From contig CALZFC010000106.1 in the NCBI GenBank assembly GCA_945643635.1, positions 356,001 to 420,000 of the forward strand: DNA of 64,000 bases. The letters are read 5' to 3'. Positions within the stretch are counted from its first letter, which is position 1; every line of letters begins with the position of its first letter. The translations under genes and the position numbers were made by a program. Below the pieces are notes generated by a model. That model saw only the letters and a program-made list of their open reading frames with translations. It had not been told where the DNA came from and did not search any database. This stretch comes from Allodiplogaster sudhausi. Lineage: Eukaryota; Nematoda; Chromadorea; Rhabditida; Diplogasteridae. Shown here in pieces: positions 1 through 64,000 of the stretch.

Positions 1-576
1 GGAAGGAGCAAACGCAAATCCTCTCAAGGAAGTCAACGAGGCCGTCGAGTCATTAATGGAAGTGAACGAATTAGGGATTCGCCAGAAGAAAGGATGGGCA
101 TTGCGCGAGCGTAAGAAATCAGCTCGTCTACCGCCAAGCTCGAAGGAATACGTCATTGCAGCTTTCAACGAAGTAATAAACACCAAAAGAAGCTTGACCC
201 TCGTCAATTGCAGAAAAGAATGCGCGAGGAAATTGGTCAAGATGGAAAACTACTCTTTTCCCCGAGTGAGCTGTTGAACTATCAACAAATCGGGAGTATA
301 TTCGCCAGCCTTGCATCAAAAAGAAGGAATGCGGACGTCTCGACAAGTACTCAAGCCAGCACGACGACAGATCCCACGGTTAAAGACAACGCGAGCGAGA
401 TAGATCAGCTAAATTTGGAAGACTATGAAGCTGAAATGGACATCTACTCTGAGCCCATATTCGGAAGTGAGCAGGACGAACTTAGGAGTGCAGTGGAAGA
501 CAATATCGATATTTCTTTTGAGGATGTAGAACCAAAGAGATACAAAGATAAGCATGAAGTCTACAGCTCAGGATGA
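1..576 (+). pseudogene. 3' end of an uncharacterised invertebrate-type gene, frameshifted
   Basis: The window opens inside a reading frame. Frame 2 from base 2 encodes a basic stretch containing KKGWALRERKKSARLPPS and then EYVIAAFNE up to about base 173. Frame 1 then continues from about base 175 with NKHQKKLDPRQLQKRMREE and LLFSPSELLNYQQIGSIFAS to the TGA at 574-576, ending in an acidic tail. From memory, the GWAL...DP...MR...F...EF...QQI..FFSRLA pattern is the C-terminal region of a widespread family of uncharacterised invertebrate proteins, often with C2H2 zinc fingers upstream. The conserved spacing between the two halves is restored if one base is missing after the FNE codons, so I read this as a one-base deletion. 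An alternative 51-nt intron (111-161, GTAAG...CAG) would keep frame but remove the conserved SARLPPS segment, so it is less likely. The family name is unknown and the 5' part lies outside the window. Confidence 0.5.
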
Positions 577-1589
577 TTCTCACTACTATTTTATTCCTGT
601 GTTCGAATGCTGTTGCAAGATAAAACATTATAAAATGTGACTCATTATTACAAAAATAGAAGATGTGACACAACATTTTGAAAAAGCAAAATCACGTCAA
701 AACTCCGAGTAAAAGCGTCCCCGCCGTTCCATGCCTAAGCCATTTGGCGACCACCGGGAATTCAAGCCTTTGGGAACCATAGTCCGGGACGCTTAATATT
801 TTTGTAAGAGACATATATTGTAGCAAATTTCAAGTACATTAAGAATATGCAGGATCGGTTTTGTGGAAATGAACGGAAAATGCATAATTTGTCTAAAACC
901 ATTCGAAAAGTCCCTTCGACAATGACGGGGGCCGTCTTTTAGGGCTGAAAAGTACTTTTTGAAAATGGTAATCCATATGAAAATTAATCCCCATTCGATT
1001 AACATTCAACTGAAAAAGGATTATTTCCGAAGCGGTCGAAAGCGAGAACCTAAAAACAGATAATTTGGAGGATTCACTTGTGCCTTCAGTTTATACTGGA
1101 TCGTGTTCAAGCCTCTGGGAACCATAGTCCGGGACGCTTAATTTTTTTGAAAGAGACATATGTTATAGCAAATTTCAAATTTCACGTAGTTTAAGAATAT
1201 GCAGGAGCGGTTTTGTGGAAATGAACAGAAAATGCAAAATTTTGCCAAAAACCACCTCCGAAAATCTTTAGGGCCGTATTTTAGGGTCAAAATCAAATTT
1301 TATGAAAACATCATCAACATGAAAATTAAAGCCCGTCCAATCAGCTATCCAATGATATCTAGATGGTTGTCTAATAATAAGTTTGAAGCGACTTATGATC
1401 AATGCAATTTTAAAGATTACTGTACTGGGTCTCGCGCGGAAAATTTTTTTCAACTTTGAAATATAGCCTATTTTGTTCACCATGTCGAGTTGTATACTGT
1501 AATCAATTTTGGTGAAGAAATTCGAAAAAAAATTCCTAGGGCAGGCCATAATAGGGCCCTGCTCGAGTCTTACTGACATCCTCTCTTAA
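577..1589. repeat. Gene-free spacer with a diverged direct repeat
   Basis: No coding sequence is supported here. Two diverged direct copies are visible, at about 762-1,000 and 1,106-1,350. Both begin with TTCAAGCCT, TGGGAACCATAGTCCGGGA and CGCTTAAT, and both contain a poorly conserved AAGAATATGCAGGA block followed by CGGTTTTGTGGAAATGAAC. The spacing is about 344 bp. Neither resembles the repeat family that fills the rest of the window, which begins near 1,590. Short open frames on both strands here are accidental. Confidence 0.6.
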
Positions 1590-2010
1590 CTAGTTCCTCT
1601 AGATTTCCCTTAAGTAGCTCACATAGCCTTACGTGTCTGCGAGTATTATAGCGTGTGCGATATGGAGGCGTGGCCAAACAGAGAAGCAGAAAAAAGTGAT
1701 ATAGCATCCCGGAAGAAGAGAAAAAAGAAAAAGAGACATAGGCTCCTCCCAATTTTTGACCAATCAGAGCTCTTGAGCTCTCCATGCTTCGCTGAGACCT
1801 GGTACAGTATGCTCAAATTCGTGCAAGGACCTTTAGCTCTTTAAACTCAACAGTCGCATTTATGCAGTTTACAACTTTGTAAGTACACAAAAGTTAACGT
1901 GAATATGCTTAATAAATCGCTAAAAAATCTACACAAGCATCAAAAAACACATTGCTCTTCATTTCGCTCATTTCTTCGCACTTCCTTGCACCTCATTTTT
2001 TTGGCACTTT

Positions 2011-2025
2011 GCCAATTCCGGGCTG
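2011..2025. promoter_or_regulatory. NFI-type palindrome, spacer ACTTT
   Basis: TTGGC ACTTT GCCAA is a perfect match to the dimeric nuclear factor I consensus (TTGGC, five free bases, GCCAA). The same 15-mer or its reverse complement is also perfect at 3,746-3,760, 10,334-10,348, 15,006-15,020, 21,533-21,547, 31,110-31,124 and 34,781-34,795. A version with GCCAG as its second half lies in many other units, for example near 7,530, 9,412 and 12,434. Binding is inferred, not shown. Confidence 0.5.
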
Positions 2026-2191
2026 TCTCGAGCAGCCATATGTGCGCAAAAACTCTTTAAAATATAATTAAAAATAGAGAGAGCCTTAAAGAGCCGTCTC
2101 TCTCCATGGTGTCGGATGCAGCAGAGAAAGGCGGTTCTTTTGATGTATCTAACGTGATTGCAGGCCAATGTTAAAGTGTCTCTCTCGCCAC

Positions 2192-2206
2192 TTGGCAAGC
2201 TGCCAA
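2192..2206. promoter_or_regulatory. NFI-type palindrome, spacer AAGCT
   Basis: TTGGC AAGCT GCCAA lies in a different sequence context from the ACTTT-spacer site, just after an AACGTTAAAGT-like box. Further perfect copies are at 2,932-2,946, 3,937-3,951, 4,447-4,461, 4,999-5,013, 18,460-18,474 and 28,090-28,104. Reverse-orientation copies are at 46,095-46,109 and 60,958-60,972. A spacer variant, ACGCT, is at 13,377-13,391. Confidence 0.5.
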
Positions 2207-2340
2207 AGGAAATAAAGACATACAGCCATATGGAATTTTTGGTCGAAAAGCCGTCAAGTATAGTGTGCGCCGATACACGGGCATGCCGGAGCTCGGTTTA
2301 ATCATCCAATTTCGAGGCACAGCCTCAGATTCGGCTGGCC

Positions 2341-2786
2341 TGTGAGCCTGGCCGCTAATTTTTTGTGGTTCCTCGCGTTCCTCGCGAACGCTTGGAACCA
2401 CACATTTTTTTGTGGCAAGGATCACAAAACCAGCCGCTAATAAAGGAAATTGAATAAAACACAACATTTACATATACAGACATTTCACTTTAGCACTTTC
2501 TGTTCTTTGCTTGCTGTCTTTGTTTCTCTCTCTTTCTCTCTCTCTCTAACTCTCTCTCTCTCTCTCTTTCTCGCTCTCCCAATTCACAGCTTTTCGTGAC
2601 ATATCAAAAATAGCACGTTCTAATGAGAGAACAGAGAAAAAATACATTCACTCGCACCTCGCCCATAAGCTCGCACTTCTTTAATAAGAACGACAATCAC
2701 TGCACTCGACGATTACAGCTACAATAAAAATGAAAGTTTTTAATACATTTACATTCTTCATCTCTCTCACTTAACATTGACTGACA
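2341..2786. repeat. Hairpin repeat remnant, CT tract and spacer
   Basis: At 2,360-2,415 there are degenerate GTGGTTCC...GGAACCAC hairpin units. A CT-rich microsatellite spans about 2,517-2,578. The remainder (TAATAAGAACGACAATCACTG and following) recurs near 5,390 beside another CT tract. No gene is supported. Confidence 0.6.
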
Positions 2787-3085
2787 CAAAAACTCTTTAA
2801 AATAGAATTAAATATAGAGAGAGCCCGAAAGAGCTGTATTTCTTTATGGTGTTAGATGCATCAGAGAAAGGCGGTTCTTCTCATGTATCTAACGTACTTG
2901 CAGAACAACGTTAAAGTATCTCTCTTGCCACTTGGCAAGCTGCCAAACGAAATAGAGACATGCAGCCAAGTGTGCACAAAAACATTTTAAAATATAATTA
3001 AAAATAGAGAGAGCCCGAAAGAGCTGTATTTCTTTATGGTGTTAGATGCAGCAGAGAAAGGCGGTTCTTCTCATGTCTTTAACTC
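2787..3085 (+). repeat. Two direct copies of a ~180-bp subunit
   Basis: A segment starting with TTTAAAATA, then GAGAGAGCCCGAAAGAGCTG and a TGTTAGATGCA box, occurs at about 2,789-2,960 and again from about 2,971 to 3,075. It is the same box that, in other copies, precedes the AAGCT-spacer palindrome. The second copy is cut short by the 55-bp minisatellite. Confidence 0.65.
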
Positions 3086-3087
3086 CC

Positions 3088-3330
3088 TAAGCTTAGCTGA
3101 GACCCTGAACTCTAAAAACTCCTCAACTCTTCTTTAACTCTCTAAGCTTAGCTGAGACCCTGAACTCAAAAAACTCCTTAACTCTTCTTTAACTCCCTAA
3201 GCTTAGCTGAGACCCTGAACTCTAAAAACTCCTTAACTCTTCTTTAACTCCCTAAGCTTAGCTGAGACCCTGAACTCTAAAACTTTTTTTTGTTCTTTAG
3301 CTCCCTAAAATAGCGGTACTCCCGGAAATA
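3088..3330 (+). repeat. 55-bp minisatellite, about 4 copies
   Basis: The unit contains CTTAGCTGAGACCCTGAACT, a CTAAAAACTCCTTAACTC-like stretch and TTCTTTAACTCCCTAAG. The period is 55 bp. The array ends in a conserved tail (TTTTTTTTGTTCTTTAGCTC, then CCCTAAAATAGCGGTA) that joins the boundary motif TTAGTTAACTAG. The same order of array, tail and boundary is seen in most copies in the window, in both orientations. Confidence 0.85.
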
Positions 3331-3334
3331 GCGT

Positions 3335-4080
3335 AACTTAGTTAACTAGTTCCCTTAAGTAGCTCACATAGCCTTACGTGTCTGCGAGTATTATAGCGTG
3401 TGCGATATGGAGGCGTGGCCAAACAGAGAAGCAGAAAAAAGTGATATAGCATCCCGGAAGAAGAGAAAAAAGAAAAAGAGACATAGGCTCCTCCCAGTTT
3501 TTGACCAATCAGAGCTCTTGAGCTCTCCATGCTTCGCTGAGACCTGGTACAGTATGCTCAAATTCGTGCAAGGACCTTTAGCTCTTTAAACTCAACAGTC
3601 GCATTTATGCAGTTTACAACTTTGTAAGTACACGAAAGTTAACGTAAATATGCTTAATAAATCGCGAGAAAATCTACACAAGCATCAAAAAACACATTGC
3701 TCTTCATTTCGCTCATTTCTTCGCACTTCCTTGCACCTCATTTTTTTGGCACTTTGCCAATTCCGGGCTATCTCGAGCAGCCATATGTGCGCAAAAACTC
3801 TTTAAAATATAATTAAAAATAGAGAGAGCCTTAAAGAGCCGTCTCTCTCCATGGTGTCGGATGCAGCAGAGAAAGACGGTTCTTTTGATATATCTAACGT
3901 GATTGCAGGCCAATGTTAAAGTGTCTCTCTCGCCACTTGGCAAGCTGCCAAACGAAATAAAGACATGCAGCCATATGGAATTTTTGGTCGAAAAGCCGTC
4001 AAGTATAGTGTGCGCCGATACACGGGCATCCCGGAGCTCGGTTTAATCATCCAATTTCGAGGCTCAGCCTCACTGTTGGC
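3335..4080 (+). repeat. Repeat block A, copy 2
   Basis: This is the direct duplicate of 1,590-2,335 with only scattered substitutions. It includes palindromes at 3,746-3,760 and 3,937-3,951. It runs on into the 552-bp tandem duplication that follows. Confidence 0.85.
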
Positions 4081-5185
4081 TGGTCTCTGAGCCTGGCCGC
4101 TCACTTTTTTTGTGGTTCCTCGCGAACGCTTGGAACCACAGATTTTTGTGGTTTCTCGCGAACGCTTACAACCACAGATTTTTGTGGCCAGGCTCATTTT
4201 AGCCAGCCGGAATTAAAGGAAATAAAAAGAAATATAACATTTACATATGCAGACATTTCACTTTAGCTCTTTCTGTTCTTTGATTGCTTTCTTTGTTTCT
4301 TTCTCTCTCTTGCTTTCTCCCAATTCACAGCTTTTCGTGACATATAATCATGAAATCTCCATGGTGTCGGATGCAGCAGAGAAAGGCGGTTCTTTTCATG
4401 TATCTAACGTAGTTGCAGAACAACGTTAAAGTGTCTATCTCGCCACTTGGCAAGCTGCCAAACGAAATAAAGACATGCAGCCATATGGAATTTTTGGTCG
4501 AAAAGCCGTCAAGTATAGTGTGCGTCGACACACGGGCATCCCGGAGCTCGGTTTAATCAACCAATTTCGAGGCGCAGCCTCAGATTTGGCTGGTCTCTGA
4601 CGATGAGCCTGGCCGCTCACTTTTTTTGTGGTTCCTCGCGAACGCTTGGAACCACAGATTTTTGTGGTTTCTCGCGAACGCTTGGAACCACAGATTTTTG
4701 TGGTTTCTCGCGAACGCTTGGAACCACAGATTTTTGTGGCCAGGCTCATTTTAGCCAGCCGGAATTAAAGGAAATAAAAAGAAATATAACATTTACATAT
4801 GCAGACATTTCACTTTAGCTCTTTCTGTTCTTTGATTGCTTTCTTTGTTTCTTTCTCTCTCTTGCTTTCTCCCAATTCACAGCTTTTCGTGACATATAAT
4901 CATGAAATCTCCATGGTGTCGGATGCAGCAGAGAAAGGCGGTTCTTTTCATGTATCTAACGTAGTTGCAGAACAACGTTAAAGTGTCTATCTCGCCACTT
5001 GGCAAGCTGCCAAACGAAATAAAGACATGCAGCCATATGGAATTTTTGGTCGAAAAGCCGTCAAGTATAGTGTGCGTAGACACACGGGCATCCCGGAGCT
5101 CGGTTTAATAAACCAATTTCGAGTCGCAGCCTCAGATTTGGCTGGCTTCTGAGCCTGGCCGCTAATTTTTTTCGTGGTTCCTCGC
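4081..5185 (+). repeat. 552-bp tandem duplication with hairpin subrepeats
   Basis: About 4,080-4,632 and 4,632-5,185 are two tandem copies with a 552-bp shift, almost identical through the section around 4,247-4,530 and 4,799-5,083. Each ends in an array of ~36-bp hairpin units: two at 4,112-4,188, three at 4,628-4,738 and one near 5,175. The best hairpin, 4,112-4,139, has GTGGTTCC paired with GGAACCAC around an inner GCG/CGC. The frames read through these arrays are not considered coding. Confidence 0.8.
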
Positions 5186-5990
5186 GAACGCTTGGAACTA
5201 CTCATTTTTGCGGCCAAGCTCATTAGAGCCAGCCGGATTAAAGGAAATTAAATAAAAATAACATTCACATATACAGACGTATCAATTTAGCTCTTTCTGT
5301 TCTTTGTTTGCTGTCTTTGTTTCTCTTTCTCTCGCTCTCTCTCTCTCTCTCATGACATTCACTTTCACCTCGCCCATGAGCTCGCACGTCTTTAATAAGA
5401 ACGACAATGACTGCACTCGACGAATACAACCAAAATAAAAATTAAAGTTTTTAATATATTTGCATTCTGGATCTCACTCACCTCCTTTGTACTTTCAAAA
5501 TGCAGCCAAACACATGAAAAACATTAAATATATACACTTACAACTTACTTTTCCACTCTCTCTCTATTTATCTCTCTTCCTCTTGCATTCCTCTGCCTCT
5601 CTGCAAAAATTTGCATTTTTCTCGTGTCCATTGAACGCATTCACAAGTCATTTAAAGTTTTTGGCACGATGCCAACATATGTGCGTTTATGCGTTTTTTC
5701 CGATTAAAACACATACAAAGAGACCAAAAGTTGATTCTCTCTCTATACCAGTGAAATCTACAAAGTAAGAGCTTTGTAATGAGCTACAGAGAGCTGTGTA
5801 TAATTCACGTTAAGCATTTTGACATACACTTACAAGTATAAGTCCAAGTCCTGAAATTGCCTGTTACAGCGAAATAGAGTTGCGCGGAGAAAAAAATTTT
5901 GGTCGAAAACCCGTAAAGTATAGGTTGCACTGGCTTACTGGCATTCCAGTACTCGGTTCAATCTGCAACTTCGAGGCGCAGTCACGTTTG
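5186..5990 (+). repeat. Repeat unit with CT tract and third NFI-type palindrome
   Basis: This part holds a CT tract (about 5,320-5,352) and a segment, TGCAGCCAAACACATGAAAA onward, that recurs at 10,375-10,770 and, inverted, at 21,120-21,515, 30,700-31,095 and in part at 34,700-34,760. TTGGC ACGAT GCCAA is perfect at 5,661-5,675. It ends with the conserved GGTCGAAAA..CCGT.AAGTATAG box that precedes the hairpin arrays. Confidence 0.7.
5661..5675. promoter_or_regulatory. NFI-type palindrome, spacer ACGAT
   Basis: TTGGC ACGAT GCCAA occurs here and at 10,531-10,545, and in reverse orientation at 21,336-21,350 and 30,913-30,927. In the T-block copies the same place reads TTAGCACGATGTCAA, so the palindrome is intact in one subfamily and decayed in the other. 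Confidence 0.5.
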
Positions 5991-6200
5991 GCTCGCCTGT
6001 GAGCGTGGCCGCTCATTTTTTGTAGTTCCTTGCGAACGCTTGGACCTGCGAATTTTGCGGTTTCTTCCGATCACATGGAACTGCGAATTTTGCGGCTTAT
6101 TGCGATCGCATGGAACTGCAGTTTTTGCGGTTCCTTTCGAACGCTTGGAACCGCAGATTTTGCGGCCAGGTTCACTTAGAGTCATCTGAAATAAATAGTA
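5991..6200 (+). repeat. 35-bp hairpin array
   Basis: Four to five units of about 35 bp of the type GCGGTTCC..GCGAACGC..GGAACCGC, here partly diverged (GATCGCATGG centres). The flanks are the conserved GCCTGTGAGCGTGGCCGCTC on the left and GCGGCCAGGTTCACTTAGAG on the right. An almost identical array is at 10,860-11,040, and inverted ones lie at 20,830-21,020 and 30,405-30,600. Confidence 0.75.
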
Positions 6201-6289
6201 CATAATAAAATTATGCCAATTGATGTTTTATGTATTGTCGTGCTCTGAACTCTTCTTAAAGCCTTTGATGTCTTCTTTTATATTCTTAC

Positions 6290-6660
6290 AATCCAGCTAA
6301 AAACTGATTAGCTCTTCTTTAACTCCCTACGCTTAACTGAGACCTTGAACTCTAAAAACTCCTTAACTCTTCTTTTACTCCCTAAGCTTTGCTGAGAATC
6401 GAAACTTTAAAAACTCCTTAACTCTTCTTTAGCTCCCTAAGCTTAGCTGAGACCCTGAACTCTAAAACTCCTTAATTATTCTTTATTAGCTTAGCTGAGT
6501 CCCGAAACTCTAAAAACTTCTTAACTCTTCTTTAACTCCCTAAGCTTAAGTGAGCCCCTGAACTCTAAAAACTCCTAAACTTTTCTTAGCTCTTTAAAGT
6601 TGTTTAGCTCCCTAAAGTAGTAGTACTCCAGAAAGTAGCTTAACTTAGTTAACTAGTCCC
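6290..6660 (+). repeat. 55-bp minisatellite, about 6 degenerate copies
   Basis: These are tandem copies of the CTTAGCTGAGACCCTGAACT unit with substitutions and short deletions. The array ends in TAGCTCCCTAAAGTAGTAGTA, a subtype tail differing from the AAATAGCGGTA tail at 3,300, and then the boundary motif TTAGTTAACTAGT. The same degenerate array is at 11,165-11,520. Confidence 0.8.
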
Positions 6661-7810
6661 CTGTTCAGAGCAACATAGCTAATGGATGTCATAGCTAAAA
6701 ATAGCACACAAAGCCATGAGCGTCCTCGAAGAAGCGCGAAAATAGCGAGATAGCGCTATGCTCGAGGAGACAAAAGTGGAGAGACTCCTTAAGCTCCGCC
6801 CCAAAACGAACGAAATAGCTCGCAAAACGCGGAGGTTAGACAACGAAACAGTCGCTTAGCTCCGCCCCTCGACGAAAACAGCCCGTTATAGGTGCGTTTT
6901 TGAGAGGTTAGAGAAAAAAAGTCACAGGCGCGAAAAGGCGAGATAGCATTGGCAGAGAAAAACAGACGTCGACTCTCACTTCGCACCTCTTGCAAACATA
7001 CAGCCAAACACATGAAAAACATTAAATATATACACTTACAACTTACTTTTCCACTCTCTCTCTATTTCTCTGTCTTCTTCTCGCATTTCTCTGTCTCTCT
7101 GCAAAAATCTGAATTTTTTCGTGTCCATTTAACGCATTCACAAGTCATTTAAAGTTTTTTGCACAATGCCAACATGTGTGCGTTTACGCATTTTTTTCCG
7201 ATTAAAACACATTAAAGCACTTACAAAGAGACCGAAAGTTGACTCTCTCTCTATACCAGTGAATTTTACAAAGAAAGAGCTTTGTAATGAGCTACAGAGA
7301 GATGTATATAATTCACGTTGAGCGTTCTCCCAGACACTTACAAGTAAACGATCAAGTCCTGAAGAAGCCTGTTCACATTGAAAGAAAGAGAGAGAGAGAC
7401 GACTTAGAGAGAGAAAGAGAGAGAGAGAGAGTTCTATCATGTCTCTCCCACTCTACTCTTACTCTCTGATTTTTGTTTGTAATTTTATGTAACGTTTAAA
7501 GCAGTAAAACTCTTAAAATAATAATTTTTTGGCACTTTGCCAGCATTCCAAGTACGCATACCCAGCATCATTAACTCCCTTTGAAAACTCGGCCAGTGTA
7601 GGTTGCGCGAAATAGCCATCCAGCGCTTTCTGTCCAAAGTCGGTTTAATTTCCCAAGCTTGAGGTTGCTTCTCAACTTGATTCTGCCGTCCTGGCTCTGC
7701 ATTACGCTGAGCTGAGATGGCCTTCTTGGCTCTGCGTTCAGTGGAGCTGAGATGACCTTCTTAGCTAGACGTGCAGTGGAGCCGGGAAGAGCCTTTTTTA
7801 ATAGTTCTCT
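6661..7810 (+). repeat. T-block unit, forward, divergent subtype
   Basis: This unit lacks the usual CCTCTAGATAGTTC end and instead starts CCCCTGTTCAGAGCAACATA. Inside are the GTTAGACAACGAAACAGTCG segment, a GA tract (7,380-7,430), a GGCACTTTGCCAGC box and, at the end, the second 35-bp repeat (GAGCTGAGATGGCCTTCTTGG type, 7,690-7,800). It is the closest relative of the inverted unit at 38,166-38,985 beside the spliced gene. Confidence 0.7.
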
Positions 7811-8090
7811 TTTTATTGTAGAAAGATGATGTACAGCTTAGAAATAACTGAAAAATTAGGAGACCATATTTTAGCATGCTTTCTGATGTGCTGTATTCGT
7901 ATCCTCTTTGTCGTGCTTTGAACTTTTCTTATAACCTTTGATGCTTATCATGCTTTCTGATGTTCAGACCATATTTTAGCATGCTTTCTGATGTGCTGTT
8001 TTCGTATCCTCTTTGTCGTGCTTTGAACTTTTCATATAACCTTTGATGTTTTTCTTTCTCTTCTTGCACTTCAGCTAAAAACTCATTAGC
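7811..8090 (+). repeat. Tandem pair of a ~115-bp subunit
   Basis: The subunit has TTTTAGCATGCTTTCTGATG, then GTGCTGT.TTCGTATCCTCTT and ACTTTTC.TATAACCTTTGATG. Copies are at about 7,862-7,960 and 7,968-8,060. The inverted counterpart is at about 37,545-37,770. No coding potential was seen. Confidence 0.6.
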
Positions 8091-8097
8091 TCTTCAC

Positions 8098-8475
8098 TCC
8101 CTAAGCTTAGCTGAGACCCTGAACTCTAAAAACTCCTCAACTCTTCTTTAACTCTCTAAGCTTAGCTGAGACCCTGAACTCAAAAAACTCAACTCTTCTT
8201 TAACTCCCTAAGCTTAGCTGAGACCCTGAACTCTAAAAACTCCTTAACTCTTCTTTAACTCCCTAAGCTTAGCTGAGACCCTGAACTCTAAAAACTCCTC
8301 AACTCTTCTTTAACTCTCTAAGCTTAGCTGAGACCCTGAACTCAAAAAACTCAACTCTTCTTTAACTCCCTAAGCTTAGCTGAGACCCTGAACTCTAAAA
8401 ACTCCTTAACTCTTCTTTAACTCCCTAAGCTTAGCTGAGACCCTGAACTCTAAAACTTTTTTTTGTTCTTTAGCT
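8098..8475 (+). repeat. 55-bp minisatellite with 162-bp higher-order repeat
   Basis: Seven copies of the unit start at 8,104, 8,159, 8,211, 8,266, 8,321, 8,373 and 8,428. The spacing runs 55, 52, 55, 55, 52, 55. The same substitutions recur every third unit, so a three-unit block of 162 bp was duplicated as a whole. Confidence 0.85.
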
Positions 8476-8515
8476 CCCTAAAATAGCGGTACTCCCGGAA
8501 ATAGCGTAACTTAGT

Positions 8516-9960
8516 TAACTAGTCCCCTGTTTTCCTCTAGATAGTTCACAAGCAGAAGTGTAAATGAGAACACAAGCCCATGGAGAAAGATTGGAGAGCA
8601 GGCATGAGAGCGAGAGAAAGCGACGAGAATCACTATGCATTGAAAGATCAGACGAGCAGAGAAAAGAAAAACAAGTTCGCCGAGGCTGCTCGCAAAACAC
8701 GGAGGTTAGACAACGAAACAGTCGCTTAGCTCCGCCCCTCGACGAAAACAGCCCGTTATAGGTGCGTTTTTGAGAGGTTAGAGAAAAAAAGTCACAGGCG
8801 CGAAAAGGCGAGATAGCGTTGGCAGAGAAAAACAGACGTCGACTCTCACTTCGCACCTCCATCGACCACTTCGCACCTCTTGCAAACATACAGCCAAACA
8901 AATGAAATACATTAAATACATACACTTACAACTTACTTTTCCACTCTCTCTCTATTTCTCTGTCTTCCTCTCGTATTCCTCTGTCTCTCTGCAAAAATCT
9001 GCATTTTTTCGTGGCCATTGAACGCATTCACAAGCCATTTAAAGTTTTTAGCACGATGTCAACATGTGTGTGTCTTTCCATTAAAACACATTAAAACACT
9101 TACAAAGAAACCGAAAGTTGACTCTCTCTCTATACCAGTGAATTGTACAAAGGAAGAGCTTTGTAATGAGCTACAGAGAGATGTATATAATTCACGTTGA
9201 GCGTTCTCACAGACACTTACAAGTACACGATCAAGTCCTGAAGTAGCCTGTTCACTTAGAAAGAAAGAGAGAGAGAGACGACATAGAGAGAGAGAAAGAG
9301 AGAGAGAGAGACAGTTCTATCATGTCTCTCACACTCTACTCTTACTCTCTGATTTTTTTTGTAATTTTATGTAACCTTTAAAGCAGTAAAACTCTTAAAA
9401 TAATAATTTTTTGGCACTTTGCCAGCATTCCAAGTAGGCACACTCAGCATCATGAACTCCCTTCGAAAACTCGGCAAGTGTAGGTTGCGCAAATTCATAG
9501 GCATCCAGCGCTTTCTTTCAAAGTTTGAGGTAGCTCCTCACTCTTGGGTCTTCCTGGCTCTGCATTCCGTTCGGCGAATTCAAGGCACCGCCACACGGTT
9601 GGTTCGCCTGTGGGCCTGGCCGCTCATTTTTTGCCGTAACTTGTGAACGCATGGAACCGCTGCTTTGGCGGTTTCTTGCGAACGCTTGGAACTGCAGATT
9701 TTGCGGCCAGGCTCATTTAGAGCAATCTGAAATAAAGGAAGCATATTAAAACTATCACTCCGAGCTGATATTCTCTTCTAATCTTTGTGTGCAGTTGAGC
9801 CAACCATATGTAATCACAAGTCTTTAATTTAGCGTAAAACATTTAGAGAGAGCTCGGAAGCTGTGTCTCTCTCTATCCTACATTTTTCTACAGAGAAAGG
9901 CGGTTTTTTTTAGCAATGTAATGTTGTATAAAAGTAAGTCTGAACGATTAGACATTTAAA
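8516..9960 (+). repeat. T-block unit with GA tract and hairpin repeats, forward
   Basis: It starts at the boundary TTAACTAGTCCCCTGTTTTC, then CCTCTAGATAGTTCACAAGC. The order is AGACGAGCAGAGAAAAGAAA, the GTTAGACAACGAAACAGTCG segment, a TTTTCCACTCTCTCTCTAT box, a GA tract (9,257-9,312), GGCACTTTGCCAGC, then hairpin repeats (9,615-9,710). This copy is not intact: the reading through the CATAGGCATCCAGCGC segment has short deletions relative to 12,515. Open frames here are conserved only because the copies are young. Confidence 0.75.
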
Positions 9961-10330
9961 AGAAGTTTCCTCATCCGAGGTCTGAGAACAAAAAAAATTG
10001 GCCCCGCTGAGAAAAAAATTTTGGTCGAAAAACCGTCAAGTATAGTGTGCGCCGGTTCATGGGCATCCCAGAAATCGGTTTAATCGGCGAATTCCAGGCC
10101 CCGCCTCACGGTTGGTTAGCCTGTGAGCCTGGCCGCTCATTTTTTGATGTTCCTTGCGAACACATGGAATGGCCTTCTTAGCTTGACGTGACGTCGAGCT
10201 GAGATGGCCTTCTTGGCTTGACGTGACGTCGAGCTGAACGTTAATATTCATAATAAATCGCAAAAAATCTGCGCAAGCAGAAAAAAACACACATTGCACC
10301 TCATTTCGCTCATTTCTTCGCACCTCATAA
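9961..10330 (+). repeat. Tail of the ~549-bp unit plus short 35-bp repeat array
   Basis: GTCTGAGAACAAAAAAAATT is followed by TTTTGGTCGAAAAACCGTCA, AGTATAGTGTGCGCCGGTTC and then two copies of the second 35-bp repeat (about 10,165-10,235). The following TTAATATTCATAATAAATCG segment leads to the ACTTT-spacer palindrome at 10,334. Confidence 0.7.
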
Positions 10331-11090
10331 TTATTGGCACTTTGCCAATTCGCGCTGTCTCAACCACACATGCAGCCAAACACATGAAAAACATTAAATA
10401 TATACACTTACAACTTACTTTTCCACTCTCTCTCTATTTATCTCTCTTCCTCTTGCATTCCTCTGCCTCTCTGCAAAAATTTGCATTTTTCTCGTGTCCA
10501 TTGAACACATTCACAAGTCATTTAAAGTTTTTGGCACGATGCCAACATATGTGCGTTTATGCGTTTTTTTCCGATTAAAACACATACAAAGAGACCAAAA
10601 GTTGATTCTCTCTCTATACCAGTGAAATCTACAAAGTAAGAGCTTTGTAATGAGCTACAGAGAGCTGTGTATAATTCACGTTAAGCATTTTGACATACAC
10701 TTACAAGTATATGTCCAAGTCCTGAAATTGCCTGTTACAGCGAAATAGAGAAAAAAATTTTGGTCGAAAACCCGTAAAGTATAGGTTGCACTGGCTTACT
10801 GGCATTCCAGAACTCGGTTCAATCTGCAACTTCGAGGCGCAGTCTCACGTCTGGCTCGCCTGTGAGCGTGGCCGCTCATTTTTTGTAGTTCCTTGCGAAC
10901 GCTTGGACCTGCGAATTTTGCGGTTTCTTCCGATCGCATGGAACTGCGAATTTTGCGGTTTATTGCGATCGCATGGAACTGCAGTTTTTGCGGTTCCTTT
11001 CGAACGCTTGGAACCGCAGTTTTTGCGGCCAGGTTCACTTAGAGTCATCTGAAATAAATAGTACATAATAAAATTATGCCAATTGATGTT
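10331..11090 (+). repeat. Repeat unit, near-identical to 5,490-6,210
   Basis: It contains the ACTTT-spacer palindrome (10,334-10,348), the ACGAT-spacer palindrome (10,531-10,545) and a 35-bp hairpin array (10,865-11,035). One clean hairpin is 10,990-11,017: GCGGTTCC with GGAACCGC around TTTCGAACGCTT. The relation to 5,490-6,210 shows that the array and the palindromes move together. Confidence 0.75.
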
Positions 11091-11159
11091 TTGTGTATTG
11101 TCGTGCTCTGAACTCTTCTTAAAGCCTTTGATGTCTTCAGTTCTCTTCTTACAATCCAG

Positions 11160-11520
11160 CTAAAAACTGATTAGCTCTTCTTTTACTCCCTACGCTTAAC
11201 TGAGACCTTGAACTCTAAAAACTCCTTAACTCTTCTTTTACTCCCTAAGCTTTGCTGAGACCCGAAACTTTAAAAACTCCTTAACTCTTCTTTAGCTCCC
11301 TAAGCTTAGCTGAGACCCTGAACTCTAAAACTCCTTAATTATTCTTTCCTTAGCTTAGCTGAGTCCCGAAACTCTAAAAACTTCTTAACTCTTCTTTAAC
11401 TCCCTAAGCTTAAGTGAGCCCCTGAACTCTAAAAACTCCTAAACTTTTCTTAGCTCTTTAAAGTTGTTTGGCTCCCTAAAGTAGTAGTACTCCAGAAAGT
11501 AGCTTAACTTAGTTAACTAG
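11160..11520 (+). repeat. 55-bp minisatellite, degenerate subtype
   Basis: About six copies, nearly the same as 6,290-6,660, including the subtype tail TAGCTCCCTAAAGTAGTAGTA's relative (GGCTCCCTAAAGTAGTAGTA) and the boundary motif. It is followed by TCCTCTAGATAGTTCCCAAG. Confidence 0.8.
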
Positions 11521-12840
11521 TTCCTCTAGATAGTTCCCAAGCGGTAGTGTAACTCGGAACAAAATGCATGGGAGAAATACAGGAGAGCGGGCATGAGAGT
11601 TTCAAAAGCGACGAAATAGCGCCTCATTTTGAGAGGTTAGACGAGCAGAGAAAAGAAAAACAAGTTCGCCGAGGCTGCGACACGCGAGATCGCCGAGGCT
11701 GCTCGCAAAACCCGGAGGTTAGACAACGAAACAGTCGCTTAGCTCCGCCCCTCGACGAAAACAGCCCGTTATAGGTGCGTTTTTGAGAGGTTAGAGAAAA
11801 AAAGTCACAGGCGCGAAAAGGCGAGATAGCGTTGGCAGAGAAAAACAGACGTCGACTCTCACTTCGCACCTCCGTCGACCAATTCGCACCTCTTGAAAAC
11901 ATACAGCCAAACAAATGAAATACATTAAATACATACACTTACAACTTACTTTTCCACTCTCTCTCTATTTCTCTGTCTTCCTCTCGTATTCCTCTGTCTC
12001 TCTGCAAAAATCTGCATTTTTTCGTGGCCATTGAACGCATTCACAAGCCATTTAAAGTTTTTAGCACGATGTCAACATATGTGTGTCTTTCCGTTAAAAC
12101 ACATTAAAACACTTACAAAGAAACCGAAAGTTGACTCTCTCTCTATACCAGTGAATTGTACAAAGGAAGAGCTTTGTAATGAGCTACAGAGAGATGTATA
12201 TAATTCACGTTGAGCGTTCTCACAGACACTTACAAGTACACGATCAAGTCCTGAAGTAGCCTGTTCACTTAGAAAGAAAGAGAGAGAGAGACGACATAGA
12301 GAGAGAGAAAGAGAGAGAGAGAAAGAGAGAGAGACAGTTCTATCATGTCTCTCACACTCTACTCTTACTCTCTGATTTTTTTGTAATTTTATGTAACCTT
12401 TAAAGCAGTAAAACTCTTAAAATAATAATTTTTTGGCACTTTGCCAGCATTCCAAGTACGCACACTCAGCATCATGAACTCCCTTCGAAAACTCGGCAAG
12501 TGTAGGTTGCGCAAATTCATAGGCATCCAGCGCTTTCTTTCAAACGCCGGTTTAGTTACCCAAGTTTGAGGTAGCTCCTCACTCTTGGGTCTGCCTTCCT
12601 GGCTCTGCATTCCGTTCGGCGAATTCAAGGCACCGCTACACGGTTGGTTCGCCTGTGGGCCTGGCCGCTCATTTTTTGCCGTTACTTGCGAACGCATGGA
12701 ACCGCTGCTTTGGCGGTTTCTTGCGAACGCTTGGAACTGCAGCTTTTGCGGTTCCTTGCGAACGCTTGGAACTGCAGTTTTTGCGGCCAGGCTCATTTAG
12801 AGCAATCTGAAATAAAGGAAGCATATTAAAACTATCACTC
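11521..12840 (+). repeat. T-block unit with GA tract and hairpin array, forward
   Basis: This copy has the block order of 8,516-9,730: end motif, GTTAGACAACGAAACAGTCG, GA tract (12,275-12,335), GGCACTTTGCCAGC and hairpin repeats (12,675-12,788). It also has a short AGGCTGCGACACGCGAGATC duplication near 11,670. The end of the array runs into TTTAGAGCAATCTGAAATAA, the join present in every ~549-bp unit. Confidence 0.75.
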
Positions 12841-13940
12841 CGAGCTGATATTCTCTTCTAATCCTCACTCTTGGGTCTGCCTTCCTGGCTCTGCATTCCG
12901 TTCGGCGAATTCCAGGCACCGCCTCACGGTTGGTTAGCCTGTGAGCCTGGTCGCTCATTTTTTGCTGTTCCTTGCGAACACATGGAATGGCCTTCTTAAC
13001 TTGATGTGACGTCGAGCTGAGATGGACTTCTTGGCTTGACGTGACGTCGAGCTGAGATGGCCTTCTTAGCTCAACGTGTTGTGGTTTCGGGAAAGGCAAT
13101 TTCTTTGTATCTTGCTTCATTTTTATCGCAGAAACAAAGTTGATTGCTCAAAATGACCAGAAAAATTTGAAGATTTCAATAGTAGCACTTAGAACACATG
13201 ATAAGAAGAGCACTTAGCAATAGAGCTTTGTAAAAAACTCTTTAAAATAGAATTAAAAATAGAGAGCGCTTAAAAGAGCCCCCGCTCTCTATGTTGTCGG
13301 ATGCAGCAGAGAAAGACGGTTCTTCTGATGTATCTAACGTCGTGAAAGTACAACGTTAAAGTTTCTCTCTCGCCACTTGGCACGCTGCCAAACGAATCAA
13401 AACATGCAGCCATATGTACTCGGTTTGTACTTTCTTTTTGTATTTTCTACGCTTTAATATGGCTCTCCTTTGATGTAAAATAGCTTATTACAGAGCTCTC
13501 AGTCTGCACATTTTATATATCTAACTCTTTCTCTGTATCTCTCGCAATCACTGTCTCTCTCTCAAGTTAAACACATTTATCCCGCATACATCTTTCTCTC
13601 ATGTCTTTGGCATACTCAGCGAAATAGCGTTGCGCAGAGAAAATAATTTTGGTCGAAAAGCCGTCAAGTATAGGTTGCGCTGGTTTACGGGCATCCCAGA
13701 ACTCGGTTTCTTCGAGGCGCAGCCTCATGTTTGTTCCTGGCTCCGCATTTCGTTGAGCCGGAATGGCCTTCTTGGTTCTGCATTCAGTGGAACTGAGAAC
13801 TGAGTTGGCCGTCTCGGCTTGACGTGCCGTGGAGCTGAGACAGCCTTCTTGGCTCGGCGTTACGTCGAGCTGAGGTGGCCTTCTTAGCTCTACGTGCAGT
13901 GGAGCCGGGATAGGCCTTTTTAAATAGTTTTTTTTATTAA
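12841..13940 (+). repeat. Mosaic of 35-bp repeats and block A fragments
   Basis: Here are three copies of the second 35-bp repeat (12,985-13,075) and a segment, CTTTGTATCTTGCTTCATTT and following, that recurs inverted near 35,045-35,165, 50,560-50,700 and 61,520-61,670. The ACGCT-spacer palindrome is at 13,377-13,391. About 13,400-13,620 (TACTCGGTTTGTACTTTCTT onward) is seen only once. A further degenerate 35-bp repeat array spans 13,740-13,915. Confidence 0.6.
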
Positions 13941-14570
13941 TAGTAAAATGACAATGTGAAGCTTAGAATTACCTGAAAAATTAGGAGTCTTTATTAGTGC
14001 ATAGAATTACTTAAACTCTCATACTTAGCATGCTTTCTGATGTGCTGTATTCGTAAGCTCTTTGGCGTGCTCTGAACTCTTCTTCAAACCTTTGATGTTT
14101 TCCTTTCTCTTCTTGCACTCCAGCTAAAAACTCATTACATCTTCTTTAACTCCCTAAGCTTAGCTGAGACCCTTAACTTTAAAAACTCCTTAACTCTTCT
14201 TACTTAAACTCTCATACTTAGCATGCTTTATGATATGCTGTATTCGTAAGCTCTTTAGCGTGCTCTGAACTCTTCTTCAAACCTTTGATGTCTTTCTTTC
14301 TCTTCTTGCACTCCAACTAAAAACTCATTAGATCTTTTTTAACTCCCTAAGCTTAGCTTAGACCCTGAACTCTAAAAACTCCTCAACTCTTCTTTAACTC
14401 TCTAAGCTTAGCTGAGACCCTGAACTCAAAAAATTCCTTAACTCTTCTTTAACTCCCTAAGCTTAGCTGAGACCCTGAACTCTAAAAACTCCTTAACTCT
14501 TCTTTAACTCCCTAAGCTTAGCTGAGACCCTGAACTCTAAAACTTTTTTTTGTTCTTTAGCTCCCTAAAA
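13941..14570 (+). repeat. 55-bp minisatellite interrupted by a ~180-bp partial copy
   Basis: Minisatellite units occur at 14,140-14,200 and 14,335-14,560. Between them the segment ACTTAAACTCTCATACTTAG with TTCTTCAAACCTTTGATG repeats the sequence at about 14,010-14,130. The array ends in the AAAATAGCGGTA-type tail and the boundary TTAGTTAACTAG. Confidence 0.75.
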
Positions 14571-14599
14571 TAGCGGTACACCCGGAAATAGCGTAACTT

Positions 14600-15020
14600 A
14601 GTTAACTAGTTCCCTTAAGTAGCTCACATAGCCTTACGTGTCTGCGAGTATTATAGCGTCTGCGATATGGAGGCGTGGCCAAGCAGAGAAGCAGAAAAAA
14701 GTGATATAGCATCCCGGAAGAAGAGAAAAAAGAAAAAGAGACATAGGCTCCTCCCAATTTTTGACCAATCAGAGCTCTTGAGCTCTACACGCTTCGCTGA
14801 GACCTGGTACAGTATGCTCAAATTCGTGTGAGGACCTTTAGCTCTTTAAACTCAACAGTCGCATTTATGCAGTTTACAACTTTGTAAGTACACAAAAGTT
14901 AACGTAAATATGCTTAATAAATCGCTAAAAAATCTACACAAGCATCAAAAAACACATTGCTCTTCATTTCGCTAATTTCTTCGCACTTCCTTGCACCTCA
15001 TTTTTTTGGCACTTTGCCAA
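14600..15020 (+). repeat. Repeat block A, copy 3 (truncated)
   Basis: It matches 3,335-3,760 with more substitutions and stops immediately after the ACTTT-spacer palindrome at 15,006-15,020, where the sequence becomes unique. Confidence 0.8.
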
Positions 15021-15400
15021 TTCTGTGTGCTTTGTATACTACATTTATCACTTTAGGGAGGTGTAACTCCTGTTAGACTCATCTTGCACATATCTTCGAG
15101 AGGTCAAATTAACCGCAAAAATCAGGGGAACATGATTATATCGTATCTGACCTCAACCTAAGATCTCTTATCACTGATAAGCTCCTTTTAGTGCTGTGAT
15201 CTATCGCATTTTCCTAACCATAACTTCAATAGACTTCTGACTTTTTTAAACTCTTTTAACATCCAATTCGGACAAAAAGTCCTTAGATAACTATCTTCAT
15301 ATTCCTTCGTCTTCACATAGAAACTTGGCCTCAAAGTTTGATTTATGCTTATTACAGCTAATTATTGCTAATAACTACTCTTCGTAAAACCTTTGATGTC
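15021..15400. other. Single-copy AT-rich segment
   Basis: About 380 bp with no match elsewhere in the window, no open frame worth noting and no tandem structure. It sits between block A copy 3 and a degenerate minisatellite array. Confidence 0.5.
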
Positions 15401-15860
15401 TCTGAACTCTATGTAAAACCTTTGATGTCTTCTTCTCTCTTCTTACACTCCAGCTAAAAACTCATTAGCTCTTCCTTAACTCCCTACGCTTCACTGAGAC
15501 CCTGAACTTTAAACACTCTTTAACTCTTCTTTAACTCCCTAAGCTTAGCCGAGTCCCGAAACTTTAAGACCTCTTTAACTCTTCTTTAACTCATTAAGCT
15601 TAGCTGAGACAGTGAACTCCCTAAGCTTAGCTGAGCCCCGAATTAAACATTGACTGAGACTCTAAGCTCTAAAACTCTGCTTAGTTCTTTAGCTCCCTAA
15701 CTCTTAACTCCTTAACATTGACTGAGACTCTGAGCTCTTAAACTCTTCTTAGTTCTTTAGCTCCCTAACATTGACTGAGACTCTGAGCTCAAAAATTCTT
15801 CTTAGTTCTTTAGCTCCCTAAAATAGCGGTACTCCCGGAATTAGCGTAACTTAGTTAACT
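15401..15860 (+). repeat. 55-bp minisatellite, most degenerate copy
   Basis: CTTAGCTGAGACC-like units alternate with shorter units of the form ACATTGACTGAGACTCTGAG (about 15,640-15,790). It is followed by the CCCTAAAATAGCGGTACTCC tail and the TTAGTTAACTAG boundary at 15,850-15,862. Confidence 0.75.
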
Positions 15861-15863
15861 AGT

Positions 15864-17460
15864 TTCCTCTAGATAGTTCACAAGCAGAAGTGTCACTAGG
15901 ACCAAAATGCATGGGAGAAATAGAGGAGAGCAGGCATGAGAGCTGCAGAAACGACGAGAGTGCGGTATGAGTCGAGAGATCAGACGAGCAGAGAAAAGAA
16001 AAACAAGTTCGCCGAGGCTGCGACACGCGAGATCACCGAGGCTGCTCGCAAAACACGGAGGTTAGACAACGAAACAGTCGCTTAGCTCCGCCCCTCGACG
16101 AAAACAGCCCGTTATAGGTGCGTTTTTGAGAGGTTAGAGAAAAAAAGTCACAGGCGCGAAAAGGCGAGATAGCGTTGGCAGAGAAAAACAGACGTCGACT
16201 CTCACTTCGCACCTCCGTCGACCACTTCGCACCTCTTGCAAACATACAGCCAAACAAATGAAATACATTAAATACATACACTTACAACTTACTTTTCCAC
16301 TCTCTCTCTATTTCTCTGTCTTCCTCTCGTATTCCTCTGTCTCTCTGCAAAAATCTGCATTTTTTCGTGGCCATTGAACGCATTCACAAGCCATTTAAAG
16401 TTTTTAGCACGATGTCAACATATGTGTGTCTTTCCATTAAAACACATTAAAACACTTACAAAGAAACCGAAAGTTGACTCTCTCTCTATACCAGTGAATT
16501 TTACAAAGGAAGAGCTTTGTAATGAGCTACAGAGAGATGTATATAATTCACGTTGAGCGTTCTCACGGACACTTACAAGTACACGATCAAGTCCTGAAGT
16601 AGCCTGTTCACTTAGAAATAAAGAGAGAGAGAGACGACATAGAGAGAGAGAAAGAGAGAGAGAGACAGTTCTATCATGTCTCTCACACTCTACTCTTACT
16701 CTCTGATTTTTTTTGTAATTTTATGTAACCTTTAAAGCAGTAAAACTCTTAAAATAATAATTTTTTGGCACTTTGCCAGCATTCCAAGTACGCACACTCA
16801 GCATCATGAACTCCCTTCGAAAACTCGGCAAGTGTAGTTTGCGCAAATTCATAGGCATCCAGCGCTTTCTTACAAACGCCGGTTTAGTTACCCAAGTTTG
16901 AGGTAGCTCCTCACTCTTGGGTCTGCCTTCCTGGCTCTGCATTCCGTTCGGCGAATTCAAGGCACCGCCACACGGTTGGTTCGCCTGTGGGCCTGGCCGC
17001 TCATTTTTTGCCGTTACTTGCGAACGCATGGAACCGCTGCTTTGGCGGTTTCTTGCGAACGCTTGGAACTGCAGCTTTTGCGGTTCCTTGCGACCGTTTG
17101 GAACTGCAGTTTTTGCGGCCAGGCTCATTTAGAGCAATCTGAAATAAAGGAAGCATATTAAAACTATTACTGCGAGCTGATATTCTCTTCAAATCTTTGT
17201 GTGCAGTTGAGCCAGCCATATGTAATCACAAGTCTTTAATTTAGCGTAAAACATTTAGAGAGAGCTCGGAAACTGTGTCTCTCTCTATCCTACATTTTTC
17301 TACAGAGAAAGGCGGTTTTTTTAGCTATGTAATGTTGTATAAAAGTAAGTCTGAACGATTAGACATTTAAAAAGAAGTTTCCTCATCCGAGGTCTGAGAA
17401 CAAAAAAAATTGGCCCCGCTGAGAAAAAAATTTTGGTCGAAAAGCCGTCAAGTATAAAGT
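15864..17460 (+). repeat. T-block plus ~549-bp unit, forward
   Basis: The order is CCTCTAGATAGTTCACAAGC, the GTTAGACAACGAAACAGTCG segment, a GA tract (16,622-16,670), GGCACTTTGCCAGC, hairpin units (16,995-17,130) and the ATGTTGTATAAAAGTAAGTC tail. Its inverse occurs at 19,690-20,440 on the other side of the core, making an imperfect inverted repeat around 17.5-19.65 kb. Confidence 0.75.
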
Positions 17461-18580
17461 AAGTTTGAACGATTAAACTTTTTTAAGAGGTTTCCACACT
17501 CGATGTCTGAGAAATAAAATATGCCCCGCTGTCTGCCGGCCTCACATGTTAAGAAAAACTCGGCCAACATAGGTTGCGCCAGCTCATAGGCATCCAGCGC
17601 ATCCTGTCCAAAGTCGGTTTAGTCACCCAGGTTTGAGGTACGTCCTCAAACTGACTGCTTTCCCGGCTCAGTGCATCGCTGAACCGATAGGGCCATTTGG
17701 TTCCACGTGCAGTGGAGCTGAGAGTGCCTTCTTGGATTGGCGTGCTGTGGAGCTGGGAGGTCCTTCTTGGCTTGACGTGAAGTCGAGCTGAGACGGCCTT
17801 CTTAGCTCTACGTTCAGTTGAGCCTGGAAAGGCATTAGTTTGCTTTGTTTTTATGGTATAAAGATGGTTTATAGCTCAAAACGACCGCAAGCACTAAGAA
17901 CACAAGATAAGATGAGCACTTAGAACCTTAGCTTATTAGAAAATATAGACAACAGCACCATAAATATCAGGAAAATTTTGCCTTTAAAGGAGCATAGTTT
18001 CCAAAGTCCAGAGAGCTTTAAAGGAGCTTCTGAAGTCTAAAAATTAAAAAAAAAAATTCCAAAAAAATTCGGGAAATAAAATTTTAAGTGTTCCTTGCTT
18101 TTTAGAGTTCCCAAGTTCCATAATTAAAAAGAAAAAAAGCAAATTAGTTTGCCAAGGGCTATCAAGACATGCAGCCATATGTAATAAAAAGTCTTTAAAT
18201 TAGCGTTAAACAGTAAGAGAGAGCTGTGACGTCGAGCTGAGATGGCCTTCTTGGCTCTACGTTCAGTTGAGCCGGGAAAGGCATTAGCTTGTTTTGTTTT
18301 TATGGTAGAAAGATGGTTTATAGCTCAAAATTACCGCAAAAATAAGTAGATTTTAATAGAGGCGTCATTCTCCATGGTGTTGGATGCAGCAGAGAAAGGC
18401 GGTTCTTCTCATGTATCTAACGTACTTAAAGAACAACGTTAAAGAGTCTCTCTCGCAACTTGGCAAGCTGCCAAGCGCCATCAAGACATGCAGCCACGGG
18501 TAATAAAAAGTCAACATGTAAAAACATGTGACTAAATAGCGATTAGATCAAAACTTTATCGCAGAGATGCTCTAGAATAC
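17461..18580 (+). repeat. Core flank, forward copy
   Basis: It contains degenerate 35-bp repeats (17,690-17,830), the single hairpin-free CCAGCGCATCCTGTCCAAAG segment, a poly-A/T stretch near 18,045-18,070 and the AAGCT-spacer palindrome at 18,460-18,474. Copies lie at 27,060-28,210 (direct) and 45,990-47,110 (inverted); part is at 60,860-61,514 (inverted). No protein family is recognisable. Confidence 0.7.
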
Positions 18581-19650
18581 AGAAAAATCATGTATCCAAT
18601 AATAACTACCCGATCATCAAAGAAACAACCCATTTAGTTTATTACGCCTAAATGTGCACCCGGGTGATATTGACTTATTGATTTTTTTCTCGCCTTGTAG
18701 TCGATCTATGAAATCAATATTTTGGAACTAATAATCTGACAGCATAAAGAAGCAACCCTGGAAATTTCATCAACTTTCACTAACTTTGAAAGAAATTATG
18801 CACAAAAAACCAAAAGTTTATAGAATTTTGACCGGTACTGTAAAATAATTCGCTATGTATATATTTTTATTGCTTAATAGTTACTAAAGTTTACTGCGTG
18901 TGTTGACCCTGTACCGTGATGTCCTGTTGCTCAGTATAAACCGCTGCGACCACAAGAATGCCACATCGCTTCTTTCTTCACCACTACAAGATAGTACGAA
19001 TATGCAAGAGAGACGAGACAAGCAGAGAATAGTAAAAAGAAAAAAAGACCGCCTTTATTTGGTGACCCAGGTGTGCCATATCGCTTTTCCTGCACCGCTC
19101 AAGTGGTGTCCTGTTCCGCAGCCTAATCCGCAGAGATCACAATATAATACGAATAAGTAAGAGAGACCAGACAAGAAGAGAAAAGAATATAAGAATCAGG
19201 CCGCCGTGATAGAGTGACCCAGGCATGTCATACCGCTTCTTCCTGCACTAAAAAATATTACGATAATACGAGATGGATGAAAGAAACAGAGAAAAGAAAT
19301 ACTCCTGTTGGTCATTCTTCCTTCAATTCCTATCATAATGCAGTCGCCATACGAGAAGCGGCAATAATTTATTCTTTGAATTTTTCCGATTTCTTGTTCA
19401 CTATATTTCATTACGCTCCACGTTTTGTTATTAATGTTGTCTATCTCTCTTTCTTTGCCTTTCTGCTTCCCGCTTTGTTCCGCGTCATATTTACTCTTTA
19501 TTGTGCTTTCCTTTTTTTGTAGAACTGGAGACATTTACTTTTTTTATTTTTACATCAATTGGAGATATTTACTTTTGTATTTTTACATCATTTGTATGTA
19601 ATGGTTCGTTCTTTTCATTCTTCTTTATTTCTCTCGCCCTATGCTCTCTC
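18581..19650 (+). repeat. Core segment with ~130-bp degenerate tandem repeats
   Basis: Three degenerate copies of a subunit (GTGACCCAGG.GTG.CATA.CG, a TCCTGCACC stretch, AATA.GAATA.G, GAGA.ACAAG.AGAGAA) lie at about 18,965-19,040, 19,060-19,190 and 19,213-19,300. Open frames of 86-112 codons overlap on both strands, lack a codon-bias signal I can see and match no family, so I do not call them genes. Other copies: 28,211-29,270 direct; 44,950-45,990 and 59,815-60,860 inverted. On the right the segment is cut at the start of a CT tract (about 19,650). Confidence 0.65.
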
Positions 19651-20440
19651 TCTATGTCGTCTCTCTCTCTCTTTCTTTCTAAGTGAACAGGCTACTTCAG
19701 GACTTGATCGTGTACTTGTAAGTGTCTGTGAGAACGCTCAACGTGAATTATATACATCTCTCTGTAGCTCATTACAAAGCTCTTACTTTGTACAATTCAC
19801 TGTTATAGAGAGAGAGTCAACTTTCGGTCTCTTTGTAAGTGTTTTAATGTGTTTTAATGGAAAGACACACATATGTTGACATCGTGCTAAAAACTTTAAA
19901 TGGCTTGTGAATGCGTTCAATGGCCACGAAAAAATGCAGATTTTTGCAGAGAGACAGAGGAATACGAGAGGAAGACAGAGAAATAGAGAGAGAGTGGAAA
20001 AGTAAGTTGTAAGTGTATGTATTTAATGTATTTCATTTGTTTGGCTGTATGTTTGCAAGAAGTGCGAAGTGGTCGACGGAGTTGCGAAGTGAGAGTCGAC
20101 GTCTGTTTTTCTCTGCCAACGCTATCTCGCCTTTTCGCGCCTGTGACTTTTTTTCTCTAACCTCTCAAAAACGCACCTATAACGGGCTGTTTTCGTCGAG
20201 GGGCGGAGCTAAGCGACTGTTTCGTTGTCTAACCTCCGTGTTTTGCGAGCAGCCTCGGCGATCTCGCGTGTCGCAGGCTCGGCGAACTTTTTTTCTTTTC
20301 TCTGCTCGTCAAATCTCTCACATCTGTACGTTTCTCGTCGCTTTCTCTCGCTCTCATGCCCGCTCTCCTCTATTTCTCCCATGCATTTTGCTCGAAGTTA
20401 CGTTTCTGCTTGGGAACTATCTAGAGGAACTAGTTAACTA
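19651..20440 (-). repeat. T-block unit, inverted
   Basis: A reverse-orientation copy of the forward T-block: CT tract (19,640-19,680), TTCAGGACTTGATCGTGTAC, AGAGTGGAAAAGTAAGTTGT, the CGACTGTTTCGTTGTCTAAC segment and the end GAACTATCTAGAGG. Joined to the core at a CT tract. Identical structure at 29,280-30,067. Confidence 0.75.
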
Positions 20441-20760
20441 AGTTAAGCTACTTTCTGGAGTACTACTACTTTAGGGAGCTAAACAACTTTAAAGAGCTAA
20501 GAAAAGTTTAGGAGTTTTTAGAGTTCAGGGGCTCACTTAAGCTTAGGGAGTTAAAGAAGAGTTAAGAAGTTTTTAGAGTTTCGGGACTCAGCTAAGCTAA
20601 GGAAAGAATAATTAAGGAGTTTTAGAGTTCAGGGTCTCAGCTAAGCTTAGGGAGCTAAAGAAGAGTTAAGGAGTTTTTAAAGTTTCAGGTCTCAGCAAAG
20701 CTTACGGAGTAAGAAGAGAGAGAGAGAGAGTAAGAAGAGAAAAGAAGACATCAAAGGCTT
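20441..20760 (-). repeat. 55-bp minisatellite, inverted
   Basis: Reverse-orientation units (GGGTCTCAGCTAAGCTTAGG) follow TACTACTACTTTAGGGAGCT. The copy at 30,067-30,330 lacks one ~53-bp unit, a direct sign of copy-number change since the large duplication. Confidence 0.8.
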
Positions 20761-20815
20761 TAAGAAGAGTTCAGAGCACGACAATACACAAAACATCAAT
20801 TGGCATAATTTTATT

Positions 20816-21120
20816 ATGTACTATTTATTTCAGATGACTCTAAGTGAACCTGGCCGCAAAAACTGCGGTTCCAAGCGTTCGAAAGGAACCGCAAAAACTG
20901 CAGTTCCACGCGATCGCAATAAACCGCAAAATTCGCAGTTCCATGCGATCGGAAGAAACCGCAAAATTCGCAGGTTCAAGCGTTCGCAAGGAACTACAAA
21001 AAATGAGCGGCCACGCTCACAGGCGAGCCAAACGTGAGACTGCGCCTCGAAGTTGCAGATTGAACCGAGTTCTGGAATGCCAGTAAACCAGTGCAACCTA
21101 TACTTTACGGGTTTTCGACC
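20816..21120 (-). repeat. 35-bp hairpin array, inverted
   Basis: Four to five units with GCGGTTCCAAGCGTTCG-type centres, flanked by CTCTAAGTGAACCTGGCCGC and the ACCTATACTTTACGGGTTTT box. The same array is at 30,393-30,700. Long open frames on both strands through it follow from the repeats lacking stop codons and are not taken as genes. Confidence 0.75.
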
Positions 21121-21710
21121 AAAATTTTTTTCTCTATTTCGCTGTAACAGGCAATTTCAGGACTTGGACTTATACTTGTAAGTGTATGTCAAAATGCTTA
21201 ACGTGAATTATACACAGCTCTCTGTAGCTCATTACAAAGCTCTTACTTTGTAGATTTCACTGGTATAGAGAGAGAATCAACTTTTGGTCTCTTTGTATGT
21301 GTTTTAATCGGAAAAAACGCATAAACGCACATATGTTGGCATCGTGCCAAAAACTTTAAATGACTTGTGAATGCGTTCAATGGACACGAGAAAAATGCAA
21401 ATTTTTGCAGAGAGGCAGAGGAATGGAAGAGGAAGAGAGATAAATAGAGAGAGAGTGGAAAAGTAAGTTGTAAGTGTATATATTTAATGTTTTTCATGTG
21501 TTTGGCTGCATGTGTGGTTGAGACAGCGCGAATTGGCAAAGTGCCAATAATTATGAGTTGCGAAGAAATGAGCGAAATGAGGTGCAATGTGTGTTTTTTC
21601 TGCTTGCGTAGATTTTTTGCGATTTATTATGAATATTAACGTTAAGTATTGTGTACTTACAGAGTTGTAAGCAGCATAATTGAGACTTTTGAGTTTACCA
21701 CTACACGTTG
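21121..21710 (-). repeat. Inverted unit with two NFI-type palindromes
   Basis: This is the reverse of 10,246-10,770. The ACGAT-spacer palindrome is at 21,336-21,350 and the ACTTT-spacer one at 21,533-21,547, about 185 bp apart centre to centre as in the forward copy. The same pair is at 30,913 and 31,110. Confidence 0.7.
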
Positions 21711-21885
21711 AGCTAAGAAGGCCATCTCAGCTCGGCGTCACGTCAAGCCAAGAAGGCCATCTCAACTCGACGTCACGTCAAGCCAAGAAGGCCATCTCAG
21801 CTCGACGTCACGTCAAGCCAAGAAGGCCATCTCAGATCGACGTCACGTCAAGCTAAGAAGGCCATTCCATGTGTTCGCAAGGAAC
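21711..21885 (-). repeat. Second 35-bp tandem repeat, 5 copies
   Basis: The unit has AGCTCGACGTCACGTCAAGC followed by CAAGAAGGCCATCTC, 35 bp. Each unit contains the palindromic ACGTCACGT / GACGTC core. It ends in ATTCCATGTGTTCGCAAGGA, where it passes into a single hairpin unit. Other arrays: 31,288-31,450, 35,175-35,320, 50,708-51,010 and 61,678-61,985. Confidence 0.85.
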
Positions 21886-23575
21886 ATCAACAAATGAGCG
21901 GCCAGGCTCACAGGCTAACCAACCGTGAGGCGGGGCCTGGAATTCGCCGATTAAACCGATTTCTGGGATGCCCATGAACCGGCGCACACTATACTTGACG
22001 GTTTTTCGACCAAAATTTTTTTCTCAGCGGGGCCAATTTTTTTTGTTCTCAGACCTCGGATGAGGAAACTTCTTTTAAATGTCTAATCGTTCAGACTTAC
22101 TTTTATACAACATTACATAGCTAAAAAAACCGCCTTTCTCTGTAGAAAAATGTAGGATAGAGAGAGACACAGCTTCCGAGCTCTCTCTAAATGTTTTACG
22201 CTAAATTAAAGACTTGTGATTACATATGGTTGGCTCAACTGCACACAAAGATTAGAAGAGAATATCAGCTCGGAGTGATAGTTTTAATATGCTTCCTTTA
22301 TTTCAGATTGCTCTAAATGAGCCTGGCCGCAAAAGCTGCAGTTCCAAGCGTTCGCAAGAAACCGCCAAAGCAGCGGTTCCATGCGTTCACAAGTAACGGC
22401 AAAAAATGAGCGACCAGGCCCACAGGCGAACCAACCGTGTGGCGGTGCCTTGAATTCGCCGAACGGAATGCAGAGCCAGGAAGACCCAAGAGTGAGGAGC
22501 TACCTCAAACTTGGGTAACTAAACCGGCGTTTGAAAGAAAGCGCTGGATGCCTATGAATTTGCGCAACCTACACTTGCCGAGTTTTCGAAGGGAGTTCAT
22601 GATGCTGAGTGTGCGTACTTGGAATGCTGGCAAAGTGCCAAAAAATTATTATTTTAAGAGTTTTACTGCTTTAAAGGTTACATAAAATTACAAAAAAAAT
22701 CAGAGAGTAAGAGTAGAGTGTGAGAGACATGATAGAACTGTCTCTCTCTCTCTCTTTCTCTCTCTCTATGTCGTCTCTCTCTCTCTTTCTTTCTAAGTGA
22801 ACAGGCTACTTCAGGACTTGATCGTGTACTTGTAAGTGTCTGTGAGAACGCTCAACGTGAATTATATACATCTCTCTGTAGCTCATTACAAAGCTCTTCC
22901 TTTGTACAATTCACTGGTATAGAGAGAGAGTCAACTTTCGGTTTCTTTGTAAGTGTTTTAATGTGTTTTAATGGAAAGACACACATATGTTGACATCGTG
23001 CTAAAAACTTTAAATGGCTTGTGAATGCGTTCAATGGCCACGAAAAAATGCAGATTTTTGCAGAGAGACAGAGGAATACGAGAGGAAGACAGAGAAATAG
23101 AGAGAGAGTGGAAAAGTAAGTTGTAAGTGTATGTATTTAATGTATTTCATTTGTTTGGCTGTATGTTTGCAAGAGGTGCGAAGTGGTCGACGGAGGTGCG
23201 AAGTGAGAGTCGACGTCTGTTTTTCTCTGCTATCTCGCCTTTTCGCGCCTGTGACTTTTTTTCTCTAACCTCTCAAAAACGCACCTATAACGGGCTGTTT
23301 TCGTCGAGGGGCGGAGCTAAGCGACTGTTTCGTTGTCTAACCTCCGTGTTTTGCGAGCAGCCTCGGCGATCTCGCGTGTCGCAGGCTCGGCGAACTTTTT
23401 TTCTTTTCTCTGCTCGTCAAATCTCTCGACTCATACCGCACTCTCGTCGTTTCTGCAGCTCTCATGACCGCTCTCCAATCTCTCTCCATGGCTTTTTTTT
23501 CGGAGATACACTTCTGCTTGGGAACTATCTAGATTGTGAACTATCTAGAGGAACTAGTTAACTAAGTTACGCTAT
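21886..23575 (-). repeat. ~549-bp unit plus T-block, inverted
   Basis: In this orientation the order is hairpin unit, CACTATACTTGACGG, TTTTTTTGTTCTCAGACCTC, TTATTTCAGATTGCTCTAAA, hairpin units (22,325-22,400), CAAAGTGCCAAAAAATTATT, CT tract (22,740-22,795), T-block and the end GAACTATCTAGAGG. The T-block here lacks a 6-bp CCAACG present in its duplicate near 32,808, and the end motif is doubled (GAACTATCTAGATT, then GAACTATCTAGAGG, 23,521-23,550). Confidence 0.75.
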
Positions 23576-24420
23576 TTCCGGGACTACCGCTATTTTAGGG
23601 AGCTTAAGAGCTTAAAAGAGCTAAGAAGAGTTTAGGAGTTTTTAGAGTTTTGGGGCTCAGTTAAGCTTTAGGAATTTTTAGAGTTTTGGGGCTCAGTTAA
23701 GCTTAGGGAGTTAGAGAAGAGTTAAGGAGTTTTTAGAGTTCAGGGTCTCAGCTAAGCTTAGGGAGTTAAAGAAGAGTTAAGGAGTTTTTTAAAGTTTCGG
23801 GACTCAGCTAAGCTTAGGGAGTAAAAAGCTAATGAGCTTTTAGCTGGAGTGCAAGAACAGAAAGAAAGACATCAAAGGTTTGAAGAAGAGTTCAGAGCAC
23901 GCCAAAGAGCTTACGAATACAGCACATCAGAAAGCATGCGAAGTTTAAGAGTTTAAGTAAATCTATGCACTAATAAAGACTCCTAATTTTTCAGGTAATT
24001 CTAAGCTGCACATCGTCATTTTACAATTAATAAAAAAACCATTAAAAAAGGCCTATCCCGGCTCCACTGCACATAGAGCTAAGAAGGCCATCTCAGCTCG
24101 ACGGCACGCCGAGCCAAGACGGCCAACTCAGCTCAACTTAATGCAGAGCCAGGAAGGCAGACCCAAGAGTGAGGAGCTACCTCAAACTTGGGTAACTAAA
24201 CCGGCGTTTGAAAGAAAGCGCTGGATGCCTATGAATTTGCGCAACCTACACTTGCCGAGTTTTCGAAGGTAGTTCATGATGCTGAGTGTGCGTGCTTGGA
24301 ATGCTGGCAAAGTGCCAAAAAATTATTATTTTAAGAGTTTTACTGCTTTAAAGGTTACATAAAATTACAAAACAAATCAGAGAGTAAGAGTAGAGTGTGA
24401 GAGACATGATAGAACTGTCT
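23576..24420 (-). repeat. 55-bp minisatellite and mosaic tail, inverted
   Basis: Five to six minisatellite units (23,600-23,830) lead into ATTCTAAGCTGCACATCGTC, degenerate 35-bp repeats (24,060-24,150) and the CAAAGTGCCAAAAAATTATT box. The duplicate is at 33,150-34,005. No gene is supported. Confidence 0.7.
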
Positions 24421-24925
24421 CTCTCTCTTTCTCTCTCTCTATGTCGTCTCTCTCTCTCTCTTTCTTTCTAAGTGAACAGGCTACTTCAGGACTTGATCGT
24501 GTACTTGTAAGTGTCTGTGAGAACGCTCAACGTGAATTATATACATCTCTCTGTAGCTCATTACAAAGCTCTTCCTTTGTACAATTCACTGGTATAGAGA
24601 GAGAGTCAACTTTCGGTTTCTTTGTAAGTGTTTTAATGTGTTTTAATGGAAAGACACACACATGTTGACATCGTGCTAAAAACTTTAAATGGCTTGTGAA
24701 TGCGTTCAATGGCCACGAAAAAATGCAGATTTTTGCAGAGAGACAGAGGAATACGAGAGGAAGACAGAGAAATAGAGAGAGAGTGGAAAAGTAAGTTGTA
24801 AGTGTATGTATTTAATGTATTTCATTTGTTTGGCTGTATGTTTGCAAGAGGTGCGAAGTGGTCGACGGAGGTGCGAAGTGAGAGTCGACGTCTGTTTTTC
24901 TCTGCCAACGCTATCTCGCCTTTTC
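24421..24925 (-). repeat. CT tract and T-block, inverted (left part)
   Basis: It starts with a CT tract (24,418-24,475) and follows the same order as 22,740-23,250. The perfect large duplication ends inside it at about 24,511, but matching sequence continues in the other copy after a 338-bp tandem insertion. Confidence 0.7.
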
Positions 24926-25466
24926 GCGCCTGTGACTTTTTTTCTCTAACCTCTCAAAAACGCACCTATAACGGGCTGTTTTCGTCGAGGGGCGGAGCTA
25001 AGCGACTGTTTCGTTGTCTAACCTCCGTGTTTTGCGAGCAGCCTCGGCGAACTTGTTTTTCTTTTCTCTGCTCGTCTGATCTCTCAATGCATAGTGATTC
25101 TCGTCGCTTTCTCTCGCTCTCATGCCTGCTCTCCAATCTTTCTCCATGGGCTTGTGTTCTCATTTACACTTCTGCTTGTGAACTATCTAGAGGATCGCGC
25201 CTGTGACTTTTTTTCTCTAACCTCTCAAAAACGCACCTATAACGGGCTGTTTTCGTCGAGGGGCGGAGCTAAGCGACTGTTTCGTTGTCTAACCTCCGTG
25301 TTTTGCGAGCAGCCTCGGCGAACTTGTTTTTCTTTTCTCTGCTCGTCTGATCTCTCAATGCATAGTGATTCTCGTCGCTTTCTCTCGCTCTCATGCCTGC
25401 TCTCCAATCTTTCTCCATGGGCTTGTGTTCTCATTTACACTTCTGCTTGTGAACTATCTAGAGGAA
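24926..25466 (-). repeat. 271-bp tandem duplication at a T-block end
   Basis: The segment from GCGCCTGTGACTTTTTTTCT to the end motif GAACTATCTAGAGG is present twice with a 271-bp shift (about 24,926-25,196 and 25,197-25,466). The second copy abuts the palindrome centre at 25,466/25,467. Confidence 0.85.
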
Positions 25467-25496
25467 TTCCTCTAGATAGTTCACAAGCAGAAGTGT
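25437..25496. repeat. Perfect 60-bp palindrome (head-to-head T-block ends)
   Basis: Bases 25,437-25,466 are the exact reverse complement of 25,467-25,496, with no spacer; the centre is GAGGAATTCCTC. Each arm is the terminal ACTTCTGCTTGTGAACTATC plus TAGAGGAA of a T-block. Beyond the perfect part the arms continue as diverged inverted copies. Elsewhere this terminus is followed by ACTAGTTAACTAAGTTA, which is absent here from both arms. Confidence 0.9.
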
Positions 25497-28400
25497 CACT
25501 AGGACCAAAATGCATGGGAGAAATAGAGGAGAGCAGGCATGAGAGCTGCAGAAACGACGAGAGTGCGGTATGAGTCGAGAGATCAGACGAGCAGAGAAAA
25601 GAAAAACAAGTTCGCCGAGGCTGCGACACGCGAGATCACCGAGGCTGCTCGCAAAACACGGAGGTTAGACAACGAAACAGTCGCTTAGCTCCGCCCCTCG
25701 ACGAAAACAGCCCGTTATAGGTGCGTTTTTGAGAGGTTAGAGAAAAAAAGTCACAGGCGCGAAAAGGCGAGATAGCGTTGGCAGAGAAAAACAGACGTCG
25801 ACTCTCACTTCGCACCTCCGTCGACCACTTCGCACCTCTTGCAAACATACAGCCAAACAAATGAAATACATTAAATACATACACTTACAACTTACTTTTC
25901 CACTCTCTCTCTATTTCTCTGTCTTCCTCTCGTATTCCTCTGTCTCTCTGCAAAAATCTGCATTTTTTCGTGGCCATTGAACGCATTCACAAGCCATTTA
26001 AAGTTTTTAGCACGATGTCAACATATGTGTGTCTTTCCATTAAAACACATTAAAACACTTACAAAGAAACCGAAAGTTGACTCTCTCTCTATACCAGTGA
26101 ATTTTACAAAGGAAGAGCTTTGTAATGAGCTACAGAGAGATGTATATAATTCACGTTGAGCGTTCTCACGGACACTTACAAGTACACGATCAAGTCCTGA
26201 AGTAGCCTGTTCACTTAGAAATAAAGAGAGAGAGAGACGACATAGAGAGAGAGAAAGAGAGAGAGAGACAGTTCTATCATGTCTCTCACACTCTACTCTT
26301 ACTCTCTGATTTTTTTTGTAATTTTATGTAACCTTTAAAGCAGTAAAACTCTTAAAATAATAATTTTTTGGCACTTTGCCAGCATTCCAAGTACGCACAC
26401 TCAGCATCATGAACTCCCTTCGAAAACTCGGCAAGTGTAGTTTCCGCAAATTCATAGGCATCCAGCGCTTTCTTACAAACTCCGGTTTAGTTACCCAAGT
26501 TTGAGGTAGCTCCTCACTCTTGGGTCTGCCTTCCTGGCTCTGCATTCCGTTCGGCGAATTCAAGGCACCGCCACACGGTTGGTTCGCCTGTGGGCCTGGC
26601 CGCTCATTTTTTGCCGTTACTTGCGAACGCATGGAACCGCTGCTTTGGCGGTTTCTTGCGAACGCTTGGAACTGCAGCTTTTGCGGTTCCTTGCGACCGT
26701 TTGGAACTGCAGTTTTTGCGGCCAGGCTCATTTAGAGCAATCTGAAATAAAGGAAGCATATTAAAACTATTACTGCGAGCTGATATTCTCTTCAAATCTT
26801 TGTGTGCAGTTGAGCCAGCCATATGTAATCACAAGTCTTTAATTTAGCGTAAAACATTTAGAGAGAGCTCGGAAACTGTGTCTCTCTCTATCCTACATTT
26901 TTCTACAGAGAAAGGCGGTTTTTTTAGCTATGTAATGTTGTATAAAAGTAAGTCTGAACGATTAGACATTTAAAAAGAAGTTTCCTCATCCGAGGTCTGA
27001 GAACAAAAAAAAATTGGCCCCGCTGAGAAAAAAATTTTGGTCGAAAAGCCGTCAAGTATAAAGTAAGTTTGAACGATTAAACTTTTTTAAGAGGTTTCCA
27101 CACTCGATGTCTGAGAAATAAAATATGCCCCGCTGTCTGCCGGCCTCACATGTTAAGAAAAACTCGGCCAACATAGGTTGCGCCAGCTCATAGGCATCCA
27201 GCGCATCCTGTCCAAAGTCGGTTTAGTCACCCAGGTTTGAGGTACGTCCTCAAACTGACTGTTTGAGGTACGTCCTCAAACTGACTGCTTTCCCGGCTCA
27301 GTGCATCGCTGAACCGATAGGGCCATTTGGTTCCACGTGCAGTGGAGCTGAGAGTGCCTTCTTGGATTGGCGTGCTGTGGAGCTGGGAGGTCCTTCTTGG
27401 CTTGACGTGAAGTCGAGCTGAGACGGCCTTCTTAGCTCTACGTTCAGTTGAGCCTGGAAAGGCATTAGTTTGCTTTGTTTTTATGGTATAAAGATGGTTT
27501 ATAGCTCAAAACGACCGCAAGCACTAAGAACACAAGATAAGATGAGCACTTAGAACCTTAGCTTATTAGAAAATATAGACAACAGCACCATAAATATCAG
27601 GAAAATTTTGCCTTTAAAGGAGCATAGTTTCCAAAGTCCAGAGAGCTTTAAAGGAGCTTCTGAAGTCTAAAAATTAAAAAAAAAAATTCCAAAAAAATTC
27701 GGGAAATAAAATTTTAAGTGTTCCTTGCTTTTTAGAGTTCCCAAGTTCCATAATTAAAAAGAAAAAAAGCAAATTAGTTTGCCAAGGGCTATCAAGACAT
27801 GCAGCCATATGTAATAAAAAGTCTTTAAATTAGCGTTAAACAGTAAGAGAGAGCTGTGACGTCGAGCTGAGATGGCCTTCTTGGCTCTACGTTCAGTTGA
27901 GCCGGGAAAGGCATTAGCTTGTTTTGTTTTTATGGTAGAAAGATGGTTTATAGCTCAAAATTACCGCAAAAATAAGTAGATTTTAATAGAGGCGTCATTC
28001 TCCATGGTGTTGGATGCAGCAGAGAAAGGCGGTTCTTCTCATGTATCTAACGTACTTAAAGAACAACGTTAAAGAGTCTCTCTCGCAACTTGGCAAGCTG
28101 CCAAGCGCCATCAAGACATGCAGCCACGGGTAATAAAAAGTCAACATGTAAAAACATGTGACTAAATAGCGATTAGATCAAAACTTTATCGCAGAGATGC
28201 TCTAGAATACAGAAAAATCATGTATCCAATAATAACTACCCGATCATCAAAGAAACAACCCATTTTGTTTATTACGCCTAAATGTGCACCCGGGTGATAT
28301 TGACTTATTGATTTTTTTCTCGCCTTGTAGTCGATCTATGAAATCAATATTTTGGAACTAATAATCTGACAGCATAAAGAAGCAACCCTGGAAATTTCAT

Positions 28401-31400
28401 CAACTTTCACTAACTTTGAAAGAAATTATGCACAAAAAACCAAAAGTTTATATAATTTTGACCGGTACTGTAAAATAATTCGCTATGTATATATTTTTAT
28501 TGCTTAATAGTTACTAAAGTTTACTGCGTGTGTTGACCCTGTACCGTGATGTCCTGTTGCTCAGTATAAACCGCTGCGACCACAAGAATGCCACATCGCT
28601 TCTTTCTTCACCACTACAAGATAGTACGAATATGCAAGAGAGACGAGACAAGCAGAGAATAGTAAAAAGAAAAAAAGACCGCCTTTATTTGGTGACCCAG
28701 GTGTGCCATATCGCTTTTCCTGCACCGCTCAAGTGGTGTCCTGTTCCGCAGCCTAATCCGCAGAGATCACAATATAATACGAATAAGTAAGAGAGACCAG
28801 ACAAGAAGAGAAAAGAATATAAGAATCAGGCCGCCGTGATAGAGTGACCCAGGCATGTCATACCGCTTCTTCCTGCACTAAAAAATATTACGATAATACG
28901 AGATGGATGAAAGAAACAGAGAAAAGAAATACTCCTGTTGGTCATTCTTCCTTCAATTCCTATCATAATGCAGTCGCCATACGAGAAGCGGCAATAATTT
29001 ATTCTTTGAATTTTTCCGATTTCTTGTTCACTATATTTCATTACGCTCCACGTTTTGTTATTAATGTTGTCTATCTCTCTTTCTTTGCCTTTCTGCTTCC
29101 CGCTTTGTTCCGCGTCATATTTACTCTTTATTGTGCTTTCCTTTTTTTGTAGAACTGGAGACATTTACTTTTTTTATTTTTACATCAATTGGAGATATTT
29201 ACTTTTGTATTTTTACATCATTTGTATGTAATGGTTCGTTCTTTTCATTCTTCTTTATTTCTCTCGCCCTATGCTCTCTCTCTATGTCGTCTCTCTCTCT
29301 CTTTCTTTCTAAGTGAACAGGCTACTTCAGGACTTGATCGTGTACTTGTAAGTGTCTGTGAGAACGCTCAACGTGAATTATATACATCTCTCTGTAGCTC
29401 ATTACAAAGCTCTTACTTTGTACAATTCACTGTTATAGAGAGAGAGTCAACTTTCGGTCTCTTTGTAAGTGTTTTAATGTGTTTTAATGGAAAGACACAC
29501 ATATGTTGACATCGTGCTAAAAACTTTAAATGGCTTGTGAATGCGTTCAATGGCCACGAAAAAATGCAGATTTTTGCAGAGAGACAGAGGAATACGAGAG
29601 GAAGACAGAGAAATAGAGAGAGAGTGGAAAAGTAAGTTGTAAGTGTATGTATTTAATGTATTTCATTTGTTTGGCTGTATGTTTGCAAGAAGTGCGAAGT
29701 GGTCGACGGAGTTGCGAAGTGAGAGTCGACGTCTGTTTTTCTCTGCCAACGCTATCTCGCCTTTTCGCGCCTGTGACTTTTTTTCTCTAACCTCTCAAAA
29801 ACGCACCTATAACGGGCTGTTTTCGTCGAGGGGCGGAGCTAAGCGACTGTTTCGTTGTCTAACCTCCGTGTTTTGCGAGCAGCCTCGGCGATCTCGCGTG
29901 TCGCAGCCTCGGCGATCTTGTTTTTCTTTTCTCTGCTCGTCTAATCTCTCACATCTGTACGTTTCTCGTCGCTTTCTCTCGCTCTCATGCCCGCTCTCCT
30001 CTATTTCTCCCATGCATTTTGCTCGAAGTTACGTTTCTGCTTGGGAACTATCTAGAGGAACTAGTTAACTAAGTTAAGCTACTTTCTGGAGTACTACTAC
30101 TTTAGGGAGCTAAACAACTTTAAAGAGCTAAGAAAAGTTTAGGAGTTTTTAGAGTTCAGGGGCTCACTTAAGCTTAGGGAGTTAAAGAAGAGTTAAGAAG
30201 TTTTTAGAGTTTCGGGACTCAGCTAAGCTAAGGAAAGAAGAGTTAAGGAGTTTTTAAAGTTTCAGGTCTCAGCAAAGCTTACGGAGTAAGAAGAGAGAGA
30301 GAGAGAGTAAGAAGAGAAAAGAAGACATCAAAGGCTTTAAGAAGAGTTCAGAGCACGACAATACACAAAACATCAATTGGCATAATTTTATTATGTACTA
30401 TTTATTTCAGATGACTCTAAGTGAACCTGGCCGCAAAAACTGCGGTTCCAAGCGTTCGAAAGGAACCGCAAAAACTGCAGTTCCACGCAATCGCAATAAA
30501 CCGCAAAATTCGCAGTTCCATGCGATCGGAAGAAACCGCAAAATTCGCAGGTTCAAGCGTTCGCAAGGAACTACAAAAAATGAGCGGCCACGCTCACAGG
30601 CGAGCCAAACGTGAGACTGCGCCTCGAAGTTGCAGATTGAACCGAGTTCTGGAATGCCAGTAAACCAGTGCAACCTATACTTTACGGGTTTTCGACCAAA
30701 ATTTTTTTCTCTATTTCGCTGTAACAGGCAATTTCAGGACTTGGACTTATACTTGTAAGTGTATGTCAAAATGCTTAACGTGAATTATACACAGCTCTCT
30801 GTAGCTCATTACAAAGCTCTTACTTTGTAGATTTCACTGGTATAGAGAGAGAATCAACTTTTGGTCTCTTTGTATGTGTTTTAATCGGAAAAAACGCATA
30901 AACGCACATATGTTGGCATCGTGCCAAAAACTTTAAATGACTTGTGAATGCGTTCAATGGACACGAGAAAAATGCAAATTTTTGCAGAGAGGCAGAGGAA
31001 TGGAAGAGGAAGAGAGATAAATAGAGAGAGAGTGGAAAAGTAAGTTGTAAGTGTATATATTTAATGTTTTTCATGTGTTTGGCTGCATGTGTGGTTGAGA
31101 CAGCGCGAATTGGCAAAGTGCCAATAATTATGAGGTGCGAAGAAATGAGCGAAATGAGGTGCAATGTGTGTTTTTTCTGCTTGCGTAGATTTTTTGCGAT
31201 TTATTATGAATATTAACGTTAAGTATTGTGTACTTACAGAGTTGTAAGCAGCATAATTGAGACTTTTGAGTTTACCACTACACGTTGAGCTAAGAAGGCC
31301 ATCTCAGCTCGGCGTCACGTCAAGCCAAGAAGGCCATCTCAACTCGACGTCACGTCAAGCCAAGAAGGCCATCTCAGCTCGACGTCACGTCAAGCCAAGA

Positions 31401-34093
31401 AGGCCATCTCAGATCGACGTCACGTCAAGCTAAGAAGGCCATTCCATGTGTTCGCAAGGAACATCAACAAATGAGCGGCCAGGCTCACAGGCTAACCAAC
31501 CGTGAGGCGGGGCCTGGAATTCGCCGATTAAACCGATTTCTGGGATGCCCATGAACCGGCGCACACTATACTTGACGGTTTTTCGACCAAAATTTTTTTC
31601 TCAGCGGGGCCAATTTTTTTTGTTCTCAGACCTCGGATGAGGAAACTTCTTTTAAATGTCTAATCGTTCAGACTTACTTTTATACAACATTACATAGCTA
31701 AAAAAACCGCCTTTCTCTGTAGAAAAATGTAGGATAGAGAGAGACACAGCTTCCGAGCTCTCTCTAAATGTTTTACGCTAAATTAAAGACTTGTGATTAC
31801 ATATGGTTGGCTCAACTGCACACAAAGATTAGAAGAGAATATCAGCTCGGAGTGATAGTTTTAATATGCTTCCTTTATTTCAGATTGCTCTAAATGAGCC
31901 TGGCCGCAAAAGCTGCAGTTCCAAGCGTTCGCAAGAAACCGGTAAAGCAGCGGTTCCATGCGTTCACAAGTAACGGCAAAAAATGAGCGACCAGGCCCAC
32001 AGGCGAACCAACCGTGTGGCGGTGCCTTGAATTCGCCGAACGGAATGCAGAGCCAGGAAGACCCAAGAGTGAGGAGCTACCTCAAACTTGGGTAACTAAA
32101 CCGGCGTTTGAAAGAAAGCGCTGGATGCCTATGAATTTGCGCAACCTACACTTGCCGAGTTTTCGAAGGGAGTTCATGATGCTGAGTGTGCGTACTTGGA
32201 ATGCTGGCAAAGTGCCAAAAAATTATTATTTTAAGAGTTTTACTGCTTTAAAGGTTACATAAAATTACAAAAAAAATCAGAGAGTAAGAGTAGAGTGTGA
32301 GAGACATGATAGAACTGTCTCTCTCTCTCTCTTTCTCTCTCTCTATGTCGTCTCTCTCTCTCTTTCTTTCTAAGTGAACAGGCTACTTCAGGACTTGATC
32401 GTGTACTTGTAAGTGTCCGTGAGAACGCTCAACGTGAATTATATACATCTCTCTGTAGCTCATTACAAAGCTCTTCCTTTGTACAATTCACTGGTATAGA
32501 GAGAGAGTCAACTTTCGGTTTCTTTGTAAGTGTTTTAATGTGTTTTAATGGAAAGACACACATATGTTGACATCGTGCTAAAAACTTTAAATGGCTTGTG
32601 AATGCGTTCAATGGCCACGAAAAAATGCAGATTTTTGCAGAGAGACAGAGGAATACGAGAGGAAGACAGAGAAATAGAGAGAGAGTGGAAAAGTAAGTTG
32701 TAAGTGTATGTATTTAATGTATTTCATTTGTTTGGCTGTATGTTTGCAAGAGGTGCGAAGTGGTCGACGGAGGTGCGAAGTGAGAGTCGACGTCTGTTTT
32801 TCTCTGCCAACGCTATCTCGCCTTTTCGCGCCTGTGACTTTTTTTCTCTAACCTCTCAAAAACGCACCTATAACGGGCTGTTTTCGTCGAGGGGCGGAGC
32901 TAAGCGACTGTTTCGTTGTCTAACCTCCGTGTTTTGCGAGCAGCCTCGGCGATCTCGCGTGTCGCAGGCTCGGCGAACTTTTTTTCTTTTCTCTGCTCGT
33001 CAAATCTCTCGACTCATACCGCACTCTCGTCGTTTCTGCAGCTCTCATGACCGCTCTCCAATCTCTCTCCATGGCTTTTTTTTCGGAGATACACTTCTGC
33101 TTGGGAACTATCTAGATTGTGAACTATCTAGAGGAACTAGTTAACTAAGTTACGCTATTTCCGGGACTACCGCTATTTTAGGGAGCTTAAGAGCTTAAAA
33201 GAGCTAAGAAGAGTTTAGGAGTTTTTAGAGTTTTGGGGCTCAGTTAAGCTTTAGGAATTTTTAGAGTTTTGGGGCTCAGTTAAGCTTAGGGAGTTAGAGA
33301 AGAGTTAAGGAGTTTTTAGAGTTCAGGGTCTCAGCTAAGCTTAGGGAGTTAAAGAAGAGTTAAGGAGTTTTTTAAAGTTTCGGGACTCAGCTAAGCTTAG
33401 GGAGTAAAAAGCTAATGAGCTTTTAGCTGGAGTGCAAGAACAGAAAGAAAGACATCAAAGGTTTGAAGAAGAGTTCAGAGCACGCCAAAGAGCTTACGAA
33501 TACAGCACATCAGAAAGCATGCGAAGTTTAAGAGTTTAAGTAAATCTATGCACTAATAAAGACTCCTAATTTTTCAGGTAATTCTAAGCTGCACATCGTC
33601 ATTTTACAATTAATAAAAAAACCATTAAAAAGGCCTATCCCGGCTCCACTGCACATAGAGCTAAGAAGGCCATCTCAGCTCGACGGCACGCCGAGCCAAG
33701 ACGGCCAACTCAGCTCAACTTAATGCAGAGCCAGGAAGGCAGACCCAAGAGTGAGGAGCTACCTCAAACTTGGGTAACTAAACCGGCGTTTGAAAGAAAG
33801 CGCTGGATGCCTATGAATTTGCGCAACCTACACTTGCCGAGTTTTCGAAGGTAGTTCATGATGCTGAGTGTGCGTGCTTGGAATGCTGGCAAAGTGCCAA
33901 AAAATTATTATTTTAAGAGTTTTACTGCTTTAAAGGTTACATAAAATTACAAAACAAATCAGAGAGTAAGAGTAGAGTGTGAGAGACATGATAGAACTGT
34001 CTCTCTCTCTTTCTCTCTCTCTATGTCGTCTCTCTCTCTCTCTTTCTTTCTAAGTGAACAGGCTACTTCAGGACTTGATCGTGTACTTGTAAG
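25467..34093 (+). repeat. Large direct duplication, copy 2 (~8.63 kb)
   Basis: This is the second copy of 15,864-24,511, with the same sub-blocks in the same order: forward T-block 25,467-26,270, ~549-bp unit 26,330-27,060, core 27,060-29,270, inverted T-block 29,280-30,067, minisatellite 30,067-30,330, hairpin array 30,393-30,700, 35-bp repeats 31,288-31,450, ~549-bp unit 31,460-32,270, inverted T-block 32,330-33,140, minisatellite 33,160-33,415 and mosaic tail. Its left edge is exactly the palindrome centre. A 27-bp tandem insertion near 27,244-27,270 distinguishes it. Confidence 0.85.
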
Positions 34094-34429
34094 GAGCTAC
34101 CTCAAACTTGGGTAACTAAACCGGCGTTTGAAAGAAAGCGCTGGATGCCTATGAATTTGCGCAACCTACACTTGCCCAGTTTTCGAAGGTAGTTCATGAT
34201 GCTGAGTGTGCGTGCTTGGAATGCTGGCAAAGTGCCAAAAAATTATTATTTTAAGAGTTTTACTGCTTTAAAGGTTACATAAAATTACAAAAAAAATCAG
34301 AGAGTAAGAGTAGAGTGTGAGAGACATGATAGAACTGTATCTCTCTCTCTTTCTCTCTCTCTATGTCGTCTCTCTCTCTCTTTCTTTCTAAGTGAACAGG
34401 CTACTTCAGGACTTGATCGTGTACTTGTA
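33754..34429 (-). repeat. 338-bp tandem duplication
   Basis: Bases 33,754-34,091 recur at 34,092-34,429 with few changes. The segment runs from AGGAGCTACCTCAAACTTGG through CAAAGTGCCAAAAAATTATT and a CT tract to TGATCGTGTACTTGTAA. It is an insertion into the sequence that otherwise continues the large duplication. Confidence 0.85.
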
Positions 34430-35170
34430 AGTGTCTGTGAGAACGCTCAACGTGAATTATATACATCTCTCTGTAGCTCATTACAAAGCTCTTCCTTTGT
34501 ACAATTCACTGGTATAGAGAGAGAGTCAACTTTCGGTCTCTTTGTAAGTGTTTTAATGTGTTTTAATGGAAAGACACACATATGTTGACATCGTGCTAAA
34601 AACTTTAAATGGCTTGTGAATGCGTTCAATGGCCACGAAAAAATGCAGATTTTTGCAGAGAGACAGAGCAATACGAGAGGAAGACAGAGAAATAGAGAGA
34701 GAGTGGAAAAGTAAGTTGTAAGTGTATATATTTAATGTTTTTCATGTGTTTGGCTGCATGTGTGGTTGAGACAGCGCGAATTGGCAAAGTGCCAATAATT
34801 ATGAGGTGCGAAGAAATGAGCGAAATGAGGTGCAATGTGTGTTTTTTTCTGCTTGCGCAGATTTTTTGCGATTTATTATGAATATTAACGTTAAGTATTG
34901 AGTACTTACAGAGTTGTAAGCAGCATAATTGAGACTTTTGAGTTTAAAAAGCCTAAGGTCCTCGCACGAATTTGATCGTACTGTAGACGGCAAGAGTTTT
35001 ACTGAGAGCTTATTGGTCGGCTGAGGGGAGGAGCTTAAAGTGCTCTTCTTATCATGTGTTCTAAGCGCTACTATAGAAATCTTCAAATTTTTCTGGTCAT
35101 TTTGAGCAATCAACTATGTTTCTGCGATAAAAATGAAGCAAGATACAAAGAAATTGCCTTTCCCGAAACC
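34430..35170 (-). repeat. Inverted mosaic unit
   Basis: It starts as a T-block (like 24,511-24,780), then switches at about 34,715 to the palindrome-bearing unit (TTTAATGTTTTTCATGTGTT) with the ACTTT-spacer palindrome at 34,781-34,795. From about 35,040 it carries the AAATTTTTCTGGTCATTTTG segment that also ends the copies at 50,620 and 61,580. The switch shows recombination between unit subtypes. Confidence 0.65.
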
Positions 35171-36165
35171 ACTACACGTTGAGCTAAGAAGGCCATCTCA
35201 GCTCGACGTCACGTCAAGCCAAGAAGGCCATCTCAGCTCGACGTCACGTCAAGCCAAGAAGGCCATCTCAGCTCGACGTCACGTCAAGCTAAGAAGGCCA
35301 TTCCATGTGTTCGCAAGGTACATCAAAAAATGAGCGGCCAGGCTCACAGGCTAACCAACCGTGAGGCGGGGCCTGGAATTCGCCGATTAAACCGATTTCT
35401 GGGATGCCCATGAACCGGCGCACACTATACGTGACGGTTTTTCGACCAAAATTTTTTTCTCAGCGGGGCCAATTTTTTTTGTTCTCAGACCTCGGATGAG
35501 GAAACTTCTTTTAAATGTCTAATCGTTCAGACTTACTTTTATACAACATTACATAGCTAAAAAAACCGCCTTTCTCTGTAGAAAAATGTAGGATAGAGAG
35601 AGACACAGCTTCCGAGCTCTCTCTCTAAATGTTTTACGCTAAGTTAAAGACTTGTGATTACATATGGTTGGCTCAACTGCACACAAAGATTAGAAGAGAA
35701 TATCAGCGCGGAGTGATAGTTTTAATATGCTTCCTTTATTTCAGATTGCTCTAAATGAACCTGGGCGCAAAAGCTGCAGTTCCAAGCGTTCGCAAGAAAC
35801 CGCCAAAGCAGCGGTTCATGCGTTCACAAGTAACGGCAAAAAATGAGCGGCCAGGCCCACAGGCGAACCAACCGTGTGGCGGTGCCTTGAATTCGCCGAA
35901 CGGAATGCAGAGCCAGGAAGACCCAAGAGTGAGGAGCTACCTCAAACTTGGGTAACTAAACCGGCGTTTGAAAGAAAGCGCTGGATGCCTATGAATTTGC
36001 GCAACCTACACTTGCCGACTTTTCGAAGGGAGTTCATGATGCTGAGTGTGCGTACTTGGAATGCTGGCAAAGTGCCAAAAAATTATTATTTTAAGAGTTT
36101 TACTGCTTTAAAGGTTACATAAAATTACAAAAAAAATCAGAGAGTAAGAGTAGAGTGTGAGAGAC
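35171..36165 (-). repeat. 35-bp repeats and ~549-bp unit, inverted
   Basis: Four copies of the second 35-bp repeat (35,175-35,320) lead into one hairpin unit, then the ~549-bp unit with TTATTTCAGATTGCTCTAAA at about 35,742 and a short hairpin array (35,758-35,845). It ends at the CAAAGTGCCAAAAAATTATT box (36,073). Confidence 0.7.
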
Positions 36166-36985
36166 ATGATAGAACTGTCTCTCTCTCTCTCTTTCTCTCT
36201 CTCTATGTCGTCTCTCTCTCTCTCTTTCTTTCTAAGTGAACAGGCTACTTCAGGACTTGATCGTGTACTTGTAAGTGTCTGTGAGAACGCTCAACGTGAA
36301 TTATATACATCTCTCTGGAGCTCATTACAAAGCTCTTCCTTTGTACAATTCACTGGTATAGAGAGAGAGTCAACTTTCGGTTTCTTTGTAAGTGTTTTAA
36401 TGTGTTTTAATGGAAAGACACACATATGTTGACATCGTGCTAAAAACTTTAAATGGCTTGTGAATGCGTTCAATGGCCACGAAAAAATGCAGATTTTTGC
36501 AGAGAGACAGAGGAATACGAGAGGAAGACAGAGAAATAGAGAGAGAGTGGAAAAGTAAGTTGTAAGTGTATGTATTTAATGTATTTCATTTGTTTGGCTG
36601 TATGTTTGCAAGAGGTGCGAAGTGGTCGACGGAGGTGCGAAGTGAGAGTCGACGTCTGTTTTTCTCTGCCAACGCTATCTCGCCTTTTCGCGCCTGTGAC
36701 TTTTTTTCTCTAACCTCTCAAAAACGCACCTATAACGGGCTGTTTTCGTCGAGGGGCGGAGCTAAGCGACTGTTTCGTTGTCTAACCTCCGTGTTTTGCG
36801 AGCAGCCTCGGCGATCTCGCGTGTCGCAGGCTCGGCGAACTTTTTTTCTTTTCTCTGCTCGTCAAATCTCTCGACTCATACCGCACTCTCGTCGTTTCTG
36901 CAGCTCTCATGCCCGCTCTCCAATCTCTCTCCATGGCTTTTTTTCGGAGATACACTTCTGCTTGTGAACTATCTAGAGGAACTAG
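36166..36985 (-). repeat. T-block unit, inverted
   Basis: A full inverted T-block from CT tract (36,178-36,235) to end motif GAACTATCTAGAGG at about 36,966-36,979 and boundary AACTAGTTAACTAAGTTA. It resembles 32,330-33,140 without the doubled end motif. Confidence 0.75.
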
Positions 36986-37260
36986 TTAACTAAGTTACGC
37001 TATTTCCGGGAGTACCGCTATTTTAGGGAGCTAAAGAACAAAAAAAAGTTTTAGAGTTCAGGGTCTCAGCTAAGCTTAGGGAGTTAAAGAAGAGTTAAGG
37101 AGTTTTTAGAGTTCAGGGTCTCAGCTAAGCTTAGAGAGTTAAAGAAGAGTTGAGGAGTTTTTAGAGTTCAGGGTCTCAGCTAAGCTTATTGAGTTAAAGA
37201 AGATCTAATGAGTTTTTAGCTGGAGGGCAAGAAGAGAAATTAAAACATCAAAGGTTTGAA
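36986..37260 (-). repeat. 55-bp minisatellite, inverted, 3-4 copies
   Basis: Units of GGGTCTCAGCTAAGCTTAGG type follow the tail GAGTACCGCTATTTTAGGGA and a poly-A run. The last unit passes into GAAGATCTAATGAGTTTTTA, the array exit seen also at 57,290 and 63,958. Confidence 0.8.
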
Positions 37261-38165
37261 GAAGAGTTCAGAGCACGCCAAAGAGCTTACGAATACAGCA
37301 CAGCAGAAAGCATGCTCAGTATGAGAGTTTAAGTAATTCAATGCACTAATAAAGACTCCTAATTTTTCGCTCAACTGCACGTAGAGCTAAGAAGGCCATC
37401 TCAGCTCGACGTAACGCCGAGCCAAGAAGGCCATCTCAGTTCGACGGCACGCCGAGCCAAGACGGCCAACTCAGCTCCACTGAACGCAGAGCCAAGAAGT
37501 CAAAGGTTTGAAGAAGTGTTCAGAGCACGCCAAAGAGCTTACGAATACTGCACATCAGAAATCATGATAAGCATCAAAGGTTATAAGAAAAGTTCAAAGC
37601 ACGACAAAGAGGATACGAAAACAGCACATCAGAAAGCATGCTATAATATGGTCTGAACATCAGAAAGCATGATAAGCATCAAAGGTTATAAGAAAAGTTC
37701 AAAGCACGACAAACAGGATACGAATACAGCACATCAGAAAGCATGCTAAAATATGGTCTCCTAATTTTTCAGTTATTTCTAAGCTGTACATCATCTTTCT
37801 ACAATAAAAAGAGAACTATTAAAAAAGGCTCTTCCCGGCTCCACTGCACGTCGAGCTAAGAAGGTCATCTCAGCTCCACTGAACGCAGAGCCAAGAAGGC
37901 CATCTCAGCTCAGCGTAATGCAGAGCCAGGACGGCAGAATCAAGTTGAGAAGCAACCTCAAGCTTGGGAAATTAAACCGACTTTGGATGGCTATTTCGCG
38001 CAACCTACACTTGCCGAGTTTTCAAAGGGAGTTCATGATGCTGAGTGTGCGTACTTGGAATGCTGGCAAAGTGCCAAAAAATTATTATTTTAAGAGTTTT
38101 ACTGCTTTAAACGATACATAAAATTACAAAAAAAAATCAGAGAGTAAGAGTAGAGTGGGAGAGAC
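37261..38165 (-). repeat. Mosaic tail with 35-bp and ~115-bp tandem repeats, inverted
   Basis: Degenerate second 35-bp repeats at 37,378-37,495 and 37,840-37,915 surround two ~115-bp subunits (37,560-37,665 and 37,668-37,765). The last part is the CAAAGTGCCAAAAAATTATT box (38,066). It is the inverse of about 7,490-8,060. No gene is supported. Confidence 0.65.
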
Positions 38166-38990
38166 ATGATAGAACTCTCTCTCTCTCTCTCTCTTTCTCT
38201 CTCTAAGTCGTCTCTCTCTCTCTCTTTCTTTCAATGTGAACAGGCTTCTTCAGGACTTGATCGTTTACTTGTAAGTGTCTGGGAGAACGCTCAACGTGAA
38301 TTATATACATCTCTCTGTAGCTCATTACAAAGCTCTTTCTTTGTAAAATTCAGTGGTATAGAGAGAGAGTCAACTTTCGGTCTCTTTGTAAGTGCTTTAA
38401 TGTGTTTTAATCGGAAAAAAATGCGTAAACGCACACATGTTGGCATTGTGCCAAAAACTTTAAATGACTTGTGAATGCGTTAAATGGACACGAAAAAATT
38501 CAGATTTTTGCAGAGAGACAGAGGAATGCGAGAAGAAGACAGAGAAATAGAGAGAGAGTGGAAAGTAAGTTGTAAGTGTATATATTTAATGTTTTTCATG
38601 TGTTTGGCTGTATGTTTGCAAGAGGTGCGAAGTGGTCGTCGGAGGTGCGAAGTGAGAGTCGACGTCTGTTTTTCTCTGCCAACGCTATCTCGCCTTTTCG
38701 CGCCTGTGACTTTTTTTCTCTAACCTCTCAAAAACGCACCTATAACGGGCTGTTTTCGTCGAGGGGCGGAGCTAAGCGACTGTTTCGTTGTCTAACCTCC
38801 GCGTTTTGCGAGCTATTTCGTTCGTTTTGGGGCGGAGCTTAAGGAGTCTCTCCACTTTTGTCTGCATCTTTGGCCTCCACGAAAAGAGTGCTATTTCGCC
38901 TTTTCGTCTTACCTGACCCTCATCGTTATGAGGCTATTTCGATTTTTGGTGTTTCGTAGCACTGCTCTCCAATCTTTCTCCATGCAAAAA
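38166..38990 (-). repeat. Divergent T-block abutting the spliced gene
   Basis: It is the inverse of the divergent unit at 6,740-7,440: CT tract (38,175-38,235), the CGACTGTTTCGTTGTCTAAC segment, then GGGGCGGAGCTTAAGGAGTC. Unlike other units it has no GAACTATCTAGAGG end; homology fades after TCTCCAATCTTTCTCCATG at about 38,985. The spliced gene on the minus strand loses recognisable coding sequence within about 110 bp of this point. Confidence 0.65.
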
Positions 38991-39092
38991 GTTTCATCTT
39001 CTTTCTCCATGTTCTGACGTTCCACCTTCAAAATAATTAAAGATATACTAACCCCCACAGTACAATTTGCGTCTGAGAAAGAAGATTTATTA

Positions 39093-39985
39093 AAATACCT
39101 CCGTGAATGAATGCAGCCTAATACATCGTTCACGAAGACCTCGTCGATCAAGACCGTGATCCTGCACAATGTCTGCTATCTTCTTGAATTGCCGTCCTAG
39201 CATATTATACTTATGAAGCATTTTTGACAGACCAAGAAGAATCTGTAATGAAAAGAGATATTGTTAAAGTTTATATTAATAAAAAAGGTGTGCCAGAAAC
39301 CTCTCTGTCCAAATTCTGGTACAATGGATTGCGACCGCGATGGTGTGCTGCTTCTTCTGGGGTGTAGGCATAAACTTGGCCGAAAAGAGGAGGTCGCGTG
39401 TTACTGTCGAGGGGCGGGAGGACGTTACTTATCTGGTACTGAATACTGCCAGCCACCTTCATTATCTAAAAATTAATTATTGCAAACAAAGTGTAAATGC
39501 ATTATAAATATATTTAAAAATATACCGGCTCTCCACTTGGCACTGGCACTCCTTGGTAAAGCATCGCTCCCAAGGCATTACCACTGTTGTACTTCACAAT
39601 GTCTTTCTTGAACGCCTTGGAGAGAGGATGATCACCAGTGAGGAGAGAGTGAAGGGGCTCGGGATTCTTTGGCAGCGGAAGGAGTCGCACCTTTAAAACG
39701 GAATAGGTAAATGAAAACAAACAATAAACTAAATACTGTTACCTTGCCATCACTGCAGCAATTCAAGGAATAGGAGATCGCAGCACAGTATTGGCATGTC
39801 CTCGGTTCGCCCAGGTAGTAAAGAGAAGGTATCTCGAAGCGAGGGTGAGCTGTATTGACAGTTCGCTCTCCGGACGCCGCACCAAGAGGACGAGAGGGAT
39901 TGTGTCGCTTTCGAAATTGGGCGGTTCGCATTTGTGCTCGTCTCTCAGCTTCCTTCTCTGGCGTCTGGCTGGCGGAGAGATTTGC
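39093..39985 (-). other. Helitron-like N-terminal region (exons 15-18)
   Basis: After an Arg-rich AERRAQMRTAQFRKRH stretch (695-710), the sequence shows the Helitron zinc-binding pattern CQYC (746-749) with CC at 758-759 and SDGKVRLLPLPKNPEPL (760-776). It continues with FKKDIVKYNSGNALGAM (790-806), then IMKVAGSIQYQISNVLPPL (819-837), PPLFGQVYAY (843-852) and LLGLSKMLHKYNMLGRQFK near the end. This order matches the N-terminal region of Helitron Rep-helicases known as Helitron_like_N. The stop falls before the HUH motif. It is recognised from memory of the family; a profile search would settle it. Confidence 0.75.
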
Positions 39986-42900
39986 CTGATAAGCTGCGTC
40001 CTTATCACGGCAGGAAGGAGATGCCCGATAATCTTGGTGAGCCTTTCTTCGCCTTTCTGAAACAATAGTAGTAATTAAAGAACTAAATAAATAAAACTAA
40101 ATAAATAACGATTACATATGAATTTCGATTGTACCGGAAGCAGATTGAAGAGAGCGAAGAGCGTTGTCCGCACTGGCAATAGCTGCATTAGCAATGATGT
40201 CGAAATCAGAAGTTTCATTAACACGAGAATCTAAATGAAATTAAGTTTCTCATGACATAAATGATAAATCAAAAGATGAAGCAAAGGCCAAAGGAATAGA
40301 AACCACGTTGAGATTGCATCCAATCGACTGCGCGAGTGGCAAAGATATCAAAATGTGCTGACAAGTCAGCAGCAGCAATCTCAAGACTTTCTTTTCCAAC
40401 ACAGTCTTTGAAAGAGTTGTGAATGGAGGAGGAAATGCTGCAGAGAGTGATTTCGCTTGGAGGTGATTCATCACGACGTGATTCTGATGTGAAGACAAGG
40501 CCAGCAGTTACTGCGGATTTGAACGCTATTGAAGCTGCTTCTCCAAGGTAATTCAGAGCCTAAGAAGAATCTCTTTTAATAGGAATGAATAAATGAAATA
40601 AAAAAGAAACATACAGTTGCTGTGCTATTGAGATGTTGGATAGCTGCAAGGACAGCTACATATGCCCGCAGCACAGTGTCCTGCTCTGAGAGCCACGCAG
40701 ACTCTGGAGACGTCGTTGGGCGAGTAACATAGATAATTCCTAAAAGTGTAAGAAATAAATAAAATGTATGTGCTTGGTATGAACTTTCTCACCTTTTCTC
40801 GCTTGATTAGAACGTCGTTGATGGGTCCATACCAGTTCAGGAACTAAATTAAAAGAGTTGTATATATATATATAACTATTTATTTATTTATTTATACAAA
40901 TATATATATATAATGTAAACTGACTCAGCCACTGTTTTTTGTTTCGAGGCTTCTCGGCGGTTTGGATAACGATGTGGTCACACTGCACGTTCTCAACTGG
41001 AGTGACAGTGCTCCAAATCTTGTAGTTCACGGGAGCTGCCAGCTTCTGTCGCCGTTGAGAAGCTGCGGAACCACTTCGTCGTCCTCGTCGACTTTCCGAG
41101 CTCAATTCACTTACTCCACTACCCTCGCTAACCATGCTCACATCGCTCGCAACGCTTCCGCTCCTTGAGCTCACACGTCGACGTTGCGGCATGTTCTCTG
41201 CAATCTGCTCCTTGAACTGCCGAAGAAGCTCGTGGATTACTGGAATGTGAAAGAAAAATCATTTATCGTAATTAGCAATCATGTAAACGAAGTGAAGACC
41301 TTGAGAAAGAGACGTTATTCTCTCAAGGGAAGGTTGGTCAGAAGGCACGTCATCAGCTATAAATAATAAAATAAGAAAAACAATTTAACAAAACGTAAAA
41401 ATAGATTTATGTTTACAATTTATACCACACCTGAGATTCTCTGAGTAGCAGAACCACTCGCAGTTGGTACGAATACTGAGGCGTCGATGGACTTTGGACG
41501 CTTAGCTTGCACGGGAGTACCAGCAGAAGGGAAGAGTCTTCTCTTGGATCTCATCGTTGGAGGAGCTTAATTGAAGTAATTTGAAAATTAAAGACTTTTC
41601 TGCCGAGAGATTGAATGAATAATTACCGAGAAAGGGCAATGAAGTGACTGCTTGAATCACGGGAGGGACGGCATTATCATCATCTTAAAAAAAAGAAATG
41701 CTAAATTTATCCCTGAATAATAATATAATAAAGAATATTAAATAAATATTTAATTTTGTACTTGAAAATAGTACCTTCCGAGCAATCGCCACCGCTCTCG
41801 GAGCCGATATCAGAGTCGACATCAGCAGAAGTTGTATCCGTTGGTGTACTGCGGAAGCTAAATAAAAAAGAATAAATAAGAGAAATACAAATGAAGTCAA
41901 GGGAACGTACATTCTGTTGAAAACCCGCCGGACGGCCCGGACACCATTGGATATGGCGTTGGAGTAGAGGAACTCTCTCGGAATGTCGATGTGAACATCG
42001 CAGTACTTCTTGCGAAGTGGTCTGGCATCTTCCTTCATCTTCAGGAGCATGCAGTCGTTCCTTCGCATGATGTTCTTCATGCACTCGTAGTCGTGCTGCG
42101 TGAAGGCGGCGAAGGTTATCACGTCAAACTTAAAGCAAGTATAATTTTTGTTTGAAATCTAGACTTGAATCAACAAGTACCTGGGAGTAGCTGTTGTGTT
42201 CGAAAGATAGCAGAATAGCTTGAAGAGCTATTCTCATTCCCATTTCTTTTGGAATCCCGTAGATTCCAATTCCAAGAAACGGGAATGCCTGGAAATGTGT
42301 ATGTATGCGAGATGAGATCATGGAAGAATCGTGATTTTAAATAAATTAAAAATAAATAAATAAATAAATATATATATATATATATAATCTACATATATAT
42401 ATTATACATGTTTATTTATAAATATATACTTCAGAGAAAAAATTTTCAATAAAAGAATCAATAAAAGAAGTTATGTAAGTGCCGTACTATCTTCCTCCAG
42501 CCCTTGCGCTTGGCTATCCTCATGGCGTTGAAGTACGCATGGATGAGCCTGGCGTGTTGCTCGCGCGTTATAGCAGGAGCGTTCCTGCGGCAGTCGGGTG
42601 CCACCGCGTGGATGATCCCTTCAATCATTGTATTGTAATAATACAAGAATATTGGCAATGATAATTAACACACCCTTCACTTTTCGAGAGAGAGCATAGG
42701 CGTCTGTAGAGACGGCATCTCCAGCTCGCAATTGGAGCGTGGAATAGCCACGACTCTTACAGATCTTCTCCTTCTTCTTCTGGAGTGCGTTCTTGAACGC
42801 AGCTTCAGTGATCGGGTTGTTCCCAATCGCAGCCTCCCAAATGGCGCGGTTCACGCCATCACCTGAGATTACATAGGTAGAAATAGAAAGACAAATATAG

Positions 42901-43087
42901 TACAAAAACACATAAAAGCCAAGTAAGTACCTTCACGGAGTTCGGCATTCGCAGCATTAACAATGACATCGTGGTCCACGACATCTTGAATCCGGCAGTC
43001 GATGACCTGTATCCTTACATGATGGTAGTTGCTGTGTATTTCGTTGGAAAACCGACCGACGGCGTTGATGAAGCCAGGCACTGACAT
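39093..43087 (-). CDS. Macrodomain-Helitron N-terminal fusion protein, spliced, 3'-truncated
   Basis: Eighteen exons read rightmost to leftmost: 42,931-43,087; 42,674-42,862; 42,488-42,618; 42,181-42,288; 41,911-42,128; 41,775-41,857; 41,627-41,683; 41,431-41,565; 41,300-41,356; 40,925-41,239; 40,793-40,843; 40,615-40,739; 40,307-40,559; 40,135-40,230; 39,743-40,056; 39,526-39,690; 39,301-39,465; 39,093-39,242. All joins are GT-AG, keep frame and give about 923 codons without a stop before 39,090-39,092. Residues ~25-212 are a macrodomain. Residues ~269-658 are a Ser/Arg- and acid-rich linker plus a region I do not recognise. Residues ~690 onward match the Helitron transposase N-terminal region. 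The expected HUH nuclease and helicase are missing, so it is either a truncated transposon gene or a shortened derivative. The ATG follows a CTTCAG acceptor-like sequence, so an upstream exon may exist. Confidence 0.7.
41950..43087 (-). other. Macrodomain-coding part (exons 1-5)
   Basis: Residue numbering is from the ATG at 43,087. Visible macrodomain marks are VIVNAAN (41-47), the loop GDGVNRAI (53-60), STDAYAL (104-110), IIHAVAPD (117-124), the phosphate loop AFPFLGIGIYGIP (160-172) and the final strand DVITFAAF (197-204). In known macrodomains the asparagine pair and the GxGIYGxP loop bind ADP-ribose. All of these are present, although the first loop has EGDG where many members have GGG. 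Binding ability is therefore plausible; hydrolase activity cannot be judged. The domain is split by four introns. Confidence 0.75.
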
Positions 43088-43574
43088 TCTGAAGAAAAGG
43101 AAAATGAAAGAAGTTATTTACGAAGGAATATCCAAACAGCATTTGATTGAGAATAAGTGAAGATGAGCGGTCACATTACTATGTGAAGATGAGAGGTCAC
43201 ATTAGAAAGTGGCAGAGAGAGAAAGAAATAAAATAAACGCGAACAATCAAGCTCTGGGTGGACAGAGAGAGAAGACAGAGACGAGATAGAGAAATTGAGA
43301 GAGAGAGAGAGACAGGATGTGAGAGAGAAAAAGACGCAGAAATGAAAGAAAGAGACCAGCATAAACATAGTAAATGTTTGCAATAAATGCAGTAATTGTG
43401 ATACAATTAGGATGTCAGCCATTTCTGCATATTATTGAAGTATATCTGCATATCCAAATCGGTTCTCATATGAAAATACACGAAAATGTGTATTCCAGTT
43501 CATATTGATAATGTAAATATTATTAATATGGAACACTGTAATTAAAAACACATTTTAAAAAGTCCTTGAAAGGT
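43088..43574. other. Upstream region of the spliced gene, with GA-rich stretch
   Basis: About 490 bp between the first ATG and the degenerate repeats. 43,200-43,350 is GA-rich (complement CT-rich). No TATA box or other promoter element can be placed with confidence, although this side must contain the start of transcription if the gene is expressed. Short frames on the minus strand through the CT-rich part are low complexity. Confidence 0.4.
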
Positions 43575-44105
43575 ACAATCGATGCATCCCATGCATTTGA
43601 GTATGATTCAATAATGAGTTCTATGTATAGGGCTGTACTGTATGTATATTCTCAAAGGTACTGTGTGTTGGGCGATGCTGTGTGTAGCAAAAAAGATTTT
43701 AAAAATGAACTCATGGATGATATGTTATGAAATCCGCAAACAAATGCGTAATCAGCGCATTTCCAATGCATATTCTTAAAATTAATATTGTTAACAATAT
43801 GAATGCACAATAATGCACATAATGCAAATTGCGAAAAAAAAATTTTTTTCAAAAATAGAGAGAAGATATTACTAATGCATCCGATATAGTAGATGCTTTG
43901 GGCTGTACTGTATGTTCTCAAACTGTGTCTTAGACAAAAAAATATATTAACCATGCACAAAAAATATTATTATTACTCAAGTATTACATTGCGAAAACAT
44001 TGAAAAATGCGTCAATCACGCTTACCAATGCATCCGATATCTTAGATGCATTAATATATGGTACTGTATGTTCTCATAGGTACTGTGTTTTGAGCAATAC
44101 TTAAA
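43575..44105 (+). repeat. Three degenerate copies with GCATCCGATAT and GTACTGTATG
   Basis: A subunit with ATGCATCC, then TGGGCTGTACTGTATG and TTCTCAAAGGTACTGTGT-like sequence appears at 43,575-43,680, 43,870-43,935 and 44,025-44,105. Between copies are AT-rich stretches including a TTAATATTGTTAACAATAT inverted repeat near 43,780-43,800. The same three copies are at 58,437-58,970. Confidence 0.6.
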
Positions 44106-44540
44106 AAAACGATATAAAAGATGCAAGAACTAAAAAAAAACAATTGCAACTGAAGCATAACATTGCAAGAATGTTGGGAAATGCATGACTCAAGCTTTTT
44201 CAAAAGCAATTGTAAAACATTACAGCTCCAGCTTTTCAGCGAGACACAGAAAAGAAAACACAAATTAATGGCCCGTTCAAACCAATAACGGTGTCAACTG
44301 CAGTTGCACAACATTATCGGTCAATATATTATGGCTTTGAGTGGATATGGTAAGTAAACCGGAAGGTCGATTAATACCATTTTCAGTAAACCGACATATA
44401 CCACACTAATCGACAGTACAAACATATATCGACATTAGCGGCACGGACTATGCTGCGAATGTAAAATCAGGTAAAATTGCGAGAAGTAAGAAGAAAACAA
44501 CAAAAGCAGTAAGAAGTAGAAAAGTAGCGAAACTGTACAT
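44106..44540. other. Single-copy spacer within the duplication
   Basis: No gene or tandem repeat is seen. It contains a tract with ACATTATCGGTCAATATATT and AAACCGGAAGGTCGATTAAT whose two CGGTC/GACCG-like parts could pair weakly. It matches 58,970-59,404 only. Confidence 0.35.
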
Positions 44541-45010
44541 AGAGAGAGAGACAGCCAGAGAGCGCGAAGGAAGTATAGAGCGAGAGAAATAGAGAAAAAA
44601 AGGAGTGAGAGACAAAGACCGAATAGAAGAAGTAGAAAAGGTGCGAAACTGTACATAGAGAGAGAGACAGCCAGAGAGCGCGAAAGAAGCATGCAGCGAG
44701 AGAAAAAGAGAAGAATGAAAAGAACAAACATTTACATACAAATGATGTAAAAATACAAAAGTAACTATCTCCAGTTGGAGAGACACAAACAGAGAGCGCG
44801 AAGGAAGTATAGAGCAAGAGAAATAGAGAAGAATGAAAAGAACGAACCTTTACATACAAATGATGTAAAAATACAAAAGTAAATATCTCCAGCTGGAGAG
44901 ACACAACCAGAGAGCGCGAAGGAAGCATAGGGCGAGAGAAATAAAGAAGAATGAAAAGAACGAACCATTACATACAAATGATGTAAAAATACAAAAGTAA
45001 ATATCTCCAA
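44541..45010. repeat. ~118-bp tandem array, 4 copies plus remnant
   Basis: AGAGAGCGCG anchors start at 44,558, 44,673, 44,791 and 44,909, spacing 115, 118 and 118. The last three units contain TACATACAAATGATGTAAAA and a TCTCCAG.TGGAGAGACACA hairpin. The array recurs at 59,405-59,874. In the 19.65-kb and 29.28-kb core copies it is cut to about one unit and joined to a CT tract. Confidence 0.8.
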
Positions 45011-47115
45011 TTGATGTAAAAATAAAAAAAGTAAATGTCTCCAGTTCTACAAAAAAAGGAAAGCACAATAAAGAGTAAATATGACGCGGAACAAAGCGGG
45101 AAGCAGAAAGGCAAAGAAAGAGAGATAGACAACATTAATAACAAAACGTGGAGCGTAATGAAATATAGTGAACAAGAAATCGGAAAAATTCAAAGAATAA
45201 ATTATTGCCGCTTCTCGTATGGCGACTGCATTATGATAGGAATTGAAGGAAGAATGACCAACAGGAGTATTTCTTTTCTCTGTTTCTTTCATCCATCTCG
45301 TATTATCGTAATATTTTTTAGTGCAGGAAGAAGCGGTATGACATGCCTGGGTCACTCTATCATGGCGGCCTGATTCTTATATTCTTTTCTCTTCTTGTCT
45401 GGTCTCTCTTACTTATTCGTATTATATTGTGATCTCTGCGGATTAGGCTGCGGAACAGGACACCACTTGAGCGGTGCAGGAAAAGCGATATGGCACACCT
45501 GGGTCACCAAATAAAGGCGGTCTTTTTTTCTTTTTACTATTCTCTGCTTGTCTCGTCTCTCTTGCATATTCGTACTATCTTGTAGTGGTGAAGAAAGAAG
45601 CGATGTGGCATTCTTGTGGTCGCAGCGGTTTATACTGAGCAACAGGACATCACGGTACAGGGTCAACACACGCAGTAAACTTTAGTAACTATTAAGCAAT
45701 AAAAATATATACATAGCGAATTATTTTACAGTACCGGTCAAAATTCTATAAACTTTTGGTTTTTTGTGCATAATTTCTTTCAAAGTTAGTGAAAGTTGAT
45801 GAAATTTCCAGGGTTGCTTCTTTATGCTGTCAGATTATTAGTTCCAAAATATTGATTTCATAGATCGACTACAAGGCGAGAAAAAAATCAATAAGTCAAT
45901 ATCACCCGGGTGCACATTTAGGCGTAATAAACAAAATGGGTTGTTTCTTTGATGATCGGGTAGTTATTATTGGATACATGATTATTCTGTATTCTAGAGC
46001 ATCTCTGCGATAAAGTTTTGATCTAATCGCTATTTAGTCACATGTTTTTACATGTTGACTTTTTATTACCCGTGGCTGCATGTCTTGATGGCGCTTGGCA
46101 GCTTGCCAAGTTGCGAGAGAGACTCTTTAACGTTGTTCTTTAAGTACGTTAGATACATGAGAAGAACCGCCTTTCTCTGCTGCATCCAACACCATGGAGA
46201 ATGACGCCTCTATTAAAATCTACTTATTTTTGCGGTAATTTTGAGCTATAAACCATCTTTCTACCATAAAAACAAAACAAGCTAATGCCTTTCCCGGCTC
46301 AACTGAACGTAGAGCCAAGAAGGCCATCTCAGCTCGACGTCACAGCTCTCTCTTACTGTTTAACGCTAATTTAAAGACTTTTTATTACATATGGCTGCAT
46401 GTCTTGATAGCCCTTGGCAAACTAATTTGCTTTTTTTCTTTTTAATTATGGAACTTGGGAACTCTAAAAAGCAAGGAACACTTAAAATTTTATTTCCCGA
46501 ATTTTTTTGGAATTTTTTTTTTTAATTTTTAGACTTCAGAAGCTCCTTTAAAGCTCTCTGGACTTTGGAAACTATGCTCCTTTAAAGGCAAAATTTTCCT
46601 GATATTTATGGTGCTGTTGTCTATATTTTCTAATAAGCTAAGGTTCTAAGTGCTCATCTTATCTTGTGTTCTTAGTGCTTGCGGTCGTTTTGAGCTATAA
46701 ACCATCTTTATACCATAAAAACAAAGCAAACTAATGCCTTTCCAGGCTCAACTGAACGTAGAGCTAAGAAGGCCGTCTCAGCTCGACTTCACGTCAAGCC
46801 AAGAAGGACCTCCCAGCTCCACAGCACGCCAATCCAAGAAGGCACTCTCAGCTCCACTGCACGTGGAACCAAATGGCCCTATCGGTTCAGCGATGCACTG
46901 AGCCGGGAAAGCAGTCAGTTTGAGGACGTACCTCAAACCTGGGTGACTAAACCGACTTTGGACAGGATGCGCTGGATGCCTATGAGCTGGCGCAACCTAT
47001 GTTGGCCGAGTTTTTCTTAACATGTGAGGCCGGCAGACAGCGGGGCATATTTTATTTCTCAGACATCGAGTGTGGAAACCTCTTAAAAAAGTTTAATCGT
47101 TCAAACTTACTTTAT
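45011..47115 (-). repeat. Core segment and flank, inverted
   Basis: It is the reverse complement of 17,460-19,560 with few changes. It contains the ~130-bp degenerate tandem copies, the AAGCT-type palindrome (46,095-46,109 in reverse), poly-A/T, one 35-bp repeat at 46,300 and a degenerate 35-bp array at 46,740-46,900. Open frames on both strands are the same as in the forward copies and are not considered coding. Confidence 0.8.
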
Positions 47116-49270
47116 ACTTGACGGTTTTTCGACCAAAATTTTTTTCTCAGCGGGGCCAATTTTTTTTGTTCTCAGACCTCGGATGAGGAAACTTCTTTTA
47201 AATGTCTAATCGTTCAGACTTACTTTTATACAACATTACATAGCTAAAAAAACCGCCTTTCTCTGTAGAAAAATGTAGGATAGAGAGAGACACAGCTTCC
47301 GAGCTCTCTCTAAATGTTTTACGCTAAATTAAAGACTTGTGATTACATATGGCTGGCTCAACTGCACACAAAGAATAGAAGAGAATATCAGCTCGCAGTA
47401 ATAGTTTTAATATGCTTCCTTTATTTCAGATTGCTCTAAATGAGCCTGGCCGCAAAAACTGCAGTTCCAAACGGTCGCAAGGAACCGCAAAAGCTGCAGT
47501 TCCAAGCGTTCGCAAGAAACCGCCAAAGCAGCGGTTCCATGCGTTCGCAAGTAACGGCAAAAAATGAGCGGCCAGGCCCACAGGCGAACCAACCGTGTGG
47601 CGGTGCCTTGAATTCGCCGATTAAACCGATTTCTGGGATGCCCATGAACCGGCGCACACAATACTTGACGGCTTTTCGACCAAAATTTTTTTCTCAGCGG
47701 GGCCAATTTTTTTTTTGTTCTCAGACCTCGGATGAGGAAACTTCTTTTAAATGTCTAATCGTTCAGACTTACTTTTATACAACATTAAATAGCTAAAAAA
47801 ACCGCCTTTCTCTGTAGAAAAATGTAGGATAGAGAGAGACACAGCTTCCGAGCTCTCTCTAAATGTTTTACGCTAAATTAATGACTTGTGATTACATATG
47901 GCTGGCTCAACTGCACACAAAGATTAGAAGAGAATATCAGCTCGGAGTGATAGTTTTAATATGCTTACTTTATTTCAGATTGCTCTAAATGAGCCTGGCC
48001 GCAAAAACTGCAGTTCCACACGGTCGCAAGGAACCGCAAAAGCTGCAGTTCCAAGCTATCGCAAGAAACCGCCAAAGCAGCGGTTCCATGTGTTCGCAAG
48101 GAACATCAAAAAATGAGCGGCCAGGCTAACAGGCTAACCAACCGTGTGGCGGTGCCTTGAATTCGCCGATTAAACCGATTTCTGGGATGCCCATGAACCG
48201 GCGCACACTATACTTGACGGCTTTTCGACCAAAATTTTTTTCTCAGCGGGGCCAATTTTTTTTGTTCTCAGACCTCGGATGAGGAAACTTCTTTTTAAAT
48301 GTCTAATCGTTCAGACTTACTTTTATACAACATTACATAGCTAAAAAAACCGCCTTTCTCTGTAGAAAAATGTAGGATAGAGAGAGACACAGTTTCCGAG
48401 CTCTCTCTAAATGTTTTACGCTAAATTAAAGACTTGTGATTACATATGGCTGGCTCAACTGCACACAAAGATTTGAAGAGAATATCAGCTCGGAGTAATA
48501 GTTTTAATATGCTTACTTTATTTCAGATTGCTCTAAATGAGCCTGGCCGCAAAAACTGCAGTTCCACACGGTCGCAAGGAACCGCAAAAGCTGCAGTTCC
48601 AAGCTATCGCAAGAAACCGCCAAAGCAGCGGTTCCATGTGTTCGCAAGGAACATCAAAAAATGAGCGGCCAGGCTAACAGGCTAACCAACCGTGTGGCGG
48701 TGCCTTGAATTCGCCGATTAAACCGATTTCTGGGATGCCCATGAACCGGCGCACACTATACTTGACGGCTTTTCGACCAAAATTTTTTTCTCAGCGGGGC
48801 CAATTTTTTTTTGTTCTCAGACCTCGGATGAGGAAACTTCTTTTTAAATGTCTAATCGTTCAGACTTACTTTTATACAACATTACATAGCTAAAAAAACC
48901 GCCTTTCTCTGTAGAAAAATGTAGGATAGAGAGAGACACAGTTTCCGAGCTCTCTCTAAATGTTTTACGCTAAATTAAAGACTTGTGATTACATATGGCT
49001 GGCTCAACTGCACACAAAGATTTGAAGAGAATATCAGCTCGGAGTGATAGTTTTAATATGCTTCCTTTATTTCAGATTGCTCTAAATGAGCCTGGCCGCA
49101 AAAACTGCAGTTCCAAGCGTTCGCAAGAAACCGCCAAAGCAGCGGTTCCATGCGTTCGCAGGTAACGGCAAAAAATGAGCGGCCAGGCCCACAGGCGAAC
49201 CAACCGTGTGGCGGTGCCTTGAATTCGCCGAACGGAATGCAGAGCCAGGAAGACCCAAGAATGAGGAGCT
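47116..49270 (-). repeat. Tandem array of the ~549-bp unit, 4 copies, inverted
   Basis: The ATTTCAG anchor (before ATTGCTCTAAATGAGCC) occurs at 47,423, 47,972, 48,520 and 49,069, a period of 548-549 bp. Each unit has the GTTCTCAGACCTCGG box, CCGCCTTTCTCTGTAG, TTTATTTCAGATTGCTCTAA, two to three 35-bp hairpin subunits and CGCACAC(T/A)ATACTTGACGG. A TTTTTCGACC/GCTTTTCGACC variation marks subtypes. The last unit exits to the CAAAGTGCCAAAAAATTATT type. Confidence 0.85.
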
Positions 49271-50325
49271 ACCTCAAACTTGGGTAACTAAACCGGCGTT
49301 TGAAAGAAAGCGCTGGATGCCTATGAATTTGCGCAACCTACACTTGCCGAGTTTTCGAAGGGAGTTCATGATGCTGAGTGTGCGTACTTGGAATGCTGGC
49401 AAAGTGCCAAAAAATTATTATTTTAAGAGTTTTACTGCTTTAAAGGTTACATAAAATTACAAAAAAAATCAGAGAGTAAGAGTAGAGTGTGAGAGACATG
49501 ATAGAACTGCCTCTCTCTCTCTTTCTCTCTCTCTATGTCGTCTCTCTCTCTCTTTATTTCTAAGTGAACAGGCTACTTCAGGACTTGATCGTGTACTTGT
49601 AAGTGTCCGTGAGAACGCTCAACGTGAATTATATACATCTCTCTGTAGCTCATTACAAAGCTCTTCCTTTGTAAAATTCACTGGTATAGAGAGAGAGTCA
49701 ACTTTCGGTTTCTTTGTAAGTGTTTTAATGTGTTTTAATGGAAAGACACACATATGTTGACATCGTGCTAAAAACTTTAAATGGCTTGTGAATGCGTTCA
49801 ATGGCCACGAAAAAATGCAGATTTTTGCAGAGAGACAGAGGAATACGAGAGGAAGACAGAGAAATAGAGAGAGAGTGGAAAAGTAAGTTGTAAGTGTATG
49901 TATTTAATGTATTTCATTTGTTTGGCTGTATGTTTGCAAGAGGTGCGAAGTGGTCGACGGAGGTGCGAAGTGAGAGTCGACGTCTGTTTTTCTCTGCCAA
50001 CGCTATCTCGCCTTTTCGCGCCTGTGACTTTTTTTCTCTAACCTCTCAAAAACGCACCTATAACGGGCTGTTTTCGTCGAGGGGCGGAGCTAAGCGACTG
50101 TTTCGTTGTCTAACCTCCGTGTTTTGCGAGCAGCCTCGGTGATCTCGCGTGTCGCAGCCTCGGCGAACTTGTTTTTCTTTTCTCTGCTCGTCTGATCTCT
50201 CGACTCATACCGCACTCTCGTCGTTTCTGCAGCTCTCATGCCTGCTCTCCTCTATTTCTCCCATGCATTTTGGTCCTAGTGACACTTCTGCTTGTGAACT
50301 ATCTAGAGGAACTAGTTAACTAAGT
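49271..50325 (-). repeat. T-block unit, inverted
   Basis: It runs from AGGAGCTACCTCAAACTTGG through CAAAGTGCCAAAAAATTATT, CT tract (49,508-49,560) and T-block to the end GAACTATCTAGAGGAACTAG at about 50,296-50,315. It is close to the inverse of 15,864-16,900. After the boundary TTAACTAAGTT it is joined at about 50,326 to core-flank sequence instead of a minisatellite. Confidence 0.8.
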
Positions 50326-50705
50326 TGATCTTTTTTCTTTTTAATTATGGAACTTGGGAACTCTAAAAACCAAGGAACACTTAAAATCTTTTTTCCCCGA
50401 ATTTTTGGAATTTTTTGAGGCCTTTTAGCTGTTAGAAGCTACTTTAAAGCTCTCTGGACTTTGGGAACTATGCTCCTTTAAAGGCAAAATTTTCCTGATA
50501 TTTATGGTGCTGTTGTCTAAATTTTCTAATAAGCTAAGGTTCTAAGTGCTTTACAAAGTTCTATTGCAAAGTGCTCTTCTTATCATGTGTTCTAAGTGCT
50601 ACTATAGAAATCTTCAAATTTTTCTGGTCATTTTGAGCAATCAACTATGTTTCTGCGATAAAAATGAAGCAAGATACAAAGAAATTGCCTTTCCCGAAAC
50701 CACTA
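50326..50705 (-). repeat. Core-flank fragment
   Basis: It matches 46,432-46,650 and then continues as 61,500-61,670 (GTGCTTTACAAAGTTCTATT, AAATTTTTCTGGTCATTTTG). The missing minisatellite shows a rearrangement exactly at the boundary motif. Confidence 0.7.
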
Positions 50706-51015
50706 CACGTTGAGCTAAGAAGGCCATCTCAGCTCGACGTCACGTCAAGACAAGAAGGCCAGCTCGGCTCGGCGTCACGTCAAGCCAAGAAGGCCATCTC
50801 AACTCGACGTCACGTCAAGCCAAGAAGGCCATCTCAGCTCGACGTCACGTCAAGCTAAGAAGGCCATCTCAACTCGACGTCACGACAAGCCAAGAATGCC
50901 ATCTCAACTCGACGTCACGTCAAGCCAAGAAGGCCATCTCAGCTCGACGTCACGTCAATCTAAGTAGGCCATCTCAGCTCGACGTCACGTCAAGCTAAGA
51001 AGGCCATTCCATGTG
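50706..51015 (-). repeat. Second 35-bp tandem repeat, about 9 copies
   Basis: Units of AGCTCGACGTCACGTCAAGC plus CAAGAAGGCCATCTC, with AACTCGACG and ACGACAAGC variants. One of the two longest arrays of this type in the window; its homologue is 61,678-61,985. Confidence 0.85.
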
Positions 51016-54000
51016 TTCGCAAGGAACATAAAAAAATGAGCGGCCAGGCTAACAGGCTAACCAACTGTGAGGCGGTGCACGGAATTCGCCGATTAAACCG
51101 ATTTCTGGGATGCCCATGAACCGGCGCACACTATACTTGACGGCTTTTCGACCAAAATTTGTTTCTCAGCGGGGCCAATTTTTTTTGTTCTCAGACCTCG
51201 GATGAGGAAACTTCTTTTAAATGTCTAATCGTTCAGACTTACTTTTATACAACATTACATAGCTAAAAAAACCGCCTTTCTCTGTAGAAAAATGTAGGAT
51301 AGAGAGAGACACAGCTTCCGAGCTCTCTCTAAATGTTTTACGCTAAATTAATGACTTGTGATTACATATGGCTGGCTCAACTGCACACAAAGATTAGAAG
51401 AGAATATCAGCTCGGAGTGATAGTTTTAATATGCTTACTTTATTTCAGATTGCTCTAAATGAGCCTGGCCGCAAAAACTGCAGTTCCACACGGTCGCAAG
51501 GAACCGCAAAAGCTGCAGTTCCAAGCTATCGCAAGAAACCGCCAAAGCAGCGGTTCCATGCGTTCGCAAGTAACGGCAAAAAATGAGCAGCCAGGCTCAC
51601 AGGCGAACCAACCGTGTGGCGGTGCCTTGAATTCGCCGATTAAACCGATTTCTGGGATGCCCACGAACCGGCGCACACTATACTTGACGGCTTTTCGACC
51701 AAAATTTTTTTCTCAACTTGGCCAATTTTTTTTGTTCTCAGACCTCGGATGAGGAAACTTCTTTTAAAAGTCTAATCGTTCAGACTTACTTTTATACAAC
51801 ATTACATAGCTTTAAAAAAACCGCCTTTCTCTGTAGAAAAATGTAGGATAGAGAGAGACACAGTTTCCGAGCTCTCTCTAAATGTTTTACGCTAAATTAA
51901 AGACTTGTGATTACATATGGCTGGCTCAACTGCACACAAAGATTAGAAGAGAATATCAGCTCGGAGTGATAGTTTTAATATGCTTACTTTATTTCAGATT
52001 GCTCTAAATGAGCCTGGCCGCAAAAACTGCAGTTCCACACGGTCGCAAGGAACCGCAGAAACTGCAGTTCCACACGGTCGCAAGGAACCGCAAAAGCTGC
52101 AGTTCCAAGCTATCGCAAGAAACCGCCAAAGCAGCGGTTCCATGCGTTCGCAAGTAACGGCAAAACATGAGCAGCCAGGCTCACAGGCGAACCAACCGTG
52201 TGGCGGTGCCTTGAATTCGCCGATTAAACCGATTTCTGGGATGCCCACGAACCGGCGCACACTATACTTGACGGCTTTTCGACCAAAATTTTTTTCTCAA
52301 CTTGGCCAATTTTTTTTGTTCTCAGACCTCGGATGAGGAAACTTCTTTTAAAAGTCTAATCGTTCAGACTTACTTTTATACAACATTACATAGCTTTAAA
52401 AAAACCGCCTTTCTCTGTAGAAAAATGTAGGATAGAGAGAGACACAGTTTCCGAGCTCTCTCTAAATGTTTTACGCTAAATTAAAGACTTGTGATTACAT
52501 ATGGCTGGCTCAACTGCACACAAAGATTAGAAGAGAATATCAGCTCGGAGTGATAGTTTTAATATGCTTACTTTATTTCAGATTGCTCTAAATGAGCCTG
52601 GCCGCAAAAACTGCAGTTCCACACGGTCGCAAGGAACCGCAGAACCTGCAGCTCCAAGCGTTCGCAAGGAACCGCAAAAGCTGCAGTTCCAAGCGTTCGC
52701 AAGAAACCGCCAAAGCAGCGGTTCCATGCGTTCGCAAGTAACGGCAAAAAATGAGCAGCCAGGCTCACAGGCGAACCAACCGTGTGGCGGTGCCTTGAAT
52801 TCGCCGATTAAACCGATTTCTGGGATGCCCATGAACCGGCGCACACTATACTTGACGGCTTTTCGACCAACATTTTTTTCTCAACTTGGCCAATTTTTTT
52901 TGTTCTCAGACCTCGGATGAGGAAACTTCTTTTAAAAGTCTAATCGTTCAGACTTACTTTTATACAACATTACATAGCTTTAAAAAAACCGCCTTTCTCT
53001 GTAGAAAAATGTAGGATAGAGAGAGACACAGTTTCCGAGCTCTCTCTAAATGTTTTACGCTAAATTAAAGACTTGTGATTACATATGGCTGGCTCAACTG
53101 CACACAAAGATTAGAAGAGAATATCAGCTCGGAGTGATAGTTTTAATATGCTTACTTTATTTCAGATTGCTCTAAATGAGCCTGGCCGCAAAAACTGCAG
53201 TTCCACACGGTCGCAAGGAACCGCAGAACCTGCAGCTCCAAGCGTTCGCAAGGAACCGCAAAAGCTGCAGTTCCAAGCGTTCGCAAGAAACCGCCAAAGC
53301 AGCGGTTCCATGCGTTCGCAAGTAACGGCAAAAAATGAGCAGCCAGGCTCACAGGCGAACCAACCGTGTGGCGGTGCCTTGAATTCGCCGATTAAACCGA
53401 TTTCTGGGATGCCCATGAACCGGCGCACACTATACTTGACGGCTTTTCGACCAACATTTTTTTCTCAACTTGGCCAATTTTTTTGTTCTCAGACCTCGGA
53501 TGAGGAAACTTCTTTTAAAAGTCTAATCGTTCAGACTTACTTTTATACAACATTACATAGCTTTAAAAAAACCGCCTTTCTCTGTAGAAAAATGTAGGAT
53601 AGAGAGAGACACAGTTTCCGAGCTCTCTCTAAATGTTTTACGCTAAATTAAAGACTTGTGATTACATATGGCTGGCTCAACTGCACACAAAGATTAGATG
53701 AGAATATCAGCTCGGAGTGATAGTTTTAATATGCTTCCTTTATTTCAGATTGCTCTAAATGAGCCTGGCCGCAAAAACTGCAGCTCCAATCGTTCGCAAG
53801 GAACCGCAAAAGCTGCAGTTCCAAGCGTTCGCAAGAAACCGCCAAAGCAGCGGTTCCATGCGTTCGCAAGTAACGGCAAAAAATGAGCAGCCAGGCTCAC
53901 AGGCGAACCAACCGTGTGGCGGCGCCTTGAATTCGCCGATTAAACCGATTTCTGGGATGCCCATGAACCGGCGCACACTATACTTGACGGCTTTTCGACC

Positions 54001-55080
54001 AAAATTTTTTTCTCAACTTGGCCAATTTTTTTTGTTCTCAGACCTCGGATGAGGAAACTTCTTTTAAAAGTCTAATCGTTCAGACTTACTTTTATACAAC
54101 ATTACATAGCTTTAAAAAAACCGCCTTTCTCTGTAGAAAAATGTAGGATAGAGAGAGACACAGTTTCCGAGCTCTCTCTAAATGTTTTACGCTAAATTAA
54201 AGACTTCTGATTACATATGGCTGGCTCAACTGCACACAAAGATTAGATGAGAATATCAGCTCGGAGTGATAGTTTTAATATGCTTCCTTTATTTCAGATT
54301 GCTCTAAATGAGCCTGGCCGCAAAAACTGCAGTTCCAAACGTTCGCAAGGAACCGCAGAACCTGCAGTTCCAAGCGTTCGCAAGGAACCGCAAATGCTGC
54401 AGTTCCAAGCGTTCGCAAGAAACCGCCAAAGCAGCGGTTCCATGTGTTCGCAAGGAACATCAAAAAATGAGCGGCCAGGCTAACAGGCTAACCAACTGTG
54501 AGGCGGTGCATGGAATTCGCCGATTAAACCGATTTCTGGGATGCCCATGAACCGGCGCACACAATACTTGACGGTTTTTCGACCAAAATTTTTTTCTCAG
54601 CGGGGCCAATTTTTTTTGTTCTCAGACCTCGGATGAGGAAACTTCTTTTAAATGTCTAATCGTTCAGACTTACTTTTATACAACATTACATAGCTAAAAA
54701 AACCGCCTTTCTCTGTAGAAAAATGTAGGATAGAGAGAGACACAGCTTCCGAGCTCTCTCTAAATGTTTTACGCTAAATTAAAGACTTGTGATTACATAT
54801 GGCTGGCTCAACTGCACACAAAGAATAGAAGAGAATATCAGCTCGCAGTAATAGTTTTAATATGCTTCCTTTATTTCAGATTGCTCTAAATGAGCCTGGC
54901 CGCAAAAACTGCAGTTCCAAACGGTCGCAAGGAACCGCAAAAGCTGCAGTTCCAAGCGTTCGCAAGAAACCGCCAAAGCAGCGGTTCCATGCGTTCGCAA
55001 GTAACGGCAAAAAATGAGCGGCCAGGCCCACAGGCGAACCAGCCGTGTGGCGGTGCCTTGAATTCGCCGAACGGAATGCA
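51016..55080 (-). repeat. Tandem array of the ~549-bp unit, 7 copies with stepwise 35-bp changes
   Basis: ATTTCAG anchors at 51,442, 51,991, 52,575, 53,159, 53,742, 54,291 and 54,873 give spacings of 549, 584, 584, 583, 549 and 582. The longer units contain one more 35-bp hairpin subunit than the 549-bp ones (549+35=584). Hairpin subunits lie for example at 52,605-52,755. Frames of 88-149 codons on both strands are by-products of the stop-free repeats. Confidence 0.9.
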
Positions 55081-56136
55081 GAGCCAGGAAGGCAGACCCA
55101 AGAGTGAGGAGCTACCTCAAACTTGGGTAACTAAACCGGCGTTTGTAAGAGAGCGCTGGATGCCTATGAATTTGCGCAAACTACACTTGCCGAGTTTTCG
55201 AAGGGAGTTCATGATGCTGAGTGTGCGTACTTGGAATGCTGGCAAAGTGCCAAAAAATTATTATTTTAAGAGTTTTACTGCTTTAAAGGTTACATAAAAT
55301 TACAAAAAAAATCAGAGAGTAAGAGTAGAGTGTGAGAGACATGATAGAATTGTCTCTCTCTCTTTCTCTCTCTCTATGTCGTCTCTCTCTCTCTTTCTTT
55401 CTAAGTGAACAGGCTACTTCAGGACTTGATCGTGTACTTGTAAGTGTCCGTGAGAACGCTCAACGTGAATTATATACATCTCTCTGTAGCTCATTACAAA
55501 GCTCTTCCTTTGTACAATTCACTGGTATAGAGAGAGAGTCAACTTTCGGTTTCTTTGTAAGTGTTTTAATGTGTTTTAATGGAAAGACACACATATGTTG
55601 ACATCGTGCTAAAAACTTTAAATGGCTTGTGAATGCGTTCAATGGCCACGAAAAAATGCAGATTTTTGCAGAGAGACAGAGGAATACGAGAGGAAGACAG
55701 AGAAATAGAGAGAGAGTGGAAAAGTAAGTTGTAAGTGTATGTATTTAATGTATTTCATTTGTTTGGCTGTATGTTTGCAAGAGGTGCGAAGTGGTCGACG
55801 GAGGTGCGAAGTGAGAGTCGACGTCTGTTTTTCTCTGCCAACGCTATCTCGCCTTTTCGCGCCTGTGACTTTTTTTCTCTAACCTCTCAAAAACGCACCT
55901 ATAACGGGCTGTTTTCGTCGAGGGGCGGAGCTAAGCGACTGTTTCGTTGTCTAACCTCCGTGTTTTGCGAGCAGCCTCGGTGATCTCGCGTGTCGCAGCC
56001 TCGGCGAACTTGTTTTTCTTTTCTCTGCTCGTCTGATCTCTCGACTCATACCGCACTCTCTTCGTTTCTGCAGCTCTCATGCCTGCTCTCCTCTATTTCT
56101 CCCATGCATTTTGGTCCTAGTGACACTTCTGCTTGT
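55081..56136 (-). repeat. T-block unit, inverted, first copy of a tandem pair
   Basis: It contains the AGGAGCTACCTCAAACTTGG segment, CT tract (55,352-55,405) and T-block. It is cut at CACTTCTGCTTGTG, just before the GAACTATCTAGAGG end, and joined to a CT tract that starts the next copy. Confidence 0.8.
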
Positions 56137-56905
56137 GTCTCTCTCTCTCTTTCTTTCTAAGTGAACAGGCTACTTCAGGACTTGATCGTGTACTTGTAAG
56201 TGTCTGTGAGAACGCTCAACGTGAATTATATACATCTCTCTGTAGCTCATTACAAAGCTCTTCCTTTGTACAATTCACTGGTATAGAGAGAGAGTCAACT
56301 TTCGGTTTCTTTGTAAGTGTTTTAATGTGTTTTAATGGAAAGACACACATATGTTGACATCGTGCTAAAAACTTTAAATGGCTTGTGAATGCGTTCAATG
56401 GCCACGAAAAAATGCAGATTTTTGCAGAGAGACAGAGGAATACGAGAGGAAGACAGAGAAATAGAGAGAGAGTGGAAAAGTAAGTTGTAAGTGTATGTAT
56501 TTAATGTATTTCATTTGTTTGGCTGTATGTTTGCAAGAGGTGCGAAGTGGTCGACGGAGGTGCGAAGTGAGAGTCGACGTCTGTTTTTCTCTGCCAACGC
56601 TATCTCGCCTTTTCGCGCCTGTGACTTTTTTTCTCTAACCTCTCAAAAACGCACCTATACGGGCTGTTTTCGTCGAGGGGCGGAGCTAAGCGACTGTTTC
56701 GTTGTCTAACCTCCGTGTTTTGCGAGCAGCCTCGGTGATCTCGCGTGTCGCAGCCTCGGCGAACTTGTTTTTCTTTTCTCTGCTCGTCTGATCTCTCGAC
56801 TCATACCGCACTCTCGTCGTTTCTGCAGCTCTCATGCCTGCTCTCCTCTATTTCTCCCATGCATTTTGGTCCTAGTGACACTTCTGCTTGTGAACTATCT
56901 AGAGT
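56137..56905 (-). repeat. T-block unit, second copy of a 756-bp tandem pair
   Basis: It repeats about 55,381-56,136 at a 756-bp shift, beginning inside the CT tract. It has a one-base deletion in CACCTATAACGGGC (56,655 region), and an ending TAGAGTAAACTAG in place of TAGAGGAACTAG. Confidence 0.85.
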
Positions 56906-57330
56906 AAACTAGTTAACTAAGTTACGCTATTTCCGGGAGTACCGCTATTTTAGGGAGCTAAAGAACAAAAAAAAGTTTTAGAGTTCAGGGTCTCAGCTAA
57001 GCTTAGGGAGTTAAAGAAGAGTTAAGGAGTTTTTAGAGTTCAGGGTCTCAGCTAAGCTTAGGGAGTGAAAGAAGAGTTAAGGAGTTTTTAGAGTTTAGGG
57101 TCTCAGCTAAGCTTAGGGAGTTAAAGAAGAGTTAAGGAGTTTTTAGAGTTCAGGGTATCAGCTAAGCTTAGGGAGTGAAAGAAGAGTTAAGGAGTTTTAG
57201 AGTTTAGGGTCTCAGCTAAGCTTAGGGAATGAAAGAAGAGTTAAGGAGTTTTTAGAGTTCAGGGTCTCAGCTAAGCTTAGGGAGTTAAAAAAGATCTAAT
57301 GAGTTTTTAGTTGGAGTGCAAGAAGAGAAA
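56906..57330 (-). repeat. 55-bp minisatellite, inverted, about 6 copies
   Basis: GGGTCTCAGCTAAGCTTAGG-type units at spacing 54-55 bp. Alternate units share GGGAGTGAAAGAAGAGTT rather than GGGAGTTAAAGAAGAGTT, which suggests a two-unit higher-order repeat. Exit through AAGATCTAATGAGTTTTTAG. Confidence 0.8.
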
Positions 57331-57901
57331 GAAAGACATCAAAGGTTTGAAGAAGTGTTCAGAGCACGCTAAAGAGCTTACGAATACATCATATCATAAA
57401 GCATGCTAAGTATGAGAGTTTAAGTAATTCAATGCACTAATAAAGACTCCTCTAATTTTTCGCTCCACTGCACGTAGAGCTAAGAAGGCCATCTCAGCTC
57501 GATGTAACGCCTAGCCAAGAAGGCCATCTCAGTTCGACGGCACGCCGAGCCAAGACGGCCAACTCAGCTCCACTGAACGCAGAGCCAAGAAGTCCATCTC
57601 AGCTCTGCGTAATGCAAAGCCAGGACGGCAGAGTCAAGTTGAGGAGCAACCTCAAACTTGGGAAATTAAACCGGCTTTGGAGAGCAAGCGCTGGATGCCT
57701 ATGTATTTGCGCAACCTATACTGACCGAGTTTTCTAAGGGAGTTCATGATGCTGGGTATGCGTACTTGGAGTGTTGGCAAAGTGCCAAAAAAAGATTTTT
57801 TTGATAATTTAACTCCTTTAAAGGTTACATAAAATTACAAAAAAAAAACAGAGAGTAAGGGTAGAGTGGGAGAGAACTGATAGAACTGTCTCTCTCTCTT
57901 T
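57331..57901 (-). repeat. Mosaic tail ending in a CT tract
   Basis: Degenerate second 35-bp repeats (57,470-57,600), CAAAGTGCCAAAAAAAGATT and a CT tract (57,886-57,901) that forms the left junction of the second 3.6-kb duplication. Confidence 0.65.
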
Positions 57902-57950
57902 TTTCGTTGGAAAACCGACCGACGGCGTTGATGAAGCCAGGCACTGACAT
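57902..57950 (-). pseudogene. Exon 1 fragment of the macrodomain gene
   Basis: The 49 bp encode the first 16 residues, MSVPGFINAVGRFSNE, identical to the start of the gene at 43,087. Upstream sequence is also copied. The coding sequence ends abruptly at a CT tract, so no product related to the original can be made. Confidence 0.85.
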
Positions 57951-60900
57951 TCTGAAGAAAAGGAAAATGAAAGAAGTTATTTACGAAGGAATATCCAAAC
58001 AGCATTTGATTGAGAATAAGTGAAGATGAGCGGTCACATTACTATGTGAAGATGAGAGGTCACATTAGAAAGTGGCAGAGAGAGAAAGAAATAAAATAAA
58101 CGCGAACAATCAAGCTCTGGGTGGACAGAGAGAGAAGACAGAGACGAGATAGAGAAATTGAGAGAGAGAGAGAGACAGGATGTGAGAGAGAAAAAGACGC
58201 AGAAATGAAAGAAAGAGACCAGCATAAACATAGTAAATGTTTGCAATAAATGCAGTAATTGTGATACAATTAGGATGTCAGCCATTTCTGCATATTATTG
58301 AAGTATATCTGCATATCCAAATCGGTTCTCATATGAAAATACACGAAAATGTGTATTCCAGTTCATATTGATAATGTAAATATTATTAATATGGAACACT
58401 GTAATTAAAAACACATTTTAAAAAGTCCTTGAAAGGTACAATCGATGCATCCCATGCATTTGAGTATGATTCAATAATGAGTTCTATGTATAGGGCTGTA
58501 CTGTATGTATATTCTCAAAGGTACTGTGTGTTGGGCGATGCTGTGTGTAGCAAAAAAGATTTTAAAAATGAACTCATGGATGATATGTTATGAAATCCGC
58601 AAACAAATGCGTAATCAGCGCATTTCCAATGCATATTCTTAAAATTAATATTGTTAACAATATGAATGCACAATAATGCACATAATGCAAATTGCGAAAA
58701 AAAAATTTTTTTTCAAAAATAGAGAGAAGATATTACTAATGCATCCGATATAGTAGATGCTTTGGGCTGTACTGTATGTTCTCAAACTGTGTCTTAGACA
58801 AAAAAATATATTAACCATGCACAAAAAATATTATTATTACTCAAGTATTACATTGCGAAAACATTGAAAAATGCGTCAATCACGCTTACCAATGCATCCG
58901 ATATCTTAGATGCATTAATATATGGTACTGTATGTTCTCATAGGTACTGTGTTTTGAGCAATACTTAAAAAAACGATATAAAAGATGCAAGAACTAAAAA
59001 AAAACAATTGCAACTGAAGCATAACATTGCAAGAATGTTGGGAAATGCATGACTCAAGCTTTTTCAAAAGCAATTGTAAAACATTACAGCTCCAGCTTTT
59101 CAGCGAGACACAGAAAAGAAAACACAAATTAATGGCCCGTTCAAACCAATAACGGTGTCAACTGCAGTTGCACAACATTATCGGTCAATATATTATGGCT
59201 TTGAGTGGATATGGTAAGTAAACCGGAAGGTCGATTAATACCATTTTCAGTAAACCGACATATACCACACTAATCGACAGTACAAACATATATCGACATT
59301 AGCGGCACGGACTATGCTGCGAATGTAAAATCAGGTAAAATTGCGAGAAGTAAGAAGAAAACAACAAAAGCAGTAAGAAGTAGAAAAGTAGCGAAACTGT
59401 ACATAGAGAGAGAGACAGCCAGAGAGCGCGAAGGAAGTATAGAGCGAGAGAAATAGAGAAAAAAAGGAGTGAGAGACAAAGACCGAATAGAAGAAGTAGA
59501 AAAGGTGCGAAACTGTACATAGAGAGAGAGACAGCCAGAGAGCGCGAAAGAAGCATGCAGCGAGAGAAAAAGAGAAGAATGAAAAGAACAAACATTTACA
59601 TACAAATGATGTAAAAATACAAAAGTAACTATCTCCAGTTGGAGAGACACAAACAGAGAGCGCGAAGGAAGTATAGAGCAAGAGAAATAGAGAAGAATGA
59701 AAAGAACGAACCTTTACATACAAATGATGTAAAAATACAAAAGTAAATATCTCCAGCTGGAGAGACACAACCAGAGAGCGCGAAGGAAGCATAGGGCGAG
59801 AGAAATAAAGAAGAATGAAAAGAACGAACCATTACATACAAATGATGTAAAAATACAAAAGTAAATATCTCCAATTGATGTAAAAATAAAAAAAGTAAAT
59901 GTCTCCAGTTCTACAAAAAAAGGAAAGCACAATAAAGAGTAAATATGACGCGGAACAAAGCGGGAAGCAGAAAGGCAAAGAAAGAGAGATAGACAACATT
60001 AATAACAAAACGTGGAGCGTAATGAAATATAGTGAACAAGAAATCGGAAAAATTCAAAGAATAAATTATTGCCGCTTCTCGTATGGCGACTGCATTATGA
60101 TAGGAATTGAAGGAAGAATGACCAACAGGAGTATTTCTTTTCTCTGTTTCTTTCATCCATCTCGTATTATCGTAATATTTTTTAGTGCAGGAAGAAGCGG
60201 TATGACATGCCTGGGTCACTCTATCACGGCGGCCTGATTCTTATATTCTTTTCTCTTCTTGTCTGGTCTCTCTTACTTATTCGTATTATATTGTGATCTC
60301 TGCGGATTAGGCTGCGGAACAGGACACCACTTGAGCGGTGCAGGAAAAGCGATATGGCACACCTGGGTCACCAAATAAAGGCGGTCTTTTTTTCTTTTTA
60401 CTATTCTCTGCTTGTCTCGTCTCTCTTGCATATTCGTACTATCTTGTAGTGGTGAAGAAAGAAGCGATGTGGCATTCTTGTGGTCGCAGCGGTTTATACT
60501 GAGCAACAGGACATCACGGTACAGGGTCAACACACGCAGTAAACTTTAGTAACTATTAAGCAATAAAAATATATACATAGCGAATTATTTTACAGTACCG
60601 GTCAAAATTCTATAAACTTTTGGTTTTTGTGCATAATTTCTTTCAAAGTTAGTGAAAGTTGATGAAATTTCCAGGGTTGCTTCTTTATGCTGTCAGATTA
60701 TTAGTTCCAAAATATTGATTTCATAGATCGACTACAAGGCGAGAAAAAAATCAATAAGTCAATATCACCCGGGTGCACATTTAGGCGTAATAAACAAAAT
60801 GGGTTGTTTCTTTGATGATCGGGTAGTTATTATTGGATACATGATTTTTCTGTATTCTAGAGCATCTCTGCGATAAAGTTTTGATCTAATCGCTATTTAG

Positions 60901-61514
60901 TCACATGTTTTTACATGTTGACTTTTTATTACCCGTGGCTGCATGTCTTGATGGCGCTTGGCAGCTTGCCAAGTTGCGAGAGAGACTCTTTAACGTTGTT
61001 CTTTAAGTACGTTAGATACATGAGAAGAACCGCCTTTCTCTGCTGCATCCAACACCATGGAGAATGACGCCTCTATTAAAATCTACTTATTTTTGCGGTA
61101 ATTTTGAGCTATAAACCATCTTTCTACCATAAAAACAAAACAAGCTAATGCCTTTCCCGGCTCAACTGAACGTAGAGCCAAGAAGGCCATCTCAGCTCGA
61201 CGTCACAGCTCTCTCTTACTGTTTAACGCTAATTTAAAGACTTTTTATTACATATGGCTGCATGTCTTGATAGCCCTTGGCAAACTAATTTGCTTTTTTT
61301 CTTTTAATTATGGAACTTGGGAACTCTAAAAAGCAAGGAACACTTAAAATTTTATTTCCCGAATTTTTTTGGAATTTTTTTTTTAATTTTTAGACTTCAG
61401 AAGCTCCTTTAAAGCTCTCTGGACTTTGGAAACTATGCTCCTTTAAAGGCAAAATTTTCCTGATATTTATGGTGCTGTTGTCTAAATTTTCTAATAAGCT
61501 AAGGTTCTAAGTGC
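57902..61514. repeat. 3.6-kb direct duplication, copy 2
   Basis: Second copy of 43,039-46,652, with the same internal order: presumed promoter side 57,951-58,436, degenerate copies 58,437-58,970, spacer 58,971-59,404, ~118-bp array 59,405-59,874, inverted core 59,875-61,514. No gene follows on its left side, so any promoter here would drive repeats to the left. Confidence 0.9.
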
Positions 61515-61677
61515 TTTACAAAGTTCTATTGCAAAGTGCTCTTCTTATCATGTGTTCTAAGTGCTACTATAGAAATCTTCAAATTTTTCTGGTCATTTTG
61601 AGCAATCAACTATGTTTCTGCGATAAAAATGAAGCAAGATACAAAGATATTGCCTTTCCCGACACCACAACACGTTG
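61515..61677 (-). repeat. Core-flank exit segment
   Basis: GTGCTTTACAAAGTTCTATT to GACACCACAACACGTTGAGC; matches 50,548-50,710 and, in part, 35,035-35,175. It always precedes the second 35-bp repeat array in this orientation. Confidence 0.7.
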
Positions 61678-61985
61678 AGCTAAGAAGGCCATCTCAGCTC
61701 AACGTCACGTCAAGCCAAGAAGGCCATCTCAGCTCGACGTCACGTCAAGCCAAGAAGGCCATCTCAACTCGACGTCACGTCAAGTCAAGAAGGCCATCTC
61801 AACTCGACGTCACGTCAAGCCAAGAAGGCCATCTCAACTCGACGTCACGTCAAGCCAAGAATGCCATCTCAACTCGACGTCACGTCAAGCCAAGAAGGCC
61901 ATCTCAGCTCGACGTCACGTCAAGCTAAGTAGGCCATCTCAGCTCGACGTCACGTCAAGCTAAGAAGGCCATTCCATGTGTTCGC
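61678..61985 (-). repeat. Second 35-bp tandem repeat, about 9 copies
   Basis: Same unit as at 50,706-51,015, with AACTCGACG and AAGTCAAG variants in the middle. It ends with ATTCCATGTGTTCGCAAGGA and one hairpin subunit. Confidence 0.85.
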
Positions 61986-62865
61986 AAGGAACATCAAAAA
62001 ATGAGCGGCCAGGCTAACAGGCTAACCAACTGTGAGGCGGTGCATGGAATTCGCCGATTAAACCGATTTCTGGGATGCCCATGAACCGGCGCACACTATA
62101 CTTGACGGTTTTTCGACCAAAATTTTTTTCTCAGCGGGGCCAATTTTTTTTGTTCTCAGACCTCGGATGAGGAAACTTCTTTTAAATGTCTAATCGTTCA
62201 GACTTACTTTTATACAACATTACATAGCTAAAAAAACCGCCTTTCTCTGTAGAAAAATGTAGGATAGAGAGAGACACAGCTTCCGAGCTCTCTCTAAATG
62301 TTTTACGCTAAATTAAAGACTTGTGATTACATATGGCTGGCTCAACTGCACACAAAGAATAGAAGAGAATATCAGCTCGCAGTAATAGTTTTAATATGCT
62401 TCCTTTATTTCAGATTGCTCTAAATGAGCCTGGCCGCAAAAACTGCAGTTCCAAACGGTCGCAAGGAACCGCAAAAGCTGCAGTTCCAAGCGTTCGCAAG
62501 AAACCGCCAAAGCAGCGGTTCCATGCGTTCGCAAGTAACGGCAAAAAATGAGCGGCCAGGCCCACAGGCGAACCAGCCGTGTGGCGGTGCCTTGAATTCG
62601 CCGAACGGAATGCAGAGCCAGGAAGGCAGACCCAAGAGTGAGGAGCTACCTCAAACTTGGGTAACTAAACCGGCGTTTGTAAGAAAGCGCTGGATGCCTA
62701 TGAATTTGCGCAAACTACACTTGCCGAGTTTTCGAAGGGAGTTCATGATGCTGAGTGTGCGTACTTGGAATGCTGGCAAAGTGCCAAAAAATTATTATTT
62801 TAAGAGTTTTACTGCTTTAAAGGTTACATAAAATTACAAAAAAAATCAGAGAGTAAGAGTAGAGT
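61986..62865 (-). repeat. ~549-bp unit, single, inverted
   Basis: One unit with the ATTTCAG anchor at about 62,407 and three hairpin subunits (62,440-62,555). It is nearly the same as 54,450-55,320, including CGAACCAGCCGTGTGGCGG. It exits to the CAAAGTGCCAAAAAATTATT box. Confidence 0.75.
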
Positions 62866-63700
62866 GTGAGAGACATGATAGAATTGTCTCTCTCTCTTTC
62901 TCTCTCTCTATGTCGTCTCTCTCTCTCTTTCTTTCTAAGTGAACAGGCTACTTCAGGACTTGATCGTGTACTTGTAAGTGTCTGTGAGAACGCTCAACGT
63001 GAATTATATACATCTCTCTGTAGCTCATTACAAAGCTCTTACTTTGTACAATTCACTGGTATAGAGAGAGAGTCAACTTTCGGTCTCTTTGTAAGTGTTT
63101 TAATGTGTTTTAATGGAAAGACACACATATGTTGACATCGTGCTAAAAACTTTAAATGGCTTGTGAATGCGTTCAATGGCCACGAAAAAATGCAGATTTT
63201 TGCAGAGAGACATAGGAATACGAGAGGAAGACAGAGAAATAGAGAGAGAGTGGAAAAGTAAGTTGTAAGTGTATGTATTTAATGTATTTCATTTGTTTGG
63301 CTGTATGTTTGCAAGAGGTGCGAAGTGGTCGACGGAGGTGCGAAGTGAGAGTCGACGTCTGTTTTTCTCTGCCAACGCTATCTCGCCTTTTCGCGCCTGT
63401 GACTTTTTTTCTCTAACCTCTCAAAAACGCACCTATAACGGGCTGTTTTCGTCGAGGGGCGGAGCTAAGCGACTGTTTCGTTGTCTAACCTCCGTGTTTT
63501 GCGAGCAGCCTCGGTGATCTCGCGTGTCGCAGCCTCGGCGAACTTGTTTTTCTTTTCTCTGCTCGTCTGATCTCTCGACTCATACCGCACTCTCGTCGTT
63601 TCTGCAGCTCTCATGCCTGCTCTCCTCTATTTCTCCCATGCATTTTGGTCCTAGTGACACTTCTGCTTGTGAACTATCTAGAGGAACTAGTTAACTAAGT
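62866..63700 (-). repeat. T-block unit, inverted
   Basis: Complete unit from CT tract (62,885-62,935) to the end GAACTATCTAGAGG (63,670-63,684) and boundary AACTAGTTAACTAAGTTA. Close to 49,500-50,320. Confidence 0.8.
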
Positions 63701-64000
63701 TACGCTATTTCCGGGAGTACCGCTATTTTAGGGAGCTAAAGAACAAAAAAAAGTTTAAGAGTTCATGGTCTCAGCTAAGCTTAGGGAGTTAACGAAGAGT
63801 TAAGGAGTTTTTAGAGTTCAGGGTCTCAGCTAAGCTTAGGGAGTTAAAGAAGAGTTAAGGAGTTTTTAGAGTTCAGCGTCTCAGCTATGCTTAGGGAGTT
63901 AAAGAAGAGTTAAGGAGTTTTTAGAGTTCAGGGTCTAAGCTAAGCTTAGGGAGTTAAAAAAGATCTAATGAGTTTTTAGTTGGAGTGCAAGAAGAGAAAG
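63701..64000 (-). repeat. 55-bp minisatellite, inverted, running off the window
   Basis: Tail CGCTATTTTAGGGAGCTAAA followed by about four GGGTCTCAGCTAAGCTTAGG-type units at 55-bp spacing, and the exit AAGATCTAATGAGTTTTTAG. The segment continues beyond 64,000. Confidence 0.8.

Follow-up and report, generated by a model that had tools for sequence, protein, structure and literature searches.

Does a macrodomain encoded just upstream of a Helitron-like region belong to the Helitron transposase gene, and if so, what might it do there? The question is raised by a locus on the minus strand of the window, the whole 64,000-nucleotide stretch of the Allodiplogaster sudhausi genome analysed here, where a sequence-only reading had joined both parts into one spliced gene.

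A truncated transposase gene and its longer sister copies

The gene runs from 43087 to 39093 and consists of 18 exons (43087-42931, 42862-42674, 42618-42488, 42288-42181, 42128-41911, 41857-41775, 41683-41627, 41565-41431, 41356-41300, 41239-40925, 40843-40793, 40739-40615, 40559-40304, 40230-40135, 40056-39743, 39690-39526, 39465-39301 and 39242-39093). The 17 canonical introns and preserved frame of the sequence-only reading are borne out: all 17 introns, 52-199 nt in size, are GT-AG, and the joined exons form a single 924-aa frame. Exons 1-17 have the same lengths in all four copies on this contig (the window copy and three sisters), and all 17 introns are GT...AG in each of them; because exon lengths and splice sites are kept in 4/4 copies, a chance arrangement is excluded for the exon structure. 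The gene does not, as previously assumed, have its own 3' end in the window. The TAA at the end of the last exon is intronic and follows the donor directly (GAG, then GTATTTTAA), in the three sister copies the predicted frame runs past it as far as the nuclease region, and of exon 19 (VERQNMEK..., about 39025-38997, minus strand) the window copy still has the beginning before it breaks off. Set as predicted in the sister copies, exon 18 would end 6 nt earlier, at 39099. Of the Helitron transposase gene, the window copy retains the 5' third and is truncated on the 3' side. Its 5' flank (43088..45724, minus strand) is shared with the full-length copy at C106:257109 (C257), there from 254753 onward, and a 99.8% duplicate of 43039-46654, which contains the 5' flank but no more of exon 1 than its first 49 nt, lies at 57902..61515 on the minus strand. 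Neither Rfam nor a tRNA scan gave a match in the window.

Behind the macrodomain, a linker of about 560 aa (aa 181-746; 39797..42225, minus strand) matches no Pfam family over cut-off. It is followed at aa 747-900 (39165..39796, minus strand) by a Helitron transposase N-terminal domain with CxxC...CC, YNSGN and PPLFGQVY motifs. In a comparison with PDB chains this domain is co-linear with residues 125-287 of Helraiser (7lcc; E 1.9e-7), so the zinc-finger-like N-terminal region of Helitrons is present in the window copy; the same region is also co-linear with Coprinellus micaceus P0002 ('Helitron helicase-like dom...'; E 5.1e-4 when the entire gene product is compared). Searching proteins with aa 640-924 returned no match at E 1e-3. 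The proposed Helitron N-terminal region thus stands by its Helraiser match, but not as the Pfam Helitron_like_N domain: Pfam is blank on this piece because that domain begins further downstream.

Longer copies with a single frame for macrodomain, HUH nuclease and Pif1-like helicase had been suggested as a check, and three occur on the same contig. Beyond exons 1-17 and their splice sites, which they share with the window copy, they extend to a single predicted frame of 48 exons and about 2,900 aa, which agrees with the earlier one-gene reading. The predicted order is Macro, linker, Helitron N-terminal domain, HUH two-tyrosine nuclease, Pif1 helicase and USP-like cysteine protease. Exons 19-48 are based on prediction and domain matches, from a gene predictor trained on exons 1-18; run separately on two diverged copies, it returned 48 exons each, 45 of the 48 equal in length. 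C223 carries an apparent frameshift in exon 21, and a 130-bp direct repeat flanks this copy. C257 and C285 are identical over exons 1-18 and lie within a duplicated block (22.9 kb, 99.97%). In the spliced C257 product, Pfam finds Macro at 43-180 (E 2.9e-17), Helitron_like_N (PF14214) at 1250-1433 (E 2.6e-43), a domain that the truncated window copy does not reach, and PIF1 (PF05970) at 1977-2171 (E 1.6e-50) plus a Pif1 2B domain; it does not find the AP-type endonuclease PF03372. C257 matches Helraiser across the N-terminal and nuclease regions (E 1.7e-64), its PHAHI and KYIYKYIFK align to those of Helraiser, and both tyrosines and the helicase motifs are kept in the copies read.

The macrodomain and the protease

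Macrodomains normally recognise ADP-ribose tags or take them off. The earlier description of a complete-looking macrodomain holds. PF01661 covers aa 43-180 of the window protein (exons 1-4; 42226..42961, minus strand) with NAAN and GIGIYGIP loops, at E 3.1e-18 and 66.3 bits against a curated Pfam cut-off of 22; NCBIfam lists the macrodomain only far under its curated cut-offs. The best PDB matches are MacroD-type chains (MACROD1/2, 5l9k; top E 2e-12), which have the NAAN and G-I-Y-G loops in common with it. Scans of viral contigs turned up relatives of neither the macrodomain nor the Helitron region. The Asp of GGGVD is the loop-1 catalytic residue of MacroD-type macrodomains. Here, in contrast, its position is held by Asn, in GDGVN (window copy and C257) or GAGVN (C223), whereas GGGVD is retained in protein P0001 and in the genome's own MacroD-like gene (L001), of which only a short stretch matches the window gene (39% over 54 aa). 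Judging from this substitution, the macrodomain may bind ADP-ribose rather than hydrolyse it.

Might the macrodomain be carried along as an inactive module, either a scaffold blind to ADP-ribose or a derivative that binds DNA? The Asn at the usual catalytic position and the change of the GGG loop to GDG or GAG lend this reading some weight, and we regard it as a real, if unlikely, possibility. However, NAAN, IIHAVAP and GIGIYG(I/V)P are kept even in the C60 copy, which is only about 38-50% identical, and the macrodomain has a dN/dS of 0.13. Indeed, every part of the predicted transposase is under purifying selection: between C223 and C257, dN/dS is 0.13 for the macrodomain and for the N-terminal domain, 0.08 for the nuclease, 0.06 for the helicase and 0.26 for both protease and linker. 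Outside the macrodomain region it ranges from 0.06 to 0.28 among diverged copies, and for aa 241-659 of the linker it is 0.20-0.27 between non-identical copies.

The C-terminal USP-like protease of the predicted sister-copy protein lay beyond what the sequence-only reading could see. A profile built from C257, C223 and P0001 matches USP chains with a best E of 6.5e-6, the similarity lying mostly towards the His box, and the protease region contains GTNCFIHASLQC and HPSDSGHFVAF as candidate Cys-box and His-box motifs. For the protease, Pfam gives UCH at 13.6 bits, under the cut-off of 23.9, and NCBIfam gives nothing. P0001 (517 aa, Logan/ENA), from another source and known here from the protein alone, combines a macrodomain (38%, E 2e-22) with a related protease (24%, E 6e-8; both pairwise) in the order opposite to that of the Helitron protein, protease first; compared with the PDB on its own, it matches macrodomain chains, and the best 60 of 117 matches do not include a USP.

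A family of elements and its relation to other Helitrons

Genome-wide, in a count that used 131 of 140 macro rows, macro exons lie upstream of 26 of the 106 Helitron_like_N loci, on the same strand and within 12 kb. These loci are distributed over 19 contigs and keep order, strand and a macro-nuclease spacing of 4.5-9.5 kb, and 24 of them also have protease exons downstream. Conversely, 10 of 36 macro loci have no nuclease exon. Helitron copies that start after the macrodomain had been named as evidence against the fusion; upstream macro exons are indeed absent from 80 of the 106 nuclease loci, but many of these belong to other families. Of 120 nuclease matches, 54 cover almost the full domain in a single frame and lack the intron of the macro-Helitron family. 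All five copies sampled on other contigs have macro exons at the predicted place; two of them are only about 37-52% identical, and the fusion is therefore old. At C17, nuclease and protease exons occur, but the 5.3 kb examined, in which another Helitron copy is nested, contain no macro exon; at C287, related protease exons have no macro match, and the contig ends about 2.3 kb upstream.

The repeat units end in 5'-TC and CTAG-3', and their head-to-tail arrangement accounts for a large part of the repeats in the window. From 26 head-to-tail junctions in 280 kb (up to 2 mismatches), the shared ends are TCCTCTAG... and ...TTAGTTAACTAG, and Helitron-type 5'-TC and 3'-CTRR ends are present (TCCTCTAG... 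and ...TTAACTAG); a single T separates CTAG from TCC at the junctions, which leaves the exact end base ambiguous. For the window copy, the nearest same-strand ends, TCCTCTAGATAG at 50310 and TTAGTTAACTAG ending at 36982, would bound a candidate unit (36982..50310, minus strand). For the insertion between A and T without target duplication that characterises Helitrons, the analysis reached one outer flank, the left side of C26. The short hairpin that usually precedes the 3' end of Helitrons was not seen: behind C257 and C223, a scan 3-15 nt ahead of CTRR detected no stem of at least 7 bp, and the unit end of C257 showed no 5-bp stem either, whereas the same scan detects a hairpin in a neighbouring control sequence of L034. 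The assignment to Helitrons is based on protein-level features, and the ends make the element at most a variant.

How does this element compare with known Helitrons? Helraiser and Helitron1-type RepHel proteins have the same CxxC/CC region, HUH motif with two tyrosines and Pif1 helicase in the same order. The element differs from them in having a macrodomain ahead of these parts and a USP-like protease after them, in its size (48 predicted exons and about 2,900 aa, where the Helraiser chain has 1,496 aa), and in forming a unit of about 18.5 kb with long repeated flanks and no 3' hairpin found. A quick tree groups it with the endonuclease-free Helitrons (support 100), among which it branches first under midpoint rooting, and away from the 11 endonuclease-bearing rows. 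Helentrons can carry OTU or VTD (tegument-like) deubiquitinase and AP endonuclease domains (PMC9741609, PMC5148889), and VTDs of zebrafish Helitrons have been shown to be active (PMC9741609). A deubiquitinase-type domain on a Helitron transposase is shared; here, by contrast, the protease is USP-like, a macrodomain is added and there is no endonuclease domain. The earlier impression that macrodomains are not known from Helitrons is upheld: none of 45 other Helitron proteins found has one, our literature search returned no paper linking Helitron with macrodomain or macro domain, and papers pairing Helitron with ADP-ribose look incidental.

Very probably, the macro-Helitron family has one predicted gene, given its architecture, the co-linearity in many copies, purifying selection and the nuclease and helicase motifs. 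We think it improbable that the fusion is instead a domesticated gene family, tandemly copied for a host role after mobility was lost. Copies on this contig do lie within a large duplicated array, C257 and C285 being identical over exons 1-18, and dN/dS is low; however, diverged subfamilies are scattered over 19 contigs, nuclease, both tyrosines and helicase motifs persist in the copies read, and broken copies and shared unit ends are transposon behaviour. Less credible still are two neighbours, a host or captured macrodomain gene before a transposase gene with the joined frame a modelling artefact, because, although the long linker without known family separates the two parts, its frame and exon lengths are equal in 4/4 copies, it is under purifying selection (dN/dS 0.26), and order, strand and spacing persist at the 26 loci.

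A possible role in transposition

How might macrodomain and protease serve a one-gene transposon? We envision that, like other Helitrons, the element would transpose by the rolling-circle route, and that the resulting nicks and single-stranded DNA would activate PARP enzymes at the site. The tethered macrodomain might then bind or strip ADP-ribose from the transposase or from nearby chromatin or repair proteins while the protease takes off ubiquitin, such that host signalling would neither halt transposition nor destroy the transposase. Some RNA viruses pair a macrodomain with a deubiquitinase, and it is by analogy to these, with no kinship claimed, that the two domains may be seen as disarming two host signalling systems, ADP-ribose and ubiquitin, in one mobile element. 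We consider the chances of this proposed role roughly even. That some Helitrons more specifically use macrodomain and USP-like deubiquitinase as a counter-defence where the host responds to transposition by ADP-ribosylation is a more tentative suggestion, and we know of no such response against a DNA transposon so far. Several RNA viruses carry macrodomains that are reported to counter PARP-based responses (PMC7232374, PMC6521996).

With a selected macrodomain in the transposase of a DNA transposon, a possible role of ADP-ribosylation in restraining transposition becomes directly testable. The combination of macrodomain and USP-like protease also parallels the OTU and VTD deubiquitinase domains of other Helitrons and suggests repeated acquisition of such domains by transposons.

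The window gene and its sister copies

The gene on the minus strand at 43087-39093 assembles into 18 exons forming a single 924-aa frame, and its 17 GT-AG introns (52-199 nt, 12-32% G+C) bear out the sequence-only reading, which had proposed as many canonical introns with the frame kept throughout. Both halves named there are present: a Macro domain at aa 43-180 (Pfam E 3.1e-18), whose closest solved structures are MacroD-type macrodomains (E 2e-12), and a C-terminal part that aligns to Helraiser transposase residues 125-287 (E 1.9e-7), an alignment that takes in the CxxC/CC, YNS and FxQxY blocks. The profile check of the joined exons recovered the macrodomain; Pfam assigned the C-terminal part to no family. 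On the minus strand at 43088-43110, a pyrimidine tract ends in CAG one base ahead of the ATG, and this CAG is kept in all three sister copies described below; might it mark an intron in the 5' UTR, or an acceptor site for trans-splicing?

Within assembly G000 (351.8 Mb, 382 contigs; the window is G000:C106:356001-420000), we compared bases 158001-438000 of contig C106, window included. Three sister copies lie on the plus strand, with ATGs at 223381 (C223), 257109 (C257) and 285496 (C285). Exons 1-17 have identical lengths in all four copies, each with GT starts and AG ends for all 17 introns. Over exons 1-18, protein identity to the window copy is 744/924 for C223 and 819/924 for C257 and C285, which are identical to each other over this stretch. 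Between the window copy and C223, dN/dS (Nei-Gojobori) is 0.13 in the macro region, 0.17 in the Helitron region and 0.27 in the linker, with 0.20 for the whole comparison. The stop codon previously taken as the gene end has to be given up: in the sister copies the splice donor of exon 18 comes before it, and the following exon reads ...FLPYWSPLANAVFYPLLMPFG..., Helitron-like and ahead of the nuclease.

The predicted full-length protein

A single gene predictor, for which exons 1-18 from three of the copies served as training set, was started at the ATG and run separately on C223, C257 and C285; it gave 48 exons and 2,888-2,893 aa in the three runs; with two splice choices matched by hand, the predicted proteins comprise 2,898 aa (C257, C285) and 2,888 aa (C223). 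Predicted exon lengths of C223 and C257 are equal for 45 of 48 (unequal: exons 21, 22 and 46), and C223 has an apparent frameshift in exon 21. In the predicted C257 protein, Pfam finds Macro (43-180), Helitron_like_N (1250-1433, E 2.6e-43), PIF1 (1977-2171, E 1.6e-50) with a Pif1 2B domain and, under the cut-off, UCH (2585-2873), so that the search for longer copies suggested earlier was successful. Against Helraiser, E improves to 1.7e-64 for the full-length protein, and the PHAHI and two-tyrosine motifs align.

A protease profile built from C257, C223 and P0001 (a protein of 517 aa with a different origin) matches ubiquitin-specific proteases in PDB (best E 6.5e-6), mostly over the His-box end. 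Of 30 chains listed at E <=1, 26 bear the name ubiquitin (or Ubl) carboxyl-terminal hydrolase, two are TssM chains and two are uncharacterised. Both C257 and C223 have the Cys and His boxes, and we call the C-terminal domain a putative USP-like protease. P0001 has both macrodomain and protease in common with the element, in reversed order, and may belong to a different mobile element that carries these two domains.

Between C223 and C257, with aa 1142-1209 excluded, dN/dS is 0.13 for the macrodomain, 0.26 for the linker, 0.11 for aa 906-1141, 0.13 for the N-terminal domain, 0.08 for the nuclease, 0.10 for aa 1601-1964, 0.06 for the helicase, 0.28 for aa 2451-2560 and 0.26 for the protease. We conclude from sequence comparison that macrodomain, Helitron machinery and protease lie in one predicted frame and that selection holds them in many copies.

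Copies, ends and repeats in the genome

Genome searches scored the best candidates, and counts are therefore lower bounds. Helitron_like_N gave at least 120 matches, clustered to at least 106 loci, and the macrodomain query at least 140 exon matches, of which 131 were clustered into 36 loci (the nine omitted come from a second frame, at aa 150-~228 and with two stops, and fall at loci already counted). At no fewer than 26 of the 106 nuclease loci, on 19 contigs, macro exons precede the nuclease on its own strand by at most 12 kb; among the matches listed, 80 nuclease loci have none there, and 10 of the 36 macro loci, window copy included, have no nuclease exon. Protease exons (80/80 rows used) follow downstream at 24 of the 26, the two without being C155:4440, close to the contig start, and C60:1301192. 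Five copies read directly, on five other contigs, all carry macro exons. Because those of C60 and C104 are just ~37-52% identical to C257, the fusion is old within this genome.

Fifty-four of the 120 Helitron_like_N matches span profile position <=20 to 191 in one frame and hence lack the intron splitting that domain in the macro-bearing family; none belongs to the 26 macro-bearing loci. A whole-genome Macro profile search, which misses intron-split copies, gave only two matches, both over the Pfam cut-off, one of which resembles an ordinary MacroD gene when read out; no intronless Helitron with a recognisable macrodomain appeared in this search, which should reveal one. Other Helitron_like_N matches (for example C29:3689388, C117:514533 and C134:209915 of G000) sit in uninterrupted frames of 3,300-4,743 aa, well beyond the length of the Helraiser chain (1,496 aa). 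At G000:C265:460423-469928, a pair of macro exon matches, one over aa 53-111 and one over aa 113-163, recurs at four places with a ~3-kb period, which would fit tandem multiplication of a copy's 5' part.

C257 and the copies on C26 and C334 are alike far past the gene (5' side 99.0-99.9%, 3' side 96.7-98.5%). Against C106, the left edge of the copy on C26 is sharp, at ~3673566, and coincides with the start point of many repeat units, which start TCCTCTAGATAGTTC and end ACTTAGTTAACTAG. Head-to-tail junctions number 26 in 280 kb (<=2 mismatches), eight of them within the window, where they read TTAGTTAACTAG, then T, then TCCTCTAGATAG. Because of these unit ends and junctions, much of the window's repeat is explained as head-to-tail units with the same ends as this Helitron. 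Judged by unit ends, C257 extends over 251666-270218 (~18.5 kb). The window copy sits within a unit of this kind and lacks the 3' part of its gene. In the window, a second copy is missing only for 38864-43038 and for four shorter stretches, each of >=150 bases. A scan for a 3' hairpin behind C257 or C223 gave none (a control sequence gave one), and the outer flank of the element was reached on the left side of C26 only. There (L034, left of C26:3673566), ATATGGCTCACTGAGCCATATTCCTCTAG, with a hairpin and CTAG, adjoins the element and resembles the 3' terminus of a different Helitron.

Window positions 57902-61515 duplicate 43039-46654 at 99.8%, a duplication that looks recent; the gene breaks off there once the first 49 nt of exon 1 have been read. 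A 130-bp direct repeat of 75% identity lies either side of C223 (C106:222680-222809 and 236546-236674). Window positions 1-1605 hold a frame containing ...GWALRERKKSARLPPSSKEYVIAAFNEV..., which presumably resembles a motif from marine-invertebrate proteins of unknown function.

Place among Helitrons and possible function

A full-protein search returned 45 proteins, all listed with PF14214 and PF05970 and none with PF01661 or UCH; it covered already predicted proteins of ~1,600-5,070 aa and would thus miss intron-rich relatives in unannotated genomes. A macro profile (window copy, C223, C257, P0001) found no match in these 45 (best E 0.67). Their add-on accessions include PF02338, PF02902, PF04843, PF08646/PF02721 and PF03372, which we take to be OTU, C48 peptidase, herpes tegument, RPA-like and endonuclease domains, respectively. 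A quick tree took in 43 of these proteins together with C257 and C223, making 45 rows; P0003 and P0046 were excluded because of their span. In it the element falls on the side lacking the endonuclease, split from the 11 endonuclease-bearing rows with support 100, and with midpoint rooting it is the first to branch off on that side.

No paper pairing Helitrons with a macrodomain was found among 5.39 million open-access papers. In the parts consulted, Helentrons are described as carrying active VTD deubiquitinases, their OTU domains being untested there (PMC9741609), and accounts of the domain make-up and captured genes of fungal Helitrons contain no macrodomain (PMC5148889, PMC4289320).

How might the added domains serve the element? 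We envision that it moves by rolling-circle transposition and that macrodomain and protease would counter signalling by ADP-ribose and ubiquitin where transposition takes place. Hydrolysis by the macrodomain calls for caution, mainly because Asn replaces the usual Asp. ADP-ribose binding alone would still bring the protein to PARP-marked breaks.
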